Shown: piece by piece, positions 1 through 51,713 of the stretch
How positions within the stretch are numbered: the first letter of the stretch is position 1
How the letters are laid out: each line of letters begins with the position of its first letter
Source of the DNA: Elusimicrobia bacterium GWA2_51_34
GTDB taxonomy: Bacteria; Elusimicrobiota; Elusimicrobia; Elusimicrobiales; UBA9959
Direction: 5' to 3'
Assembly: GCA_001799565.1 (NCBI GenBank)
Contig: MGTS01000007.1
Coordinates: 1-51,713, forward strand
Length of the DNA: 51,713 nucleotides
Position numbers and translations under genes: made by a program
The notes under the pieces: generated by a model
Database searches by the model: none
The model's input: the letters and a program-made list of their open reading frames with translations, nothing else
Told to the model about the DNA's origin: nothing

Positions 1-17
1 TTTCAAGATTGCGCCAA

Positions 18-78
18 TTTCACCATCATGTTGCGTTGGAAATGGGGATATTTTCACCATCATCTTGCATTGGATAAT
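18..78. repeat. Imperfect direct repeat at window start
   Basis: The motif TTTCACCATCATSTTGCRTT occurs near 17-36 and again near 54-73, each followed by GGA. This is a two-copy direct repeat upstream of the glycosyltransferase. No function can be assigned from the window. Confidence 0.5.
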
Positions 79-86
79 TCTCGGCC

Positions 87-1403
87 GTGGGGCAGTCTTA
101 TGTTTTATGTTATAATAAAATCGGAATATTTCATCGGTTAATAATTATTTTAATTAAGGGGCAATTTATCCTATCATTTCTCGCGAATTCAGCGCAGTTT
201 TTGCTTATTATATCCGGTATTTTATACTTGGTTCTCAGTTTCCGCGGTTTTTGGAGGATTCCAATGCCTCCGTACGCGCTTAAAAAACTGCGTTTCGCCC
301 TGCTTCTGCCTGCTTACAACGAGGAGAAAGTAATTAAATTTTCCGTGGAGAGCCTGCTTAAAATCGCATACCCCCGCGAATTGTTTGACGTTTTCGTAGT
401 GGCCGACCACTGCACCGACGGTACGGCCTTTATAGCGGCAGACCTTGGCGCTGCGGCGCTTGACTACTCGGGTTCCGGGCTTAAAGCCGGCAAAGGCAGG
501 GCGCTCAAGTGGGCCTCCGACAAGATCCTTGCCATGGAAAAGTATGACGCTTTGTGCTATTTTGACGCTGATTCCCTGGCGCACCCGGGTTTCCTTGAAG
601 CAATGAATAACCAGCTTAACGCCGGCGCAGAGGCGGCGCAGGGCCGCCAGCTCGCAAAAAATGAGAATTGCTGGCTGGCCCGTATTCTGGCCGCCGGCCA
701 CATAGTTACGAACAGGTTCTTTCAGCGCCCTAAACAGGCGCTAGGCCTGTCGGCCACGCTGCACGGCAAAGGCATGTGTTTCTCCGCCTCAGTCGCCGGG
801 CGGTTTCCCTGGGATGAACAATGTCTGACCGAGGACCTTGAGATGCAGATGCGCCTCATACGCTCGGGTGTGCGCATAGTCTGGGCTGAAGACGCCATCG
901 TTTATGACGAGGAGCCGGTCAACATTGAGCAGTATGTGCGCCGCGCCGTGCGTTGGACGCGCGGTTCGCTTGATACCGCCCGCAGGCACCTTTTAGCTTT
1001 GTGTTCAAGGGCCGTAAAAAAAGGCGACATCAGATCGTTTGAAGGCGCCCTGTATTGCGCCCAGGCCTACCGGCTTGGTCTTATAGCCGTTACCGCCGCC
1101 CTTATCTGGATTACCAGAGATTCTTTTAATCTTTTTGTCTGGTTGTATGCCAAACTGCCTGGTGTGGAATTCCCCATGAAGGCTGCCGCCATGCTGCCGT
1201 TTGCGCTATACCCTGCAGCGGCTTTGGTGATGGAAAAGGCCCGGCCGGAGCTTCTTATCGCTTATTTCCTTCAGCCGGCCCTGGGCATCCTGCGTCTGCC
1301 GGTTTTTGTGGCCGGCATGTTGAGGGGCAGAGCGTTTTGGGACAGAACGGAGCATGCAAGTCAGGTAGCCATAACGGATCTGGTTAACCAGGAGCATGGG
1401 TGA
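87..1403 (+). CDS. Family 2 glycosyltransferase, membrane-anchored
   Basis: This is probably a processive or polyprenyl-type GT2 enzyme that moves a sugar from a nucleotide-sugar at the inner membrane. A hydrophobic helix near residues 30-52 precedes the GT-A core. The core shows LLPAYNEE (nucleotide binding), a FDADS DxD-type metal site near residue 160, a TEDLEM motif near 248 and an RRAVRW motif (the QxxRW equivalent) near 284-290. Further hydrophobic segments follow at the C-terminus. Acceptor and donor cannot be read from the sequence. The start is uncertain: 87 is a GTG, and an ATG at 264 would remove the N-terminal helix, so an upstream start is preferred. It stands alone, with a 400-nt gap after it. 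Confidence 0.8.
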   Translation: MGQSYVLCYNKIGIFHRLIIILIKGQFILSFLANSAQFLLIISGILYLVLSFRGFWRIPMPPYALKKLRFALLLPAYNEEKVIKFSVESLLKIAYPRELFDVFVVADHCTDGTAFIAADLGAAALDYSGSGLKAGKGRALKWASDKILAMEKYDALCYFDADSLAHPGFLEAMNNQLNAGAEAAQGRQLAKNENCWLARILAAGHIVTNRFFQRPKQALGLSATLHGKGMCFSASVAGRFPWDEQCLTEDLEMQMRLIRSGVRIVWAEDAIVYDEEPVNIEQYVRRAVRWTRGSLDTARRHLLALCSRAVKKGDIRSFEGALYCAQAYRLGLIAVTAALIWITRDSFNLFVWLYAKLPGVEFPMKAAAMLPFALYPAAALVMEKARPELLIAYFLQPALGILRLPVFVAGMLRGRAFWDRTEHASQVAITDLVNQEHG

Positions 1404-1809
1404 TCAGCAGGCGCACTATTTGTTTTCCGAAGCGGACTTTCGCACGCGTATAAGGCAGTCGTAAGAATCCGGCGGCTTAGCCTGAAAGTTGCTGTTGCAA
1501 CTTTCCCTTTCGCAGTGCTCAAGGTGCGCTTCGCGCGGCATACTGGACGATGTCCGTGCCGTATCAGGCGCTATGCGCATCAGACGGCCACCTTCTAAAA
1601 CCTGGCGGCATTGCGCTTGGTTTTCGCCCCGCAACTGAGGGGAATCCTGGCCGTCTGATGGCCATGGGCCCTTGTTACGGCACCTGCGAAGGCATTGTGA
1701 TATTTTTATTTACCTGATTCCTTCATGGCAACTATATTGAAATACAGGATTCAGGTTAGCGGAATCTGATTGCTGACCTCTGGCCTCTGATCCCTTTCTT
1801 TTTTAGCTT
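1404..1809. other. Intergenic gap with short inverted words
   Basis: No convincing gene; a 72-codon reverse ORF here has no recognisable features. Near 1715-1800 there are degenerate words (CCTGATTCC / GGATTCAGG, then CTGACCTCTGGCCTCTGATC) resembling the word-type repeats found later in the window. They lie directly before the LptF/G start. Confidence 0.35.
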
Positions 1810-2898
1810 ATGAACAGGACATTGACCCGTTATATCGCGCGAAATTTCTGGGGGCCTTTTGCCCTGGGGCTTGGGGTTTTCACGGCGCTTCTTTTGTTCG
1901 GCAGTTTTTTTGATAAACTCAATTCCTTTATGAAAGCCGGCGCCGAGTCGGGATTGCTTGGCAGGTATCTGCTTTACCGGCTGCCTTTTTTTCTTGTAAA
2001 AATGACGCCCATGGCGACTCTTCTGGGAATTCTGTTCGCTTTAGGCGGAATGCTTGCGCGGGGCGAATGGAAAGCGGGCATGGCCGGAGGCTGGCGTCCG
2101 TTTGAAATGCTTAAACCGCTTTTACTCTGTTCGGTCCTGGCCGGTGTATTCCAACTGGTCCTGCAGGAGGCCGTCGCGCCCCGGTTTTATATGCGTTCGG
2201 AATTTCTTTTTGAAAGCAAGCTTCGCGGAAAGGAAAACTGGCAGCAATTGATAAAAAAAGACGTCGTTTTTTCCGCGGGGGAAGGTGTTTTTGTGACCGC
2301 GCATATTTTTAACGGCAGAGAAAACTCCATGGAGCGCGTGATAGCCAATATTTACCGTGACGGCAGGCTATTTATTGAAATAAGCGCGCGTTCGGCCATT
2401 TGGCAGGCGGCAGTCCGCCGCTGGGTTTTTAAGGACGGGGTGTTTATAAATTATGACGCCAGTTTAAAACCCGCAAGTTCCAGGTTCGCGTCTTATCAGT
2501 CTGATATTACCGTTCCGCCCGACAGTCTTGTGCTTGAACGGCTGGTGCCGGAGGGTGTTTCAATCGCGGATCTTCTACGGCGTGTGAAACGCCTGGGTGC
2601 CGTGGGCGCGCCTGTGGTAAGCGAGCTTACCATCCTTTATTGCAAGCTGGCCGCCCCGTTTGCCAACCTTGTAATGGCTCTTATAGGCGCCATGATGGTG
2701 CTGCTCATCCGGGGCGGAAGCCGCGTTTTAAACTTCGGTCTGGCCGTGGTGGTGGGTTTTATATTCTGGGCGGTGATAATAATGGGCCAGTCTTTGGGCG
2801 AAGCGGAGCTTTTTCGTCCATCTATAGCCGGTTTCGGGCCGCTGGTTATTTTTGCCTTTTTTTCGCTTTTAGGCCTGAAAAAAGCCAGGGTGTTTTAA
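1810..2898 (+). CDS. LptF/LptG family permease (YjgP/YjgQ)
   Basis: Inner-membrane subunit of the lipopolysaccharide export ABC transporter, which with LptB pulls LPS from the inner membrane into the Lpt bridge. The 362 residues fit the family. The N-terminus has the typical LTRYIARNF start and helices near residues 15-35, 55-80 and 100-120. A periplasmic beta-jellyroll region lies near 130-260, followed by three C-terminal helices (about 275-355). I cannot tell LptF from LptG. No partner permease or lptB is adjacent, so the gene may work with partners encoded elsewhere. An imperfect hairpin follows the stop. Confidence 0.88.
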   Translation: MNRTLTRYIARNFWGPFALGLGVFTALLLFGSFFDKLNSFMKAGAESGLLGRYLLYRLPFFLVKMTPMATLLGILFALGGMLARGEWKAGMAGGWRPFEMLKPLLLCSVLAGVFQLVLQEAVAPRFYMRSEFLFESKLRGKENWQQLIKKDVVFSAGEGVFVTAHIFNGRENSMERVIANIYRDGRLFIEISARSAIWQAAVRRWVFKDGVFINYDASLKPASSRFASYQSDITVPPDSLVLERLVPEGVSIADLLRRVKRLGAVGAPVVSELTILYCKLAAPFANLVMALIGAMMVLLIRGGSRVLNFGLAVVVGFIFWAVIIMGQSLGEAELFRPSIAGFGPLVIFAFFSLLGLKKARVF

Positions 2899-2900
2899 TT

Positions 2901-2920
2901 CAAATTCCCGTTGGAATTTG
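2901..2920 (+). terminator. Short hairpin after LptF/G gene
   Basis: CAAATTCC and GGAATTTG pair across a CGTT loop directly after the stop codon. There is no clear T-tract, so termination is only possible, not shown. Confidence 0.35.
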
Positions 2921-3128
2921 GATGGATGGCGCGGTTTTGGCGGGGGGGCGGTTCATACAATCCAAATGAGAAAGTTTTATCAATGTCGGCCACCGGACCG
3001 GGTTTTTCCGATACAATCTAAAAAATAAAAAACGGGAACTCGCGGCGGAAATTAATCCAAAAAATACGTTAAATATTGCTTTCCGGCCCAAAACAACACG
3101 ACATGAGGTTGTCGCGGTCGTCTGCTAG

Positions 3129-3345
3129 TATATTAAGGTGACAAATCGGTTAAATGAAGCGGTAACGCGATATTGCAGGCAATTTCCCGGTGACTTTATG
3201 TTTCAGCTTATGCGCCAGGAAACCGCAAACTTGACATCGCAATCTGCGATGTCAAGTTCCCCTGGCGGCCGCCGGGTGCGTCCTTATGCCTTCACGGCCA
3301 AATAAAAGTGCGCGGAATATTTGAGCGCAATGAGTTTAAAAGGGA
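3129..3345 (+). pseudogene. ORF6N-domain gene remnant with internal deletion
   Basis: Read in the frame that contains AAC at 3228, the DNA encodes pieces of an ORF6N protein: NRLNEAV, then FPGDFMFQL, then GGRRVRPYAFTAK. The intact copy at 3992-4537 and the truncated copy at 3476-3814 show the same order (LNQAVKR, FPEDFMFRL, APCAFTQNG). Right after AFTAK the frame stops, and the next bases match the C-terminal end of the intact copy (its FTAKEKRAKYLS). The middle and C-terminal half therefore appear to have been lost by a deletion between two TTCACGGC(C/T)AAA-like stretches. An in-frame stop at 3126 and absence of the N-terminus confirm decay. Confidence 0.75.
3228..3258. repeat. Perfect 14-bp inverted repeat, 3-nt centre, in ORF6N remnant
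   Basis: AACTTGACATCGCA (3228-3241) is followed by ATC and then its exact reverse complement (3245-3258). It sits at the same protein position (S-Q codons) as the inverted repeats in the two other ORF6N genes. Confidence 0.9.
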
Positions 3346-3475
3346 ACAATCCGTACGGTGCCACCGCGCCCCAAGCGCGACCGGCAACCATTGAAGGACC
3401 CTTTGCAAAATGTCGCCGCTCTTGCAAAGAAATTCGCCCAGGCGGCCTAAAAGGCGAGGTTTATTAAGGAATATT

Positions 3476-3814
3476 ATGCAAAATATTATTCAACCTGGTA
3501 CCGTTGAGAAAAGGATCTGTCTGATACGGGGGCAAAAAGTGATTTTGGACTGCGACCTGGCCGCTATTTATGGAGTACCTACCAGACGTCTTAATGAGCA
3601 GGTCAAGCGCAATAAGGATAAGTTTCCGGAAGATTTTGCTTTTCGGCTTACTCAACGTGAGGTCGCAGATTTGGCCGCGCAAACCGTGAAAACGGTCCGG
3701 CCGGTGATGCGGTCGCAATTTGCGACCGCATATAAAAGGAATCTCCGGTTTCCTCCGTACGCATTCACGGAGCATGGGGCCGTTATGGCGGCCAATGTGT
3801 TGAATATTAAATAA
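3476..3814 (+). CDS. ORF6N-domain protein, C-terminally truncated
   Basis: Phage-type DNA-binding regulator domain (ORF6N, of the KilA-N/Bro family context). The ATG at 3476 is chosen because AAGGA lies 7 nt upstream; upstream in-frame codons look non-native. The protein has IRGQKVILDCDLAAIYGV, then LNEQVKRN, FPEDFAFRL, RSQFATAY and PYAFTEHG. These are the same blocks as the intact neighbour at 3992. It stops after NVLNIK, at the point where full-length homologues continue with a helical region, so about 60 residues are missing. The stop codon overlaps the ATG of a cas3-like fragment, indicating that a recombination joined the two. The remaining 112 residues may still fold and bind DNA. Confidence 0.7.
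   Translation: MQNIIQPGTVEKRICLIRGQKVILDCDLAAIYGVPTRRLNEQVKRNKDKFPEDFAFRLTQREVADLAAQTVKTVRPVMRSQFATAYKRNLRFPPYAFTEHGAVMAANVLNIK
3707..3731. repeat. Perfect 11-bp inverted repeat inside truncated ORF6N gene
   Basis: ATGCGGTCGCA (3707-3717), centre ATT, then TGCGACCGCAT (3721-3731). It encodes the RSQFATA stretch. The arm sequence differs from those in the neighbouring ORF6N genes, yet pairing is complete. Confidence 0.9.
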
Positions 3815-3978
3815 TGGAAGAGAAAATATACGCGCACACCAAAACCAATCCGGGCGGAGTTTCCAGAGAGATGTTCTTTCCAAAGGGGGGTACAAATTGT
3901 ACATACCCTTTGGATATCTGTTCTACAGAACACTGCCTCCCTCGCCCGCCGCTTCGCCGAAGCCGCCGGCCTGTTTAG
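3814..3978 (+). pseudogene. Fragment of a second cas3 5' end
   Basis: A 54-codon ORF starts with ATG at 3814 inside the TAA of the ORF6N gene. Its first 15 residues (MEEKIYAHTKTNPGG) match the start of the intact Cas3 at 5398 (MSEKKYYAHTKTNPDG). Codon differences and one indel show a related allele, not a recent copy. After about 50 nt the similarity ends and the rest looks like unrelated sequence. I read it as the leftover 5' tip of a replaced or deleted cas3. Confidence 0.7.
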
Positions 3979-3991
3979 GGAGGATTAACCT

Positions 3992-4537
3992 ATGAAAGAA
4001 ATTGTGCCGGTGGAAATAATAGAAAGCAAAATACTTCTGTTGCGCGGCCGCAAGGTAATGCTGGACCGCGACTTGGCGGCGCTCTACGGTGTGGCAACAA
4101 AAGCGCTCAACCAGGCCGTGAAACGGAAGGCAAGACGTTTCCCGGAAGACTTTATGTTCCGTCTGACAAAGGCCGAAATGCGTAATTGGAAGTCACAGTT
4201 TGTGACTTCCAATTCCAGGGTTAAAATGGGGCTTCGCAAAGCTCCATGCGCTTTTACGCAAAACGGCATATCCATGCTCTCAAGTGTTTTAAACAGCGAA
4301 CGGGCGGTAAACGTGAATATCCAGATAATGCGCACTTTCACCCGTCTTATGGAAATCATCTCCGCACATAAAGATTTGGCGCGTCGGCTTGATAAACTGG
4401 AAAGCAAATACGACACGCAGTTTAAAATAGTCTTTGACGTGATCCGGGAATTAATGGCCGTGCCGGAAAAGCCCAAAAAACGCATCGGTTTCACGGCTAA
4501 AGAAAAGCGCGCGAAATATTTGAGTCCGGTGTGTTAA
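3992..4537 (+). CDS. ORF6N-domain protein, intact
   Basis: A 181-residue putative DNA-binding protein. The ORF6N domain covers about residues 5-100 (LRGRKVMLDRDLAALYGV, LNQAVKRK, FPEDFMFRL, KSQFVTSN, APCAFTQNG, SSVLNSERAV). A helical region follows near 105-155 (VNIQIMRTFTRLMEI, then HKDLARRLDKLE), then a basic tail. Such proteins occur in phages and as stand-alone genes in many bacterial genomes; DNA binding is inferred from the family and the partner is unknown. The start at 3992 has AGGA 10 nt upstream. It lies upstream of the NYN nuclease and the cas operon and could regulate either; the sequence does not prove this. Confidence 0.8.
   Translation: MKEIVPVEIIESKILLLRGRKVMLDRDLAALYGVATKALNQAVKRKARRFPEDFMFRLTKAEMRNWKSQFVTSNSRVKMGLRKAPCAFTQNGISMLSSVLNSERAVNVNIQIMRTFTRLMEIISAHKDLARRLDKLESKYDTQFKIVFDVIRELMAVPEKPKKRIGFTAKEKRAKYLSPVC
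4184..4214. repeat. Perfect 14-bp inverted repeat inside intact ORF6N gene
   Basis: AATTGGAAGTCACA (4184-4197), centre GTT, then TGTGACTTCCAATT (4201-4214). It encodes NWKSQFVTSN. Same location and 3-nt centre as in the other ORF6N copies, with different arm sequence. Confidence 0.92.
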
Positions 4538-4607
4538 AGAGGCATAATATAACCAGGGGGGAAATTGAAAATAGCCGGAAATGCCGATTTTAAGCCAAAA
4601 TCAAAGT

Positions 4608-4643
4608 GACACACCCTTGTCGCGTTGATGTGGTAGGATATTT
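4608..4643 (+). promoter_or_regulatory. 36-bp element, copy 1, before NYN gene
   Basis: Bases 4608-4643 are identical to 5243-5278. The block runs from GACACACCCTTGTCGCG to GGTAGGATATTT and ends 3 nt before the NYN start codon, where no Shine-Dalgarno is seen. The TAGGATATTT end could be part of a promoter -10 region for a leaderless or near-leaderless message. In this copy the flanking inverted repeat is imperfect. Confidence 0.6.
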
Positions 4644-4646
4644 GTT

Positions 4647-5120
4647 ATGAACAATTATGCTTTTATAGACAGCCAAAATCTTAACCTGGCAGTCCAGAAT
4701 ATGGGTTGGAGGCTGGATTTTTTGAAATTCAGGGTCTACCTTAAAGACAAGTATCATGTTTCCAAAGCTTTTTTATTTATTGGGTATATCCCGCAAAACC
4801 AGTCGTTGTATTCTAACCTTCAACAGCAGGGTTTTATCCTTATATTCAAGCCAACCCTGGCTCTTCCTGGCGGTGGCGTTAAGGGGAATGTGGACGCGGA
4901 ACTTGTCCTTCATTCAATGATTGAATTCCTAAACTATGAAAAAGCCGTCATTGTTACGAGTGACGGGGATTTTTTCTGTCTTGCTGATTATTTGGTCCGC
5001 AAGGATAAATTGTTGAAATTGCTCATTCCCGACCGGAACAAATATTCCTCGCTTTTTAGAAAGCTGATGCCGCATATTGTTTTTATGAACGATTTAAGGG
5101 GAAAACTGGAGTATAAATGA
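4647..5120 (+). CDS. NYN-domain (LabA/DUF88-type, PIN-like) putative ribonuclease
   Basis: A 157-residue single-domain protein of the NYN group, PIN-like folds expected to be metal-dependent RNases. Acidic residues are where the family has them: D8 in FIDSQNL, D83 in GNVDAELVL, and D106/D108 in VTSDGDF. There is no signal peptide or membrane segment, so it is cytoplasmic. The gene is monocistronic between the ORF6N gene and cas3, and shares its 36-bp upstream element with the region before cas3. That suggests shared control with the CRISPR operon. Its RNA substrate is unknown. A role in defence or in transcript control is inference. Confidence 0.85.
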   Translation: MNNYAFIDSQNLNLAVQNMGWRLDFLKFRVYLKDKYHVSKAFLFIGYIPQNQSLYSNLQQQGFILIFKPTLALPGGGVKGNVDAELVLHSMIEFLNYEKAVIVTSDGDFFCLADYLVRKDKLLKLLIPDRNKYSSLFRKLMPHIVFMNDLRGKLEYK

Positions 5121-5122
5121 AA

Positions 5123-5164
5123 GAGAGGCATTACCGCGGGACGGAACCCTTTGGCTTGCCTCTC
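5123..5164 (+). terminator. Inverted repeat after NYN gene
   Basis: GAGAGGCA (5123-5130) and TGCCTCTC (5157-5164) can pair around a 26-nt interior, just after the NYN stop. No long T-tract follows. It may end the NYN transcript. Confidence 0.35.
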
Positions 5165-5234
5165 ATCGTGATTCATATATATTATACCCCATTTTAAGCC
5201 AAAGTCAATGGCGGTTTTTATAAATTCAGTCAAA

Positions 5235-5278
5235 ATCAACGCGACACACCCTTGTCGCGTTGATGTGGTAGGATATTT
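5235..5278 (+). promoter_or_regulatory. 36-bp element, copy 2, with perfect 12-bp palindrome, before cas3
   Basis: ATCAACGCGACA (5235-5246), loop CACCCT, then TGTCGCGTTGAT (5253-5264) is a perfect inverted repeat. Bases 5243-5278 repeat the element at 4608-4643 exactly. It lies about 120 nt before cas3. The palindrome looks like an operator for a dimeric regulator; the nearby ORF6N or BRO-N proteins are obvious candidates, but this is inference. Confidence 0.6.
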
Positions 5279-5279
5279 A

Positions 5280-5310
5280 CCCCGCCCTTTTGGCCACGGC
5301 AAAAGGCGTG
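5280..5310. repeat. Short relative of the CCCCGCCCTTTTG hairpin
   Basis: CCCCGCCCTTTTG followed by GCCACGG and CAAAAGGCG forms a small hairpin. It resembles the larger CCCCGCCCTTTTGCC hairpins at 24415, 34820 and 43973 but with a short loop. Confidence 0.45.
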
Positions 5311-5313
5311 TAG

Positions 5314-5397
5314 ATGGCACTTGGGTTATATGGCTCCCGCAGTTACGCACCAAAAGAGCGGGGTTTGTATAAGTTTCAGCGGCAAAGACGAAAATAA
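5314..5397 (+). CDS. Possible 27-residue upstream ORF abutting cas3
   Basis: An ATG at 5314 opens a frame rich in Arg, Lys and Tyr that ends with TAA at 5395-5397, directly touching the cas3 ATG. cas3 itself has no obvious ribosome binding site, so translation through this ORF could feed re-initiation at cas3. An AAGG lies upstream of its ATG. It may equally be chance. Confidence 0.25.
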   Translation: MALGLYGSRSYAPKERGLYKFQRQRRK

Positions 5398-8127
5398 ATG
5401 TCAGAGAAAAAATATTACGCGCACACCAAAACTAATCCTGACGGCACCCCCGCGCCCCAAAGTGCCTGGCAGCTGCTGGATGAACATTTATGTAACATCT
5501 GGGCCAAGATCGGAAAAAAAGACGCTAGTTCTTGGCACCCGCTTATCCTTCACATGCTGGATGTTGCCGCTGTGGCAGAAGCGGTTCTGGAACGGGAGCC
5601 CGCTGCCGCCAAAACAACCATTGCGGCATGCCTTGGGATGAGTTGGAGTGATGCCCGCCCATGGTTGTTACTGGTCCTGTCGTGTCATGACTTGGGGAAA
5701 GCATGTCCAGGTTTCCAATCCAAATGGGCGGATGCGCCACAAACAGGTCTTAAAATGCCAGCCAGCCCGGACACCAGAATCAACCATGCTTTTGTGAGCC
5801 AAATTGCGTTGTCTGCTCTGCTGCAAGAAAAAGGATGGCCGCAGGATTTAGCGGATTTGCTTGGGGACGCTGTCGGCTGCCATCATGGGAATAGAGCATC
5901 TCCCACTATTTTGGGCCGCCTTAGCGGAAATAGAAGGGCTATAGGCGATAATGGTTGGCCGGAAGCCCGCCGTACCATGCTGGAGGCGATATTTCAGGTT
6001 TTTAAACCGGACCACCCGCCTGCCAAACAAACTCTTTCCGGTCCGGAATTTATGTCGTTGGCCGGGCTTACAAGCTTTTCCGATTGGATAGCCTCTGACG
6101 AAAATCACTTCCCATTCGGAAATATAGAGGATTGTTTAAACCTCCCGGCATGGTTCAAAAAACGCAGATTAATCGCGGAACAGACCCTTGATGAAATAGG
6201 CTGGCTGCCGCGCACCCCGCTTTCAACTGTGTCTAAATCATTTAAACAGGCCTTGGGTTTTGCACCGCGCCCTTTACAAAAAGCCGTCGTGCAAACATTA
6301 AAAAAACTTAAATCACCGGCTATTCTGCTGGTGGAAGCTCCTATGGGAGAGGGAAAGACTGAGGCCGCATTCTATGCGCATCTGGAATTGCAACGCCGTT
6401 TCGGCCACAGGGGATTGTATGTGGCTATGCCCACAAAAGCAACCGGCAATGCCATGTTCGGGAGAACCCTTGAGTTTTTGTGCCGCCAGGGAATTCAGCG
6501 CAGGCTGGATATGCAATTACTGCATGGCTCAGTCCTGTCTAACGATACATTCAAAAATCTTCGCCTTTCCGGAGTTGGTGATCCGGGCGATGGCGGCGAA
6601 GTCCGCGCCGCTGAATGGTTCACGTCCAAAAAGAAGGCTCTCCTGTCTGAATACGGCGTGGGTACAGTAGACCAGGCTTTGATGCCTATCCTGCCAGTAC
6701 GCCACAATTTTATGCGTTTCTGGGGGCTTGCCAATCGCGTGGTCATTTTTGACGAAATCCACGCCTATGACGCCTACACGGGCACGCTTTTGGTTCATCT
6801 GTTGCGCTGGCTTCTAGCAATGGGTTCTTCGGTGGTGCTACTTTCGGCTACGCTGTCTCCATCTTTCCGGCGCAAGCTGGCTAAAGTTGTAAATGTCGAA
6901 CTGCCTGAGCAGGAGAAAAAATACCCGCGGCTTTCTGTGTTTCGTCACGGCGCGGCAAAGGTTGAGCAGGTGCATTTTAAAGCGGAACAGTCACTCCACC
7001 GTGCGCTGCGGCTGGTTGCTATCCCGGCAGACCTTGCAGATATACAGGCTGCGCTGGAGCGGCATCTTCCCAATGGCGGAATGGGGCTGGTTTTGGTCAA
7101 CACGGTACAGCGGGCGCAGGACTTATATCGTCTTTTCCCTGACGGCGTGGTTGTGGAATGCGATGGGCAGCGTGTCGGGAAACGGCTTCCCGACGGGACG
7201 GAAATATTACTCTTTCACGCGCGTTTTCCCGCCGACAGCAGGCAGAAACGCGAGCAGCAGGTTTTGGAATTATTTAACAAAAGTGGAATACGGAAGGGTA
7301 GAAAAATCCTTATCGCCACGCAGGTCGCCGAGCAAAGCCTTGACTTGGATTTTGACTTGATCGTAACCGACCTTGCGCCGATTGACCTCATTCTTCAGCG
7401 GGCCGGGCGTTTATGGCGTCACGTGCGCGGGCCTCGGCCCGTACCTGAACCTACGCTTATAATTGCGGGGCTTGCGGGGGAAGAGCCGCCGTCGTTTGAA
7501 AAGCCATTATGGTGGAGCGCCATATATCGTGAAGACCTGTTGTTGCGTACTTGGGGCCTGCTCCGTACACGCAAGAACCTGGAACTGCCGGATGATATTG
7601 ATGTTTTGGTGCAGGCGGTATATGAAGGACAGGCGGATGTCCCAGAATCGTTGCGGGAACGCTTGGAGAAGGCCGGAATTAATGAAGAGGGAGAGGTTCT
7701 TGCCGAGCAATGCCAGGCCAACCAGGCCATAATCGGATTTCCCGATGACGCATCCTGGAATCAGCCGGAAAAATTTGTCCTTTATGATGAGGATGAGCCA
7801 GGTGTTCATAAAACCTTAATGGCCCAAACCCGGCTCGGCGGCACTTCTGCTGTCGCAATACCTGTATTCCCGGATGAGAATTTCAACCAAGTCCCGTTGT
7901 CAGAGGCTCAGGCGGAAGCCAGTTTTCTTCGGGCCTTGAGCCTGTCACGCAAGGGAGTTGTCGCAAAACTTCAAAGCAGTGGAGTCCCGGAAAGTTGGAA
8001 GAAATCACCGCTTTTGCGTAACTGTTTCCCGCTGGTTCTGGATCAGAATGGGCGCTGGGCTGTGGATTCCTCCGTGCGTCTTGATGAAGATTTGGGACTT
8101 GTTTATGAAACAAAGGAGACCAAATGA
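5398..8127 (+). CDS. cas3: Type I-E Cas3 nuclease-helicase
   Basis: Effector that is recruited by Cascade to nick and degrade target DNA while translocating. The N-terminal HD nuclease domain has H52, the H97-D98 pair in SCHDLGK, and a GCHHGN motif. The SF2 helicase follows: MGEGKT Walker A near residues 316-321, DEIH at 452-455, LLSATLS, QVAEQSLDLDFD and QRAGRLWRH (motifs V and VI). A C-terminal domain completes 909 residues, a normal full-length size. All catalytic motifs are present, so the enzyme should be active. It is first in the cas operon and its stop overlaps the cse1 start (ATGA). A fragment of a second cas3 start lies at 3814. Confidence 0.95.
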   Translation: MSEKKYYAHTKTNPDGTPAPQSAWQLLDEHLCNIWAKIGKKDASSWHPLILHMLDVAAVAEAVLEREPAAAKTTIAACLGMSWSDARPWLLLVLSCHDLGKACPGFQSKWADAPQTGLKMPASPDTRINHAFVSQIALSALLQEKGWPQDLADLLGDAVGCHHGNRASPTILGRLSGNRRAIGDNGWPEARRTMLEAIFQVFKPDHPPAKQTLSGPEFMSLAGLTSFSDWIASDENHFPFGNIEDCLNLPAWFKKRRLIAEQTLDEIGWLPRTPLSTVSKSFKQALGFAPRPLQKAVVQTLKKLKSPAILLVEAPMGEGKTEAAFYAHLELQRRFGHRGLYVAMPTKATGNAMFGRTLEFLCRQGIQRRLDMQLLHGSVLSNDTFKNLRLSGVGDPGDGGEVRAAEWFTSKKKALLSEYGVGTVDQALMPILPVRHNFMRFWGLANRVVIFDEIHAYDAYTGTLLVHLLRWLLAMGSSVVLLSATLSPSFRRKLAKVVNVELPEQEKKYPRLSVFRHGAAKVEQVHFKAEQSLHRALRLVAIPADLADIQAALERHLPNGGMGLVLVNTVQRAQDLYRLFPDGVVVECDGQRVGKRLPDGTEILLFHARFPADSRQKREQQVLELFNKSGIRKGRKILIATQVAEQSLDLDFDLIVTDLAPIDLILQRAGRLWRHVRGPRPVPEPTLIIAGLAGEEPPSFEKPLWWSAIYREDLLLRTWGLLRTRKNLELPDDIDVLVQAVYEGQADVPESLRERLEKAGINEEGEVLAEQCQANQAIIGFPDDASWNQPEKFVLYDEDEPGVHKTLMAQTRLGGTSAVAIPVFPDENFNQVPLSEAQAEASFLRALSLSRKGVVAKLQSSGVPESWKKSPLLRNCFPLVLDQNGRWAVDSSVRLDEDLGLVYETKETK

Positions 8128-9641
8128 GCCGATTTAATCTTATTGATGAAAAATGGATCCCTGTACGGTTCCTGAACGGGACCCGCAACGAGTTGGGAAT
8201 TATGGATACGCTCCTGCGCTCCAGCGAGATTGCGGCCATAGAAGACCAGTCCCCGCTGGTTGTTGCGGCGCTGCATCGCTTCTTGCTGGCGGTGCTTTAC
8301 CGCGCGCTGGAAGGCCCGACGGACATAGACCAGGCCAAAAATCTGTTTAAGACAGGTCTGCCGAAAGAAAAGATAAAGACTTATCTGGAGAAATGGCGCA
8401 ATAGATTCTGGTTGTTTGATGAAAAGTATCCTTTCGGACAAAATCCGCATATCCCAGAAGATGAGATTGAACCATGGACAAAACTGACAGCTGAATATAA
8501 TGCCCCGTCCAATAAAGTCCTTTTTGATCATACCGATGCAAAAAAACCTGGTGAGATGGAGTTAAAAACGTGCGCTCGTTGTTTGCTCTCTACAATGAAT
8601 TTCTCAATTAGCGGGGGCCGGGGTTATTACCCGTCCCCGTCTTCAAACGCAATAATGTGTATACCATTAGGCCGGGAGTTGCATGAGACACTCTGTTATA
8701 GTCTGGTTCCGTACCCAAACCGCAATGTGATGGCTGGTGATTCGGCTTTGTGGGAGCGTGAACCGGAAAAACTTCCACTTAAAAATTCAAAACGTATGGC
8801 GTCTGGCTATGCGGACCTCTACACATGGCAGTCCAGGATGATACTTCTTCAGGATGTGCAGGCACCCGGTGTGGAAACCATGCGGTTTGTTTCCGGGCAG
8901 GGTTTTGATAATTCCTCAAAAAATCATGACCCTATGCAGGCATATAGGCTCAGTGAAATTCATGGCGTCTTGCCTGTCCAGTTCCGAGAAGATAAAGGCG
9001 TGTGGCGTGATTTTTATTCTTTACTGCCTGATGATTCCGGGTTTGCCCCTTTGACGATTCAAAATGCTATTAAATTGGCTGGAAGTAAGGTTGATAAGAT
9101 GCCGAAGTCGGTTTTGGCTCTTGGTTTGCGATATGAACCACCAAGCGCGAATGTAAGCTTTTGGCGTATGGAACATTTTGTCCTGCCGTCGGAGTTGACG
9201 GGAGATCGTTTTATTCGGACTGAAATCCACCAGCTTCTTGAAGATGCGAACCACGTTCAAAAAGTCCTGTGGATGGCGTGTTCCTGTTTCGCGCAATTTC
9301 TTTTAAGCAGAGGGGAAAGAAAGCCGGATAAAAGAGATGTAAGTGAATTCATAAAACAAATTCCAGCAATTCCACGCTATTGGTCCATACTGGAGTCCCA
9401 CTTCCATGAAGTATTAGGAGACTATGCGGCCGACTGTGACCCCGATGAAATCCGTTGTCGGTGGCTGAACCATGTGCGGGATACTTTAAAGATGGTTTGG
9501 GAACAATATGCCGCTTCGGTTTTAGAGGGAGATGCCTGGGCAATCCGCGCGCTTGTAAAAGCCGAAGGCGCGGTGCGGGATAAAGTGAAAGAATTGGATG
9601 GCGAAATGGAAAAATGCAAAAAGCAGGAGGTAAATCAATGA
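8124..9641 (+). CDS. cse1: Cascade large subunit Cse1 (Cas8e/CasA)
   Basis: Large subunit of the type I-E surveillance complex, which recognises the PAM and recruits Cas3. At 505 residues it is the usual length. The N-terminus FNLIDEKWIPVRFLNG is characteristic of the family. A CARC pair near residue 150 and a following GGRGYYPSP loop lie in the region that in relatives binds zinc or contacts the PAM. The four-helix C-terminal bundle is predicted from about residue 370. The start overlaps the cas3 stop by 4 nt and the stop overlaps the cse2 start by 4 nt, so the three genes are translationally coupled. Confidence 0.93.
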   Translation: MSRFNLIDEKWIPVRFLNGTRNELGIMDTLLRSSEIAAIEDQSPLVVAALHRFLLAVLYRALEGPTDIDQAKNLFKTGLPKEKIKTYLEKWRNRFWLFDEKYPFGQNPHIPEDEIEPWTKLTAEYNAPSNKVLFDHTDAKKPGEMELKTCARCLLSTMNFSISGGRGYYPSPSSNAIMCIPLGRELHETLCYSLVPYPNRNVMAGDSALWEREPEKLPLKNSKRMASGYADLYTWQSRMILLQDVQAPGVETMRFVSGQGFDNSSKNHDPMQAYRLSEIHGVLPVQFREDKGVWRDFYSLLPDDSGFAPLTIQNAIKLAGSKVDKMPKSVLALGLRYEPPSANVSFWRMEHFVLPSELTGDRFIRTEIHQLLEDANHVQKVLWMACSCFAQFLLSRGERKPDKRDVSEFIKQIPAIPRYWSILESHFHEVLGDYAADCDPDEIRCRWLNHVRDTLKMVWEQYAASVLEGDAWAIRALVKAEGAVRDKVKELDGEMEKCKKQEVNQ

Positions 9642-10132
9642 GTGGTTTTATTGTGTGGCTGGAAAAATTGAATGCTGAAGGCAGAAAAGCCAGGGCCGTA
9701 TTGCGCCGCAGTCTGGCTTTTGAGCCGGGAGCGTATGTCCCCGCATATCCTTATGTTGAACCGTTTCTAAAAGACGAAGAGAATCAGTGGAGGAGGGAAA
9801 TGTATTATCTTGTTGCTGGTTTATGGGCGGCGCATTGGCAGGAAGGGAAGATCGGTGTTCCGCAGTCTATTGGAGCAGCTTGCGCAAAACTAACAAATTC
9901 CGCAAGCACAGAGCGCCGTTTTATAACCCTCTTGGATGCCAACGAGGACCAGTTGGCGTACCGACTGCGCCAGATGATGGCGCTGCTTAAAGAACAACCC
10001 ATCAACTATGAATCGCTGCTAACCGGGTTATTGTATTGGAATGACGACCGGAAGCGCACCCAGAATACCTGGGCCCGCGACTTCTATCGGAATGTGAGTG
10101 ATACAACAGAACTTAACACACAGGAGAAATAA
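9638..10132 (+). CDS. cse2: Cascade small subunit Cse2 (CasB)
   Basis: Small alpha-helical subunit, usually present as a dimer along the Cascade belly, stabilising the R-loop. The start is placed at ATG 9638, which overlaps the cse1 stop (ATGA) and follows AGGAGG at a good distance; an upstream in-frame start would lie inside cse1. The 164-residue protein has family-type blocks: a VLRRSLAFEPGA segment, a LVAGLWAAH helix, LRQMMALL and a C-terminal WARDFY. Confidence 0.9.
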   Translation: MSGFIVWLEKLNAEGRKARAVLRRSLAFEPGAYVPAYPYVEPFLKDEENQWRREMYYLVAGLWAAHWQEGKIGVPQSIGAACAKLTNSASTERRFITLLDANEDQLAYRLRQMMALLKEQPINYESLLTGLLYWNDDRKRTQNTWARDFYRNVSDTTELNTQEK

Positions 10133-10136
10133 ACAA

Positions 10137-11297
10137 ATGAAAACCTTAATCGAAATCCACGCATTGCAGAACTTCGCTCCCTCAAACCTGAACAGGGATG
10201 ACTCCGGGGCTCCCAAAGACGCCTTTTTCGGAGGCACTCGCCGCGCCCGCATCTCCAGCCAATGCCTAAAACGCGCGGTGCGAGGGTATTTTGAGCAGAA
10301 AAAAGATGAAGGCTTTTTTAAGTCTGATGACCTTGCTGTTCGGACTAAGCGACTATATCAGGCCATCGCCGATTTACTTAAGGGAAAACGTGACGGCTCT
10401 GAAGTCCTGGCCAAGGCGGAAATTGCGTTGTCTTATGTTAAGCTTAAAGCGGCGGAAGGGGGTAAAACACAATACTTGCTTTTCCTTGGACAAAAAGAAA
10501 TAGCGGCATTAGCCGAGGCTATCAATAAATACTGGGATCAAATTATACCTGTCAAAGAAGAAACCGGAGAAAATGGGAGGAAGAAAGGAAATAAGAAAAA
10601 GGAAGCCGCCGGTGGCGCTCCAAAAGAAGTTCAAGAGCAAATCGGGGCCATTTTTAATGGCGGGAAGGCCGTTGATGTGGCGCTTTTCGGGCGTATGCTT
10701 GCGGATATGCCGGAAAAAAACCAGAATGCCGCCTGCCAGGTGGCACACGCTATTTCAACCCATTCCGTTGAAAGAGAGTTCGACTTCTATACCGCAGTCG
10801 ACGACCTTAAGCCGGAGGACAGCTCCGGCGCTGATATGATGGGCACGGTTGAATTTAATTCCGCCTGTTTCTACCGTTATGCAGTGTTGGATTGGGGAAA
10901 ATTAGTGGAAAATCTTCAAGACGATAAAGAGCTGGCCGCCAGGGGACTGCGCGCTTTCCTGGAAGGGTTTGTGGTTGCCGAACCTACCGGGAAACAGAAT
11001 ACCTTCGCGGCCCACAACCCACCGGAGTTTGTGGCTGTTTCCGTGCGCCGCAACACCGCGCCCCGCAACCTGGCTAATGCTTTTGAAACTGCCCTTTTCG
11101 CGCGGAAAGGCGAGTCGATAACGGGGAAATCGGCGGAAAAACTTATTGAAAAAGCTAAGGCTTTAAGAACAGTTTACGGTGGAGAAGAAAAAACATTCAT
11201 CCTAAACCTTACTAATGCCAAGTCGGATGACCTGGGAACAACTCTGCCGGCATTGAAAGAGCTTCTTGATAAGGCTTGTTCGGCCGCACAGGAGTGA
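10137..11297 (+). CDS. cas7e: Cascade backbone Cas7e (Cse4/CasC)
   Basis: Backbone subunit; six copies normally coat the crRNA spacer. The ATG at 10137 is preferred over an upstream frame start because it has AGGAG 11 nt upstream and gives the canonical N-terminus (IEIHALQNFAPSNLNRDD, then GGTRRARISSQCLKRA). At 386 residues it is slightly long; a Lys/Gly-rich insert near residues 140-165 (ENGRKKGNKKKEAAGG) is likely a surface loop. The RAMP core includes ADMMGTVEFNSACFYRYA and KQNTFAAHNPP. It lies between cse2 and cas5e with only short gaps. Confidence 0.94.
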   Translation: MKTLIEIHALQNFAPSNLNRDDSGAPKDAFFGGTRRARISSQCLKRAVRGYFEQKKDEGFFKSDDLAVRTKRLYQAIADLLKGKRDGSEVLAKAEIALSYVKLKAAEGGKTQYLLFLGQKEIAALAEAINKYWDQIIPVKEETGENGRKKGNKKKEAAGGAPKEVQEQIGAIFNGGKAVDVALFGRMLADMPEKNQNAACQVAHAISTHSVEREFDFYTAVDDLKPEDSSGADMMGTVEFNSACFYRYAVLDWGKLVENLQDDKELAARGLRAFLEGFVVAEPTGKQNTFAAHNPPEFVAVSVRRNTAPRNLANAFETALFARKGESITGKSAEKLIEKAKALRTVYGGEEKTFILNLTNAKSDDLGTTLPALKELLDKACSAAQE

Positions 11298-11300
11298 CCT

Positions 11301-11981
11301 ATGACTACATTGCTGCTTAAGTTGGCAGGCCCCATGCAGTCGTGGGGCACTACCAGCCGTTTTGATCAGCGCGATACCGGCAAAGAGCCCAGCAAGTCCG
11401 GAGTTATAGGGCTCCTGGCCGCCGCCATGGGAATTGACCAGGAAAACTGGACAGAACTTGAGCCTTTAACGTGCTTGTCCATGGGTGTAAGGCATGACCG
11501 CCCCGGCGTTCCCAAGTATGATTATCAGACGGCACAGCATATTATTTCTGCGGACCGCGCAAAAATCCATGAGACGGCTGTCACAAAGAGAGACTATATT
11601 GCTGACGCCGCTTTTTTGGTTGGGTTTGAGGGAGGGGATTCTGGTTTATTGCTACGGCTTAATGCGGCGTTACGCAATCCCGTCTGGCCGCCTGCATTAG
11701 GGCGCAAATCCTATGTGCCATCGGAGCCGGTATGGATTGAAAACGGGGTACAGAACGCTCCGCTGAAGGATGTCTTAATGGGATGGCCCTGGATTACTTC
11801 AGAGCGGAAATGGGAAAAGCGGCCAGAGAAATTATTGTTTTCTTTTGAGTCCGCTGACGGCTCCGGAGTCCTTAAGATGGACCAGCCGTTATCCTCTTTT
11901 GCCGAGAGGCGTTTTGGCGCCAGGTTTGTCCGTTCCGAATGGATACCGTTCCCGCAGGAGGCCTCCAATGTTTCTGCATAA
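11301..11981 (+). CDS. cas5e: Cascade Cas5e (CasD)
   Basis: RAMP-fold subunit that caps the 5' handle of the crRNA. The 226-residue protein starts with LLLKLAGPMQSWGTTSRFDQRDTG-type blocks. It continues with PSKSGVIGLLAAAMG and AERRFGARFVRSEW near the C-terminus, typical of type I-E Cas5. GGAG lies just before the ATG. The last 14 nt overlap the start of cas6e. Confidence 0.92.
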   Translation: MTTLLLKLAGPMQSWGTTSRFDQRDTGKEPSKSGVIGLLAAAMGIDQENWTELEPLTCLSMGVRHDRPGVPKYDYQTAQHIISADRAKIHETAVTKRDYIADAAFLVGFEGGDSGLLLRLNAALRNPVWPPALGRKSYVPSEPVWIENGVQNAPLKDVLMGWPWITSERKWEKRPEKLLFSFESADGSGVLKMDQPLSSFAERRFGARFVRSEWIPFPQEASNVSA

Positions 11982-12648
11982 AATACATCTCAACCCGCGA
12001 AGCAGGGAAGCAAGACGGGATATTGCAGATCCGTATGAACTGCATTCCACTCTTTGCCGCGCGTTTTCAACTGCTGACCGCAAATGTCCAGAAGGTGAAT
12101 TTTTATGGCGGCTTGAGCCGGAAGCGGATTCCAATGGGAACCCCCGCATTTTAATCCAAAGCCGGTCGCTTCCTGACTGGTCGCGCATGGGGTTGAACGA
12201 CTGGCTGGCTGAAACGCCTGCCGACGGTATTAATATTGCTGAGCACTTAAAACTTAACTCCCTGAAGTCTGGACAACTGTTCCGGTTCCGTCTGCGCGCA
12301 AACCCAACTGTTACCCGCAACAGTAAGCGTTTTGGGCTACTTCGTTTGCCAGAACAGGAATTATGGATAGATCGTAAAGGACGCGAACAACATGGTTTTG
12401 CTCTGCCGTATAGCGTGTCTCCGGACCTCACAGAACAGGCTCAGCGTCGGGTTATTGTCCGTATTTACCAGGAGAGGATGTTGGCCGGAAGGAGAAGGAA
12501 TGGGGCTGAAATCCGTGTTTTTTCAGTTTTATATGACGGAATGTTAACTGTTGTTGATGTGGATAAATTCCGGGCCGCTTTACAGAACGGAATAGGGCAT
12601 GCGAAAGCCATGGGGCTTGGTTTATTGTCGGTAGCTCCGGTTTTATAA
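11968..12648 (+). CDS. cas6e: crRNA endoribonuclease Cas6e (Cse3/CasE)
   Basis: Cuts pre-crRNA at the base of the repeat hairpin and stays bound to the 3' handle. The start at 11968 (CAGGAGG 7 nt upstream) gives the canonical MFLHKIHLNP N-terminus; the longer upstream frame runs inside cas5e. A family-type catalytic His is visible in YELHSTLCRAFS near residue 27. The C-terminal glycine-rich loop GIGHAKAMGLGLLSV is intact. Length is 226 residues. The matching substrate is the array at 14801 with an 18-nt palindromic repeat centre. Confidence 0.92.
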   Translation: MFLHKIHLNPRSREARRDIADPYELHSTLCRAFSTADRKCPEGEFLWRLEPEADSNGNPRILIQSRSLPDWSRMGLNDWLAETPADGINIAEHLKLNSLKSGQLFRFRLRANPTVTRNSKRFGLLRLPEQELWIDRKGREQHGFALPYSVSPDLTEQAQRRVIVRIYQERMLAGRRRNGAEIRVFSVLYDGMLTVVDVDKFRAALQNGIGHAKAMGLGLLSVAPVL

Positions 12649-12676
12649 TTCAAGTCTCTGAAAAGGAGATTATGGT

Positions 12677-13509
12677 ATGGATGCAAAAATGGCTGTTTTT
12701 AAAGGGAAAAAAATAAGGAGAATCCTTCATAATAATGAGTGGTGGTTTTCAATTGTAGATGTGGTCTCGGCCCTGACGGAGAGTTTTAATCCGCGTGATT
12801 ATTGGTATAAAATGAAAATTAGGGTAAAAACGGAGGAGAGGTCCGAGTTGTCGACATTTTGTCTACAACTGAAATTGGAATCAGCGGACGGTAAAAAATA
12901 CGAAACCGACTGCGCCAATACAGAGGGGATATTCCGGATTATACAGTCTATTTCCTCTCCCAAAGCCGAACCGTTCAAACGATGGCTGGCAAAAGTAGGC
13001 TATGAACGAGTGCAGGAAATTGAAGACCCTGAACTGGCAGCCAAAAGAACCAGGTTGCTCTATAAACTTAAAGGGTATTCTGAAAGCTGGATAGAAAAGC
13101 GGATGCGCGGAATTGCTATTCGCGAAGAATTGACGGATGAATGGCAAAAGCGGGGCGTAAAAAAACAAAAAGAATATGAAATTCTTACTGCCGAAATTTC
13201 TAAAGCCACTTTCGGTGTGACGCCTAGCCAATATAAAAAACTGAAGGGATTGGAACGGCAAAATTTGCGCGACCATATGGATGACTTGGAGTTGATTTTC
13301 AATATGCTTGGCGAGCGAGTGACAACCGAAATTTCCCAGCAAGAGAAGCCGGATACATTTATGAAAAATAAAAAGGTGGCGGAGAGAGGCGGAAGCGTTG
13401 CCGGAAATGCCAGAAAACAAACAGAAAAAGAAATCGGCAGGAGCGTAGTTTCCCCAAAAAATTATGTGCAAACTCCGGAAAATCGTAAGAAGTTGGAAAG
13501 GAAGAAACA

Positions 13510-13513
<4 letters not shown>
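12677..13513 (+). CDS. BRO-N domain protein inside the cas operon
   Basis: A 278-residue BRO family protein, a DNA-binding antirepressor-like group best known from phages and baculoviruses. BRO-N covers residues 1-100: VFKGKKIRRILHNNEWWFS, VVSALTESFNPRDYWYKMK, ELSTFCLQLKLES, ANTEGIFRIIQSI, KRWLAKVGYERVQEIEDPELA. A conserved C-terminal region follows (GYSESWIEKRMRGIAIREELTDEW in shorter pieces), then a basic tail. AGGAG precedes the ATG. Its stop overlaps the cas1 start (ATGA), so it is co-translated with cas1. It is not a standard type I-E gene. Its role, perhaps regulating adaptation or the operon, is inference. Confidence 0.88.
12846..12870. repeat. 11-bp inverted repeat (one mismatch) inside BRO-N gene
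   Basis: AGTTGTCGACA (12846-12856), centre TTT, then TGTCTACAACT (12860-12870). One position does not pair. The ACA-TTT-TGT core and 3-nt centre match the design of the ORF6N-gene palindromes. It encodes ELSTFCLQL in the DNA-binding domain. Confidence 0.8.
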
Positions 13514-14707
<1,194 letters not shown>

Positions 14708-14800
14708 GTTCTTTGACAATTTGGTAGGCCTTAAAATCGGCTACCGGACGATTTTAGGCTTACAAAGCGTTTATAGGGCATTTTAAGCGCAAATAGAAGT
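14708..14800 (+). promoter_or_regulatory. CRISPR leader
   Basis: A 93-nt AT-rich stretch between the cas2 stop and the first repeat. It has a TTGACA box at 14713-14718 and an AAAATCG/CGATTTT inverted pair (14733-14739 with 14749-14755). It is the expected site of array promoter and integration signals. The absence of repeats before it and the presence of cas2 fix the array orientation, with newest spacers near 14.83 kb. Confidence 0.75.
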
Positions 14801-17800
14801 ATGTTCCCCACACGTGTGGGGATGAACCGGCTTTTAAGAACAGCCACGCGCCACCACCTTTATGTTCCCCACACGTGTGGGGATGAACCGCCCGCGACCT
14901 TATAAAAAAAAACCGTTGCGCGATGTTCCCCACACGTGTGGGGATGAACCGAGAACCCGCCGTAATGCAGGCTCTCTTTTTTTATGTTCCCCACACGTGT
15001 GGGGATGAACCGGGTGGCCTTGCAGAAATAATTGAAGCCCGACAATGTTCCCCACACGTGTGGGGATGAACCGGCATACCTGTAGCTCGGACGTGGCCGC
15101 GCAAAATGTTCCCCACACGTGTGGGGATGAACCGGAGATAAAAATGAAATTCCGTGACGATATGATATGTTCCCCACACGTGTGGGGATGAACCGTATAT
15201 ATATTGTGCAAACTCCCCCCCTGCCCAATGTTCCCCACACGTGTGGGGATGAACCTTATCATTTGAAAGGTCAGATTCCAGAGTTTTCATGTTCCCCACA
15301 CGTGTGGGGATGAACCGATGCTCATCAGTAACGGCAAACGGCCGCTTAGATGTTCCCCACACGTGTGGGGATGAACCGAGAGGGAAGAATGAACGGACCG
15401 AAACAAATACATGTTCCCCACACGTGTGGGGATGAACCGCGGGCTAGAAAACTCTGGCAACTCGCCGAACTATGTTCCCCACACGTGTGGGGATGAACCG
15501 TTCGTGATGAAATGATGGTTGAGTTGCATAAAATGTTCCCCACACGTGTGGGGATGAACCGTCTGTTGTTATTCAGGATTTGCTTTGGAATGAATGTTCC
15601 CCACACGTGTGGGGATGAACCGACTATTTTACTTCTTCTCTTCCGTGGCCTCAGATGTTCCCCACACGTGTGGGGATGAACCGCCACGCCGGAGAAATCA
15701 GCGCGGCGGGTAATTATGTTCCCCACACGTGTGGGGATGAACCGGCCAGCTATTATATGACTCCCTGGCCGTGCCGATGTTCCCCACACGTGTGGGGATG
15801 AACCGGTCAGCAGGATAGTCCGACTGACCTTATCGACATGTTCCCCACACGTGTGGGGATGAACCGCGCTGAATATTGACCCGGCTGGTTCTCTGGAGAT
15901 GTTCCCCACACGTGTGGGGATGAACCGTTAGTACCTATTCTTGTTGAAGAGGTTGTCCCATGTTCCCCACACGTGTGGGGATGAACCGTAATAAATGCCG
16001 ACGACAGCGTAGGATTAGCGATGTTCCCCACACGTGTGGGGATGAACCGATGTTTCCGGCGTTGTGCGCCTTTCGTGGGCTATGTTCCCCACACGTGTGG
16101 GGATGAACCGTTATACAACGCTGGCCAGCCATTTTTTTCACTATGTTCCCCACACGTGTGGGGATGAACCGACCGTGCGCTCGCACGTCGTGCCCGCCAA
16201 TCCATGTTCCCCACACGTGTGGGGATGAACCGAAGCCGGGCGCTGTCGTCCCTACCGTCTCCCAATGTTCCCCACACGTGTGGGGATGAACCGACTTTTG
16301 AGAACAGCCACGCGCCACCACCTTTATGTTCCCCACACGTGTGGGGATGAACCGTCGAAACGGTCTTTTAAGCGTTCAGTTCGGAGATGTTCCCCACACG
16401 TGTGGGGATGAACCGAAATATCGAACCCGCCGGGCACTATTTTTGCGATGTTCCCCACACGTGTGGGGATGAACCGGTAGCGGCGGCGGCGGCGGCGAAA
16501 AAATGTTCCCCACACGTGTGGGGATGAACCGCGCCGGGTCCGACGCAAATATCCTACCCATATATGTTCCCCACACGTGTGGGGATGAACCGATGATTCA
16601 CGCTGACGATACTCATCGTAACGAATGTTCCCCACACGTGTGGGGATGAACCGTTAGTACCCATTATGTGTGAAGAGGTTGTCCCATGTTCCCCACACGT
16701 GTGGGGATGAACCGCCTTAACTGGCGCCTTTTCAGACGCGCCCTGGATGTTCCCCACACGTGTGGGGATGAACCGAGTCGAACCGCTCGCCGCTAAATCG
16801 TTCGTGCATGTTCCCCACACGTGTGGGGATGAACCGACCGCCACACACGCCGCGCCGTTCAAAATTTCATGTTCCCCACACGTGTGGGGATGAACCGTAA
16901 TCACCCAGAGAATGAGCTTCCCAACCGGTATGTTCCCCACACGTGTGGGGATGAACCGCCACGCGAGCGCGCGGACTCCGTTTGTTCGTTATGTTCCCCA
17001 CACGTGTGGGGATGAACCGGCCCGCGCAAAACAATAACAACGAAAATTCGCATGTTCCCCACACGTGTGGGGATGAACCGCGGCATTTACAAAGTGCTGA
17101 TAGTCGCCTAGTATGTTCCCCACACGTGTGGGGATGAACCGAATAATTCCCATAACATCAGTCTCACCTTCTAATGTTCCCCACACGTGTGGGGATGAAC
17201 CGGCTTCATGCAGGGCTATGCTTGTGCCGTTTATATGTTCCCCACACGTGTGGGGATGAACCGCCCTATGATGGCGGGCTTCCTCACGCCGGAGAATGTT
17301 CCCCACACGTGTGGGGATGAACCGACCGTGCGTTCGCACGTCGTGCCTGCCAATCCATGTTCCCCACACGTGTGGGGATGAACCGCCACGCCGGAGAAAT
17401 CAACGATACCGGCAATTATGTTCCCCACACGTGTGGGGATGAACCGTTTCCGCACCATCTCCATGGAAAGACTTTTGAATGTTCCCCACACGTGTGGGGA
17501 TGAACCGACTTTTAAGAACAGCCACGCGCCACCACCTTTATGTTCCCCACACGTGTGGGGATGAACCGCCGACGGGGGGGGTCCGGCCCGGCCTCGGGCC
17601 ATGTTCCCCACACGTGTGGGGATGAACCGGTGCAGCCGGCGGGAACCTTCACGGTACAGGCATGTTCCCCACACGTGTGGGGATGAACCGGGATATTATG
17701 CGTAATGAAAAACGGGGCCTCTATGTTCCCCACACGTGTGGGGATGAACCGACCGTATGCTCCACGCTGGACATCGGTGCGGAATGTTCCCCACACGTGT

Positions 17801-18479
17801 GGGGATGAACCGGTGGATCCGCCGCGGGTTAAGATATGCACAATATGTTCCCCACACGTGTGGGGATGAACCGCGCGCTCCGTACGCTGATAATCGGCAA
17901 CTTGAATGTTCCCCACACGTGTGGGGATGAACCGGGGTTGTGTTGCTATGGATGCGTCCTGTATACATGTTCCCCACACGTGTGGGGATGAACCGAGGTA
18001 GGCGGTGATGTGTACGTCAATGCCGGTATGTTCCCCACACGTGTGGGGATGAACCGTAATCGGGGTTCAGTCGTCCAATACTGTTAAAATGTTCCCCACA
18101 CGTGTGGGGATGAACCGGCGACTGCACGCTTAAGCGCGTTTACCATCACATGTTCCCCACACGTGTGGGGATGAACCGCATCAGGTGATACCAATTATGT
18201 CACCCCATGTTCCCCACACGTGTGGGGATGAACCGAAAAAATAACTTTTTCGGCTATGGTCAGGAAAATGTTCCCCACACGTGTGGGGATGAACCGGGAA
18301 AAATAACTTTTTCGGCCATGGTTAGGAAATGTTCCCCACACGTGTGGGGATGAACCGGTGTGTCAAGGATTCCATGTATAAGAAAAACTATGTTCCCCAC
18401 ACGTGTGGGGATGAACCGTGAAAAAAACGCTGTGCGGGATGTCGGATTGCATGTTCCCCACACGTGTGGGGATGAACCG
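14801..18479 (+). CRISPR. Type I-E CRISPR array, 61 repeats and 60 spacers
   Basis: The 29-nt repeat begins ATGTTCCCCACACG and ends GGGGATGAACCG; first copy 14801-14829, last 18451-18479. Hand count gives 61 repeats and 60 spacers. All intervals are 61 nt (32-nt spacers) except the spacer at 16477-16502 (26 nt) and the one at 18179-18206 (28 nt). The centre TCCCCACACGTGTGGGGA is a perfect 18-nt palindrome. All repeats agree except the one at 15228, whose last base is T instead of G. Several spacers are near-copies of others (see findings). The conserved repeats, full cas gene set and large spacer number suggest an active system. Confidence 0.98.
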
Positions 18480-18511
18480 CGTTTGCAAAAAAAGGATATT
18501 TATTTGCTGAT

Positions 18512-18540
18512 AAATTAGGCAATCAGTGATTGCCCAATTT
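18512..18540. terminator. Hairpin between array and transketolase
   Basis: AAATTAGGCAATCA (18512-18525), one base, then TGATTGCCCAATTT (18527-18540); 13 of 14 positions pair. It lies between the convergent CRISPR array and transketolase gene, so it may end transcription from both sides. Confidence 0.5.
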
Positions 18541-18629
18541 AATAAAAAAGGTTGTATCTTTTTGTAGGGTTTATCCGCGAGGAGGAGAGTGGATTGAAAT
18601 GCGGACGGTCTTGAAATAGCGTCAAAATT

Positions 18630-20594
18630 TTAATTTTTTAGTAATTTTTCGGCTTCACGCGCTATGTTTTCCGGGGTCAGACCGAAGGCGGCGTATGCTT
18701 TTTCGGACGGGGCGGATTTGCCGAAGGTTTCAACGCCCATGGCGTGTGCGCCGCAGGCCATGTCTTTCCACCCCTGGGTTCTTCCGGCTTCCACGGCAAG
18801 TTTCGCCGTTCCCGGCTTCAACACGGAGTTCCTGTAGGATTCGGCCTGCGCGTTAAAAATTTCTGCCGAAGGCATAGACACCACTCTTGCCGCGATGCCG
18901 CGCGCTTTTAATATTTTTGCGGCTTCAAGTACCAGGCTGACTTCCGAGCCCGTAGCGATAAATTCCACCGCCGGGGACGGGCCACCGTCCTCAAGCGCGT
19001 AGGCTCCGCGTTTCACTCCCGCTTTTATTCTTTCCGCGTAAGCGGAAAGAACAGGCAGTTTCTGCCTTGAAAGTGCCAGGCATACCGGTTTATTCAGACG
19101 GAGCGCCATTTCCCAGGCATAAAAAGTTTCATAGGCGTCGGCGGGCCGCAGCACGGTCAGGCCGGGTATAAGGCGCAGGCTCATCAAGTGTTCCACCGGC
19201 TGGTGGGTGGGGCCGTCTTCTCCCAGGCCTATGCTGTCGTGCGTGAAAACAAAAATAGAGGGGATTCCCATGAACGCGGCCAGACGTATGGAAGGGCGCA
19301 TATAGTCGGAAAACACAAGGAAAGTTGAGCCGAAAGCCCGCAGCCCTCCGTGCAGAACAAGGCCGTTTACTATGGCGCCCATGGCGTGTTCCCTGATGCC
19401 GAAATGAAGCGTGCGCTCCGGTTCCGCGGTGAAATCAGTTTTTGTGGAGGGGGCTAGGTCGGCGGCGCCTCCTGTAAAGTTAGGCAGCTTCGCCGCCAGC
19501 TGGTTGATCGCCTTGTGCGAGGCCTCCCTGGTGGCGGCGGGTTTGTCAAAACCGGCAGTTTCAGGTGAAAGCAGGTCGTCCGGCAGGTTGCCGTCTAAAA
19601 AAGTTTGAAGCAGGGCGGCTTTTTGAGGGCAGGCCGACTGGTGCGCCGCCGCCAGCTTAAGCCATTTATTGCGGGCCCTTTCTCCTTTAGCCGCCAGCGT
19701 AGTAAAATGCTCCTGCACTTCCGGCGGCGCGGTAAAGGGGGGGATTTGCGGCCAGCCAAGTTTCTGCCTGGTCAGCGCAACTTCATCTTTTTTAAGGGGT
19801 TCGCCGTGTACGCCGCAGGTGTCCTGCTTGGGGCTTGCGAAACCTATGTGTGTTTTGACTATGATAAGCGAGGGTTTTTGCGTTTCTCTTTTGGCTTTGC
19901 TAATAGCTTTATCAATAAGTTCCAGGTTGTTGCCGTCCGCCACTTCCAGCGTCTGCCAGCCTTGCGCCTGGAACCTTTTTTTAATGTCCTCCGTGAATGT
20001 AAGGTCCGTGCACCCTTCTATGGTTATTGAATTTGAATCATAAAGGCAGATAAGCTTGCCAAGCTTCAGATGTCCGGCAAGCGAGGCGGCTTCGTAGGAT
20101 ATGCCTTCCATCAAATCTCCGTCTCCCACAAGAGCGTAGGTGTAATGGTCAATAATTTTATTTTCCGGGTCGTTAAGAAGTCCGGAGAGTTTTTTCTCGG
20201 CCAGCGCCATGCCCACGGCGTTAGCAAACCCCTGCCCGAGCGGCCCGGTGGTGGTTTCAACACCCGCGGTATGTCCGCGCTCCGGGTGGCCGGGGGTCAG
20301 GCTGTCAAGCTGCCTGAAATTCTCCAGGTCGGAAGTTGTCAGCCCCGCGCCGTAAAAATACAGAAGCGAATATAAAAGCGCCGAGCCGTGCCCGGCGGAA
20401 AGCACAAAACGATCCCTGTCAAACCAATCCGGATTTTTCGGGGAATATTTCAGATGGCCGGCCCAAAGAGCGTAGGCCATCGGGGCCGCGCCCAAAGGCA
20501 GGCCCGGATGGCCGGAATTAGCTTTTCCGATCATTTCAATGGAAAAAACGCGAAGGGCGTTAACGCAAAGCTGGTCGAGTTCTGTGAATTTCAT
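18630..20594 (-). CDS. tkt: Transketolase
   Basis: Thiamine-diphosphate enzyme of the pentose phosphate pathway that moves two-carbon units between sugar phosphates. The single 654-residue chain has both halves. SGHPGLPLG (H29), SAGHG (H69) and the ThDP motif GDGDLMEG (near 157-164) are in the N-terminal domain. The pyrimidine domain has FGIREHAMG and FTHDSIGLGEDGPTHQP, and the C-terminal domain follows. Length and motifs fit a functional enzyme. The ATG at 20594 is preceded on its strand by AGGAGAACC. A word-type repeat fills the space before the start. Confidence 0.95.
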   Translation of the reverse strand: MKFTELDQLCVNALRVFSIEMIGKANSGHPGLPLGAAPMAYALWAGHLKYSPKNPDWFDRDRFVLSAGHGSALLYSLLYFYGAGLTTSDLENFRQLDSLTPGHPERGHTAGVETTTGPLGQGFANAVGMALAEKKLSGLLNDPENKIIDHYTYALVGDGDLMEGISYEAASLAGHLKLGKLICLYDSNSITIEGCTDLTFTEDIKKRFQAQGWQTLEVADGNNLELIDKAISKAKRETQKPSLIIVKTHIGFASPKQDTCGVHGEPLKKDEVALTRQKLGWPQIPPFTAPPEVQEHFTTLAAKGERARNKWLKLAAAHQSACPQKAALLQTFLDGNLPDDLLSPETAGFDKPAATREASHKAINQLAAKLPNFTGGAADLAPSTKTDFTAEPERTLHFGIREHAMGAIVNGLVLHGGLRAFGSTFLVFSDYMRPSIRLAAFMGIPSIFVFTHDSIGLGEDGPTHQPVEHLMSLRLIPGLTVLRPADAYETFYAWEMALRLNKPVCLALSRQKLPVLSAYAERIKAGVKRGAYALEDGGPSPAVEFIATGSEVSLVLEAAKILKARGIAARVVSMPSAEIFNAQAESYRNSVLKPGTAKLAVEAGRTQGWKDMACGAHAMGVETFGKSAPSEKAYAAFGLTPENIAREAEKLLKN

Positions 20595-20607
20595 CAGGTT
20601 CTCCTAT

Positions 20608-20790
20608 TACAGTCAAGAGCACAGGAACACAAGTCACAGGTCACAAGCAAGAGGTTAAAGCAGGTACAAGAACACAAGTTTTTTCGGTCTCTTACTTGTG
20701 CTCCTGTGTTCTTGTGGCTTGTGTTCTTTCTTATCGGCTTCTTACTTGTGCTCATGTGCCCTTGTGACTTGTGCCCTTTCTTATCTTGTA
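20608..20790. repeat. Word-type inverted repeat between Nudix and tkt genes
   Basis: The left arm (20613-20680) is made of words such as CACAGG, AACACAAG and GTCACAGG. The right arm (20691-20788) holds the reverse complements. It consists of two tandem units of about 48 nt that begin TTACTTGTGCTC and end CTTTCTTAT. The right end codes for the last residues of the Nudix protein. Confidence 0.8.
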
Positions 20791-21336
20791 TGCCTGCAGG
20801 GCTATGATGGTTTTTGAGTCTTTTATTTCTCCGCGTTCCAGCATGGCCCAGGCTTTTTTAAAACTGAGTATTTCCATTCTCAAAAACTCATCCTCGTCGG
20901 GGTTCGCCCGCCCGTGCCTGATGCCTGATGCCAGATAAATGCGCAGCAATTCATTGGAAAATGCCGTGGTGGGCCAGAAATCCATCAGGGGTTTTATAAC
21001 TTTCGCGGTACAGCCGGTTTCTTCTTTAAGCTCCGCCCTGACCCGCTTAAGAGGGGAATCTTTGAGAGAATGCAGCTTGCCGGCCGGAATTTCAAGAGTC
21101 ACGCGGCCGACCGGGTAGCGATATTGCCGCACAAAAACCAGCCTGCCGTCATCAAGCACCGGCAGCACGGCCACCGCGCCGGGATGCTCCATAAATTCGC
21201 GCGTGGCCTTTTTACCGTTCGGCAGCGTTATTTCATCCGCCCTGAGGGATACGGCCTTGCCGCCGTACACTCGGATTTTTCTGAACGGTTTTTCTATGAG
21301 ATTTTCGTGGTTTTTTGAAAGGCGTTTTAGCGGCAT
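20752..21336 (-). CDS. Nudix hydrolase, ADP-ribose pyrophosphatase-like
   Basis: Probably hydrolyses ADP-ribose or related nucleoside diphosphate sugars. The 194-residue protein has the fold pattern of the NudF group: FVRQYRYPVG, then EIPAGKL, the Nudix helix AELKEETG and a DEDEFLRMEI segment. The Nudix box is unusual: the usual first Glu is replaced and there is one extra residue between G and the AELKEE block, but the EExG catalytic core is intact. The last twelve residues (ending GTSHKGT) come from a word-type repeat and are probably not part of the ancestral protein. Confidence 0.82.
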   Translation of the reverse strand: MPLKRLSKNHENLIEKPFRKIRVYGGKAVSLRADEITLPNGKKATREFMEHPGAVAVLPVLDDGRLVFVRQYRYPVGRVTLEIPAGKLHSLKDSPLKRVRAELKEETGCTAKVIKPLMDFWPTTAFSNELLRIYLASGIRHGRANPDEDEFLRMEILSFKKAWAMLERGEIKDSKTIIALQAYKIRKGTSHKGT

Positions 21337-21372
21337 AGCTAAATTATATAAATAAACTGTTCCGATTTATAT

Positions 21373-23799
21373 TTATGGATTAGCGGAGCGTCGGATTGCG
21401 CTTTTGGAATTGTGCGGAGGCGCCCACTTCTGCAGGAAGGCCAGGAATTTAATCCGGTCATACCCTTCACCCGCTTCAAGGCTTTTAGTGTCTTTGGATT
21501 GCAGCATGGCGCCGTCCGCGCTTAGAATATACAGATGCGGACAACTGGTGAAGGGGGGATAGATTGAGATCGCCGCCGGCGGCGGCCCGGACTGATTAAC
21601 ATAAACCTTTACCGTGATAAAATTCCGGTCCCGCAAAGCCGCGATATCCGGGTAGACTTTATAAAAGCGGTCCATTTTTCCGCACCAGACGCACCAATCT
21701 CCCCCGATCTCAAGCAGGATACGCTTATGCCCGATCCGCGCCCGTTCCATGGCGTGCAGGATATCCCGTAAAACATTCCGGTCCGGGGCATAACTGGCGG
21801 CCGGATCTCCGGCCGGATATTTTTGCGGCGCGGGAATCAGGTCGCGCGGTTCAAAAGTAAATTCTTTCCAGTTCCCTTGTTCAAGGCGCAGCATGTTGCC
21901 GCACCAGATCGTGCAGATCTGCTGAGGCAGTTTTCCTTCCTCGTAAATAAAGACAAAATTTCCGCACAGTTTCTCTTTCAATACGGCCGGGAAATGTTTC
22001 AAGAGCGCCGGCAGATATCTGCTGATCAGCCTGGAGTCGGACGAACGCAGCCTCTCCTCCTGCGTCGCGTCGGATTTAAGCCGGAAACCTATTTCATTTC
22101 TGAGCAACAGCCTTCCCAGCCTTATGGTTTGCGCCGCCTGTTGTTCCTGCCCTGTGTCCAATTCGTAGAGCGCGCTGAGAATATGCCGGGAGGCGTGGTA
22201 AGAGGGCCATTCCTTTCCGCTTGAAAACAGTTTTTTGACAAGGTCCGATCCGGCGGATGGGCGGCCATGCCGCCGGTTTTTAAGAAAGGCCGCTGTCGCC
22301 AGGTCTATCCTGGCGTTTGCATCGGCCGGGGACAGGATAACGGCTTTGCCAAAATTGCGGTAGGCGCCTGTGTAATCTCCGGCCTGCAGCTGAAGCTCGC
22401 CGTATTCCCGCAGCAGCCAGGCATTGTCGGGATACCCGTTCAGGGCGCGCCACGTGGCTTGAAGTTTGTCGCTTTCAGCTGTGGTTCCTGGAGCGCGCAG
22501 CAGCAAAAACATGCAAAACAGGCTTACCGCGGCTGGAAGCAGGGCGCCGGCCGCAAGAAAAAACAGGCCTTCTTTCCGCGCCTCCGGGCTTTCCGCCGTA
22601 GATGCAAATACCGACGCCGCGGCGATCGCGGCCAGCAGCGGCAGTATAGCGAGAAGATAGCGTTCTTCTACCGAGAATGCCGTGTGCAGCGTTATGAAAT
22701 AAATCCCCAAAAGGTTCACCCTCCGGAAGGCCGGCCTGCGCCACAACAGCGCGGTGGAAGTCAACCAGCAAAGCAGTATTACCGGCTGCATAGAGAATAC
22801 AAACCATATTCTTTTCGCCACTCCGGAGACGTAGGGCGCGGGATGCGTGATTATCCGCTTTGCCGCCCATAGCGCGGCATTTTCTCCCGGCGCAATTCCG
22901 GCCAGCTTGCGGTAGTCGCCTTCAAAGGTTGAGACTATCCCCATTGCGCCCGTGGCCACATTCCAATCTCCCCGCCCGTCAAAGATTGCGAACCTGCCGC
23001 CGGCCGGGGCGTTATATATAATCCACGGCAGCAAAAACAGGAACGGCACCGCCAACGTAAGGGCCGCTGAGGCCAGACGTTTCTTCAGCCCGCCGCGCTT
23101 TGCGCCCGCGAGTTCCAGCGCGGCCAGCATCGCCGGAAACCAGCAGAGCGCTGAACGCGCCAGAAAACTTATTCCAATCGCGCAACTTTCCGTAAGCCTT
23201 CGTACCCGTGGCGAGAAGCCGGAAAACGCCAGAGTATTGGCCACCAGCATCAAAATCAGGCAATAAAACCGCTGTTCAATATCAAAAAAACCGGTGGAAT
23301 ATGTTTGGCCGGCAAAAAGCGCTGCCGCTGCCGCCACGCCCGCCAGCCTCCCCGCCAGAATACTGCCCAGGCTATAGCCCAAAACGCAGATCACCGTGGA
23401 GATCGCTGTCCACAGCGCCTGAACTTCCGGGTAGGTAGCGTTGCCGGCCATAAGCGAGGCTACTCCCAGAAGCGGCATCGCCGATTCACCCGTAGGAGAA
23501 AGTTTATGGAGCAGCGGCCTGCCGAGTGATATGATTTTGCTGATAATCACGTACAAAGTTGCATCATCCTGAGGATAAAGCCAGCCGCCGGGATAGACTA
23601 TGAAAGCCGCAAAAAATGCGAGCGCGAGCCATAACCCTGCCCGCAGCGCCGGAGGAGCTGAGAACGGAAAATCCCCTATCGCGCCTGCAGTCGCGGAAAA
23701 AATATTAGGGATTATTCCGGCTTTGAACTGAGTTTGCGGTCCTGTATGTGGCGGAGCCGGGTACAGAGAGGGTGATTGGGCATTACGCTCATTATTCAT
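21373..23799 (-). CDS. Membrane protein with TPR region and C-terminal thioredoxin-like domain
   Basis: An 808-residue fusion. Residues 1-50 are a soluble lead. About ten hydrophobic segments span 50-430, with YPQDDATLYV after the first helix, similar to GT-C (PMT/ArnT-like) glycosyltransferases. A TPR-like stretch follows near 440-510 (DNAWLLREYGELQLQAGDY, then AVILSPADANAR). The C-terminal 130 residues are thioredoxin-like with a CVWC motif (GGDWCVWCGKMDRFY) and a cis-Pro candidate. I do not know a described family with this exact order. The CxxC suggests redox activity on the side where the C-terminus lies. The sugar-transfer role is inference. Confidence 0.6.
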   Translation of the reverse strand: MNNERNAQSPSLYPAPPHTGPQTQFKAGIIPNIFSATAGAIGDFPFSAPPALRAGLWLALAFFAAFIVYPGGWLYPQDDATLYVIISKIISLGRPLLHKLSPTGESAMPLLGVASLMAGNATYPEVQALWTAISTVICVLGYSLGSILAGRLAGVAAAAALFAGQTYSTGFFDIEQRFYCLILMLVANTLAFSGFSPRVRRLTESCAIGISFLARSALCWFPAMLAALELAGAKRGGLKKRLASAALTLAVPFLFLLPWIIYNAPAGGRFAIFDGRGDWNVATGAMGIVSTFEGDYRKLAGIAPGENAALWAAKRIITHPAPYVSGVAKRIWFVFSMQPVILLCWLTSTALLWRRPAFRRVNLLGIYFITLHTAFSVEERYLLAILPLLAAIAAASVFASTAESPEARKEGLFFLAAGALLPAAVSLFCMFLLLRAPGTTAESDKLQATWRALNGYPDNAWLLREYGELQLQAGDYTGAYRNFGKAVILSPADANARIDLATAAFLKNRRHGRPSAGSDLVKKLFSSGKEWPSYHASRHILSALYELDTGQEQQAAQTIRLGRLLLRNEIGFRLKSDATQEERLRSSDSRLISRYLPALLKHFPAVLKEKLCGNFVFIYEEGKLPQQICTIWCGNMLRLEQGNWKEFTFEPRDLIPAPQKYPAGDPAASYAPDRNVLRDILHAMERARIGHKRILLEIGGDWCVWCGKMDRFYKVYPDIAALRDRNFITVKVYVNQSGPPPAAISIYPPFTSCPHLYILSADGAMLQSKDTKSLEAGEGYDRIKFLAFLQKWAPPHNSKSAIRRSANP

Positions 23800-24068
23800 C
23801 GGTTTTGCCTGGATGTTTCAGTGTGGGACGGCAAAGAACCTGTCCGCGCAGCCGCCTGATGGGGGGAAGTGGATTGCTGAATTTCAGCTATTCCCGCCCT
23901 TTTTTGTATTATAGCCTTACGAATGCCGGTTCGGCAACCGGCTTGCGAGGCACAAGGGGCGGCAATTTAGATGCAAAGATGTGTAGAGGCGCAGGGAGAG
24001 GCGGTTGTGGATGCCTGGCAGTATGTCCCCAACCTCTGAATTGCCAAACAATGGATACAGGAGTGAAT
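23800..24068. other. Divergent intergenic region
   Basis: The gap between divergent genes has a TATTATAG box at 23907-23914 and a GCCGGTT/AACCGGC hairpin at 23925-23942, consistent with a promoter and 5' leader for the plus-strand gene at 24069. No good -35 box was found at a standard distance. A plus-strand ORF running through it from 23748 overlaps the opposite gene and looks non-coding. Confidence 0.35.
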
Positions 24069-24383
24069 ATGAAAAAAACCGGAAAGATTTTAGGGGCTGG
24101 GATCGGCCTGGCGGCTATCGCCGCGGCGGGCGCCTATTTCCTTTATGGGGAAAAAGGCGCCAGGAACCGAGAGAAGATCGCCGGATGGACGCTTAAGATG
24201 AAAGGTGAAGTTTTGGAAAAAATTGAGTCAATGAAAACCATAGACAGGGCAACCTACCTTAGAATTGTGGACAAGGTCGCGGAGCGCTACGCGAAACTGG
24301 ATACTATCAGCGTGGCTGAACTGCAGCATCTGACGGTGGAACTGAAGAATGCCTGGGCCCACATCAATAAGCAGTTGAAATAG
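24069..24383 (+). CDS. Small YtxH-like membrane-anchored protein
   Basis: A 104-residue protein. One N-terminal helix (GAGIGLAAIAAAGAYFLYG, residues 8-26) is followed by GEKGARNREKIAGW, the pattern of YtxH-type small envelope proteins. A charged helical tail then runs to the end. The ATG at 24069 has AGGAGTG upstream. Function is unknown; the family is often stress-linked, which cannot be tested here. Confidence 0.55.
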   Translation: MKKTGKILGAGIGLAAIAAAGAYFLYGEKGARNREKIAGWTLKMKGEVLEKIESMKTIDRATYLRIVDKVAERYAKLDTISVAELQHLTVELKNAWAHINKQLK

Positions 24384-24386
24384 ATA

Positions 24387-24496
24387 GTTCCTGCTCAGCC
24401 GCTGACAGCGCCAGGCCCCGCCCTTTTGCCAACAGATTTAAAAATCCCAGGGCAAAAGGGCGGGGCAGGCCAGAGCCACTGGAATTAGCAGGAACA
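24387..24496. repeat. REP-like hairpin element, intergenic copy
   Basis: GCCCCGCCCTTTTGCC (24415-24430), a 20-nt loop, then the exact complement (24451-24466). An outer pair GTTCCTGCT / AGCAGGAAC brackets it (near 24388 and 24487). The same 16-bp stem with a 20-nt loop recurs at 43973-44024 inside tsaD, and in a mutated form at 34820-34870 inside a methyltransferase gene. Confidence 0.85.
24396..24412. repeat. 17-bp inverted repeat, left copy, flanking the MFS gene
   Basis: CAGCCGCTGACAGCGCC at 24396-24412 is the exact reverse complement of 25899-25915. The two copies bracket the MFS transporter gene. Confidence 0.85.
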
Positions 24497-24632
24497 ATGA
24501 TTACACAGATTTAAAAAAACGATTACCCCGCCATCTGTGCGCCTTAGGCGGACGGGTGGCGGGGTTACAGCGATTCCCAATAAGAGTTTTATCCGCGCAA
24601 TTTGTTTTAATCCGCGTAATCATTATTCCTAT
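24494..24632. repeat. Word-type repeat before MFS gene
   Basis: Words ATGATTACACAGATT and CGATTAC on the left face TTTTAATCCGCG and TAATCATTATT on the right. A nested CCCCGCCA / TGGCGGGG hairpin (24526-24533 with 24557-24564) encloses a GCGCCTTAGGCG core. It ends just before the chosen MFS start. Confidence 0.65.
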
Positions 24633-24639
24633 TATAAAA

Positions 24640-25863
24640 ATGCGCAACCTGTCTGACCGCTGGAATAAAACCGACCCCATCCTTAAAGCTTTTCTCGCCG
24701 GAGTATTCCTTTTGGGTATCAATTCAGGCATCCTTTCCACGGCGTTTAACAACTACCTGAATGACAACTTCCGCATGTCGGCCGGGGAGCGCGGTTTCCT
24801 TGAATTTCCGCGTGAATTTCCCGGCTTCCTGATAATATTTGTAACCGGGTTGCTGGCGGCGCTCCCTGTTCGCTCCTGGGCCGTTATCACGGGCGTCCTT
24901 TCCGCGATCGGGGTCTTAGGCTTGGGTTTCCTCTCGCCCTCGGTAAAAGTAATGATGGGCTGGATGCTGTTGTGGAGCATGGGCGGACATCTTTTTATGA
25001 CGGTGGAAAGCGTTATGGGGCTAAGGCTCGCCAAAGACGGGTCGCACGGGCGCAGGCTCGGCCAGATAAGCGGCGTGACCAATCTTGCCGCCATAGCGGG
25101 CGCGGGAGTTGTATGGGTGCTCGCAAAGGCGGTCGGCGCGCGCGTGTATCAAACCGCGTTTCTGATAGCGGCGCTCGCTTCGTTCGGTTCCGCTTTCCTG
25201 TTTTCCCGCGTAAAAACCGCCGGAGACGATGCCGCGCCGGGCGGTAAGCGTTTCGTGTTCCGCGCCCGGTACAGATATTTTTATATTCTTAATATACTTT
25301 TTGGCGCCAGGAAGCAGATCTTCCTTACGTTCGCGCCCTGGGTGCTGGTTACGGTATACGGCGTCACTCCGTCCGTTATGGCCGTATTGATGCTCGCGGC
25401 GGCATCACTCGGCGTGATTTTCCGGCAGGCTTTCGGCATAGTGGTGGATAAGTTCGGCGAGCGGAAAATGTTTATAGCTGACGCCTTTATCCTTGCCGCT
25501 ATATGCGCGGGGTTCGCTTTTTCCGCGGATAAATGGGCGCTTTACTGCCTGTTCATACTTGATAACCTGATGTTTGCCACCCGGATAGCGCGCACGACCT
25601 ATCTCAACAAAATAGCCGAACATAAATCCGATATCGCTCCCACAATTTCGTTGGGCATCACCATGGATCATCTGGTTTCCATGTCCATTCCGGCTTTGGG
25701 GGGGCTGTTGTGGGCGGCTTACGGTTACAAATCGGTTTTCATGGCGGCCTCGCTGCTTTCAATAGCCGGGCTGTTTACGGCCTTAAAAGTGAGCGAGAAT
25801 GCAAAGTGCGGGTCGGAGCCGCTGCAGGAGGGGGCCTTGACTGACTCTACCCGTCTGGATTAA
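24640..25863 (+). CDS. Major facilitator superfamily transporter
   Basis: A 407-residue inner-membrane transporter with about 12 predicted helices in two halves. The central charged loop is near residues 190-205 (SRVKTAGDDAAPGGKR). The second half carries a VDKFGERKMF loop (the MFS loop motif). The ATG at 24640 is chosen because the reading frame upstream of it is made of word-type repeat sequence. The substrate is unknown. The gene is bracketed by 17-bp inverted repeats, which could mean transfer as a unit, but no transposase is present. Confidence 0.8.
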   Translation: MRNLSDRWNKTDPILKAFLAGVFLLGINSGILSTAFNNYLNDNFRMSAGERGFLEFPREFPGFLIIFVTGLLAALPVRSWAVITGVLSAIGVLGLGFLSPSVKVMMGWMLLWSMGGHLFMTVESVMGLRLAKDGSHGRRLGQISGVTNLAAIAGAGVVWVLAKAVGARVYQTAFLIAALASFGSAFLFSRVKTAGDDAAPGGKRFVFRARYRYFYILNILFGARKQIFLTFAPWVLVTVYGVTPSVMAVLMLAAASLGVIFRQAFGIVVDKFGERKMFIADAFILAAICAGFAFSADKWALYCLFILDNLMFATRIARTTYLNKIAEHKSDIAPTISLGITMDHLVSMSIPALGGLLWAAYGYKSVFMAASLLSIAGLFTALKVSENAKCGSEPLQEGALTDSTRLD

Positions 25864-25898
25864 CCAATCGGGGAAAAAGGAAACGTATGTTTTGCCAG

Positions 25899-25915
25899 GG
25901 CGCTGTCAGCGGCTG
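25899..25915. repeat. 17-bp inverted repeat, right copy
   Basis: GGCGCTGTCAGCGGCTG, exact reverse complement of 24396-24412, lies 35 nt after the MFS stop. Confidence 0.85.
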
Positions 25916-26005
25916 TGAGTGAGTTTGTGTTCTCTGACGGGGTTTACTAGAATAGACAAGGTCAGCAGAATAAAGGCCCGTTCCATCGGGCAGGATTCAT
26001 TTTTC

Positions 26006-26767
26006 ATGCTCAAGATAATGTTGCGCCGGCCCATGTTTCTTATATGGCTGCTTGTTCTGTGCTTTATTCTCGTCAGAACGGCTAACCATGGCGCGGCGCT
26101 GTATAAAGCTTCCGGCAAGCTTGATGCGGATTCGGCCCTTCTGGCTTTAAACACCGGGGAGGCAGCGGCACTTTTGCAGGACGTGCGTTCCGGAGCGGAT
26201 GACGCGGCTTTTTTTAGCGGCTTAATCGCCATGTACCCGGAAAATAAAGGATACTTACGGACCCAGAAAGCCATAGCGGAAGAAGTGTACGTGCTTAGAA
26301 AAGAAGCGGGCCGAAGGCTTGGGGGAAAGCTTCATATCGTAGTTGATACCAAAGCCAACAAGCTGTATTTAAAAAAAGGCCTCCGCCTACTCCTGGAAGC
26401 AGATTGCTCGGTTGGCCGCGGCGGAATAGTAAAAGACAAAAAAACCGGCCGCACCTGGCAATTCGCCACCCCGCGCGGGGAATTCCGGGTTATCACAAAA
26501 ATAGACACTCCGGCCTGGATAAAGCCGGATTGGGCGTTCGTGGAAAATAAAGAGCCTATCCCGCCTCCACAGGACCCTTCTCGCGTAGTGGAAGGGGAAC
26601 TGGGTAAATACGCCCTTAATATTGGAAATGGATACCTGATCCACGGAACAAAAAATGAAACAAACCTCGGGCTCTCTGTTTCGCACGGGTGTATAAGGCT
26701 TGGCGCCCGGGACCTGGAAAAACTTTACAACACCGTCCCCACCGGAACAAAGGTGTATATATACTAA
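26006..26767 (+). CDS. L,D-transpeptidase (YkuD domain), membrane-anchored
   Basis: Peptidoglycan-modifying enzyme expected to form 3-3 cross-links or attach proteins to the wall in the periplasm. From ATG 26006 the 253-residue protein has a membrane helix near residues 10-27. The catalytic domain begins near 115 (LHIVVDTKANKLYLKKG). The active site is complete: LIHGTKNE (His near 213) and SHGCIRL (Cys 229, Arg 231). An upstream GTG start at 25919 would add 29 residues without family character. The next gene is a divergent paralogue. Confidence 0.9.
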   Translation: MLKIMLRRPMFLIWLLVLCFILVRTANHGAALYKASGKLDADSALLALNTGEAAALLQDVRSGADDAAFFSGLIAMYPENKGYLRTQKAIAEEVYVLRKEAGRRLGGKLHIVVDTKANKLYLKKGLRLLLEADCSVGRGGIVKDKKTGRTWQFATPRGEFRVITKIDTPAWIKPDWAFVENKEPIPPPQDPSRVVEGELGKYALNIGNGYLIHGTKNETNLGLSVSHGCIRLGARDLEKLYNTVPTGTKVYIY

Positions 26768-26781
26768 ATTACGATAGAATA

Positions 26782-26910
26782 GGCAGTATGTAGTAGGTAG
26801 TATGTAGGGGCAGAGTCAGAAGAGAACCCGCCAAACAACCGGCGGGTCCGCCTCTGGCGGAAAGACTTAAGAGTTATTCATCCTGCCTGCTAGCTACTAC
26901 CTGCTTCTCC
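26782..26910. repeat. Word-type inverted repeat before gene at 26920
   Basis: The left arm has GCAGTATGTAGTAGGTAGT (26783-26801), the right arm CTAGCTACTACCTGC near 26890-26904. Between them lie CCCGCC/GGCGGG and TCCGCC-TCT-GGCGGA hairpins (26827-26861). Confidence 0.75.
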
Positions 26911-26919
26911 AAAATTCTG

Positions 26920-27798
26920 ATGATTGCGGCGATAATGGAACTTAAAAAAACGCTTCAGAAAAAAATCCCCCGGGTTTATGTTCTCGCGCTTGGCGCGGGG
27001 ATTGCGGCCTTTCTGTGGTTTGGTGATTCTAAAATAACCGCGCGGCTGCGAATTGTCCAGTCGGATGTGGAGCGCATGGAAGACTCCTTGGAAACCTCCG
27101 GCGCGGTTTTGGAAGAATTACGCTTCCTAAAGGAACTTAGGCTGGAAGATGCGGCCAGATACAAGAAAGAGCTCAAAGGGCTGGCCAAATCCAGCAAAGC
27201 CGTTTATGACGCCGGAGTTTCCCTCCAGGAAGAAAAACGTCTTCTTGAAAAGCAGTTGGAGATAATGACCACATACCTTGAAATAAACGAAGAGACCGGG
27301 AAAATAAGTATTATGCGGGGAGACCACTCGCTGAAGGATTGTCCGTTTTCTTATTCCCCGCTCAGGCTTTTTGGAAACGGGACGGAAAATATGCCGCCTT
27401 CCGCCCGCGTAGTCTCAAAAGAGCGTTTTGCCCAGCCGCAGCGGGGTAAGGTTGAGGAAATAGACGGAAAGATATCCTGGGAGCCGCCCCAGGCCGGTAA
27501 GGACCCCAGAAGCGGCGGACTCGGGGAGTTTGTAATATTCACGGACAGCCCCCTTGTTATTCATGGCCCTCCGCTCAAACAAGAACTGCATGAAGCGTAC
27601 ACCCACGTTTGCGCCGGCGTAACCGCCTACACCGCCAAAAAACTTTTTGAAAATACTTTCATAGGCACAAAAATACTTTACACGCCCGCCGTCAAGCCTA
27701 TGGCCAAACCGGCGGCTTCTTCGCAACCAACTTTTAAAAAAACAAAAAACCGGAAAACAAGCGCGAAGACGGCGGCGGCTGGCAAAAAGAAAAGATGA
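26920..27798 (+). CDS. Divergent YkuD-like (L,D-transpeptidase-fold) protein with coiled coil
   Basis: A 292-residue protein with one N-terminal helix (VLALGAGIAAFLWFG), a coiled-coil stretch near 40-120, and a C-terminal domain that aligns by eye with its neighbour. EFVIFTDSPLVIHGPP corresponds to the LIHG block and THVCAGVTAYTAKKLF to SHGCIRLGARDLEKLY. The His-Gly and Cys (231) are kept, but the usual Arg after the Cys is lost. It ends in a Lys-rich tail. It could be an altered-specificity enzyme or a binding-only paralogue. No database check was possible. Confidence 0.6.
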   Translation: MIAAIMELKKTLQKKIPRVYVLALGAGIAAFLWFGDSKITARLRIVQSDVERMEDSLETSGAVLEELRFLKELRLEDAARYKKELKGLAKSSKAVYDAGVSLQEEKRLLEKQLEIMTTYLEINEETGKISIMRGDHSLKDCPFSYSPLRLFGNGTENMPPSARVVSKERFAQPQRGKVEEIDGKISWEPPQAGKDPRSGGLGEFVIFTDSPLVIHGPPLKQELHEAYTHVCAGVTAYTAKKLFENTFIGTKILYTPAVKPMAKPAASSQPTFKKTKNRKTSAKTAAAGKKKR

Positions 27799-27867
27799 TA
27801 CGCGCGGCAACGCCGCAGAGGTGCCCCGAGTTCCGAAGTAATTCCAGTTTTTTACTATAATCAATTC

Positions 27868-28134
27868 ATGTACAGCAAGATTAAGAGGCTTGAAGAACTT
27901 GTTATAAACGCCACCGCTCTTCTTTCCCGGCTTGAAGAGGAGAATGCCGTGCTGAAAAAGCAGGTGGAGCTGCTTAGCGCTGAGCGCGGCAAGTCCGCCA
28001 GAAATTCTACCGGCGCCAGAGAGCTGGAAGCGTTTAAAGCCGGCATCAAACGAAAACTTTCAAGAATTTGCGCCCGGATAGAAAAAGCCTCCGAATTGCA
28101 GCCTGGTTTATTTGAGGATGGAACCGATGACTAA
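27868..28134 (+). CDS. Small coiled-coil protein upstream of ZapA-like
   Basis: An 88-residue, highly charged protein with heptad-like Leu/Val spacing over residues 5-45 (IKRLEELVINATALLSRLEE). It overlaps the ZapA-like start by 8 nt. That position, just before zapA, fits a ZapB-like or other small division coiled-coil protein, but the family is not recognised with certainty. Confidence 0.6.
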   Translation: MYSKIKRLEELVINATALLSRLEEENAVLKKQVELLSAERGKSARNSTGARELEAFKAGIKRKLSRICARIEKASELQPGLFEDGTDD

Positions 28135-28426
28135 TACCGAAACCCGGGTAAAAATAAGAGGCCGCCAGATGAATGTCGCGGCCGACGGGCTTTCTCCCAT
28201 AGAAATAAGCTCAATAGTCGGCCAGGTTGAAGAAAGAATAAAACGGATAGAAGAAAAAACAACAATACCCGACACCGCTACATTGGCCACGCTTGCCGCC
28301 TTTGAATTTGCCGCAGAACTATATAACTTAAAGCGGAAATCCGAAGTCAACAGCGAGGCCGACGGGAAAAAAATAGACGAGCTGGTGGAGAAGCTGGAAA
28401 AAACAATGGAGAAAGGGTTGTTTTGA
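28127..28426 (+). CDS. zapA: ZapA-like cell division protein
   Basis: A 99-residue protein resembling ZapA, which bundles FtsZ filaments at midcell. TRVKIRGRQMNVAADG at the N-terminus fits the ZapA beta-hairpin head. ATLATLAAFEFAAELYNLK and a long C-terminal coiled coil follow. The ATG at 28127 inside the upstream gene's end is the natural start. Confidence 0.7.
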   Translation: MTNTETRVKIRGRQMNVAADGLSPIEISSIVGQVEERIKRIEEKTTIPDTATLATLAAFEFAAELYNLKRKSEVNSEADGKKIDELVEKLEKTMEKGLF

Positions 28427-28430
28427 AATT

Positions 28431-28598
28431 AAGAGGTAGCAGGTGGCAGGTAACGGGTAACAGGCAGAGTTCGGCTTTATAGATTTGATTTTGTTGTTTA
28501 TTCCCACGCAGTTTGCAACTTGTCATCTTTAACCGCTTGCTTGTGCTCCTGTGCTCCTGTGTTCTTGTGACCTGTGACTTGCAACTTGTAACTTGCTT
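28431..28598. repeat. Word-type repeats between zapA-like gene and rarA
   Basis: One word family, TAGCAGGTGGCAGGTAACGG, lies at 28436-28465. A different one, with GCTTGTGCTCCTGTGC, CTTGTGACCTGTGACTTG and TTGTAACTTGC, fills 28511-28597. The second ends 1-2 nt before the rarA ATG, and no Shine-Dalgarno is present. Confidence 0.7.
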
Positions 28599-29966
28599 AT
28601 GTCCGACCGGCTTTTTGAAGATGAACAGAACGAAGGAGCGGGAATACCGCAGCCGCGGTGTTCCCTCGGCGCTCCCCTGGCGGCCCGCCTTGCCCCTTTG
28701 GAGCTCTCGGATTTTTCCGGGCAGGAGCACATATTGGGCGAAGGTAAGCTGTTGCGCCGCGCCGTGGAGTCGGACAGCCTCAAATCCGCGGTATTCTTCG
28801 GTCCTTCCGGCGCAGGCAAAACCGCTTTAGCGCGATATATAGCCTCAAAAACAAAAGCCAGGGTTTTTGAGCTTAACGCCGCGACCGCTGGCGTTGCCGA
28901 GCTTAAAAAAATACTTGAATTTTCAAAAAGTCTTTCCGGCGGCATAGCGCAAAAACAGCGCGTGCTGCTTATCCTTGACGAGATACACCATTTTAACCGT
29001 ACACAGCAGGATGTGCTGTTACCCTCCGTGGAAAAAGGCGAAGTCATTTTAATAGGAATGACCACGGAAAACCCGTTTTTTTACATCAATAACGCTTTGC
29101 TTTCGCGTTTTATAGTGGTGGAGTTCAAGCCGCTGGAAGAAAGTCACCTGCGAGAGATACTGGCCCGCGCCCTTAAACTTGAACTGGGAGTTAAAAGCCT
29201 GAAAGTTGAGGTTTCAACAGAAGCCGCCGACTATCTGGTTTCAAATTCAATAGGCGACGCCCGTCGCCTTTTAAACGCCCTGGAACTTGCCGCCGTCACC
29301 ACAAAGCCGGACTCCAAAGGCGTAAGAAAAATAGATTTTGACACGGCAAAAGAATCCATACAAAGGCGCAGCCTGCGCTATGATAAAAGCTCAGATGAAC
29401 ATTACGACCACATTTCCGCTTTCATAAAATCTATGAGGGGTTCCGACCCCGACGCCGCGGTTTACTGGCTGGCCAAAATGCTGGCTGCCGGAGAGGACCC
29501 GCGTTTTGTGGCGCGGCGCATACTTATTTGCGCCTCGGAGGATGTGGGCAACGCAAACCCTATGGCTTTGGTGCTCGCGCAAAGCGCTTTCAAGGCGGCG
29601 GAGGCGCTGGGCATGCCGGAGGCGCGAATAATACTTGCGCAGGCGGCTATTTACGTGGCCTGCTCGCCCAAGTCCAACGCTTCATATCTGGCCGTAAACG
29701 AGGCCATGGCCGAGGCTGAAAAAGGAAAAGTCCGTTCCGTGCCCATGCACTTGCGCGACGCTTCCAAAGACGGCGAAGCCTTCGGCCACGGCAAGGGTTA
29801 CAAGTATCCGCACGATTTCCCCAATCACTACATTGAACAGGAGTATATGCCGGAGCCCAAAACTTTTTACCGGCCCGCTGAGCAGGGTTTTGAGGCAGAA
29901 ATTGCCAAACGCATGAAGCGGCTTAAAGCAGAGCACAAGAGCACAGGAACCCAGGAGCACAAGTAA
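28599..29966 (+). CDS. rarA: Replication-associated recombination protein A (MgsA/RarA AAA+ ATPase)
   Basis: Clamp-loader-like ATPase acting at stalled replication forks. The 455-residue protein shows GPSGAGKT (68-75), LLILDEIHHF (Walker B), MTTENPFF (sensor 1), ALLSRF, GDARRLLNALELA and the C-terminal RarA-specific block (RRILICASEDVGNANP, then LAVNEAMAEAE, HLRDAS, YKYPHDFP). The start is the ATG at 28599, directly after a word-type repeat. The last ten residues (HKSTGTQEHK) are coded by the next word-type repeat. Confidence 0.93.
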   Translation: MSDRLFEDEQNEGAGIPQPRCSLGAPLAARLAPLELSDFSGQEHILGEGKLLRRAVESDSLKSAVFFGPSGAGKTALARYIASKTKARVFELNAATAGVAELKKILEFSKSLSGGIAQKQRVLLILDEIHHFNRTQQDVLLPSVEKGEVILIGMTTENPFFYINNALLSRFIVVEFKPLEESHLREILARALKLELGVKSLKVEVSTEAADYLVSNSIGDARRLLNALELAAVTTKPDSKGVRKIDFDTAKESIQRRSLRYDKSSDEHYDHISAFIKSMRGSDPDAAVYWLAKMLAAGEDPRFVARRILICASEDVGNANPMALVLAQSAFKAAEALGMPEARIILAQAAIYVACSPKSNASYLAVNEAMAEAEKGKVRSVPMHLRDASKDGEAFGHGKGYKYPHDFPNHYIEQEYMPEPKTFYRPAEQGFEAEIAKRMKRLKAEHKSTGTQEHK

Positions 29967-30072
29967 GCCACCGAGAGGAAAGGGCACAGAATACAAAGTT
30001 TTTCAAAGAATAGCTTTTGTTCTTGTTTGTTTTAACACTTGTGACTTGTGTTCCTGTGTTCTTGTGACTTGA
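29930..30072. repeat. Word-type inverted repeat between rarA and xseA
   Basis: The left arm (AGAGCACAAGAGCACAGG...AGCACAAG, 29930-29963) codes for the rarA C-terminus. The right arm (30035-30071) holds CACTTGTGACTTGTG and TCCTGTGTTCTTGTGAC. The vocabulary is close to the element at 20.6 kb. Confidence 0.8.
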
Positions 30073-30078
30073 CTCATC

Positions 30079-31371
30079 ATGGAACCTAAAATTTACACAG
30101 TCAGCGAACTCAGCCGGGGTATAAAGTCCCTGCTTGAAACCTCCTACCGCGAGATTTGGGTGGAGGGGGAAATCTCCGGGCTTAAGGTTTCGTCCCTGGG
30201 CCATGCCTATTTTGACCTGAAAGACGCGACTTCCAATATTTCAGGCGTCCTGTTCCGCGGATTTGCCGCCGGCCTTAAATTTGAACTGGAAAACGGCCTG
30301 CTGGTACGCGTGCGCGGTAATATTACCACCTACGACAAGCAGAGCAAATATCAGCTGATGGCGCGTGAGGTAGAGCCCGCGGGCCTTGGGCCCCTGCAGC
30401 TGGCTTTTGAGCAGTTAAAGAAAAAATTGCAGGCGGAAGGCCTTTTTGACCCGGCCCGGAAGCGGCCTATACCCGCCCTGCCGCAGAAAATAGCGGTAGT
30501 CACCTCGCCCACGGGCGCGGCCATACGCGACATCCTTTCAATACTTAAACGCCGCTACGCCAATTTACACATAATAATAGCGCCGGTAAAAGTGCAGGGC
30601 GCGGGCTCAAAGGAAGAAATAGCGCAGGCTATAAAAGACCTGAACGACAATTTCCCGGATATAGACGTAATGTTGGTGGGGCGCGGCGGCGGCTCCATGG
30701 AAGATCTGTGGGCATTCAACGAAGAAATAGTGGCGCGGGCGATCGCCGGTTCAAAAATACCGGTAATTTCCTGCGTGGGCCACGAAACTGATTTTACCAT
30801 CGCCGACTTTACGGCCGACCTGCGCGCGGCCACGCCTTCGTCCGCGGCGGAACTGGTGGTAAAGAGCAAGGTGGAACTGGCCGACAATATAGCCGGGCTT
30901 GAAAGACGACTGCTCCAAAGTCTGCGTATTTATTACGAAAACCTCTCCGGCAAGTTCCGCCGTCTTGCCTCTAGCCGGGCACTCGTAAATCCGCTGTTTC
31001 TGCTTGAAAGGCCGGTGCAGCGCTTAGACACCGCGGTGGAAGCTCTGTTTGACGGCGCCGCGGAAAAAATACGGCGTTCCGGAGAAAAACTGAATTTACA
31101 AAGAGAAAAACTGAAAACCCTCAGCCCGCTTTTTCCGCTTAAAAAAGGTTACGCCATAGTTAAAAAAGCCGACGGCAAAGCCGTGAAAAAAGCCGCTGGC
31201 CTGCGCGCGGGTGACAGGCTTTCTTTGCAGTTCGCGGAAGGGCGTGCCGAGGCGGAAGTAATAAAGCCGGATTCCCCTTCCGGGGAATCCGGCTTTGTCA
31301 CAGGTCACAAGACACAAGTCACAAGTGGAGAAAAAGGCGGGGATGGGCCGAAACAGGAGACTTTATGGTAA
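30079..31371 (+). CDS. xseA: Exodeoxyribonuclease VII large subunit
   Basis: Catalytic subunit of exonuclease VII, which degrades single-stranded DNA. The N-terminal OB-fold (YTVSELSRGIKSLLE, WVEGEISGLK, HAYFDLKD) is followed by the catalytic core (VVTSPTGAAIRDI, VGRGGGSMEDLWAFN, SCVGHETDFTIAD) and a coiled-coil region. The natural protein seems to end near residue 396. The last 30-odd residues are coded by a perfect hairpin (31263-31296) and a word-type repeat. The stop overlaps the xseB start. Confidence 0.95.
   Translation: MEPKIYTVSELSRGIKSLLETSYREIWVEGEISGLKVSSLGHAYFDLKDATSNISGVLFRGFAAGLKFELENGLLVRVRGNITTYDKQSKYQLMAREVEPAGLGPLQLAFEQLKKKLQAEGLFDPARKRPIPALPQKIAVVTSPTGAAIRDILSILKRRYANLHIIIAPVKVQGAGSKEEIAQAIKDLNDNFPDIDVMLVGRGGGSMEDLWAFNEEIVARAIAGSKIPVISCVGHETDFTIADFTADLRAATPSSAAELVVKSKVELADNIAGLERRLLQSLRIYYENLSGKFRRLASSRALVNPLFLLERPVQRLDTAVEALFDGAAEKIRRSGEKLNLQREKLKTLSPLFPLKKGYAIVKKADGKAVKKAAGLRAGDRLSLQFAEGRAEAEVIKPDSPSGESGFVTGHKTQVTSGEKGGDGPKQETLW
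31263..31296 (+). terminator. Perfect 15-bp hairpin inside the xseA 3' end
   Basis: AAAGCCGGATTCCCC, loop TTCC, then GGGGAATCCGGCTTT. It has the form of a strong terminator stem but lies in frame within xseA, and only a TTT follows. Because xseB continues downstream, it may act as an attenuator or be an inserted element. Confidence 0.6.
31297..31328. repeat. Word-type arm inside xseA 3' end
   Basis: GTCACAGGTCACAAGACAC followed by AAGTCACAAGTGG. It codes for VTGHKTQVTSG, a peptide like those at the rarA and Nudix C-termini. Confidence 0.75.
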
Positions 31372-31610
31372 AAAAAGAAAAGACCGGCGGTTTCGGGGAA
31401 AAACTGGGCAAACTTGAAGAGATAGTGGGTAAATTGGAAGACGAAAACACGCCTATAGAGGAATCCCTGTCCCTTTTTGAGGAAGGGGTGGGGATCTCAA
31501 AAGAACTTTCCGAAAAACTGGAAGAAATAAAGCGCAAAATTGAAGTTTTGAAAAAAGACGCTGAAGGTAAATTGAAACTGGAAAAGTTTGAGGAAAATAA
31601 CAGTGATTAG
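31365..31610 (+). CDS. xseB: Exodeoxyribonuclease VII small subunit
   Basis: An 81-residue partner of XseA. The core KLGKLEEIVGKLEDENTP, then SLSLFEEGV and ELSEKLEEIKRKIEVL is the standard family pattern. It overlaps xseA by 7 nt and has AGGAG before its ATG. Confidence 0.93.
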   Translation: MVKKEKTGGFGEKLGKLEEIVGKLEDENTPIEESLSLFEEGVGISKELSEKLEEIKRKIEVLKKDAEGKLKLEKFEENNSD

Positions 31611-31639
31611 CCACAGCGATCACAGCGATAAAAATAATA

Positions 31640-32386
31640 ATGTCTGGTAAACAACGACTTGATGTCGCCTGCGTGGAACAGAGGCTTTTTGAAAGCCGCG
31701 AGAGGGCGCTTCGCGCCATTATGGCGGGGCTGGTTACCATAAACGGCAAGCCGGCTGATAAAGCGGGGCAGGCGGTACGTGAGGGCGATGTTATTGAGCT
31801 GGTCAGGCCGGACTGCCCTTATGTTTCGCGCGGCGGTTTTAAGCTCAAAGGGGCGCTGGATAATTTCAAAATAAGCGCCAAAGATAAAGTCTGTCTTGAT
31901 GTGGGAGTTGCCACCGGCGGTTTTACCGACTGTTTTCTACAGGAAGGCGCCAAAAAAGTTTACGCGGTGGATGTGGGTATAGGTCAGATTCACGAGAAAG
32001 TAAAAAACAACCCCAAAGTGGTTTTTATCCCGGAAACAAACGCCCGGTTTTTAAAGCCCGATTTGTTCCCGGAAAAACCCGGACTTGCCGCCATAGATGT
32101 GTCGTTTATTTCCCTTAAACTTATATTGGGCCCGGTTTTTGATGCTATAGCCCCTGGAGCCGGGGTTGTCGCTCTGGTCAAACCGCAGTTTGAGCTTGAG
32201 CCTAAGCACCTCTGCAAAGGCATAGTAAAGACTGAAGGCTTAAGATTGAAGGCTATCGGGGATTTAAAGGAATTTGTTTTTACAAATATCAAAGGTGTAG
32301 AAGAAAAAGGCCTGATGGACTCCCCCATAAAAGGCGCCAAAGGTAATCTTGAGTTTCTATGGTACATCATTAAGGGATTACAGTGA
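31640..32386 (+). CDS. tlyA: TlyA family rRNA 2'-O-methyltransferase
   Basis: A 248-residue protein with an N-terminal S4 RNA-binding domain (RLDVACVEQRLFESRERA, VTINGKPADKAG). A Rossmann methyltransferase domain follows (CLDVGVATGGFTDCFLQ, VYAVDVGIGQIHEKV, AAIDVSFISLKLIL, LVKPQFEL). Relatives methylate ribosomal RNA; older annotations call them hemolysin A. Its TGA overlaps the ATG of the GxxExxY remnant. Confidence 0.92.
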   Translation: MSGKQRLDVACVEQRLFESRERALRAIMAGLVTINGKPADKAGQAVREGDVIELVRPDCPYVSRGGFKLKGALDNFKISAKDKVCLDVGVATGGFTDCFLQEGAKKVYAVDVGIGQIHEKVKNNPKVVFIPETNARFLKPDLFPEKPGLAAIDVSFISLKLILGPVFDAIAPGAGVVALVKPQFELEPKHLCKGIVKTEGLRLKAIGDLKEFVFTNIKGVEEKGLMDSPIKGAKGNLEFLWYIIKGLQ

Positions 32387-32815
32387 TGAACAACGGCGAT
32401 TACAGTGATAAAGACGATACGTTTACGGCGAGAATTATTAAAGCGTGTTATGAGGCGCATAATGCCCTTGGCCCTGGATTTAATGAGAAGATTTATGAAA
32501 ATGCTCTAAACTACTGTTCTCAAAGATGTCCATAAACTTCGAATGTGAAAAGGAATTTAGAGTGAGCTTTGGCGGCACTGAAATTGGCACATTCCGGACT
32601 GACTTTTTAATTGGAAGTAGTGTTATACTTGAAATCAAGGCAGTAATGGGGAAGTTGCCTAAAATTTTCGAACGACAGGTGATTTCATATTTAAAAGCTT
32701 CCGGATTAAAAGTAGGCCTTCTTGTTAACTTCGGCAATGCCAAGTGTGAAGTCCGGCGCCTGATGCTGTGAATTTATCACTGTAATCGTTGTTTCCTATC
32801 ACCGTAATCGTTAAT
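32371..32815. repeat. Word-type inverted repeats flanking the GxxExxY gene
   Basis: Left arm words near 32373-32416: GGATTACAGTGATGAACAAC and GGCGATTACAGTGATAAAG. Right arm near 32771-32813: TTTATCACTGTAATCGTTGT and ATCACCGTAATCGTTAA. The reverse complement of the right arm contains AACAACGATTACAGTGATAA, which nearly equals the left. The gene's first codons lie inside the left arm. Confidence 0.8.
32386..32771 (+). pseudogene. GxxExxY family protein, frameshifted
   Basis: The family belongs to the PD-(D/E)xK nuclease-like group. Frame 1 (32386-32535) encodes IIKACYEAHNALGPGFNEKIYENAL and then stops. A second frame carries FECEKEFRVSF, GTFRTDFLIGSSVILEIKAV and YLKASGLKVGLLVNFGNAK to the stop at 32771. 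A missing base near 32507, between GCTCT and AAACTACTG, would join them as ENAL-KLLFSKM. The nuclease-type acidic and lysine residues (D in RTDFLI, E-I-K) are in the second part. It is either a recent pseudogene, a sequencing error or a recoding site. The gene is enclosed by word-type repeats. Confidence 0.85.
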
Positions 32816-32817
32816 TT

Positions 32818-33963
32818 ATGGATGTATCATCATATAAACTTGGCTGCTGTGTTTGGGAATTCACGCTGGCCTGCAACCTCAACTGCATTCATTGCGGATC
32901 ATCCGCGGGTAAAAAACGGGACGATGAATTAACTACCGAAGAAGCCTTCAAACTCTGCGAAGACCTGAAAAAAACCGGCTGCATGGGCGTGGCCCTTATG
33001 GGCGGCGAGCCGTTTTTGCGGAAAGACTTTTGGGAAGTTGCCTCCAAAATTAAAGAGCTCGGCATGGAGCTCTCCGTAATTACCAACGGTACTTTTGTTG
33101 ACGAAGGAATAATAAAAAGACTGGCGCGGCTCGCGCCACGTGTCGTGGCCGTAAGCATAGACGCGGCCATGGCGGAACTGCATGACCGTATCCGCGGCCG
33201 CGCCGGGGCTTACGCCGATTCCTGGGAGTTCATCGAACTTGCGCTCAAGCATAATCTGCCTGTAAGTGTGATAACTACCGTGCACAAACTGAATATCGGT
33301 GAGCTGGCAAAAATGCGTGCCCAGCTTAAAGGGCGGGGCATCGCCTGGCAGATTCAGACCGCGGGCTCCGAGGGCCGCCGTTTTTCAAAAGATCTCCTTC
33401 TGGACGAAGAGGAATTTTATTCAGTGGGCCTGTTTGTAGAATCCACCCGCCGCAATTATCCCGCGGATGAAATGCCGGTCATAGGCGCGCATGATCTGGG
33501 ATTTAACTCAATAATGCTTAAAAACACCTCGCTTCAGGAAAAGTGGGCGGGTTGCCAGGCCGGGATTTCAGTTTTGGGTGTGCGCAGCAACGGCGAGATT
33601 CTTGGCTGCCTTTCCATAAATGACGATAAATATGTGGAAGGCAATGTCCGGAAAATAAGCCTTTACGAGTTGTGGAACAACCCCGGCTCTTTTGCCCGCT
33701 CAAGGCATTTTAAACCTGAACAGGCGGGTTCTAACTGCGTTTCCTGTAAATATCTTGACTCCTGCAAAGGCGGCTGCAACGAGATGTCGCTCATGAAAAC
33801 CGGGAGTTTCCACAATGACCCCTGCTGTTTCTGGAAAATAGAGCAGCGTCTTTTTCGCAAAGAGCTCGGCAGCCCGCTTGGAAGAATAATGCTGAAATTT
33901 AGAAGTCTATCAGGCGGCCCCGGGCTTCGTAAGCTGGCGGAAATATTTAAAGGCGAGAGATGA
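32818..33963 (+). CDS. Radical SAM/SPASM domain protein
   Basis: A 381-residue enzyme that should bind a [4Fe-4S] cluster through C19, C23 and C26 (ACNLNCIHC) and generate a 5'-deoxyadenosyl radical. GGEPFLRKDF and SIDAA complete the radical SAM core. A C-terminal SPASM-type region binds extra clusters (CVSCKYLDSCKGGCNEM, then DPCCFW). SPASM enzymes often modify peptides or proteins. The neighbours are an overlapping methyltransferase gene (ATGA) and a small Cys-containing protein, so a peptide-modification role is possible but unproven. Confidence 0.88.
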   Translation: MDVSSYKLGCCVWEFTLACNLNCIHCGSSAGKKRDDELTTEEAFKLCEDLKKTGCMGVALMGGEPFLRKDFWEVASKIKELGMELSVITNGTFVDEGIIKRLARLAPRVVAVSIDAAMAELHDRIRGRAGAYADSWEFIELALKHNLPVSVITTVHKLNIGELAKMRAQLKGRGIAWQIQTAGSEGRRFSKDLLLDEEEFYSVGLFVESTRRNYPADEMPVIGAHDLGFNSIMLKNTSLQEKWAGCQAGISVLGVRSNGEILGCLSINDDKYVEGNVRKISLYELWNNPGSFARSRHFKPEQAGSNCVSCKYLDSCKGGCNEMSLMKTGSFHNDPCCFWKIEQRLFRKELGSPLGRIMLKFRSLSGGPGLRKLAEIFKGER

Positions 33964-34967
33964 AATTGAACATCGGTTGCGGCTATAACCGCCTTGCCGG
34001 CTATATCAACATAGACTCAAATCCGGACGTGCCGTCGGATAAAATAATGTCCGCGCATGATCTGGATTTTGCCGACGCAAGTGTTGGGGAAATTACGGCA
34101 TTACAGCTTATAGAGCACCTTGGTTTTTTTAAAACCGGCTATTTTTTAAGCGAGTGCCGAAGGGTTTTGCGTCCTGGCGGATGTCTTCTTATTGAAACCC
34201 CCGACATAACCAGGGCTTTTGAAATTTTTCTTAATGGCGGTCCGGAACAAAAAGAGGCCGTTTTGGGCTGGGTATACGGCAGCGAGACGCCGGGCATGAA
34301 TCACCTTTATTGTTTCCCCGGTGAACTGCTGGCCAGACTTCTGAAGGAGGCCGGTTTTGAAATAATTGAATCTGCCGGCTTTTATTTTCAGAGGGACCGG
34401 CCGGCTTTGCGTTTTAGGACTGTTAAAAATGATTCCAAAAACGCGGATTTGGCTTCCGCCCTGCGAAAATGTCTGCTGCATGGAAATATTGCCTGTTTTG
34501 AGAATGAAGTGATAATTTCCGGCCAGGAAAAGGTGATAAAATCGCTCATTTCAGCCAAAGGTCCGGACGAGGCGTTTGAACAGGCGGTTTACAGCGCTGA
34601 AATAGCCAGCCGATATTTTGGTTTGAAACCATCCGGCGACGGAGCGGATTTCGGCCGCCAAGCGGTTTGTGACCGGTTGATTGAAGGGAACTTCCAGGGA
34701 TATCTGATGGAGGAACTTCTAAAAAAAGCGGTTAACGGCATTTTTACCGATGAGGATTTTAACTCGGTTTTTGACACAGGTCTTAATTATTTAAATTGCC
34801 TCGTTTCCGGCAAATCCCCGCCCCGCCTTTTTGCCAACAGAGTTAAAAAGCCCAGGGCAAAAGGGCAGGGTCAGGCTCAAAAAATAAAAATATTTTCCCG
34901 CGCGGCGGCCGAAGACTTCTGCCTTAAAAAGTATCTGCTATCTGCCAAAATAAGTCGTATAATATGA
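33960..34967 (+). CDS. SAM-dependent methyltransferase
   Basis: A class I methyltransferase, coupled to the radical SAM gene by an ATGA overlap. Residues 1-200 hold the Rossmann domain (LNIGCGYNRLAGYINID, ALQLIEHLGFF, ECRRVLRPGGCLLIETPDI). A helical C-terminal region near 200-300 has no clear family. Within the 3' part, at 34820-34870, a mutated copy of the REP-like CCCCGCC(T)TTTTGCC hairpin is read as protein (PPRLFANRVKKPRAKGQGQ). Substrate unknown. Confidence 0.8.
   Translation: MKLNIGCGYNRLAGYINIDSNPDVPSDKIMSAHDLDFADASVGEITALQLIEHLGFFKTGYFLSECRRVLRPGGCLLIETPDITRAFEIFLNGGPEQKEAVLGWVYGSETPGMNHLYCFPGELLARLLKEAGFEIIESAGFYFQRDRPALRFRTVKNDSKNADLASALRKCLLHGNIACFENEVIISGQEKVIKSLISAKGPDEAFEQAVYSAEIASRYFGLKPSGDGADFGRQAVCDRLIEGNFQGYLMEELLKKAVNGIFTDEDFNSVFDTGLNYLNCLVSGKSPPRLFANRVKKPRAKGQGQAQKIKIFSRAAAEDFCLKKYLLSAKISRII
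34820..34870. repeat. REP-like hairpin, in-gene copy (mutated)
   Basis: GCCCCGCCTTTTTGCC (34820-34835), a 19-20 nt loop, then GGCAAAAGGGCAGGG (34855-34869). Its loop AACAGAGTTAAAAAGCCCA resembles the 24.4 kb copy. Confidence 0.8.
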
Positions 34968-35096
34968 ATACGAGAATTTTGTGTTCAGTAAATTCCATTG
35001 CCGGAGGCCGGCAGTTTACCGGCGGCAGCTTTCAAGCGGCCGCCGGTCTTGTTTTTTCGGGGAATCGGTTCGCGGCAAAGGACTAAAAGGACTAAA

Positions 35097-35432
35097 ATGA
35101 AGAAAATTTATGAACTTGGCGCGAAAACCGGCCTGAATGCCTGCGAGCTTGATAAGATAACAAAAATAGGGGCCTTGGGCATTGCCGCGCTCGCGCTTGC
35201 CTCCCTGGCCGCGTGCTTCAAAAGCAATAAAGCCGTTATGGAGCCCGCGCAGCCTTCCGCCCGGGAACAACCAAAAAATTTACAGGGACCGGTCAATTCC
35301 GTAAACACAAGCACCGCGCCGGCGCGTCCCAGTAGTGACCGCGGTGACGGCGGCCAAAACTGCGGCCCATACCCCGGATACCCATGCGGTACCAGATATT
35401 ACACCGTAAGCGTTTCTGATTTTAAAACCTGA
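35097..35432 (+). CDS. Small lipoprotein-like or precursor-like peptide, Gly/Pro/Cys/Tyr-rich end
   Basis: A 111-residue protein. Residues 1-24 are polar (KKIYELGAKTGLNACELDK), 25-39 are hydrophobic (IGALGIAALALASLAAC), giving a lipobox-like LAAC at residue 40. A Pro/Ser/Thr-rich linker and a tail with NCGPYPGYPCGTRYY follow. The polar lead is long for a lipoprotein signal. It lies one gap after a radical SAM/SPASM and methyltransferase pair. Two readings are open: a surface lipoprotein, or a substrate peptide for those enzymes. The upstream longer frame (34998) is judged non-coding because ATG 35097 is the best start. Confidence 0.55.
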   Translation: MKKIYELGAKTGLNACELDKITKIGALGIAALALASLAACFKSNKAVMEPAQPSAREQPKNLQGPVNSVNTSTAPARPSSDRGDGGQNCGPYPGYPCGTRYYTVSVSDFKT

Positions 35433-35435
35433 AAA

Positions 35436-35636
35436 ATCGCAACTACTCAGGTTCACGGTTCAGCGGTTTCCCGCCAAGCAGTCTGGAACGGTTCAACGGT
35501 TGAATTTCAAGATGTCTACGCTTAAGCCAGGCGCACTCATGCTATCGTTCGCAGATCCATCAATTATCTCACTTGCCTGTGTAAAAGATAACCGTGAACC
35601 CTGACCCGTGAACCTGACAACCTGAGCAGTTGCAAA
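35436..35636. repeat. Word-type inverted repeat after small peptide gene
   Basis: Left arm near 35440-35470: GCAACTACTCAGGTTCACGG. Right arm near 35589-35634: AACCGTGAACCCTGACCC, then CCTGAGCAGTTGC. The outer ends pair as GCAACTRCTCAGGTT. It separates convergent genes. Confidence 0.8.
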
Positions 35637-35639
35637 AAT

Positions 35640-36926
35640 TCACGCCTTGTCAAACACCATGAGCGTTTCCGCGTGGGGGGTATTGGGATAAAAGTCAAAG
35701 CCGGCCGCGCGGATAAGTTTGTATTTTTCAAGGAAGAAGGCGGCATCGCGTCCCTGCGTGATGGGGTTGCAGGATAAGTAGATTATCCTTTTCGGGAGCA
35801 GTTCCATTATCTTTTTCATCACTTTATTGTGCAGACCGGCCCTGGGGGGGTCAAGCACAAGGATGTCGGCGCCTTCAAGAAAGGCCGCGTCGGCCTTTTC
35901 AGACATTGAGCATAGTATTTCAAAATGCGGCGCGTTATTGTTGGCGGCGTTCAAAGCCGCGTATTTCGCGGCGTTGGGTACCGACTCCACCGCGTAAATT
36001 TTATCCGCCATGCCGCTAAGCGACAGGCCTATGGCGCCGACGCCTGAATAAAGGTCTATCAGCTTGCCGCACTTGAAAGTCGCTTCCCGGATCTCTTTAA
36101 GCGCTTCTTCAAAAAGGTCAATATTGTTCTGGAAGAAACAATCAAAACCGTACGAAAGCGCCGTGCCGCCCACTTTTTCGGTCACAAAATCGTTTCCCCA
36201 CGCGGAAAGGATCTCGTCCGCCACGCTCATGGGGCTTAAGGGGTTTGAGTAAACCGCCATGAAACCGTTAAGCCCGGGCAGTTTTATTTCAGGCAAAGTT
36301 ATATCCTTGCGCTTGAGAAATAAAACCGCCACGCGCTCATCCGTGCGCTTGGCTTCCCTGAAAATAAGGGTTTTTAAATCCGCCGTTGAAAGGCCGGTTT
36401 TATTTAATATCTCAAGTATTTCAAGCGCGAGAGCGTTCGTCTTTTCGCTCATCAGGATGCAGCCGTTGTTCAATATATATTTTTCCCTGAAGTTGCCGCG
36501 TTTGTGGAAAGCAAACGCCAGTTTGCCCTCGTGTTCGGTGAAACTGTACTCAATTTTTGTGCGGTAGCCGAAAAGTTCTTTGGCTTCGTAAAATTTATCC
36601 AGCCGTATGGTCTCTTTGGTGGTCTGATAAAGCAGGTCCTCAATAAGGCTTTTTTTCGTTTGGGCCTGGCAGGAGTAATTCATTATCTGCCATGGTGAAC
36701 AGCTTATGTAATGGTCTTCTTTGGCCGGCACGCGTTTTGGCGAGGGAGTGACTATTTCAAGGAGCTCCGCTTCAATGAAGTTCCGTTTTTCGAAGGTTAC
36801 CTTAACCCTGGCGGTTTCGCCGGGCAGCACCCCGTAGCAGAATACCACTTTGCCGTCATGCCGCCCCAGCGCTTTGCCTTCGCCGACTATTTTCTTAAAT
36901 TCCAGTTCAATTATATCGTCCGTCAT
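35640..36926 (-). CDS. TrmA/RlmD-type RNA (uracil-5-)-methyltransferase
   Basis: A 428-residue SAM-dependent enzyme for m5U in rRNA or tRNA. The N-terminal TRAM domain (IIELEFKKIVGEGKALGRHDG) is followed by an iron-sulfur-type region where CSPWQIMNYSCQ is present but a full four-Cys set is not obvious. The catalytic domain has FFQNN, DLYSGVGAIGLSLSG, LDPPRAGL and the YLSCNP nucleophile Cys. HAETLMVF at the end carries the general-base Glu. Exact target site is not readable. Confidence 0.9.
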   Translation of the reverse strand: MTDDIIELEFKKIVGEGKALGRHDGKVVFCYGVLPGETARVKVTFEKRNFIEAELLEIVTPSPKRVPAKEDHYISCSPWQIMNYSCQAQTKKSLIEDLLYQTTKETIRLDKFYEAKELFGYRTKIEYSFTEHEGKLAFAFHKRGNFREKYILNNGCILMSEKTNALALEILEILNKTGLSTADLKTLIFREAKRTDERVAVLFLKRKDITLPEIKLPGLNGFMAVYSNPLSPMSVADEILSAWGNDFVTEKVGGTALSYGFDCFFQNNIDLFEEALKEIREATFKCGKLIDLYSGVGAIGLSLSGMADKIYAVESVPNAAKYAALNAANNNAPHFEILCSMSEKADAAFLEGADILVLDPPRAGLHNKVMKKIMELLPKRIIYLSCNPITQGRDAAFFLEKYKLIRAAGFDFYPNTPHAETLMVFDKA

Positions 36927-37047
36927 AAATGATATGATACAAAAAATGAGTTGGAACAGCCGACAAGCCTAGGCGGGGCGTTTATGGGCGCCGGGCAATG
37001 TGCTAGAATTGAACCAGGAAGGAAGGGGCTTCCTACGGGGAGTATTC

Positions 37048-38001
37048 ATGAAAATAAAGAACGAATATAAGTTTATTGTTTCGGTAATTTTAATGTTTCT
37101 TCTGCCGTTCTCTATTTTAAGCGCCCATTTTTTAAACGGCGCCAGGGGACTGCTTACGAAAGATACCCTTTCTTACCTTGAACTGCGCACAAAGACCGCC
37201 GCCGGTATTCTGTCGTCGGTGCTGACCGTTAATTACAATCTTTCAAAGATAACCGCCGTTAAAGATTTTTCCGCTTCTTCGCTCTCCGGAAAAAAAGTTT
37301 TTCTGGAAAGAAAGATGAGGGAAAATCCCAGTGTTTTTTCCGAATTTTCCGTGCTGAACCGTTCAGGCCGGGAAATAGCGCGGGCGGGAACCGCTTCCCT
37401 TAAGGACCCCGTGGATTATTCAAAAGAAGCCGTTTTCAGGATGGCTGCCCAAAATGAGCAATCCGCCGGCGCGGTGGAATTCGGCGATTATACGCCGCCG
37501 GCGCTACTGCTCATAGAGCCGGTTGTTGCTTCAAGGGGCGCTAAACCTGATTTTTTTCTGGCGGGCCGGCTTAGTCTTGCCTATCTTGGAGAGGTAACAA
37601 GGCTTATGGGCAGAAATTCCCGGGGGAATTTCGGTCTTTTAGACGGCGGCGGGCAGGTAATAGCTGATTCCATGGGCCGTTCCACAATTACCCCGGGGCT
37701 GAAAGCCACTCCTGAAGTTTCTAAAATGGTGGCGTCGGCCTCCGATAAAGAGTTTTCCAGCTTCACGAGCGAAGTGTTTTTCAGGGGGCGCACCTATTTG
37801 GTTTCGGTCTCAGCGGTGAGTGGAACCAAGTGGTGGGTTTTCGAAATTATGGATGCGGTTGACATGCCGGCCTATACAGGTTCCGCCTGGGCACGGCGTG
37901 TCGTGGTTTCCGGTATTTTGCTCATTATAATTTTTGGTTTCATTTCCTATAAACTGGCCCAGGTCTGGCTTTTGCCCCGTCAGGGGAAGCCGTCCGCCTG
38001 A
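37048..38001 (+). CDS. Membrane sensor with periplasmic Cache-like domain, no output domain
   Basis: A 317-residue protein from ATG 37048 (GGGGAG upstream). Helices at residues 7-27 and near 285-305 bracket a periplasmic region of about 260 residues. That region has a double-Cache look (SYLELRTKTAAGILSSVL, FSEFSVLNRSGREIARAG, GNFGLLDGGGQVIADS, VSGTKWWVFEIMDA). After the second helix only about 15 residues remain, so no kinase, HAMP or GGDEF output is attached. It may signal through a partner. The stop codon falls inside a TCCGCC-TGA-GGCGGA palindrome. Confidence 0.65.
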   Translation: MKIKNEYKFIVSVILMFLLPFSILSAHFLNGARGLLTKDTLSYLELRTKTAAGILSSVLTVNYNLSKITAVKDFSASSLSGKKVFLERKMRENPSVFSEFSVLNRSGREIARAGTASLKDPVDYSKEAVFRMAAQNEQSAGAVEFGDYTPPALLLIEPVVASRGAKPDFFLAGRLSLAYLGEVTRLMGRNSRGNFGLLDGGGQVIADSMGRSTITPGLKATPEVSKMVASASDKEFSSFTSEVFFRGRTYLVSVSAVSGTKWWVFEIMDAVDMPAYTGSAWARRVVVSGILLIIIFGFISYKLAQVWLLPRQGKPSA

Positions 38002-38007
38002 GGCGGA
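37993..38007. repeat. TCCGCC palindrome supplying a stop codon
   Basis: TCCGCC TGA GGCGGA. The central TGA is the stop of the preceding gene. It belongs to the GTCCGCC family seen at 24.5, 26.8, 40.2, 41.6, 41.7, 46.2 and 47.4 kb. Confidence 0.75.
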
Positions 38008-38084
38008 TGGGTTTACTCTGCGTGAAAATATAATAGCAGGGCTTGCCGTTTACTTACCCTTACCACTTTCACTGTTGCCCGAAA

Positions 38085-38331
38085 GGCCTATCTGCGCATA
38101 GGCCAAATCCCTTCCGTTTAGCGGGTCCAACGCACCTGGGCGTGTTTCACGATTAAGTGTAAAATAAGAGTAAGGTGTGGCCGGCTGACGGGGTAGTCCC
38201 GTTACGGCACTGCCGATTAGTACCTTGTAATCCTTTGATAAGGCAAAGGAGCATCCACCTCCGGGCCGAGGAATCCGGAGTAACCAGGGGAAACGGAATA
38301 ACTGATTGTTATTCCTGCTTCCTCTTTTTTC
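38085..38331 (+). ncRNA. Candidate structured 5' leader with terminator-like end
   Basis: A chain of hairpins precedes the gene at 38403. They are GGCCTAT/ATAGGCC (near 38088-38106), CGGC/GCCG enclosing ACGGG-GTAGT-CCCGT (38182-38215), TCCTTTG/CAAAGGA (38231-38250), CTCCGG/CCGGAG (38259-38280), and GGAATAAC/GTTATTCC (38295-38315) followed by a T6 run. This looks like a cis-regulatory RNA ending in an attenuator. I could not match it to a known riboswitch. A 113-codon reverse ORF overlaps it, which is the main alternative. Confidence 0.4.
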
Positions 38332-38402
38332 GTTATTTTGCCCTAAACACTCATATGCTTTGGCGGACAAGCCGGGCAGGTGGTGGGGCAACGGAGAAAA
38401 AA

Positions 38403-39344
38403 ATGGTTCAAAAAATCCTCTTTATTGTTTTTATCAGCGCTTTTTTTCATGTCAACAGCGCGGCGCAGGAAAATCCCGGTTACGATCCCAGGCTGATAGG
38501 TTCCTCCCCTTATACAGACCCCGCTTATCAGGATTTTATTGAAACCTCGTACGGCTACCTTAATCCAAATAATGCCATTAAAGCGAGAGGTGGTTTCAGG
38601 GACGCCCTGTCCCCGCTTGAAACTCCGTCGCTTAAAAAAATCAGGTCCGCTCCGCTAACTCCGCAAAATGCTTCCTATGGCCGTCTAACCGGCCTGACGG
38701 CCAATCCTCAGGAGGTGCCGTCCCAAAGGCCTTTGGCCCACAAAACGGCTTCCAGTCATTCGGACCTCCCCGCCCTGCCCGCGGATTATTATAAAGTCAC
38801 TTTTGCAGGGGACTCGGGTCCGATCGCCTCTTTTGTGAAACCGCTAGGCCGGAAAGGCAGTTTGCCCGGGGAATATGTTTTTGTGAGAATCCTGCCCAAA
38901 GAAAGAAACTACAGCGGTATGCTTAAGGAAATTGCGGTTTCGGCGGGTTTCAGGTTTTCTGGTGAAAAAACCCTTTACTTGAAAAACGCCAGAAAAATAG
39001 TAGTGTTCGGCTGGGTGCAGTCCGCCAGGCTTGACGCAATTTATAAGAATCCAAAAGTGGCTGGAATGTCCGTGGAGAAAAAAAGCTTCGGCGTGCCGCT
39101 CAAAACCCGTGTGAAATTCACTCTGAAAGTGCCTTGCCAGAACGATTCCGGCGCTTTTGTCAGCCGGTTTATTAAAAATCTGGGCTCCGACAAAGGGTTC
39201 GTGTCTGAAAATATTTCCCGCCTGCCGTCACCCGGCGGTTCTTCAAAATTTACCGCCTTTGATGTTACCGGCAGTATCTCCATTGAGATGGTGGGCGAAC
39301 TTTCCCGCTCGCCTTTCGTCGTCTCGGTGGAATCAGCACTGTAA
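38403..39344 (+). CDS. Secreted protein of unknown function
   Basis: The ATG at 38403 with GGAG 7-10 nt upstream gives a clear signal peptide (KILFIVFISAFFHVNSAAQ). Later frame starts upstream run through the structured leader. The mature part (about 290 residues) has a Ser/Pro-rich middle near 70-125 and a C-terminal region with two similar-looking halves (KVTFAGDSGPIASFV..., VKFTLKVPCQNDSGAFVSRF...), perhaps duplicated alpha/beta domains. No family recognised. Confidence 0.6.
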   Translation: MVQKILFIVFISAFFHVNSAAQENPGYDPRLIGSSPYTDPAYQDFIETSYGYLNPNNAIKARGGFRDALSPLETPSLKKIRSAPLTPQNASYGRLTGLTANPQEVPSQRPLAHKTASSHSDLPALPADYYKVTFAGDSGPIASFVKPLGRKGSLPGEYVFVRILPKERNYSGMLKEIAVSAGFRFSGEKTLYLKNARKIVVFGWVQSARLDAIYKNPKVAGMSVEKKSFGVPLKTRVKFTLKVPCQNDSGAFVSRFIKNLGSDKGFVSENISRLPSPGGSSKFTAFDVTGSISIEMVGELSRSPFVVSVESAL

Positions 39345-39434
39345 CCGGGTGGGAAGCGGTCATAACCGTTTCACTGTCTAGATTGCCGCAGCCTTCCACA
39401 CTCTATCTCCGGGCGCCTCCTTTGGGAAAAAAGC

Positions 39435-39440
39435 TATAAT
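39435..39440 (+). promoter_or_regulatory. TATAAT box before ftsX
   Basis: A consensus -10 hexamer at 39435-39440, 47 nt before the ftsX start. No good -35 box at 16-18 nt spacing was seen. Confidence 0.35.
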
Positions 39441-39486
39441 CTGGTTTTAGCAAGGGCTGTTACTTCAGCGCCAGGCAGGAGAGATT

Positions 39487-40272
39487 ATGGAAGAACATCG
39501 TAATGAAAGTAAAAAATCGGGTGGCCGCAAGGGTTACCGGGTTGTGTTCTTGTTGGCATTTTCGATGGGGCTTTCGGCCGAACTTCTGCTTTTCATCCGT
39601 GCGCAGATGAACCAGATCGCCTTTATACTGAAGGACGATTTCCGGATAGTGGCGGTTAAAAGCGAGAGGGGCAAAGTGACAGCCTCTGAAGTGGAGAATG
39701 GGCTTAAAAACATACAAGGTACGTTGAGCGCGGTTTTTGTGGACAAAGAAGCACGGCTTAAAAAGCTGAAGGAAGACGACCCCGAGCTGGTTTCTTCGGT
39801 GCTCGCCGTGGGCGGAAATCCGTTGCCGGACACTTGGGAGATCAAGTTAAAAGAAGATGCCCTCGGCGGGGTGGATTTGTGGACGGAAGAGGCCAGGAAG
39901 GTCCCTGGCGTGGCTGACATAAGATACAAGCCGCTTGAGGCTTACGCCATTTTACACGCTTTGTTCTACGCCCAGCTAATAACCCTGGGTTTTTACGCCG
40001 CAGCCTGCGCGTTCCTGTTGATGTCCGTCATGATACTTTCCTACCGCAAAACCCTGTCCGGGTTGTTTTGCGCTCTTAAAAAAGACAGCGTCTGGTTTGC
40101 AGCTGGAGCAGCCGGCGCGGGTTTATCCACGATTGCCGCCTACGGCCTGATTTATCCCGTAAAATATCTCAGCTCTCTCTGGGTATGGCCCAACCCGTTA
40201 TGGCACGCGGCTATAGCGGCCGTGTCCGCCTTAGGCGGATGGGTATTATGTCAATGGAAAAATGAGCGTTGA
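39487..40272 (+). CDS. ftsX: FtsX-like cell division permease
   Basis: Membrane partner of FtsE that controls septal peptidoglycan hydrolases. The 261-residue protein has a helix near 18-38, an extracellular domain (about 45-150) with the FtsX type pattern (GTLSAVFVDKEARLKKLKEDDPEL, then PLPDTWEIKLKE), and three C-terminal helices. AGGAG precedes the ATG. ftsE is not adjacent, which is unusual. The next genes are an EnvC-like activator and CtpA, supporting the call. A TCCGCC-TTA-GGCGGA palindrome (40225-40239) lies in the last helix coding region. Confidence 0.82.
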   Translation: MEEHRNESKKSGGRKGYRVVFLLAFSMGLSAELLLFIRAQMNQIAFILKDDFRIVAVKSERGKVTASEVENGLKNIQGTLSAVFVDKEARLKKLKEDDPELVSSVLAVGGNPLPDTWEIKLKEDALGGVDLWTEEARKVPGVADIRYKPLEAYAILHALFYAQLITLGFYAAACAFLLMSVMILSYRKTLSGLFCALKKDSVWFAAGAAGAGLSTIAAYGLIYPVKYLSSLWVWPNPLWHAAIAAVSALGGWVLCQWKNER

Positions 40273-40273
40273 T

Positions 40274-40378
40274 GAAAAAGGCACAAAGGCACAGAGTAGC
40301 AAAGGCACAAAGTGGAGAAGTTATAAGGAGCTCTTTCACTTTGTGCCTCTGTGTCTTTGCCCCTTTGTGCCTTTAGGC
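40274..40378. repeat. Word-type inverted repeat between ftsX and envC-like gene
   Basis: The left arm is made of GGCACAAAGGCACAGAGTAG and CAAAGGCACAAAG. The right arm has CTTTGTGCCTCTGTG, TCTTTGCCCC and TTTGTGCCTTTAGG. The arms are near-complementary over about 35 nt. Confidence 0.85.
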
Positions 40379-40398
40379 TTTCTATCCCTTATCCTGAC

Positions 40399-41577
40399 AT
40401 GTCAAAAATTCCAATAGTAAAACTCGGCTTAATCCCGCTGCTGGCGCTGACGGCGCTTTTAGTCCCCTCTTTATGCGCGGGTCAGGAGACGGACCGCGTT
40501 GCAGCCAAAAAGAAAGGTATTGAGGAAATAAACCAGCAGCTGGAAGAAAAGAAAAAAGAGCTTGAACGCTACAGGCAGGAAGAAGACCGCCTCAGTTCCG
40601 AGATAGACGGCCTTAAAAAACAGCAAAAACAGGACAGCGCGCGTCAACGCGCACTTGAGACTCGTTTATCCGCTTCAAGGGCTAAAAGTTCCGAATCAAA
40701 GCAAAAATACGAGTCACTTGAAAAAAACCGTAAAAGTCTTGCCTCGGATTTCCACGGCGAAATAGCGGTTTATGCCCTGTTGAATGATATTGACTGTCCT
40801 TATTACGGGAACATGGAAATTTCAAAGAGCATCTTTCTTAACTCCGCCATTATAAAAAAACACGCGCTCATCGCCAGATTGCGGGGCGAATCCATAAAGG
40901 TGAACAAAGATATGCGGACGCTTGAGCTCCGCGGCCGTGAGCTTAAAGTCAGCAAGGTGCTGATTGAAAAACAGCTATCCGCACAGAAAAACGCGGTGAA
41001 AAGCAAACTTGGCGAGCTTGAACGCTCCCGCGAACAGCAGGCGCGGCTTTCCCGCGAGCTGGAAAATCTGCAAAACGCGGCCAAGGGGCTTAAACGGCTG
41101 GTAAAGAAACTTGAAAAACAGTCCCCTTACAGGCGCGAAACCGGCTCAAAAGACCTGCCTTTACCCAGGCATTCCCTGCCCTGGCCTTCAAAGGGGACAG
41201 TTATAAGCCGTTTCGGCCGCGAGGAAGTTCCGGCGCTTAAAACCTGGATAGTGCGCGAGGGAATAAGAATACATACCGCTATAAACGCCCAGGTTTTTGC
41301 CGTAATGGCCGGGAAAGTGATTTACGCTGGGTCTTTCAGAACTTATGGCAATGTTGTTATAGTGGACCATGAAAAGGGCTTTTTTACCATTTACGGTCTT
41401 TTAAGCTCAATGTCCGCGGCTAAGGGAGATTTTGTCTCCACTGAAACTGCGCTCGGTTTTTCAGGAGCGGACACCCAGGGGGTCGGCCTGGAAAAAGGCC
41501 GCGGCGGCGGAACGGTTTATTTTGAGATCCGCCAGGGTGAACGGGCGTTGGATCCTATGATATGGCTTAAAAACTAA
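40399..41577 (+). CDS. EnvC-like murein hydrolase activator (degenerate M23 domain)
   Basis: A 392-residue periplasmic protein: signal peptide (LIPLLALTALLVPSLCAG), a long coiled coil near 35-235, and a C-terminal LytM/M23 domain from about 255. The metal ligands of active M23 peptidases are missing: the HxGxD block reads REGIRI, the YxHL block reads IYGLLS, and the HLHFE block reads GTVYFE. This loss matches EnvC, which activates amidases without cutting. It follows ftsX, which normally controls EnvC. Start chosen at 40399 to place the signal peptide. Confidence 0.88.
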   Translation: MSKIPIVKLGLIPLLALTALLVPSLCAGQETDRVAAKKKGIEEINQQLEEKKKELERYRQEEDRLSSEIDGLKKQQKQDSARQRALETRLSASRAKSSESKQKYESLEKNRKSLASDFHGEIAVYALLNDIDCPYYGNMEISKSIFLNSAIIKKHALIARLRGESIKVNKDMRTLELRGRELKVSKVLIEKQLSAQKNAVKSKLGELERSREQQARLSRELENLQNAAKGLKRLVKKLEKQSPYRRETGSKDLPLPRHSLPWPSKGTVISRFGREEVPALKTWIVREGIRIHTAINAQVFAVMAGKVIYAGSFRTYGNVVIVDHEKGFFTIYGLLSSMSAAKGDFVSTETALGFSGADTQGVGLEKGRGGGTVYFEIRQGERALDPMIWLKN

Positions 41578-41594
41578 GGTATAATGTGTTTATT

Positions 41595-41790
41595 AACCCG
41601 TCCGCCCGAGGTGGACGGGTGGGTTACAGGTATCAGGCATCAGTTGCGGGCTGCGAGGCAGTAATTTAAGCCTTTCCGCCGAAGGTCCCCTCTATTTCAG
41701 CGGGGTCCCCTAAGGCGGACGGACTCGCCGGGCTGTTCGGCGGTCCTCTGCCTGTTACCGATAACCTGCTACCTGTTGCCTTTTAGGAGA
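41595..41790. repeat. Composite repeat region before ctpA
   Basis: A CCCGTCC/GGACGGG hairpin with outer AACCC/GGGTT lies at 41595-41625. Word-type arms follow (GGTTACAGGTATCAGGCATC on the left, CCTGTTACCGATAACCTGC on the right). Between them, 41684-41730 is a copy of an element also found inside the GGDEF gene at 46133-46181 (shared CCTCTATTTCAGCGGG and GGACGGACTC). Confidence 0.8.
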
Positions 41791-41795
41791 AGAAG

Positions 41796-43154
41796 ATGAG
41801 AAATTTCAAAAAAATAGTTTTCATTACCACAGTCGCTCTGGCCATGGGCGCAGTTTTTCCTTATGTAAATATGGCCATCGACAATACGTACCAGCAGTTG
41901 AAGGTCATAGTGGATGTTATGGAGATGATACGTGAAAGCTATGTTGAAGACATTGATTCCCAAAAGCTTGTATACGGGGCCGCCAGAGGTATGGTTGGCG
42001 AGCTTGACGACTTTTCGCAGTTCATGGAACCGGATCTGTATAAAAGGGTGAAAAGCGATACCGAAGGCGAATTCGGCGGTATAGGTATAAAAGTGGACAT
42101 GAGGGAAGGCTGGCTGACGGTGGTTACACCGCTCCTTGGCACCCCGGCTTACAGGGCGGAAATGTTCCCCGGCGACAAAATAGTCAAGATAGAGGGAGAA
42201 TCCACCAGAGACCTGCTGATGGAAGAGGCCATAAAAAAGCTGAGGGGCGTGCCCGGTACCAAAGTCAATATTACTATCGCGCGCGAGCCTGAAGACAAAA
42301 ATGCAGACTGGATAAATAAAGACCTTACGCTTACCCGCGAAATAATAAAGGCCGAAAACATCAGGTCCCGTATGCTTGACGGTAAGATCGGCTATATCAA
42401 AATAACGGAATTCACCGGGCATGTGGTGGAGGATTTTAATAAAACCATTGAAGACCTTAAAAAACATGGCGTTGCGGGACTGGTGATTGACCTTCGTTAT
42501 AACCCGGGCGGCCTGTTGTCCGCCGCGGTGGATATTTCAAAACTTTTTCTGGATTCAAACAAGATGATCGTTTTTACCAAGGGACGCAAGCCGGAAAATC
42601 ACCAGGAATTCCGCGCCGGCGCTTCGGCGCCCTACTCCGATGTGCCCCTTATTATTCTGGTCAACCGCTATTCAGCGTCGGCGGCCGAAATAGTTTCCGG
42701 CGCCGTGCAGGATAATAAACGCGGCTTAATAATAGGTGAGCGCAGTTTTGGCAAGGCCAGCGTGCAGTCCATGATCCCTCTTTCCGATAAGTCCGCCCTG
42801 CGTCTTACTATAGCCAAGTATTACACTCCAAACGGCCGTTTAATACAACGCAATGCTAAAGAAGACTCCGGCGGCATAACCCCCGATATTGAAGTTAAGG
42901 TAGCTCTTGAAGCCGAAAAGAAACTTATTCTGCAGTCGGACGAAATTCTTTATCCCGGCGGTAAGGCGGATGATAAAAAGGGAAAAAAGGCCGTGCCTGA
43001 CGCAGCCGGTCCGCGACAAGGCAAAGCCGCCACGGTAAATACCAGGGAAGCAGGCCCGAAGAAAGCCGAAGCGGTACGTGACGAGGTGCTGGACAGAGCG
43101 CTTGAGCTTTTAAAAGCCAGGGAAGTGCTGGGGAATCTGAGACCCGGGAAGTGA
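41796..43154 (+). CDS. ctpA: C-terminal processing peptidase, S41 family
   Basis: A periplasmic serine protease of 452 residues. An N-terminal signal or anchor helix (IVFITTVALAMGAVFPYV) is followed by a PDZ domain near 85-175 (FGGIGIKVDMREGWLTVV, FPGDKIVKIEG). The S41 core shows GYIKITEFTG, DLRYNPGGLL, YSASAAEIVSGA (Ser near 290) and GERSFGKASVQ (Lys near 319). A low-complexity Lys/Ala linker and a short helix end the protein. AGGAG lies 7 nt upstream. CtpA enzymes can degrade or control wall hydrolases, in keeping with the FtsX and EnvC-like neighbours. Confidence 0.93.
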   Translation: MRNFKKIVFITTVALAMGAVFPYVNMAIDNTYQQLKVIVDVMEMIRESYVEDIDSQKLVYGAARGMVGELDDFSQFMEPDLYKRVKSDTEGEFGGIGIKVDMREGWLTVVTPLLGTPAYRAEMFPGDKIVKIEGESTRDLLMEEAIKKLRGVPGTKVNITIAREPEDKNADWINKDLTLTREIIKAENIRSRMLDGKIGYIKITEFTGHVVEDFNKTIEDLKKHGVAGLVIDLRYNPGGLLSAAVDISKLFLDSNKMIVFTKGRKPENHQEFRAGASAPYSDVPLIILVNRYSASAAEIVSGAVQDNKRGLIIGERSFGKASVQSMIPLSDKSALRLTIAKYYTPNGRLIQRNAKEDSGGITPDIEVKVALEAEKKLILQSDEILYPGGKADDKKGKKAVPDAAGPRQGKAATVNTREAGPKKAEAVRDEVLDRALELLKAREVLGNLRPGK

Positions 43155-43156
43155 CG

Positions 43157-43242
43157 GCAAGTAGGTGGTATGTAGCAGGTAGAATGTAGGAATAAGGAAC
43201 ACCGATTCCCTGCCTACCACCTACTATCTACTACCTGCTTAC
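43157..43242. repeat. Word-type inverted repeat ending at the tsaD start
   Basis: Left arm: AAGTAGGTGGTATGTAGCAG, then GTAGAATGTAGG. Right arm: CCTGCCTACCACCTACTATC, then TACTACCTGCTTACTT. The right arm ends 2 nt before the tsaD ATG, and no Shine-Dalgarno is visible. Confidence 0.88.
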
Positions 43243-43244
43243 TT

Positions 43245-44402
43245 ATGAAAATACTTGCCCTGGAGACCACCTGCGACGAAACCGCTGCGGCAGTGCTTGA
43301 GGGCGGCAGATTGCTTTCCAATGTGGTTTTTTCCCAGATAGCTTTGCACCGCCGCTATAGCGGCGTGGTGCCTGAGCTGGCTAGCCGGGCGCACCTTGAA
43401 AAGATAGGCCTGGTGCTGAAGACAGCGTTGGCGCGTGCGGCAACGGGAGACAGGCAACGCCGCAAAACGCCTGCCGTTACAGCTGTGGCTTTTTCCAGGG
43501 GGCCGGGTCTTCCGGGCGCTCTTATGGTGGGACGGGTGGCCGCGCAGGCAGCCTCGGAGCTTCTGGGTGTTCCGCTCATCGGCGTTAATCATCTTGAAGG
43601 CCATCTGCTCGCTTGTGAATACGAGGGGGAAAAATTAAAGCAAAAACTGAAATTCCCGCTTGTGGCCCTTCTTGTTTCAGGGGGACATACCGAGCTTTGG
43701 CGCGCCGACGGGTATGGTAAGTATAAAGTGCTCGGCCGTACCCGCGACGACGCCGCGGGTGAGGCTTTTGACAAGGTGGCAAAGCTCCTTGGCCTGTCCT
43801 ACCCCGGCGGCCCGTCCGTTGAGCGCGCCGCTGCCTCAATAAAGAAAGCCGTGCTGAAGTTTCCAAGGCCTTACCTTCCCGGCAGCTGGGATTTCTCTTT
43901 CAGCGGGCTTAAAACGGCGGTCAGCTACTATCTGGCCGAAAAGCTGGGACAGGATTTTTATCGCGGAGGGCTGCCCCGCCCTTTTGCCAACTGCTCTGGA
44001 AAGCATCGGGCAAAAGGGCGGGGCCCGCGTCCGCCACTACAACATGGGCGGACAAGTTGCCCGTCGGCGCTGTGTGGCGGGCGCCTTTCTCCCCCTGAGA
44101 GCGCGATGGTATGCAGGGCTTTTCAGGACGCGGTTGTAGAAACGCTGGTTAAGAAAACGGCCCTGGCCGCCCGGTCGTTGGGTATTAAACGCATAGCCGT
44201 GGGCGGCGGTGTTTCGGCTAACGGGGCGTTGCGCGCCGGATTTGTCGCGCTTGAAGGATTTGAAGTGCGTTTTCCCGAAAAGAATTATTGCGCGGATAAC
44301 GCCGCCATGATAGCTTTATGCGCTATGAAAAGGCTTGAGGCCAAAGCGGACCCCGGCCCGGTTGAGATAGCGCCTGACCTTGACAGCGCGGCATGGCAGT
44401 AA
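43245..44402 (+). CDS. tsaD: tRNA N6-threonylcarbamoyladenosine transferase TsaD, with in-frame insertion
   Basis: Essential enzyme for t6A at position 37 of ANN-reading tRNAs. Family motifs are complete: ALETTCDETAAAV at the start, HLEGHLLA (H116 and H120, metal ligands), VSGGHTEL, DDAAGEAFDKVAKLLGLSYPGG, SFSGLKTAV, AVGGGVSANGALR and CADNAAMIA. Between residues about 242 and 287 lies an extra stretch rich in Arg, Pro, Cys and Gly that normal TsaD proteins lack. It is coded by a perfect REP-like hairpin (43973-44024) plus about 75 nt. The core motifs on both sides remain in frame, so the protein may still work. Confidence 0.92.
   Translation: MKILALETTCDETAAAVLEGGRLLSNVVFSQIALHRRYSGVVPELASRAHLEKIGLVLKTALARAATGDRQRRKTPAVTAVAFSRGPGLPGALMVGRVAAQAASELLGVPLIGVNHLEGHLLACEYEGEKLKQKLKFPLVALLVSGGHTELWRADGYGKYKVLGRTRDDAAGEAFDKVAKLLGLSYPGGPSVERAAASIKKAVLKFPRPYLPGSWDFSFSGLKTAVSYYLAEKLGQDFYRGGLPRPFANCSGKHRAKGRGPRPPLQHGRTSCPSALCGGRLSPPESAMVCRAFQDAVVETLVKKTALAARSLGIKRIAVGGGVSANGALRAGFVALEGFEVRFPEKNYCADNAAMIALCAMKRLEAKADPGPVEIAPDLDSAAWQ
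43973..44024. repeat. REP-like hairpin inside tsaD
   Basis: GCCCCGCCCTTTTGCC (43973-43988), 20-nt loop, exact complement (44009-44024). Stem sequence and loop length equal those of the intergenic copy at 24415-24466. Confidence 0.92.
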
Positions 44403-44403
44403 A

Positions 44404-44558
44404 AAAAGTAACAAGTCACAGGTCACAAGTGGGAAACAAGATAGGCGTTCGGCTGAGGGTTGAAAGCGGAAGGAAAAGGACATACAGCCCAACAGTCTTT
44501 AATCTTAAATCGTTAATCTTTCTTGCTTGTGACCTGTGACCTGTGACTTGAGGCTTGA
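44404..44558. repeat. Word-type inverted repeat before gene at 44561
   Basis: The left arm has CAAGTCACAGGTCACAAG (about 44413-44430). The right arm has CTTGTGACCTGTGACCTG and TGACTTGAGGCTTG (44525-44557). The right arm ends 2-3 nt before the ATG. Confidence 0.88.
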
Positions 44559-44560
44559 CT

Positions 44561-45775
44561 ATGCTAATCTGGCTCTTATCAGATTCGGACAGTTCAAAGC
44601 ATCTGGCTTTCAGGGAAATGCTTGCGGAGTTTTGCGCCCATTTTCCGGAGATAAAAGCGGAGTTTGCTGTTAAGACCAGGAGCAGCCTTTGGGAAAATAT
44701 TTTTGCCCATCTGCGCGACTCAAAGCGAAACCCGCTTGCCGATATTATTGAAATTCCGCACAATTGGACGGCGCTTCTTGCAAAACTCGGTCTGCTCTCC
44801 GACCTTTCAAAAATTTCAGACGATTTCAACCCTTTGGCCTGCCCGGGATTTATAACCAGAGAATTCGCGCCCGGAGACGGCGGGGCTGTTTTCTCCGCCC
44901 CATGGTGGATGGAAGCTCCGTCTCTTTTTTGCCGCCGAGGCGCGTTAAAAGCCCGGTCCTGGCATCCTGGGGATAACGGCTTTTCCTGGGAAGAATTTAT
45001 ATCGGTTCTTGAAAAGCTTTGCATATCGCGCCGCTCCAGGAGCGCTGATTGTTATCCGCTTTGTTTTTCAGGGTCTTCCGGTTCTCTTGGGCTTGACAAT
45101 GTTCTGCCCAGGGTTTGGAGCCGCGGCGGAGGACTTTTTTCACAGGACTTAAACCGTGCCTCTTTCAATAAAGATGAAACTTCGGCAGGCGTTCAGGATA
45201 TGCTTGATCTGGCCATAAGCGGCCATGTCAGGCTGTTTTCCCCTTCCTTGTTTGAGGGGGCCGGCTATTTCGCCGACCGGTCCGTTTTTGCTTTTTCACC
45301 AAGGGATCTCTGCTCCTCTAAAAGCGCAAAAAAAGAGGCGTTTGACATGCTGTTGTTTCCGGGCTGCGGCTCATCGTTCCCCGTGAATATAAGCAACCTG
45401 GCTATTTTTTCCGGGACAGCCGGTTTTAAAGAGGGGGGGGCTCTGCTTAAATGGCTGTTAAAGCCGGAGCGTTCAGGTAATTTCGCCTCTGCTTTTTTGG
45501 CCTTTCCGTGTAATAAAACCGCTTTTGAAGAGCGGCTAGACAGGGGGCATCGCAGCTGCGGTTCGCCCTCTTCCGGCGCGCTTTACAGGCGGATTTTCGC
45601 GGGAGCGAGCCTGCGGCCTAACATAACGGTTTACCCTACCGCAGAAATGCTTTTTGAGCGGATACTGTGGAACATGTCGCTTGCTGTTTCACGCCAGGAT
45701 TATTCGATTGACAGTTTAACCCGTGAACTGATTATGGCCCAGAGTGAAGCGGATTATCTGTTGTCGTTGTATTAA
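44561..45775 (+). CDS. Solute-binding-protein-like protein without signal peptide
   Basis: A 404-residue protein resembling family 1 extracellular sugar-binding proteins: LAFREMLAEFCAHFPEIKAEF near the start, then ADIIEIPHNWTALLAKLGLLSDLS, SWEEFISVLEKL and a C-terminal helical segment. The N-terminus (MLIWLLSDSDSSKH) is not a secretion signal, and no transporter genes are adjacent. It may have lost export or act inside the cell. The start at 44561 is the first ATG after the repeat and lacks a Shine-Dalgarno. Confidence 0.6.
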   Translation: MLIWLLSDSDSSKHLAFREMLAEFCAHFPEIKAEFAVKTRSSLWENIFAHLRDSKRNPLADIIEIPHNWTALLAKLGLLSDLSKISDDFNPLACPGFITREFAPGDGGAVFSAPWWMEAPSLFCRRGALKARSWHPGDNGFSWEEFISVLEKLCISRRSRSADCYPLCFSGSSGSLGLDNVLPRVWSRGGGLFSQDLNRASFNKDETSAGVQDMLDLAISGHVRLFSPSLFEGAGYFADRSVFAFSPRDLCSSKSAKKEAFDMLLFPGCGSSFPVNISNLAIFSGTAGFKEGGALLKWLLKPERSGNFASAFLAFPCNKTAFEERLDRGHRSCGSPSSGALYRRIFAGASLRPNITVYPTAEMLFERILWNMSLAVSRQDYSIDSLTRELIMAQSEADYLLSLY

Positions 45776-45895
45776 GGATGGGAAGCTGGTATGCGGGTAG
45801 GCTAGTAGGCTGGTATGCTTTCTATGGAGTTCCTGAATTAGCAGGCCTCCAAGCATACACGCCTACCAGCTTACTCGCCTACTAGCCTACTAGCG
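45776..45895. repeat. Word-type inverted repeat before GGDEF gene
   Basis: Left: GGAAGCTGGTATGCGGGTAG, then GCTAGTAGGCTGGTATGC. Right: GCATACACGCCTACCAGC, then TTACTCGCCTACTAGCCTAC. The vocabulary (GGCTAGTA, GGTATGC) is private to this site. Confidence 0.88.
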
Positions 45896-45910
45896 AAATA
45901 GTATTAACCA

Positions 45911-47545
45911 ATGAAGAAGCCTAAAAAATTCAAAGAACAGGCGAACGATTATTCTCAGGCCTATTACGCGGGCCAGGATGCTTTTTTCAAAGCAGCGCTG
46001 GAAGCCGCCTCGCGCCGGTTTGAACTGGACGGCGCTTCTTTCTACGAATACGATGAAAAGACTTCACATCTGCGCCTTCGCCTGAGGTTATTACGCGGAG
46101 TGGTTTTTGAGCATGAGGAAAACTCCATGCCGGGGGCGCCCTCTATTTCAGCGGGCGTCCGCCTAAGGAGGACGGACTCCGTCTGGCTTAAAGCGCTTAA
46201 AACTCTTCAGCCTGTTCCATTTAAAGGACCCGCCGGATATTTTGCCGCGATCCCTTTCAGGCTTGATTACAGCGGCGCTCCGTTGCAAAATTCCCCGGCT
46301 GTTTCCACCGGGTTTGTGCGCCTGGAGCGCTACTTGCGGAAAAAGCGCTTTTCACCGTCTGAGTGCGCGGCGGCCATGGCCTTTATCGGGGAATTCCTGC
46401 GCAACTATTATAAGGCGGAATTTTTCTCCCTGAACAAAAAATATTCAAGGAATATTGAGGCAATAACCGAGCTTACCGAGGTTTTTGCCGGCAGTCTGCG
46501 GGTACGCGACAGTTTCAGGCGCATACTTGCCGGTATTCAGACCTATTTTGGTTTTGACAGGGTGAGGCTGTATCTGATAGATGAGAAAAATAAAAAACTA
46601 AAAGGCGAATTAAGCGCGGATATCCGCGGTCAGATAAAAAGCATCGCCTATGAGGAAATACCGCTTGAGCCCGGCGCCCACCGTTTTGCGGACATTGTGC
46701 TTGGCCGCGATTCCGGCGCTTTTATGGAGCGCTATAAAGATTGCGTGCTTTATCTGCCGCTGGCGGTGCAGGGCGCTACCATAGGTCTGCTTATAGTTGA
46801 CAATCTGCTAAGCCAGCAGCGTATCGCGCAGGAAGACCTGGTGCTGCTAAAATCTTTCGCCGGCCAGATAGGGCTGGCCGTTGACAATGTGCGGCTCTTT
46901 GATAAGGTTGAAGAGCTTTCGCTTTACGATGAGCTTACCAAGCTGCCGCTGCGGCGCTATTTCAACCAGCGCTTCCAGGAAGAATTTTACCGCGCCGAGC
47001 GCTTTAAGCAGCCGCTCGCGCTTATATGGGGCGATATTGATTACTTTAAGGAGATCAACGATACCTATGGCCACCAGATAGGCGATTGCGCGCTTAAGGA
47101 AATGGGGCGGGTTATACTTTCAAACCTGCGAAAGATAGATTTCCCTTGCCGCTATGGCGGCGATGAGGTTATTATAATGCTTCCCCAGGCGACCGGCGCG
47201 GAAGCCATGAAATTTGCCCGGCGTCTGCTTGAAGAACTTTCGGAGGTCCGCATTCCAGTGCCGTTCTCTAAAACGCGCGAGCTTCAAATTTCCATAAGCT
47301 TTGGCGTTTCTACTTTCCCGCAGGACGCCGTTTCACAGGAAAAGCTTCTAGAAAAGGCGGACGACGCGCTTTACTGGGTAAAATCGCATTCCCGCGGGAG
47401 CGCGGCGCTTTACAGTGAGTCAGCCGCGGAAAGTCCGCCTAAAGCGGAACAGGCAGGTGGCGGGGCGACAGTTCCAGGCTCCACCGCGCCTGAAGCACGG
47501 GAAAAAAACGCCGATTCCGGAGAAAAATATAATGTCAACAACTGA
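45911..47545 (+). CDS. GAF-like and GGDEF domain protein (putative diguanylate cyclase)
   Basis: A 544-residue cytoplasmic protein with two GAF-like regions (about 15-170 and 185-330) and a GGDEF domain from about 335. It has LTKLPLRRYFNQRF, WGDIDYFKEINDTYGH and RYGGDEVIIMLP. The signature is GGDEV, not GGDEF, so activity is likely but not sure. No upstream RxxD inhibitory site is obvious. Residues about 75-92 come from an inserted repeat (46133-46181) also present between genes at 41.7 kb. The last 40 residues hold another TCCGC/GCGGA hairpin and look non-native. Confidence 0.85.
   Translation: MKKPKKFKEQANDYSQAYYAGQDAFFKAALEAASRRFELDGASFYEYDEKTSHLRLRLRLLRGVVFEHEENSMPGAPSISAGVRLRRTDSVWLKALKTLQPVPFKGPAGYFAAIPFRLDYSGAPLQNSPAVSTGFVRLERYLRKKRFSPSECAAAMAFIGEFLRNYYKAEFFSLNKKYSRNIEAITELTEVFAGSLRVRDSFRRILAGIQTYFGFDRVRLYLIDEKNKKLKGELSADIRGQIKSIAYEEIPLEPGAHRFADIVLGRDSGAFMERYKDCVLYLPLAVQGATIGLLIVDNLLSQQRIAQEDLVLLKSFAGQIGLAVDNVRLFDKVEELSLYDELTKLPLRRYFNQRFQEEFYRAERFKQPLALIWGDIDYFKEINDTYGHQIGDCALKEMGRVILSNLRKIDFPCRYGGDEVIIMLPQATGAEAMKFARRLLEELSEVRIPVPFSKTRELQISISFGVSTFPQDAVSQEKLLEKADDALYWVKSHSRGSAALYSESAAESPPKAEQAGGGATVPGSTAPEAREKNADSGEKYNVNN
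46133..46181. repeat. Intergenic-type repeat inserted in frame in GGDEF gene
   Basis: It shares CCTCTATTTCAGCGGG, CCTAAGG and GGACGGACTC in order with the intergenic copy at 41684-41730. Encoded residues read APSISAGVRLRRTDSVW. Confidence 0.8.
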
Positions 47546-49016
47546 AGCCGGTGGTCAGTGGTCAGTGGTCAGTGGTCAGGGGGTACTAGTCACAAGCCAG
47601 AAGTCAGAGGTCAGAGGTAAGGGATTTTGCCCCTATTCGCTATTCGCTATTCGTTATTCGCTTTTATTCGCGGCTTTGCTTGCCATTTTATCCGCCGTTC
47701 CCTGCCTGGCAATGTTTGAAGACACGCCGCCATGCGCGGTAAGCCTTGGGCTTGCCAATTCGGGCGCCGCTCTTGAGGCGCCGGGGTGCGCGGGGCTTAA
47801 CCCCGCGCTCAGCGGTTCAGCCAGAAAATTTGTTCTAAACACGGATTTTCTTTCTTCTTTCCGTGTCGGGCAGGGACCGGCGGATTTTAAGGCGTATTCG
47901 GTCGGAGCGGCTTTCCCTCTTATGTCCTACGGCCGGCTTGGCACTATGGGAATTGGCGGCTCTTACCGCGATGACGGCGGTATTCTGACTGAAAAAACGA
48001 TGTCGTTCGCCGCCGGTACCTGGCAGTTTTTAAAGACAAACTCAGGCATGATTGATTTTGGCGTGAATTTTAAAATTTTACAGGCGGCCGTGGTAAAAGG
48101 GGGGGAGTCCCAAGCCGGAGCGGCCATGGATTTAGGGGCGCTTTTGCGTTCAGGTGAGGGTAGAACGCTCGGATTTTCAATTTTAAACCTTAATAAACCC
48201 TCGTTTGCCGTAGGTACGCTTAAAGAGAAAGCCCCTCTTTCCGTTCGCCTGGGCGCCGCTGAAAAGCACGAGGATTATACGATTATTTTTGAGGCGGCGC
48301 AGAGGACGGCGTCCGGCGCTCTGCCCGGCAATTTCAGCTTCGCCTCAGGAGTTGAACATCTTTGGCGCACTTACCGTTACGGTGTTTTTGCTTCAAGAAC
48401 AGGCCTTTTTCTGGCTCGCCGGGCCTCGGCGGTCAGCCTGGGCCTTGGTTTCAAGCGCCTAGCTTCCGAAATTTCATATTCGCTATCTATGCCCCTGACC
48501 GGCGAAATAAAAACGGCTCACGCTTTAACCCTTACCCTGCGTTTTGGCGACAGGGATATAGAGCCCGAATACGAGCGCCTCATGCGTCAGGAGATAAAAT
48601 ACCGCAAAGACCTGGTAATGGCGTTGGATGAGTCCGCCAAACGGGAGAATATTCTGAAAGACCAGCTGGCCTTGCTGAAAATTGAGATAGACGGGCTTAG
48701 TGAAGAATTGCGCGCTTCAGAGGAGAAAAAAGACGAAGTGAGGGCCGCCAAGGAGAAGCTGGAAGCGGTGATAGGGCGTCAGCGTAAAGCCGAGGCGGAA
48801 CTTAAAGTTTTGGCGGAAAAAAGGAAATCCGACAAATTAAATTCTCTGCGTTTTGATTTTGCGGGTGATTGGCAGAGTTATCTTAAACTTAAAAGCGGCG
48901 GGGCGCCGGCTGAAGCGCTTAAAGGAACTTTGCAGCGCCTGGTTGGGCAGTATCAGGATACGGGCATAGATATTTCACAGGCGACAATAGAACTGCGGGG
49001 TCTGTTAGGCTATTAA
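47532..49016 (+). CDS. PorV-like outer-membrane beta-barrel protein with C-terminal coiled coil
   Basis: A 494-residue protein from ATG 47532. The mature part starts near MFEDTPPCAVSLG with SLGLANSGAALEAPGCAGLNPAL, the PorV/UPF0164-type opening. Alternating beta-strand sequence follows to about residue 330, then a coiled coil (KRENILKDQLALLKIEIDGL) and a helical end. The N-terminus is odd: residues 5-20 are coded by GTGGTCAGTGGTCAGTGGTC words, and the signal-peptide core by TATTCGCTATTCG words. The gene may have gained its export signal from a word-type repeat, or the true start lies elsewhere. Confidence 0.7.
   Translation: MSTTEAGGQWSVVSGQGVLVTSQKSEVRGKGFCPYSLFAIRYSLLFAALLAILSAVPCLAMFEDTPPCAVSLGLANSGAALEAPGCAGLNPALSGSARKFVLNTDFLSSFRVGQGPADFKAYSVGAAFPLMSYGRLGTMGIGGSYRDDGGILTEKTMSFAAGTWQFLKTNSGMIDFGVNFKILQAAVVKGGESQAGAAMDLGALLRSGEGRTLGFSILNLNKPSFAVGTLKEKAPLSVRLGAAEKHEDYTIIFEAAQRTASGALPGNFSFASGVEHLWRTYRYGVFASRTGLFLARRASAVSLGLGFKRLASEISYSLSMPLTGEIKTAHALTLTLRFGDRDIEPEYERLMRQEIKYRKDLVMALDESAKRENILKDQLALLKIEIDGLSEELRASEEKKDEVRAAKEKLEAVIGRQRKAEAELKVLAEKRKSDKLNSLRFDFAGDWQSYLKLKSGGAPAEALKGTLQRLVGQYQDTGIDISQATIELRGLLGY
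47549..47672. repeat. Word-type repeats inside the PorV-like N-terminus
   Basis: There are four near-perfect TGGTCAG units at 47549-47580, then AGAAGTCAGAGGTCAGAGG. Near 47633-47665 there are four TATTCGC/TTATTCGC units. Both blocks are read as protein. Confidence 0.85.
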
Positions 49017-49197
49017 CCGCCAGGCTGCCCGGGGTTTATCAGCTGGAATTATTTATGGAAAAGCCCGACACTTCACATAAACAGGGGCTTTGTGTGAATT
49101 TTTTTGTGTCCGAAATTTATGGCGCGTGGAGAACCTGGGGTAACAACTTATTCTATCCGCATAATAGTAAAAATACCGCTTGCGCCGATAAATTGAT

Positions 49198-51713
49198 ATG
49201 CGGATGCATATAAAAAAGCACTTCTCCCGAAAGATAGTTTTTTTAACGAGTTTGTGTGTCACTGCCGGTTTTATCGCTCCCGCGCTTCAAGCTCAAACAT
49301 ACGTAGATTCAATAACTCCCGATTCCGGCTATAATACCGGGCCTGTAGACATAACAGATTTACACAGCGACGCGGGTTTTTTAAGCGGCTCTGCTGTGGC
49401 GCTTACCCGCGCCGGCGAGGCGGATATCGCGGCTACCGGCGTGAACGTGGTCGGTTCTACCCGGATAACCTGCGCGTTCGATCTTTCAGGTAAAACTACG
49501 GGCCAATGGAACGTGGTGGTGACCACCGGATCGTTCAGCCAGACCTTGAACACCGGTTTCGAGATCCGGCTGATGCAGGTGGATTCTATCGTGCCGCCGA
49601 CCGGTTATAACACGGGGTCTGTCAATATTACCGATCTGCACGGCGCGGGTTTTGTAACGGGTTCTACTGTGGCGCTTACCCGCGACGGCGAAGCAGATAT
49701 TGCGGCTACCGGAGTGAACGTGGAAAGTTCCACCCGAATAACCTGCGCGTTCGATCTGACCGGTAAAACGACGGGCCAATGGAACGTGGTGGTGACCACC
49801 GGATCGTTCAGCCAGACCTTGACCACCGGTTTCACGATTCAGTTGATGCAGGTAGTCGACATTACGCCTTCGGACGGTTATAACACCGGTTCTGTTAATA
49901 TTACCGATCTACACGGCGCTGGTTTTGTAACGGGTTCTACTGTTGCGCTTACCCGCGACGGAGAGGCGGATATCCCGGCTACCGATGTTAACGTGGTAAG
50001 TTCCACCCGGGTAACCTGCGCGTTTGACCTGTCCGGTAAAACTACGGGCCAATGGAACGTGGTGGTGACAACCGGGTCGTTTAGCCAGGTTTTAAACGCC
50101 GGTTTTGAGATCCGGCTGATGCAGGTGGATTCTATCGCACCCTCGGCCGGTTATAACACGGGGTCTGTCAATATCACCGATCTGCACGGAGCTGGTTTTG
50201 TGGACGGGTCTACGGTGGCGCTTACCCGCGACGGCTATGCGGATATCCAGGCTACGGGAGTAAACGTGGTAAGTTCCACCCGGGTAACCTGCGCGTTCGA
50301 TCTGTCAGGTAAAACAACGGGCCAATGGAACGTGGTGGTGACAACCGGGGCATTCAGCCGGACTTTGACCACCGCTTTCGAGATCAGACTGATGCAGGTA
50401 ATCACCATTACTCCGTCGGACGGTTATAACACGGGGTCTGTCAATATCACCGATCTGCACGGAGCTGGTTTTGTGGACGGGTCTACGGTGGCGCTTACCC
50501 GCGACGGAGAGGCGGATATCCCGGCTACCGATGTTAACGTGGTAAGTTCCACCCGGGTAACCTGCGCGTTCGATCTTTCAGGTAAAACTACGGGCCAATG
50601 GAACGTGGTGGTGACCACCGGATCGTTCAGCCAGACCTTGAACACCGGTTTCACGATTAAGTTGATGGAGGTAATCGCCATTACGCCGTCGGACGGTTAT
50701 AACACCGGGCCGGTCAGCATCACCGATCTGCACGGCGCTGGTTTTGTGGCTGGTTCTACGGTGGCGCTTACCCGCGACGGCTATGCGGACATCCCGGCTA
50801 CCGGCGTGAACGTGGTCAGTTCCACCCGTATAACCTGCGCGTTTGATCTGTCAGGTAAAACAACGGGCCAATGGAATGTGGTGGTGACCACTGGGGCATT
50901 TGGCCAGACTTTGACCACCGGTTTCACGATTCAGTTGATGCAGGTAGTCGACATTACGCCTTCGGCCGGTTATAACACCGGTTCTGTTAATATCACCGAC
51001 CTGCATGGGGCAGGTTTTGTGGCCGGGTCTACCGTGGCGCTTACCCGAGACGGAGAGGCGGATATTCCGGCTACGGGAGTAAGCGTGGTCAGTTCCACCC
51101 AGATAACCTGCGCGTTTGATCTGTCGGGTAAAACTACGGGCCAATGGAACGTGGTGGTGACCACCGGGGCATTCAGCCAGACTTTGAATGCCGGTTTCAC
51201 GAACCAACTGATGCAGGTGGATTTTATCACACCTTCGGACGGTTATAACACCGGTTCTGTCAATATTACCGATCTGCACGGCGCGGGTTTTGTGGCCGGG
51301 TCTACCGTGGCGCTTACCCGAGACGGAGAGGCGGATATTCCGGCTACGGGAGTAAGCGTGGTCAGTTCCACACAGATAACCTGCGCGTTTGATCTGTCCG
51401 GTAAAACAACGGGCCAATGGAACGTGGTGGTAACCACCGGGTCGTTTATCCAGACTTTGACCTCCAGTTTCACGATCCAGCTGATGCAGGTGGATTTTAT
51501 CACACCTTCGGACGGTTATAACACCGGTTCTGTTAATATCACCGATCTACACGGCGCTGGTTTTGTAACGGGTTCTACTGTTGCGCTTACCCGCGACGGC
51601 GAGGCGGACATCCCGGCTACCGATGTGAACGTGGTAAGTTCCACCCGGGTAACCTGCGCGTTTGATCTGTCGGGTAAAACTACTGGCCAATGGAACGTGG
51701 TGGTAACCACCGG
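49198..51713 (+). CDS. Surface protein of tandem 91-residue IPT/TIG-like repeats, partial
   Basis: The frame opens at ATG 49198 and is still open at the window end. A signal peptide (KIVFLTSLCVTAGFIAPALQAQ) is followed directly by tandem repeats starting near residue 36. Each has ITPSDGYNTGSVNITDLHG, then GSTVALTRDGEADI, STRITCAFDLSGKTTGQW and NVVVTTGSFSQTL. The Tyr-Asn-Thr block recurs at 49330, 49606, 49879, 50152, 50425, 50698, 50971, 51244 and 51517, so the period is 273 nt after a first 276-nt unit. The fold resembles IPT/TIG immunoglobulin-like domains used in adhesins. High DNA identity between units indicates recent duplication or gene conversion. Confidence 0.9.
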   Translation, partial: MRMHIKKHFSRKIVFLTSLCVTAGFIAPALQAQTYVDSITPDSGYNTGPVDITDLHSDAGFLSGSAVALTRAGEADIAATGVNVVGSTRITCAFDLSGKTTGQWNVVVTTGSFSQTLNTGFEIRLMQVDSIVPPTGYNTGSVNITDLHGAGFVTGSTVALTRDGEADIAATGVNVESSTRITCAFDLTGKTTGQWNVVVTTGSFSQTLTTGFTIQLMQVVDITPSDGYNTGSVNITDLHGAGFVTGSTVALTRDGEADIPATDVNVVSSTRVTCAFDLSGKTTGQWNVVVTTGSFSQVLNAGFEIRLMQVDSIAPSAGYNTGSVNITDLHGAGFVDGSTVALTRDGYADIQATGVNVVSSTRVTCAFDLSGKTTGQWNVVVTTGAFSRTLTTAFEIRLMQVITITPSDGYNTGSVNITDLHGAGFVDGSTVALTRDGEADIPATDVNVVSSTRVTCAFDLSGKTTGQWNVVVTTGSFSQTLNTGFTIKLMEVIAITPSDGYNTGPVSITDLHGAGFVAGSTVALTRDGYADIPATGVNVVSSTRITCAFDLSGKTTGQWNVVVTTGAFGQTLTTGFTIQLMQVVDITPSAGYNTGSVNITDLHGAGFVAGSTVALTRDGEADIPATGVSVVSSTQITCAFDLSGKTTGQWNVVVTTGAFSQTLNAGFTNQLMQVDFITPSDGYNTGSVNITDLHGAGFVAGSTVALTRDGEADIPATGVSVVSSTQITCAFDLSGKTTGQWNVVVTTGSFIQTLTSSFTIQLMQVDFITPSDGYNTGSVNITDLHGAGFVTGSTVALTRDGEADIPATDVNVVSSTRVTCAFDLSGKTTGQWNVVVTT
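49303..51713 (+). repeat. Tandem 273-bp DNA repeat, at least 8.5 copies
   Basis: Nine starts of the unit are visible, with the last cut by the window end. Variation is confined to a few codons (for example SGY/TGY/DGY, IAATGV/IPATDV). Long reverse-strand ORFs over this region are shadows of the repeats. Confidence 0.95.

Follow-up and report, generated by a model that had tools for sequence, protein, structure and literature searches.

Why does a BRO-N gene stand between cas6e and cas1 in a type I-E CRISPR-Cas operon, and does it serve that operon in particular? We approached this question in a 51,713-nucleotide stretch of DNA from Elusimicrobia bacterium GWA2_51_34 (the window) and in the genomes carrying relatives of the gene, here called BRO.

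The BRO-N gene and its operon

The window carries a complete type I-E system in the order cas3, cse1, cse2, cas7, cas5, cas6e, BRO-N, cas1, cas2, array. NCBIfam models identified Cas3, Cse1, Cse2, Cas7, Cas5, Cas1e, and Cas2e, and Pfam identified Cas6e. The features of the operon are as follows.

5398 to 8127, forward strand: cas3, HD and helicase (PF18019, E value = 4.3e-43)
8124 to 11981, forward strand: cse1, cse2, cas7, and cas5, the Cascade genes (NCBIfam)
11968 to 12648, forward strand: cas6e (PF08798, E value = 3.8e-50)
12664 to 12668, forward strand: AGGAG, ribosome-binding site of BRO-N (from the sequence)
12677 to 13513, forward strand: BRO-N gene, predicted DdrC-like fold (PF02498; phrog_15286; AF2 model, pLDDT 86; DdrC match, Foldseek E value = 2.6e-6, VIA Z = 13.8)
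13510 to 13513, forward strand: ATGA, overlap of the BRO-N stop and the cas1 start (from the sequence; also in four sister loci)
13510 to 14433, forward strand: cas1e (TIGR03638, E value = 4e-112)
14411 to 14707, forward strand: cas2e (TIGR01873, E value = 1.8e-33)
14708 to 14800, forward strand: CRISPR leader, similar among sister loci regardless of BRO type (leader comparison)
14801 to 18481, forward strand: CRISPR array with 61 exact repeat cores, which span 14803 to 18453

The BRO-N reading frame is intact, starts with ATG, and encodes 278 amino acids. Residues 12 to 106 matched Pfam Bro-N (E value = 6.7e-15), and the domain score of 55.9 bits against a gathering cut-off of 25.6 places the protein in PF02498; phrog_15286 matched it over its full length (E value = 3.7e-95). 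The stop codon TGA lies inside ATGACA, and the only gap flanking the gene is a 28-bp intergenic space on its 5' side. The sequence and the Pfam and PHROG matches thus bear out an earlier note on this DNA, which had described a BRO-N gene between cas6e and cas1 with its own AGGAG and an ATGA overlap with cas1. We found no partner reading frame of the two-gene toxin-antitoxin type at the locus, where a single gene is flanked by cas6e and cas1, and we set aside a classical two-gene toxin-antitoxin system because BRO is one gene. A second copy in the same genome (L174, G000:C14:121877-122710) is 70% identical to the window copy and lies outside recognized defense operons, adjoining V-type ATPase-like and DnaJ-like genes as judged by eye.

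Retention and recurrence of BRO

Next, we looked at how the arrangement fared in relatives. Among 101 relatives, four other loci encode a Cas1e that is 89 to 92% identical to that of the window, and all four carry BRO directly 5' of cas1. The ATGA overlap is common to all five close type I-E loci (the window plus the four sisters), the BRO frames are intact, and dN/dS values of 0.06 to 0.21, taken from sister pairs that were alignable and whose dS was not saturated, indicate strong purifying selection. In two sister loci, BRO, cas1, cas2, and the leader stay joined, while their Cascade genes are, in detail, unrelated to the others (about 24 to 53% identity). We also observed that Cascade halves were exchanged among sister genomes around a constant BRO-cas1-cas2-leader block (L093 to L096 and L168 to L171), and the sister comparison placed one DNA homology boundary inside BRO, near window position 12911. 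A more distant Cas1e locus of the phylum (G233, 68%) is without BRO.

Outside the phylum, 5 of 28 Desulfobacterota Cas1e loci carry BRO, and one further locus (L144) holds a BRO relic next to intact cas1 and cas2, which shows that BRO can be lost. The same counts led us to reject BRO as a core cas gene of type I-E, and the five sister loci together with the recurrence in other phyla rule out a one-time chance insertion. The earlier note had proposed to search other genomes for BRO-N between cas6e and cas1, and the arrangement was found both in the sisters and in other phyla. Loss of the gene in close relatives, which the note would have counted against its reading, was not seen: all five close loci keep BRO. 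Its suggestion of a retained role gained support from the five intact, overlapping copies, from the low dN/dS values, and from the recurrent place of the gene before cas1 or cas4 across phyla and subtypes.

The cas6e-cas1 slot has other occupants. In Desulfobacterota type I-E loci it elsewhere holds a Fic, RhuM-Fic, DUF1016, S23, DUF433 plus DUF5615, or addiction-antidote gene, with RhuM-Fic filling it in L157, and the slot is a hotspot in L140, L149, L151, L153, L156, and L157. BRO would then be interchangeable there with Fic, RhuM-Fic, DUF1016, S23, and toxin-antitoxin genes, an argument from the company a gene keeps and hence one of guilt by position.

To place BRO more broadly, we scanned species genomes for homologs and obtained at least 568 relatives, and we analyzed the neighbors of the best 80 of these, which show 64 to 77% identity, come from many phyla, and are a best-match sample rather than a random one. 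Defense labels came from HMM matches to representatives and from BLAST searches against those few representatives; L089 is only about 25% identical to the I-C references, and its subtype is uncertain. Among the best 80 homologs, 41 were inside defense operons and 39 had no recognized defense neighbor, and for this reason defense may not be the core function of the family. The embedded copies lay in CRISPR loci of type I-E (7), type I-C or I-C-like (16), type I-F (1), and type I-G (1) and in restriction-type operons, namely, SNF2/PLD-helicase with type IIG (6), type III restriction-modification (4), and type I restriction-modification (6). Where the downstream gene was known, 36 of 40 embedded copies were co-directional with it; an overlap or a space of at most 4 bp was found in 23 of these 40, versus 8 of 39 copies with no recognized defense neighbor.

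Pooling the best-80 loci with those of the sisters, the Desulfobacterota, and the plasmids gave 34 CRISPR-linked copies, of which 30 lay between effector and adaptation genes. The four exceptions lie 5' of cas3 (L017 and L066), after cas2-3 (L016), and after the type I-G cas3 (L074). The complete plasmid pACLO of a cultured Arcobacter cloacae strain carries cas4-BRO-cas1b-cas2 in a type I-B system, and Geobacter argillaceus has the BRO arrangement in type I-C. Two Chlorohelix plasmids (L179 and L180) carry BRO after parA-parB, a typical plasmid-maintenance position. Because relatives sit in restriction-modification operons too, BRO is not strictly a CRISPR gene, and it looks like neither a dedicated CRISPR adaptation cofactor nor a CRISPR-specific regulator. 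Among the open-access papers searched, we found none joining Bro-N with type I-E systems or defense islands.

Cassette exchange, leader, and promoter palindrome

On the BRO tree, the I-E-linked copies required at least 9 changes and the I-C-linked copies at least 10. The window BRO clustered with a type III restriction-modification-linked copy of Patescibacteria, a type IIG-linked copy of Falkowbacteria, and one sister I-E copy, apart from the other three sister I-E copies, a placement that is due in part to mosaicism. The mosaic segment is the following.

12767 to 12901, forward strand: variable predicted recognition cassette, codons about 31 to 75 (DNA identity to L095; AU tests)

Compared with L095, the window gene is 95% identical at the DNA level over codons 1 to 15, falls to 53, 31, and 24% within codons 31 to 75, and past codon 75 is back at 77 to 97%, mostly 80 to 97%, over most of the gene. 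The window, L095, L014, and L011 have bodies that are 92 to 95% identical and N domains that are just 39 to 54% identical. L096, L014, and the second copy of the window genome (L174) share one N type on other bodies. Trees of the N domain and of the body rejected each other's clades (AU P values = 5.7e-5 and 8.5e-5, for sets chosen with the identities already known, a selection that the test takes no account of). In the structure model the cassette spans a helix (residues 39 to 54), a second helix (58 to 61), and a strand (63 to 68), and by analogy it may correspond to a recognition helix and wing. A comparison by eye of the upstream 60 bp revealed no obvious operator common to each N type.

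The earlier note had proposed that BRO might act at the leader or at the palindrome at 5235 to 5264, and it had placed two ORF6N genes just upstream of cas3. The elements concerned are these.

3129 to 3296: third ORF6N, a remnant
3464 to 3814, forward strand: ORF6N gene 1, short (PF10543, E value = 2.5e-29)
3992 to 4537, forward strand: ORF6N gene 2 (PF10543, E value = 2.3e-30)
4647 to 5120, forward strand: NYN-domain gene separating the ORF6N genes from cas3 (PF01936, E value = 1.1e-9)
5235 to 5264, forward strand: palindrome with the box CGACA-N6-TGTCG (5242 to 5257), cas3 promoter region (genome count and contexts)

The leader is similar across the sister loci although their BRO cassettes are of three unrelated types, and the BRO family also occurs in restriction-modification operons that have neither leader nor spacers; action at the leader is thus not borne out. 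The palindrome is not BRO specific either, because it is a genome-wide promoter box that is kept in sister loci beside different BRO types. The genome contains 24 exact copies of the box, compared with 2 of the control. Many genomes of the family show a similar enrichment, which is missing from the sister family. Within the window it occurs at 5242 to 5257, at 3099 to 3114, and, with one mismatch, at 4607 to 4622. A -10-like TGCTAT usually follows the box, pointing at the gene. Its neighbors include recA, radC, rmuC, a DnaQ-like exonuclease, ORF6N genes, and cas3, together with three DUF1016 nucleases, a DUF559/MTES_1575-type nuclease, and Y1-type transposases. The box is likely to belong to a damage or defense regulon, in which it would drive cas3 as well, and damage may induce the CRISPR operon. 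We rejected LexA as the reader of the box, since a search of the genome gave neither a LexA DNA-binding domain nor an S24 peptidase domain above cut-off.

Both ORF6N genes are present upstream of cas3, but with the NYN gene in between. ORF6N genes also lie 5' of cas3 in sister loci (L170, L171, and L173), even where Cascade has been swapped; they are often truncated (L169 and L171), and BRO differs from them in this.

Structural likeness and competing explanations

An AlphaFold model of BRO-N (AF2, pLDDT 86) had as its best whole-length structural match DdrC of Deinococcus radiodurans (PDB 8u0g, 7udi, and 7qvb; Foldseek E value = 2.6e-6, VIA Z = 13.8). The alignment covered 217 residues at about 12% identity with an rmsd of 10.7, and the relative placement of the domains differs. 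As modeled, both proteins would combine an N-terminal DNA-binding-type domain with a helical body over almost the whole length. DdrC binds at nicks and breaks in DNA, and its PDB titles speak of DNA binding and of a damage response. Unlike DdrC, BRO is embedded in defense operons and has a swapping cassette, and the similarity is at the level of fold only: a PDB sequence search with the BRO family profile gave no match, DdrC included, at E values up to 1. Further matches of the modeled N-terminal domain were to the DNA-binding folds of Ski/Dachshund and MBP1. We regarded low-Z matches between Cas1 and the helical body (Z = 2.8) as noise.

We also compared BRO with the closest known systems. 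Phage antirepressor Ant and other BRO-N proteins (PF02498; phrog_130, phrog_2011, and phrog_5060) have the N-terminal BRO-N domain in common with it, but the Ant families match that part alone, whereas phrog_15286, the full-length family, has no assigned function and is contained in few phage records. Pfam found Bro-N only, with no KilAC or other Ant C-terminal domain and no enzymatic signature or domain, and BRO was rejected as an Ant protein. Escherichia coli DinD is of similar length and weakly similar in its C-terminal part (24% over 133 amino acids; BLASTP E value = 5e-4 in a single comparison confined to the C-terminal half). The hhalign score was not significant (E value = 0.016, probability 2.8%) and DinD belongs to another family, PHROG 8036, so we did not assign BRO to DinD. 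RhuM, Fic, and PrrC-type orphan genes embedded in restriction-modification operons have been proposed as further defense layers (PMC3710099); BRO resembles them as an orphan gene in defense operons, but their folds are unrelated to it and it has no predicted enzymatic domain. CreTA, a CRISPR-regulated toxin-antitoxin RNA pair requiring Cascade and a CreA guide (PMC10097628 and PMC12737573), offers an analogy as a cas-associated extra module that guards its system; unlike it, BRO is a protein and is found outside CRISPR loci too. In phage ICP1, Bro-N and Rha genes lie beside the CRISPR-Cas or odn locus, so that a BRO-N-type gene adjoins CRISPR-Cas or a replacement nuclease, and N-domain swapping in RepA changes specificity (PMC8263062). 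The ICP1 Bro-N gene differs from BRO in that it belongs to a phage, has a KilAC domain, is transcribed divergently, and lies outside the cas operon (PMC8263062).

Several explanations can be set against these data. Regulation of the cas operon, or a role in adaptation at the leader or the promoter palindrome, would fit the BRO-N domain of phage antirepressors, the co-translation with cas1, and the preference of CRISPR-linked copies for the effector-adaptation junction; yet the leader and box remain constant while the cassette changes, the box is genome wide, and homologs sit in operons that have no leader, and we consider this improbable, indeed the least probable of the explanations weighed here. 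A break-binding cofactor that, like DdrC, binds nicks or ends produced by DNA-cleaving defense and protects, tethers, or channels them (in CRISPR, to Cas1-Cas2) seems unlikely as well. The structural match speaks for it, as do the facts that all clearly identified host systems cut DNA and that BRO mostly adjoins nuclease or integrase genes, but a lesion binder should have no need of an exchanging recognition segment, stand-alone copies lie beside ordinary genes, unrelated toxin-like genes use the slot too, and the likeness to DdrC is one of fold at about 12% identity. We give equally little credence to a near-neutral passenger; in this view BRO would be a mobile orphan that operons tolerate at their module boundaries, where insertions are least harmful. 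The spread of the family over many phyla at 64 to 77% identity (best 80 of at least 568), the several orphan families at one junction, the L144 relic, and the stand-alone copies agree with it; the purifying selection, the five intact sister frames, and the conserved ATGA overlap do not, and cassette swapping on a conserved body is unexpected for neutral DNA.

We observed recurrence of position, coupling to the next gene, purifying selection, repeated refilling of the slot, and exchange of the cassette on a conserved body. The explanation we tentatively prefer, without holding it to be probable outright, is that BRO is a portable accessory or guard module of DNA-cleaving defense with exchangeable recognition. 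BRO would be a member of a BRO-N/DdrC-fold family that is widespread, moves horizontally, and docks in DNA-cleaving defense operons, mostly at the junction of effector and adaptation or nuclease genes and often co-translated with the next gene. Its N-terminal winged-helix-like domain would use the swapped helix and strand to bind DNA, its conserved helical body would dimerize and act, and the whole could be a self-contained accessory or guard of the second-line defense or addiction type. Somewhat more doubtful is the wider proposal that one BRO family is a specificity-bearing accessory common to unrelated immune systems (CRISPR types I-B, I-C, I-E, I-F, and I-G and restriction types I, III, and IIG), forming a second, protein-guided recognition layer or a guard.

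If so, a single portable accessory gene would link adaptive and innate DNA-cutting defenses, and guard-like genes would use the effector-adaptation junction of cas operons as a docking slot. The shuffled cassette offers a direct experimental handle on function, and both pACLO of Arcobacter cloacae and Geobacter argillaceus carry the arrangement.

Follow-up and report, generated by a model that had tools for sequence, protein, structure and literature searches.

In the type I-E CRISPR system of Escherichia coli, spacers are 32 nt long, the PAM is AAG and the last base of the repeat is set by the PAM. Repeated acquisition at one site is already known from Sulfolobus islandicus, where the sections of Held et al. 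2010 (PMC2946923) drawn on here describe paired spacers that resemble each other without common ancestry, in some cases offset and with SNPs (two in one offset pair), and interpret them as captured independently at almost one and the same position of the virus. The pairs are attributed there to captures in different strains living side by side, with an offset in 37 of the 41. CRISPR spacers matching Microviridae are described for Chlorobium clathratiforme in the part of PMC8226683 consulted, as two spacers in a type I-C array. In the open-licence literature, no report was found of CRISPR spacers against Microviridae in Elusimicrobia, nor of type I-E spacers against the Microviridae major capsid protein; the one paper listed there for microviruses with an Elusimicrobia host deals with hot springs. 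Measured against these sections, what is new in the locus analyzed here is the pairing of host and target.

The window, i.e. the whole stretch of DNA analyzed, comprises 51,713 nt of contig MGTS01000007.1 from Elusimicrobia bacterium GWA2_51_34 (GCA_001799565.1). It encodes a type I-E gene set (cas3, cse1, cse2, cas7, cas5, cas6e, cas1e and cas2) in one operon, and a type I-E CRISPR array:

5398-12648, + strand: cas3, cse1, cse2, cas7, cas5 and cas6e (NCBIfam type I-E models)
12677-13513, + strand: gene with a Bro-N domain (Pfam PF02498) within the cas operon
13510-14433, + strand: cas1e (TIGR03638)
14414-14707, + strand: cas2, CT1978 type (PF09707)
14708-14800, + strand: presumed leader between cas2 and the first repeat, assigned by position only, with a putative function
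14801-18479, + strand: CRISPR array, 61 repeats and 60 spacers

NCBIfam matches above cut-off were obtained for cse1, cse2, cas7, cas5, cas6e, cas1e and the core and HD domains of Cas3, while cas2 was recognized by Pfam. The gene set, repeat, 32-nt spacers and putative AAG-like PAM resemble those of E. coli, from which the locus differs by the Bro-N domain gene between cas6e and cas1. The product of this gene (278 aa; PF02498, E 7e-15), whose reading frame overlaps cas1 by four bases, has homologues with 60-79% identity that adjoin cas1 in four related I-E genomes (G010, G011, G013 and G018), and it is possibly a conserved accessory gene of this I-E system. Directly 5' of cas3 (3410-5120), two ORF6N-domain genes and one NYN-domain gene were found.

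The first 28 bases of the repeat are invariant in 61 of 61 copies (1,708 bases, zero differences), and base 29 is G in 60 of 61 and T in one, the repeat before spacer 8. Together with spacers of 32 nt in 58 of 60 cases, this is the type I-E format; the two exceptions are one spacer of 26 nt (16477-16502, a GGC-repeat run) and one of 28 nt (18179-18206). A pattern search of the whole 2.63 Mb draft genome (43 contigs), allowing up to three mismatches, returned 61 repeat copies, every one in the array. The array repeat and cas1 were absent from both other genomes of the genus searched.

The first-pass annotation had described four groups of spacers between 14830 and 17539 whose members differ by few bases, and had read them as repeated hits on the same sites of an evolving virus or element. 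All 60 spacers were compared with each other on both strands, using five shuffled sets as control. The top seven pairs, which form five groups, scored 17.5-31, against 9-13 for the best pair of each shuffled set. The four groups (A, B, D and E) were all recovered as diverged near-duplicates above the shuffles and the coordinates given for them are all true spacer starts; a fifth group, C (18236/18297), had been overlooked, and the array runs on past the span to 18479. The members are:

14830-14861, + strand: spacer 1, group A, without target match
16294-16325, + strand: spacer 25, group A, without target match
17508-17539, + strand: spacer 45, group A, without target match
16172-16203, + strand: spacer 23, group B, without target match
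17325-17356, + strand: spacer 42, group B, without target match
18236-18267, + strand: spacer 57, group C, shifted one base relative to spacer 58, without target match
18297-18328, + strand: spacer 58, group C, without target match
15684-15715, + strand: spacer 15, group D, without target match
17386-17417, + strand: spacer 43, group D, without target match
15928-15959, + strand: spacer 19, group E, microvirus capsid motif LVPILVEEVV
16654-16685, + strand: spacer 31, group E, capsid motif LVPIMCEEVV, 28 of 32 bases in the virus locus L016 with AAG upstream

Groups A, B and C have two differing sites each, group D six and group E five. The differences lie at spacer positions 1 and 7 in group A, at 9 and 24 in group B and at 9, 13, 15, 16 and 17 in group E, whereas the group D spacers have their first 17 bases in common and differ at positions 18, 21, 22, 23, 25 and 28. 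Group C consists of adjacent spacers that agree at 28 of 30 overlapping bases once shifted by one base against each other; the other four groups keep the same register, and their members are 12 to 44 array positions apart. Compared with the Sulfolobus pairs, as far as these are covered by the sections of PMC2946923 cited above, the Elusimicrobiota array is thus distinct in being of type I-E, in being a single array and in keeping register in four of five groups. The spacer at 17264 (spacer 41) had also been proposed to overlap those at 15684 and 17386. The 11-base overlap scores 11, which is inside the shuffled range and by itself at chance level; the reading frame does continue across it (PYDGGLPHAGE / HAGEIxxxGN), which is only suggestive. 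The 11 bases that spacers 8 and 11 have in common on opposite strands are likewise at chance level. Diverged near-duplicate pairs were also seen in the arrays of two related genomes, one at 181 and 1096 (L113; offset 4 bases, score 18) and one at 3019 and 3446 (L110; offset 6 bases, score 16).

A sizeable share of the array, including at least one of the groups, very likely derives from gokushovirus-like Microviridae, which have circular genomes of ~4.2 kb. When compared to 50,697 phage records, the array matched 77 records, and among the matches listed 28 of 30 were spacer 14 on Microviridae capsid genes. With a codon-degenerate pattern of group E, five contigs of 3.9-4.4 kb were obtained from IMG/VR, all five with a capsid (VP1) match in an iterated search of 38 loci and all used here as microviruses, and a capsid protein search found 204 relatives, of which 80 were kept. 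The closest virus, L016, encodes proteins matching phrog_514 (major head protein), phrog_942 (replication initiation) and phrog_8689 (pilot protein), and two further proteins gave no family match in the same search. At the nucleotide level, spacers 31 and 9 each share 28 of 32 bases with L016, and over 86 loci there were 24 matches with at most six mismatches, against none in five shuffled sets. At the protein level, a score of at least 38 was reached by 10 of the 60 spacers (14, 31, 30, 9, 29, 20, 51, 19, 13 and 11), compared to 0.33% of 600 shuffled spacers (0.2 expected in 60) and 1 of 59 spacers in the arrays of five related genomes. Spacer 11, with a score of 38 against an off-frame ORF of L028, is inside this count, but its match is probably due to chance and it is left out of the target list. 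Spacer matches to the capsid and Rep genes of one clade were above control; the spacers placed in these viruses outside group E are:

15623-15654, + strand: spacer 14, microvirus capsid motif YFTSSLPWPQ
15318-15349, + strand: spacer 9, microvirus capsid motif KRPFAVTDEH, antisense, L016 match at 28 of 32 bases
15989-16020, + strand: spacer 20, microvirus capsid motif ANPTLSSAFI, antisense
16532-16563, + strand: spacer 29, microvirus capsid motif MGRIFASDPA, antisense
16593-16624, + strand: spacer 30, microvirus capsid motif RYDEYRQRES, antisense
17874-17905, + strand: spacer 51, microvirus Rep motif QVADYQRTER, antisense, in one close genome only
15562-15593, + strand: spacer 13, SVVIQDLLWN in a small microvirus ORF that lies upstream of the capsid gene

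No exact protospacer was found for any of the 60 spacers in the collections searched. For spacers 14, 30, 31, 29, 20 and 26, one or more of the six genomes with the highest scores have AAG upstream; in the fetched viruses AAG occurs at several homologous sites and other triplets at many. Under column-averaged profile scoring, only spacers 14, 30, 31, 29, 19 and 20 exceeded all four shuffled sets, spacer 9 did not, and weak candidates were not separated from the null. Spacers 8, 16, 18, 26, 27, 34, 35, 38 and 40 had scores equal or close to the null, and no microviral origin is claimed for them. Spacer 8, which follows the sole repeat with a terminal T, bears a weak resemblance to a Rep motif with TAT before it in L016 and L027, a small agreement only. 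Eight of the nine better microviral spacers lie within 23 positions (P ~0.016, with the width picked after seeing the data). In simulations with AAG protospacers from six clade genomes (60 sampled each), 28-57% were detected, from which ~18-35 of the 60 spacers may be microviral after correction for sensitivity, on the assumption that the fetched viruses resemble the real targets as much as they resemble one another. Relative to the two Chlorobium spacers, as described in the part of PMC8226683 consulted, this array is distinguished by about ten or more microviral spacers, by its type I-E context and by diverged re-captures of one capsid site.

That site is the one of group E. Both of its spacers code for LVPI..EEVVPGD, a capsid motif of gokushovirus-like Microviridae that was present in 53 of 100 loci. 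The dipeptide within the motif is MC in 10 of these 53 loci and LV in 7, with 15 other types distributed over the remaining 36, and the codon in the PAM slot is lysine in 10 of 53 (AAG in 5, AAA in 5). As MC and LV are both seen in fetched viruses, both group E spacers carry natural capsid alleles. The two alleles occur in different virus genomes and neither spacer was matched exactly, the fewest mismatches in any genome being 4 for spacer 31 and 8 for spacer 19. Comparing spacer variants with viral lineages, as had been suggested, gave two alleles in different genomes but no exact match for group E, and no protospacer for groups A-D. For these four groups there were zero pattern matches in IMG/VR and no target in the microvirus loci or in 340 genomes of the phylum, ten of which gave matches (own array included): the one inspected by coordinates, in G109, falls on a repeat, and the others are weak or in genomes with arrays. 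Among the plasmid matches listed for groups A-D, none exceeded 80% identity, and these join many repeat-spaced pieces; in its own genome, the array gave only short matches outside itself. It is possible that groups A-D are directed at microviruses. The proposal that the same sites of an evolving virus were hit repeatedly is therefore well supported by internal evidence as regards independent capture, in five groups, but its target is placed for group E only, and for groups A-D a shared evolving virus is presumed. Assignment of group A to the Rep motif TYDDxHLPP was dropped, as its score was within the null and the changes would be non-synonymous there, and assignment of group C to a scaffolding protein was considered and found unsupported.

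The array very likely recorded homologous protospacers from diverged small-virus lineages in separate events. The competing idea, in which recombination between repeats produced extra copies of individual repeat-spacer units that mutated later, agrees with three groups differing by just 1-2 bases in unchanged register and with B standing just before A twice (spacers 23/25 and 42/45), yet spacers 24 and 44, between B and A, are unrelated. More generally, spacers flanking group members are unrelated to each other, and group members differ at 1-6 sites while all 61 repeats are identical over 28 bases, on which grounds duplication of whole blocks was rejected. Gene conversion of the repeats could hide mutations, which would weaken only the argument from identical repeats. 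Copying within the array does not yield a shift against the repeat such as the single base in group C, which therefore speaks for separate acquisition. Each of groups A, B and C has its two changes at a distance divisible by three (6, 15 and 6 bases, respectively), and every one of the six is a transition, the pattern expected of synonymous codon positions; the group B peptide TVRSHVVPAN is unaltered by its two changes. With the group E variants being capsid alleles as well, duplication appears improbable: the substitutions, which had been held to argue against it from the start, are joined by the repeats, neighbours, group C shift and transition pattern, which taken together favour separate acquisition.

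The clustered changes in groups D and E look like changes limited to a few codons, as might arise if one element with several diverged copies of a site (a gene family or the variable region of a diversity-generating retroelement) had been captured in one period. However, group E is an ordinary capsid motif with variants that are common between-genome alleles, for which reason a retroelement source was set aside, and the spacing of 12 to 44 positions outside group C implies many acquisitions between captures, making such an origin very improbable. Chance similarity or assembly error, which might be considered for a draft in 43 contigs, has a negligible probability given scores far above the shuffles, sixty distinct spacers in a regular array and a group E that is meaningful at the protein level. 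We infer that independent acquisition holds for all groups, as does their order in time, and capture of homologous sites from several lineages circulating side by side within a small virus family fits better than one evolving lineage.

Separate acquisition at recurring sites would follow if Cas1e-Cas2e captures 32-nt protospacers beside a fixed AAG-like PAM: repeated sampling of a short, conserved genome would then hit one PAM site again and again in unchanged register, and the differences between spacer copies would reflect divergence of the sampled viruses. Six clade genomes contain 140-209 AAG sites each, and for 18-35 random spacers over ~150 sites 1 to 4 same-site pairs are expected, compared to 0.1-0.4 for a 40-kb phage. 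The seven pairs observed are somewhat above 1 to 4, and a special hot spot is possible but not required for them. It is a doubtful extension that the spacers, in their order, document one wave of related microviruses after another in an Elusimicrobiota host, with an old spacer that matches imperfectly priming capture anew at the site it targets, each time in unchanged register; if so, the closely placed earliest members of A, B and D (spacers 45, 42 and 43) and the later return (25, 23 and 15) would represent two waves.

The host belongs to the Elusimicrobiota, and its order includes G071, a genome with an integrated microvirus. The G071 stretch is identical over 13,509 bases to the 93-kb contig DBYY01000007.1 of Elusimicrobia bacterium UBA1174, in which microvirus Rep, pilot, capsid and other genes lie between cellular genes:

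L112, 3984-8291: integrated microvirus of UBA1174 with Rep, pilot protein, scaffold-like and capsid genes

Together with a capsid gene 56% identical to that of L016 in an Endomicrobium MAG, this indicates that related microviruses occur in Elusimicrobiota, although among 101 genomes searched (own included) the capsid gene was found in G071 only. Virus relatives were present at 13 loci in contigs of other phyla, among them Treponema and Bacteroidetes MAGs, and the virus clade is thus not exclusive to Elusimicrobiota. Capsid genes of relatives were also seen in contigs labelled Endomicrobium, Treponema and Spirochaetaceae.

Judged from its spacers, the host would be immune against these microviruses, and this immune record ties a clade of ssDNA microviruses to the Elusimicrobiota. 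A single array here displays same-register capture of diverged alleles; such arrays could act as ordered samples of virus evolution and could be used to test chance re-capture in tiny genomes against primed adaptation.
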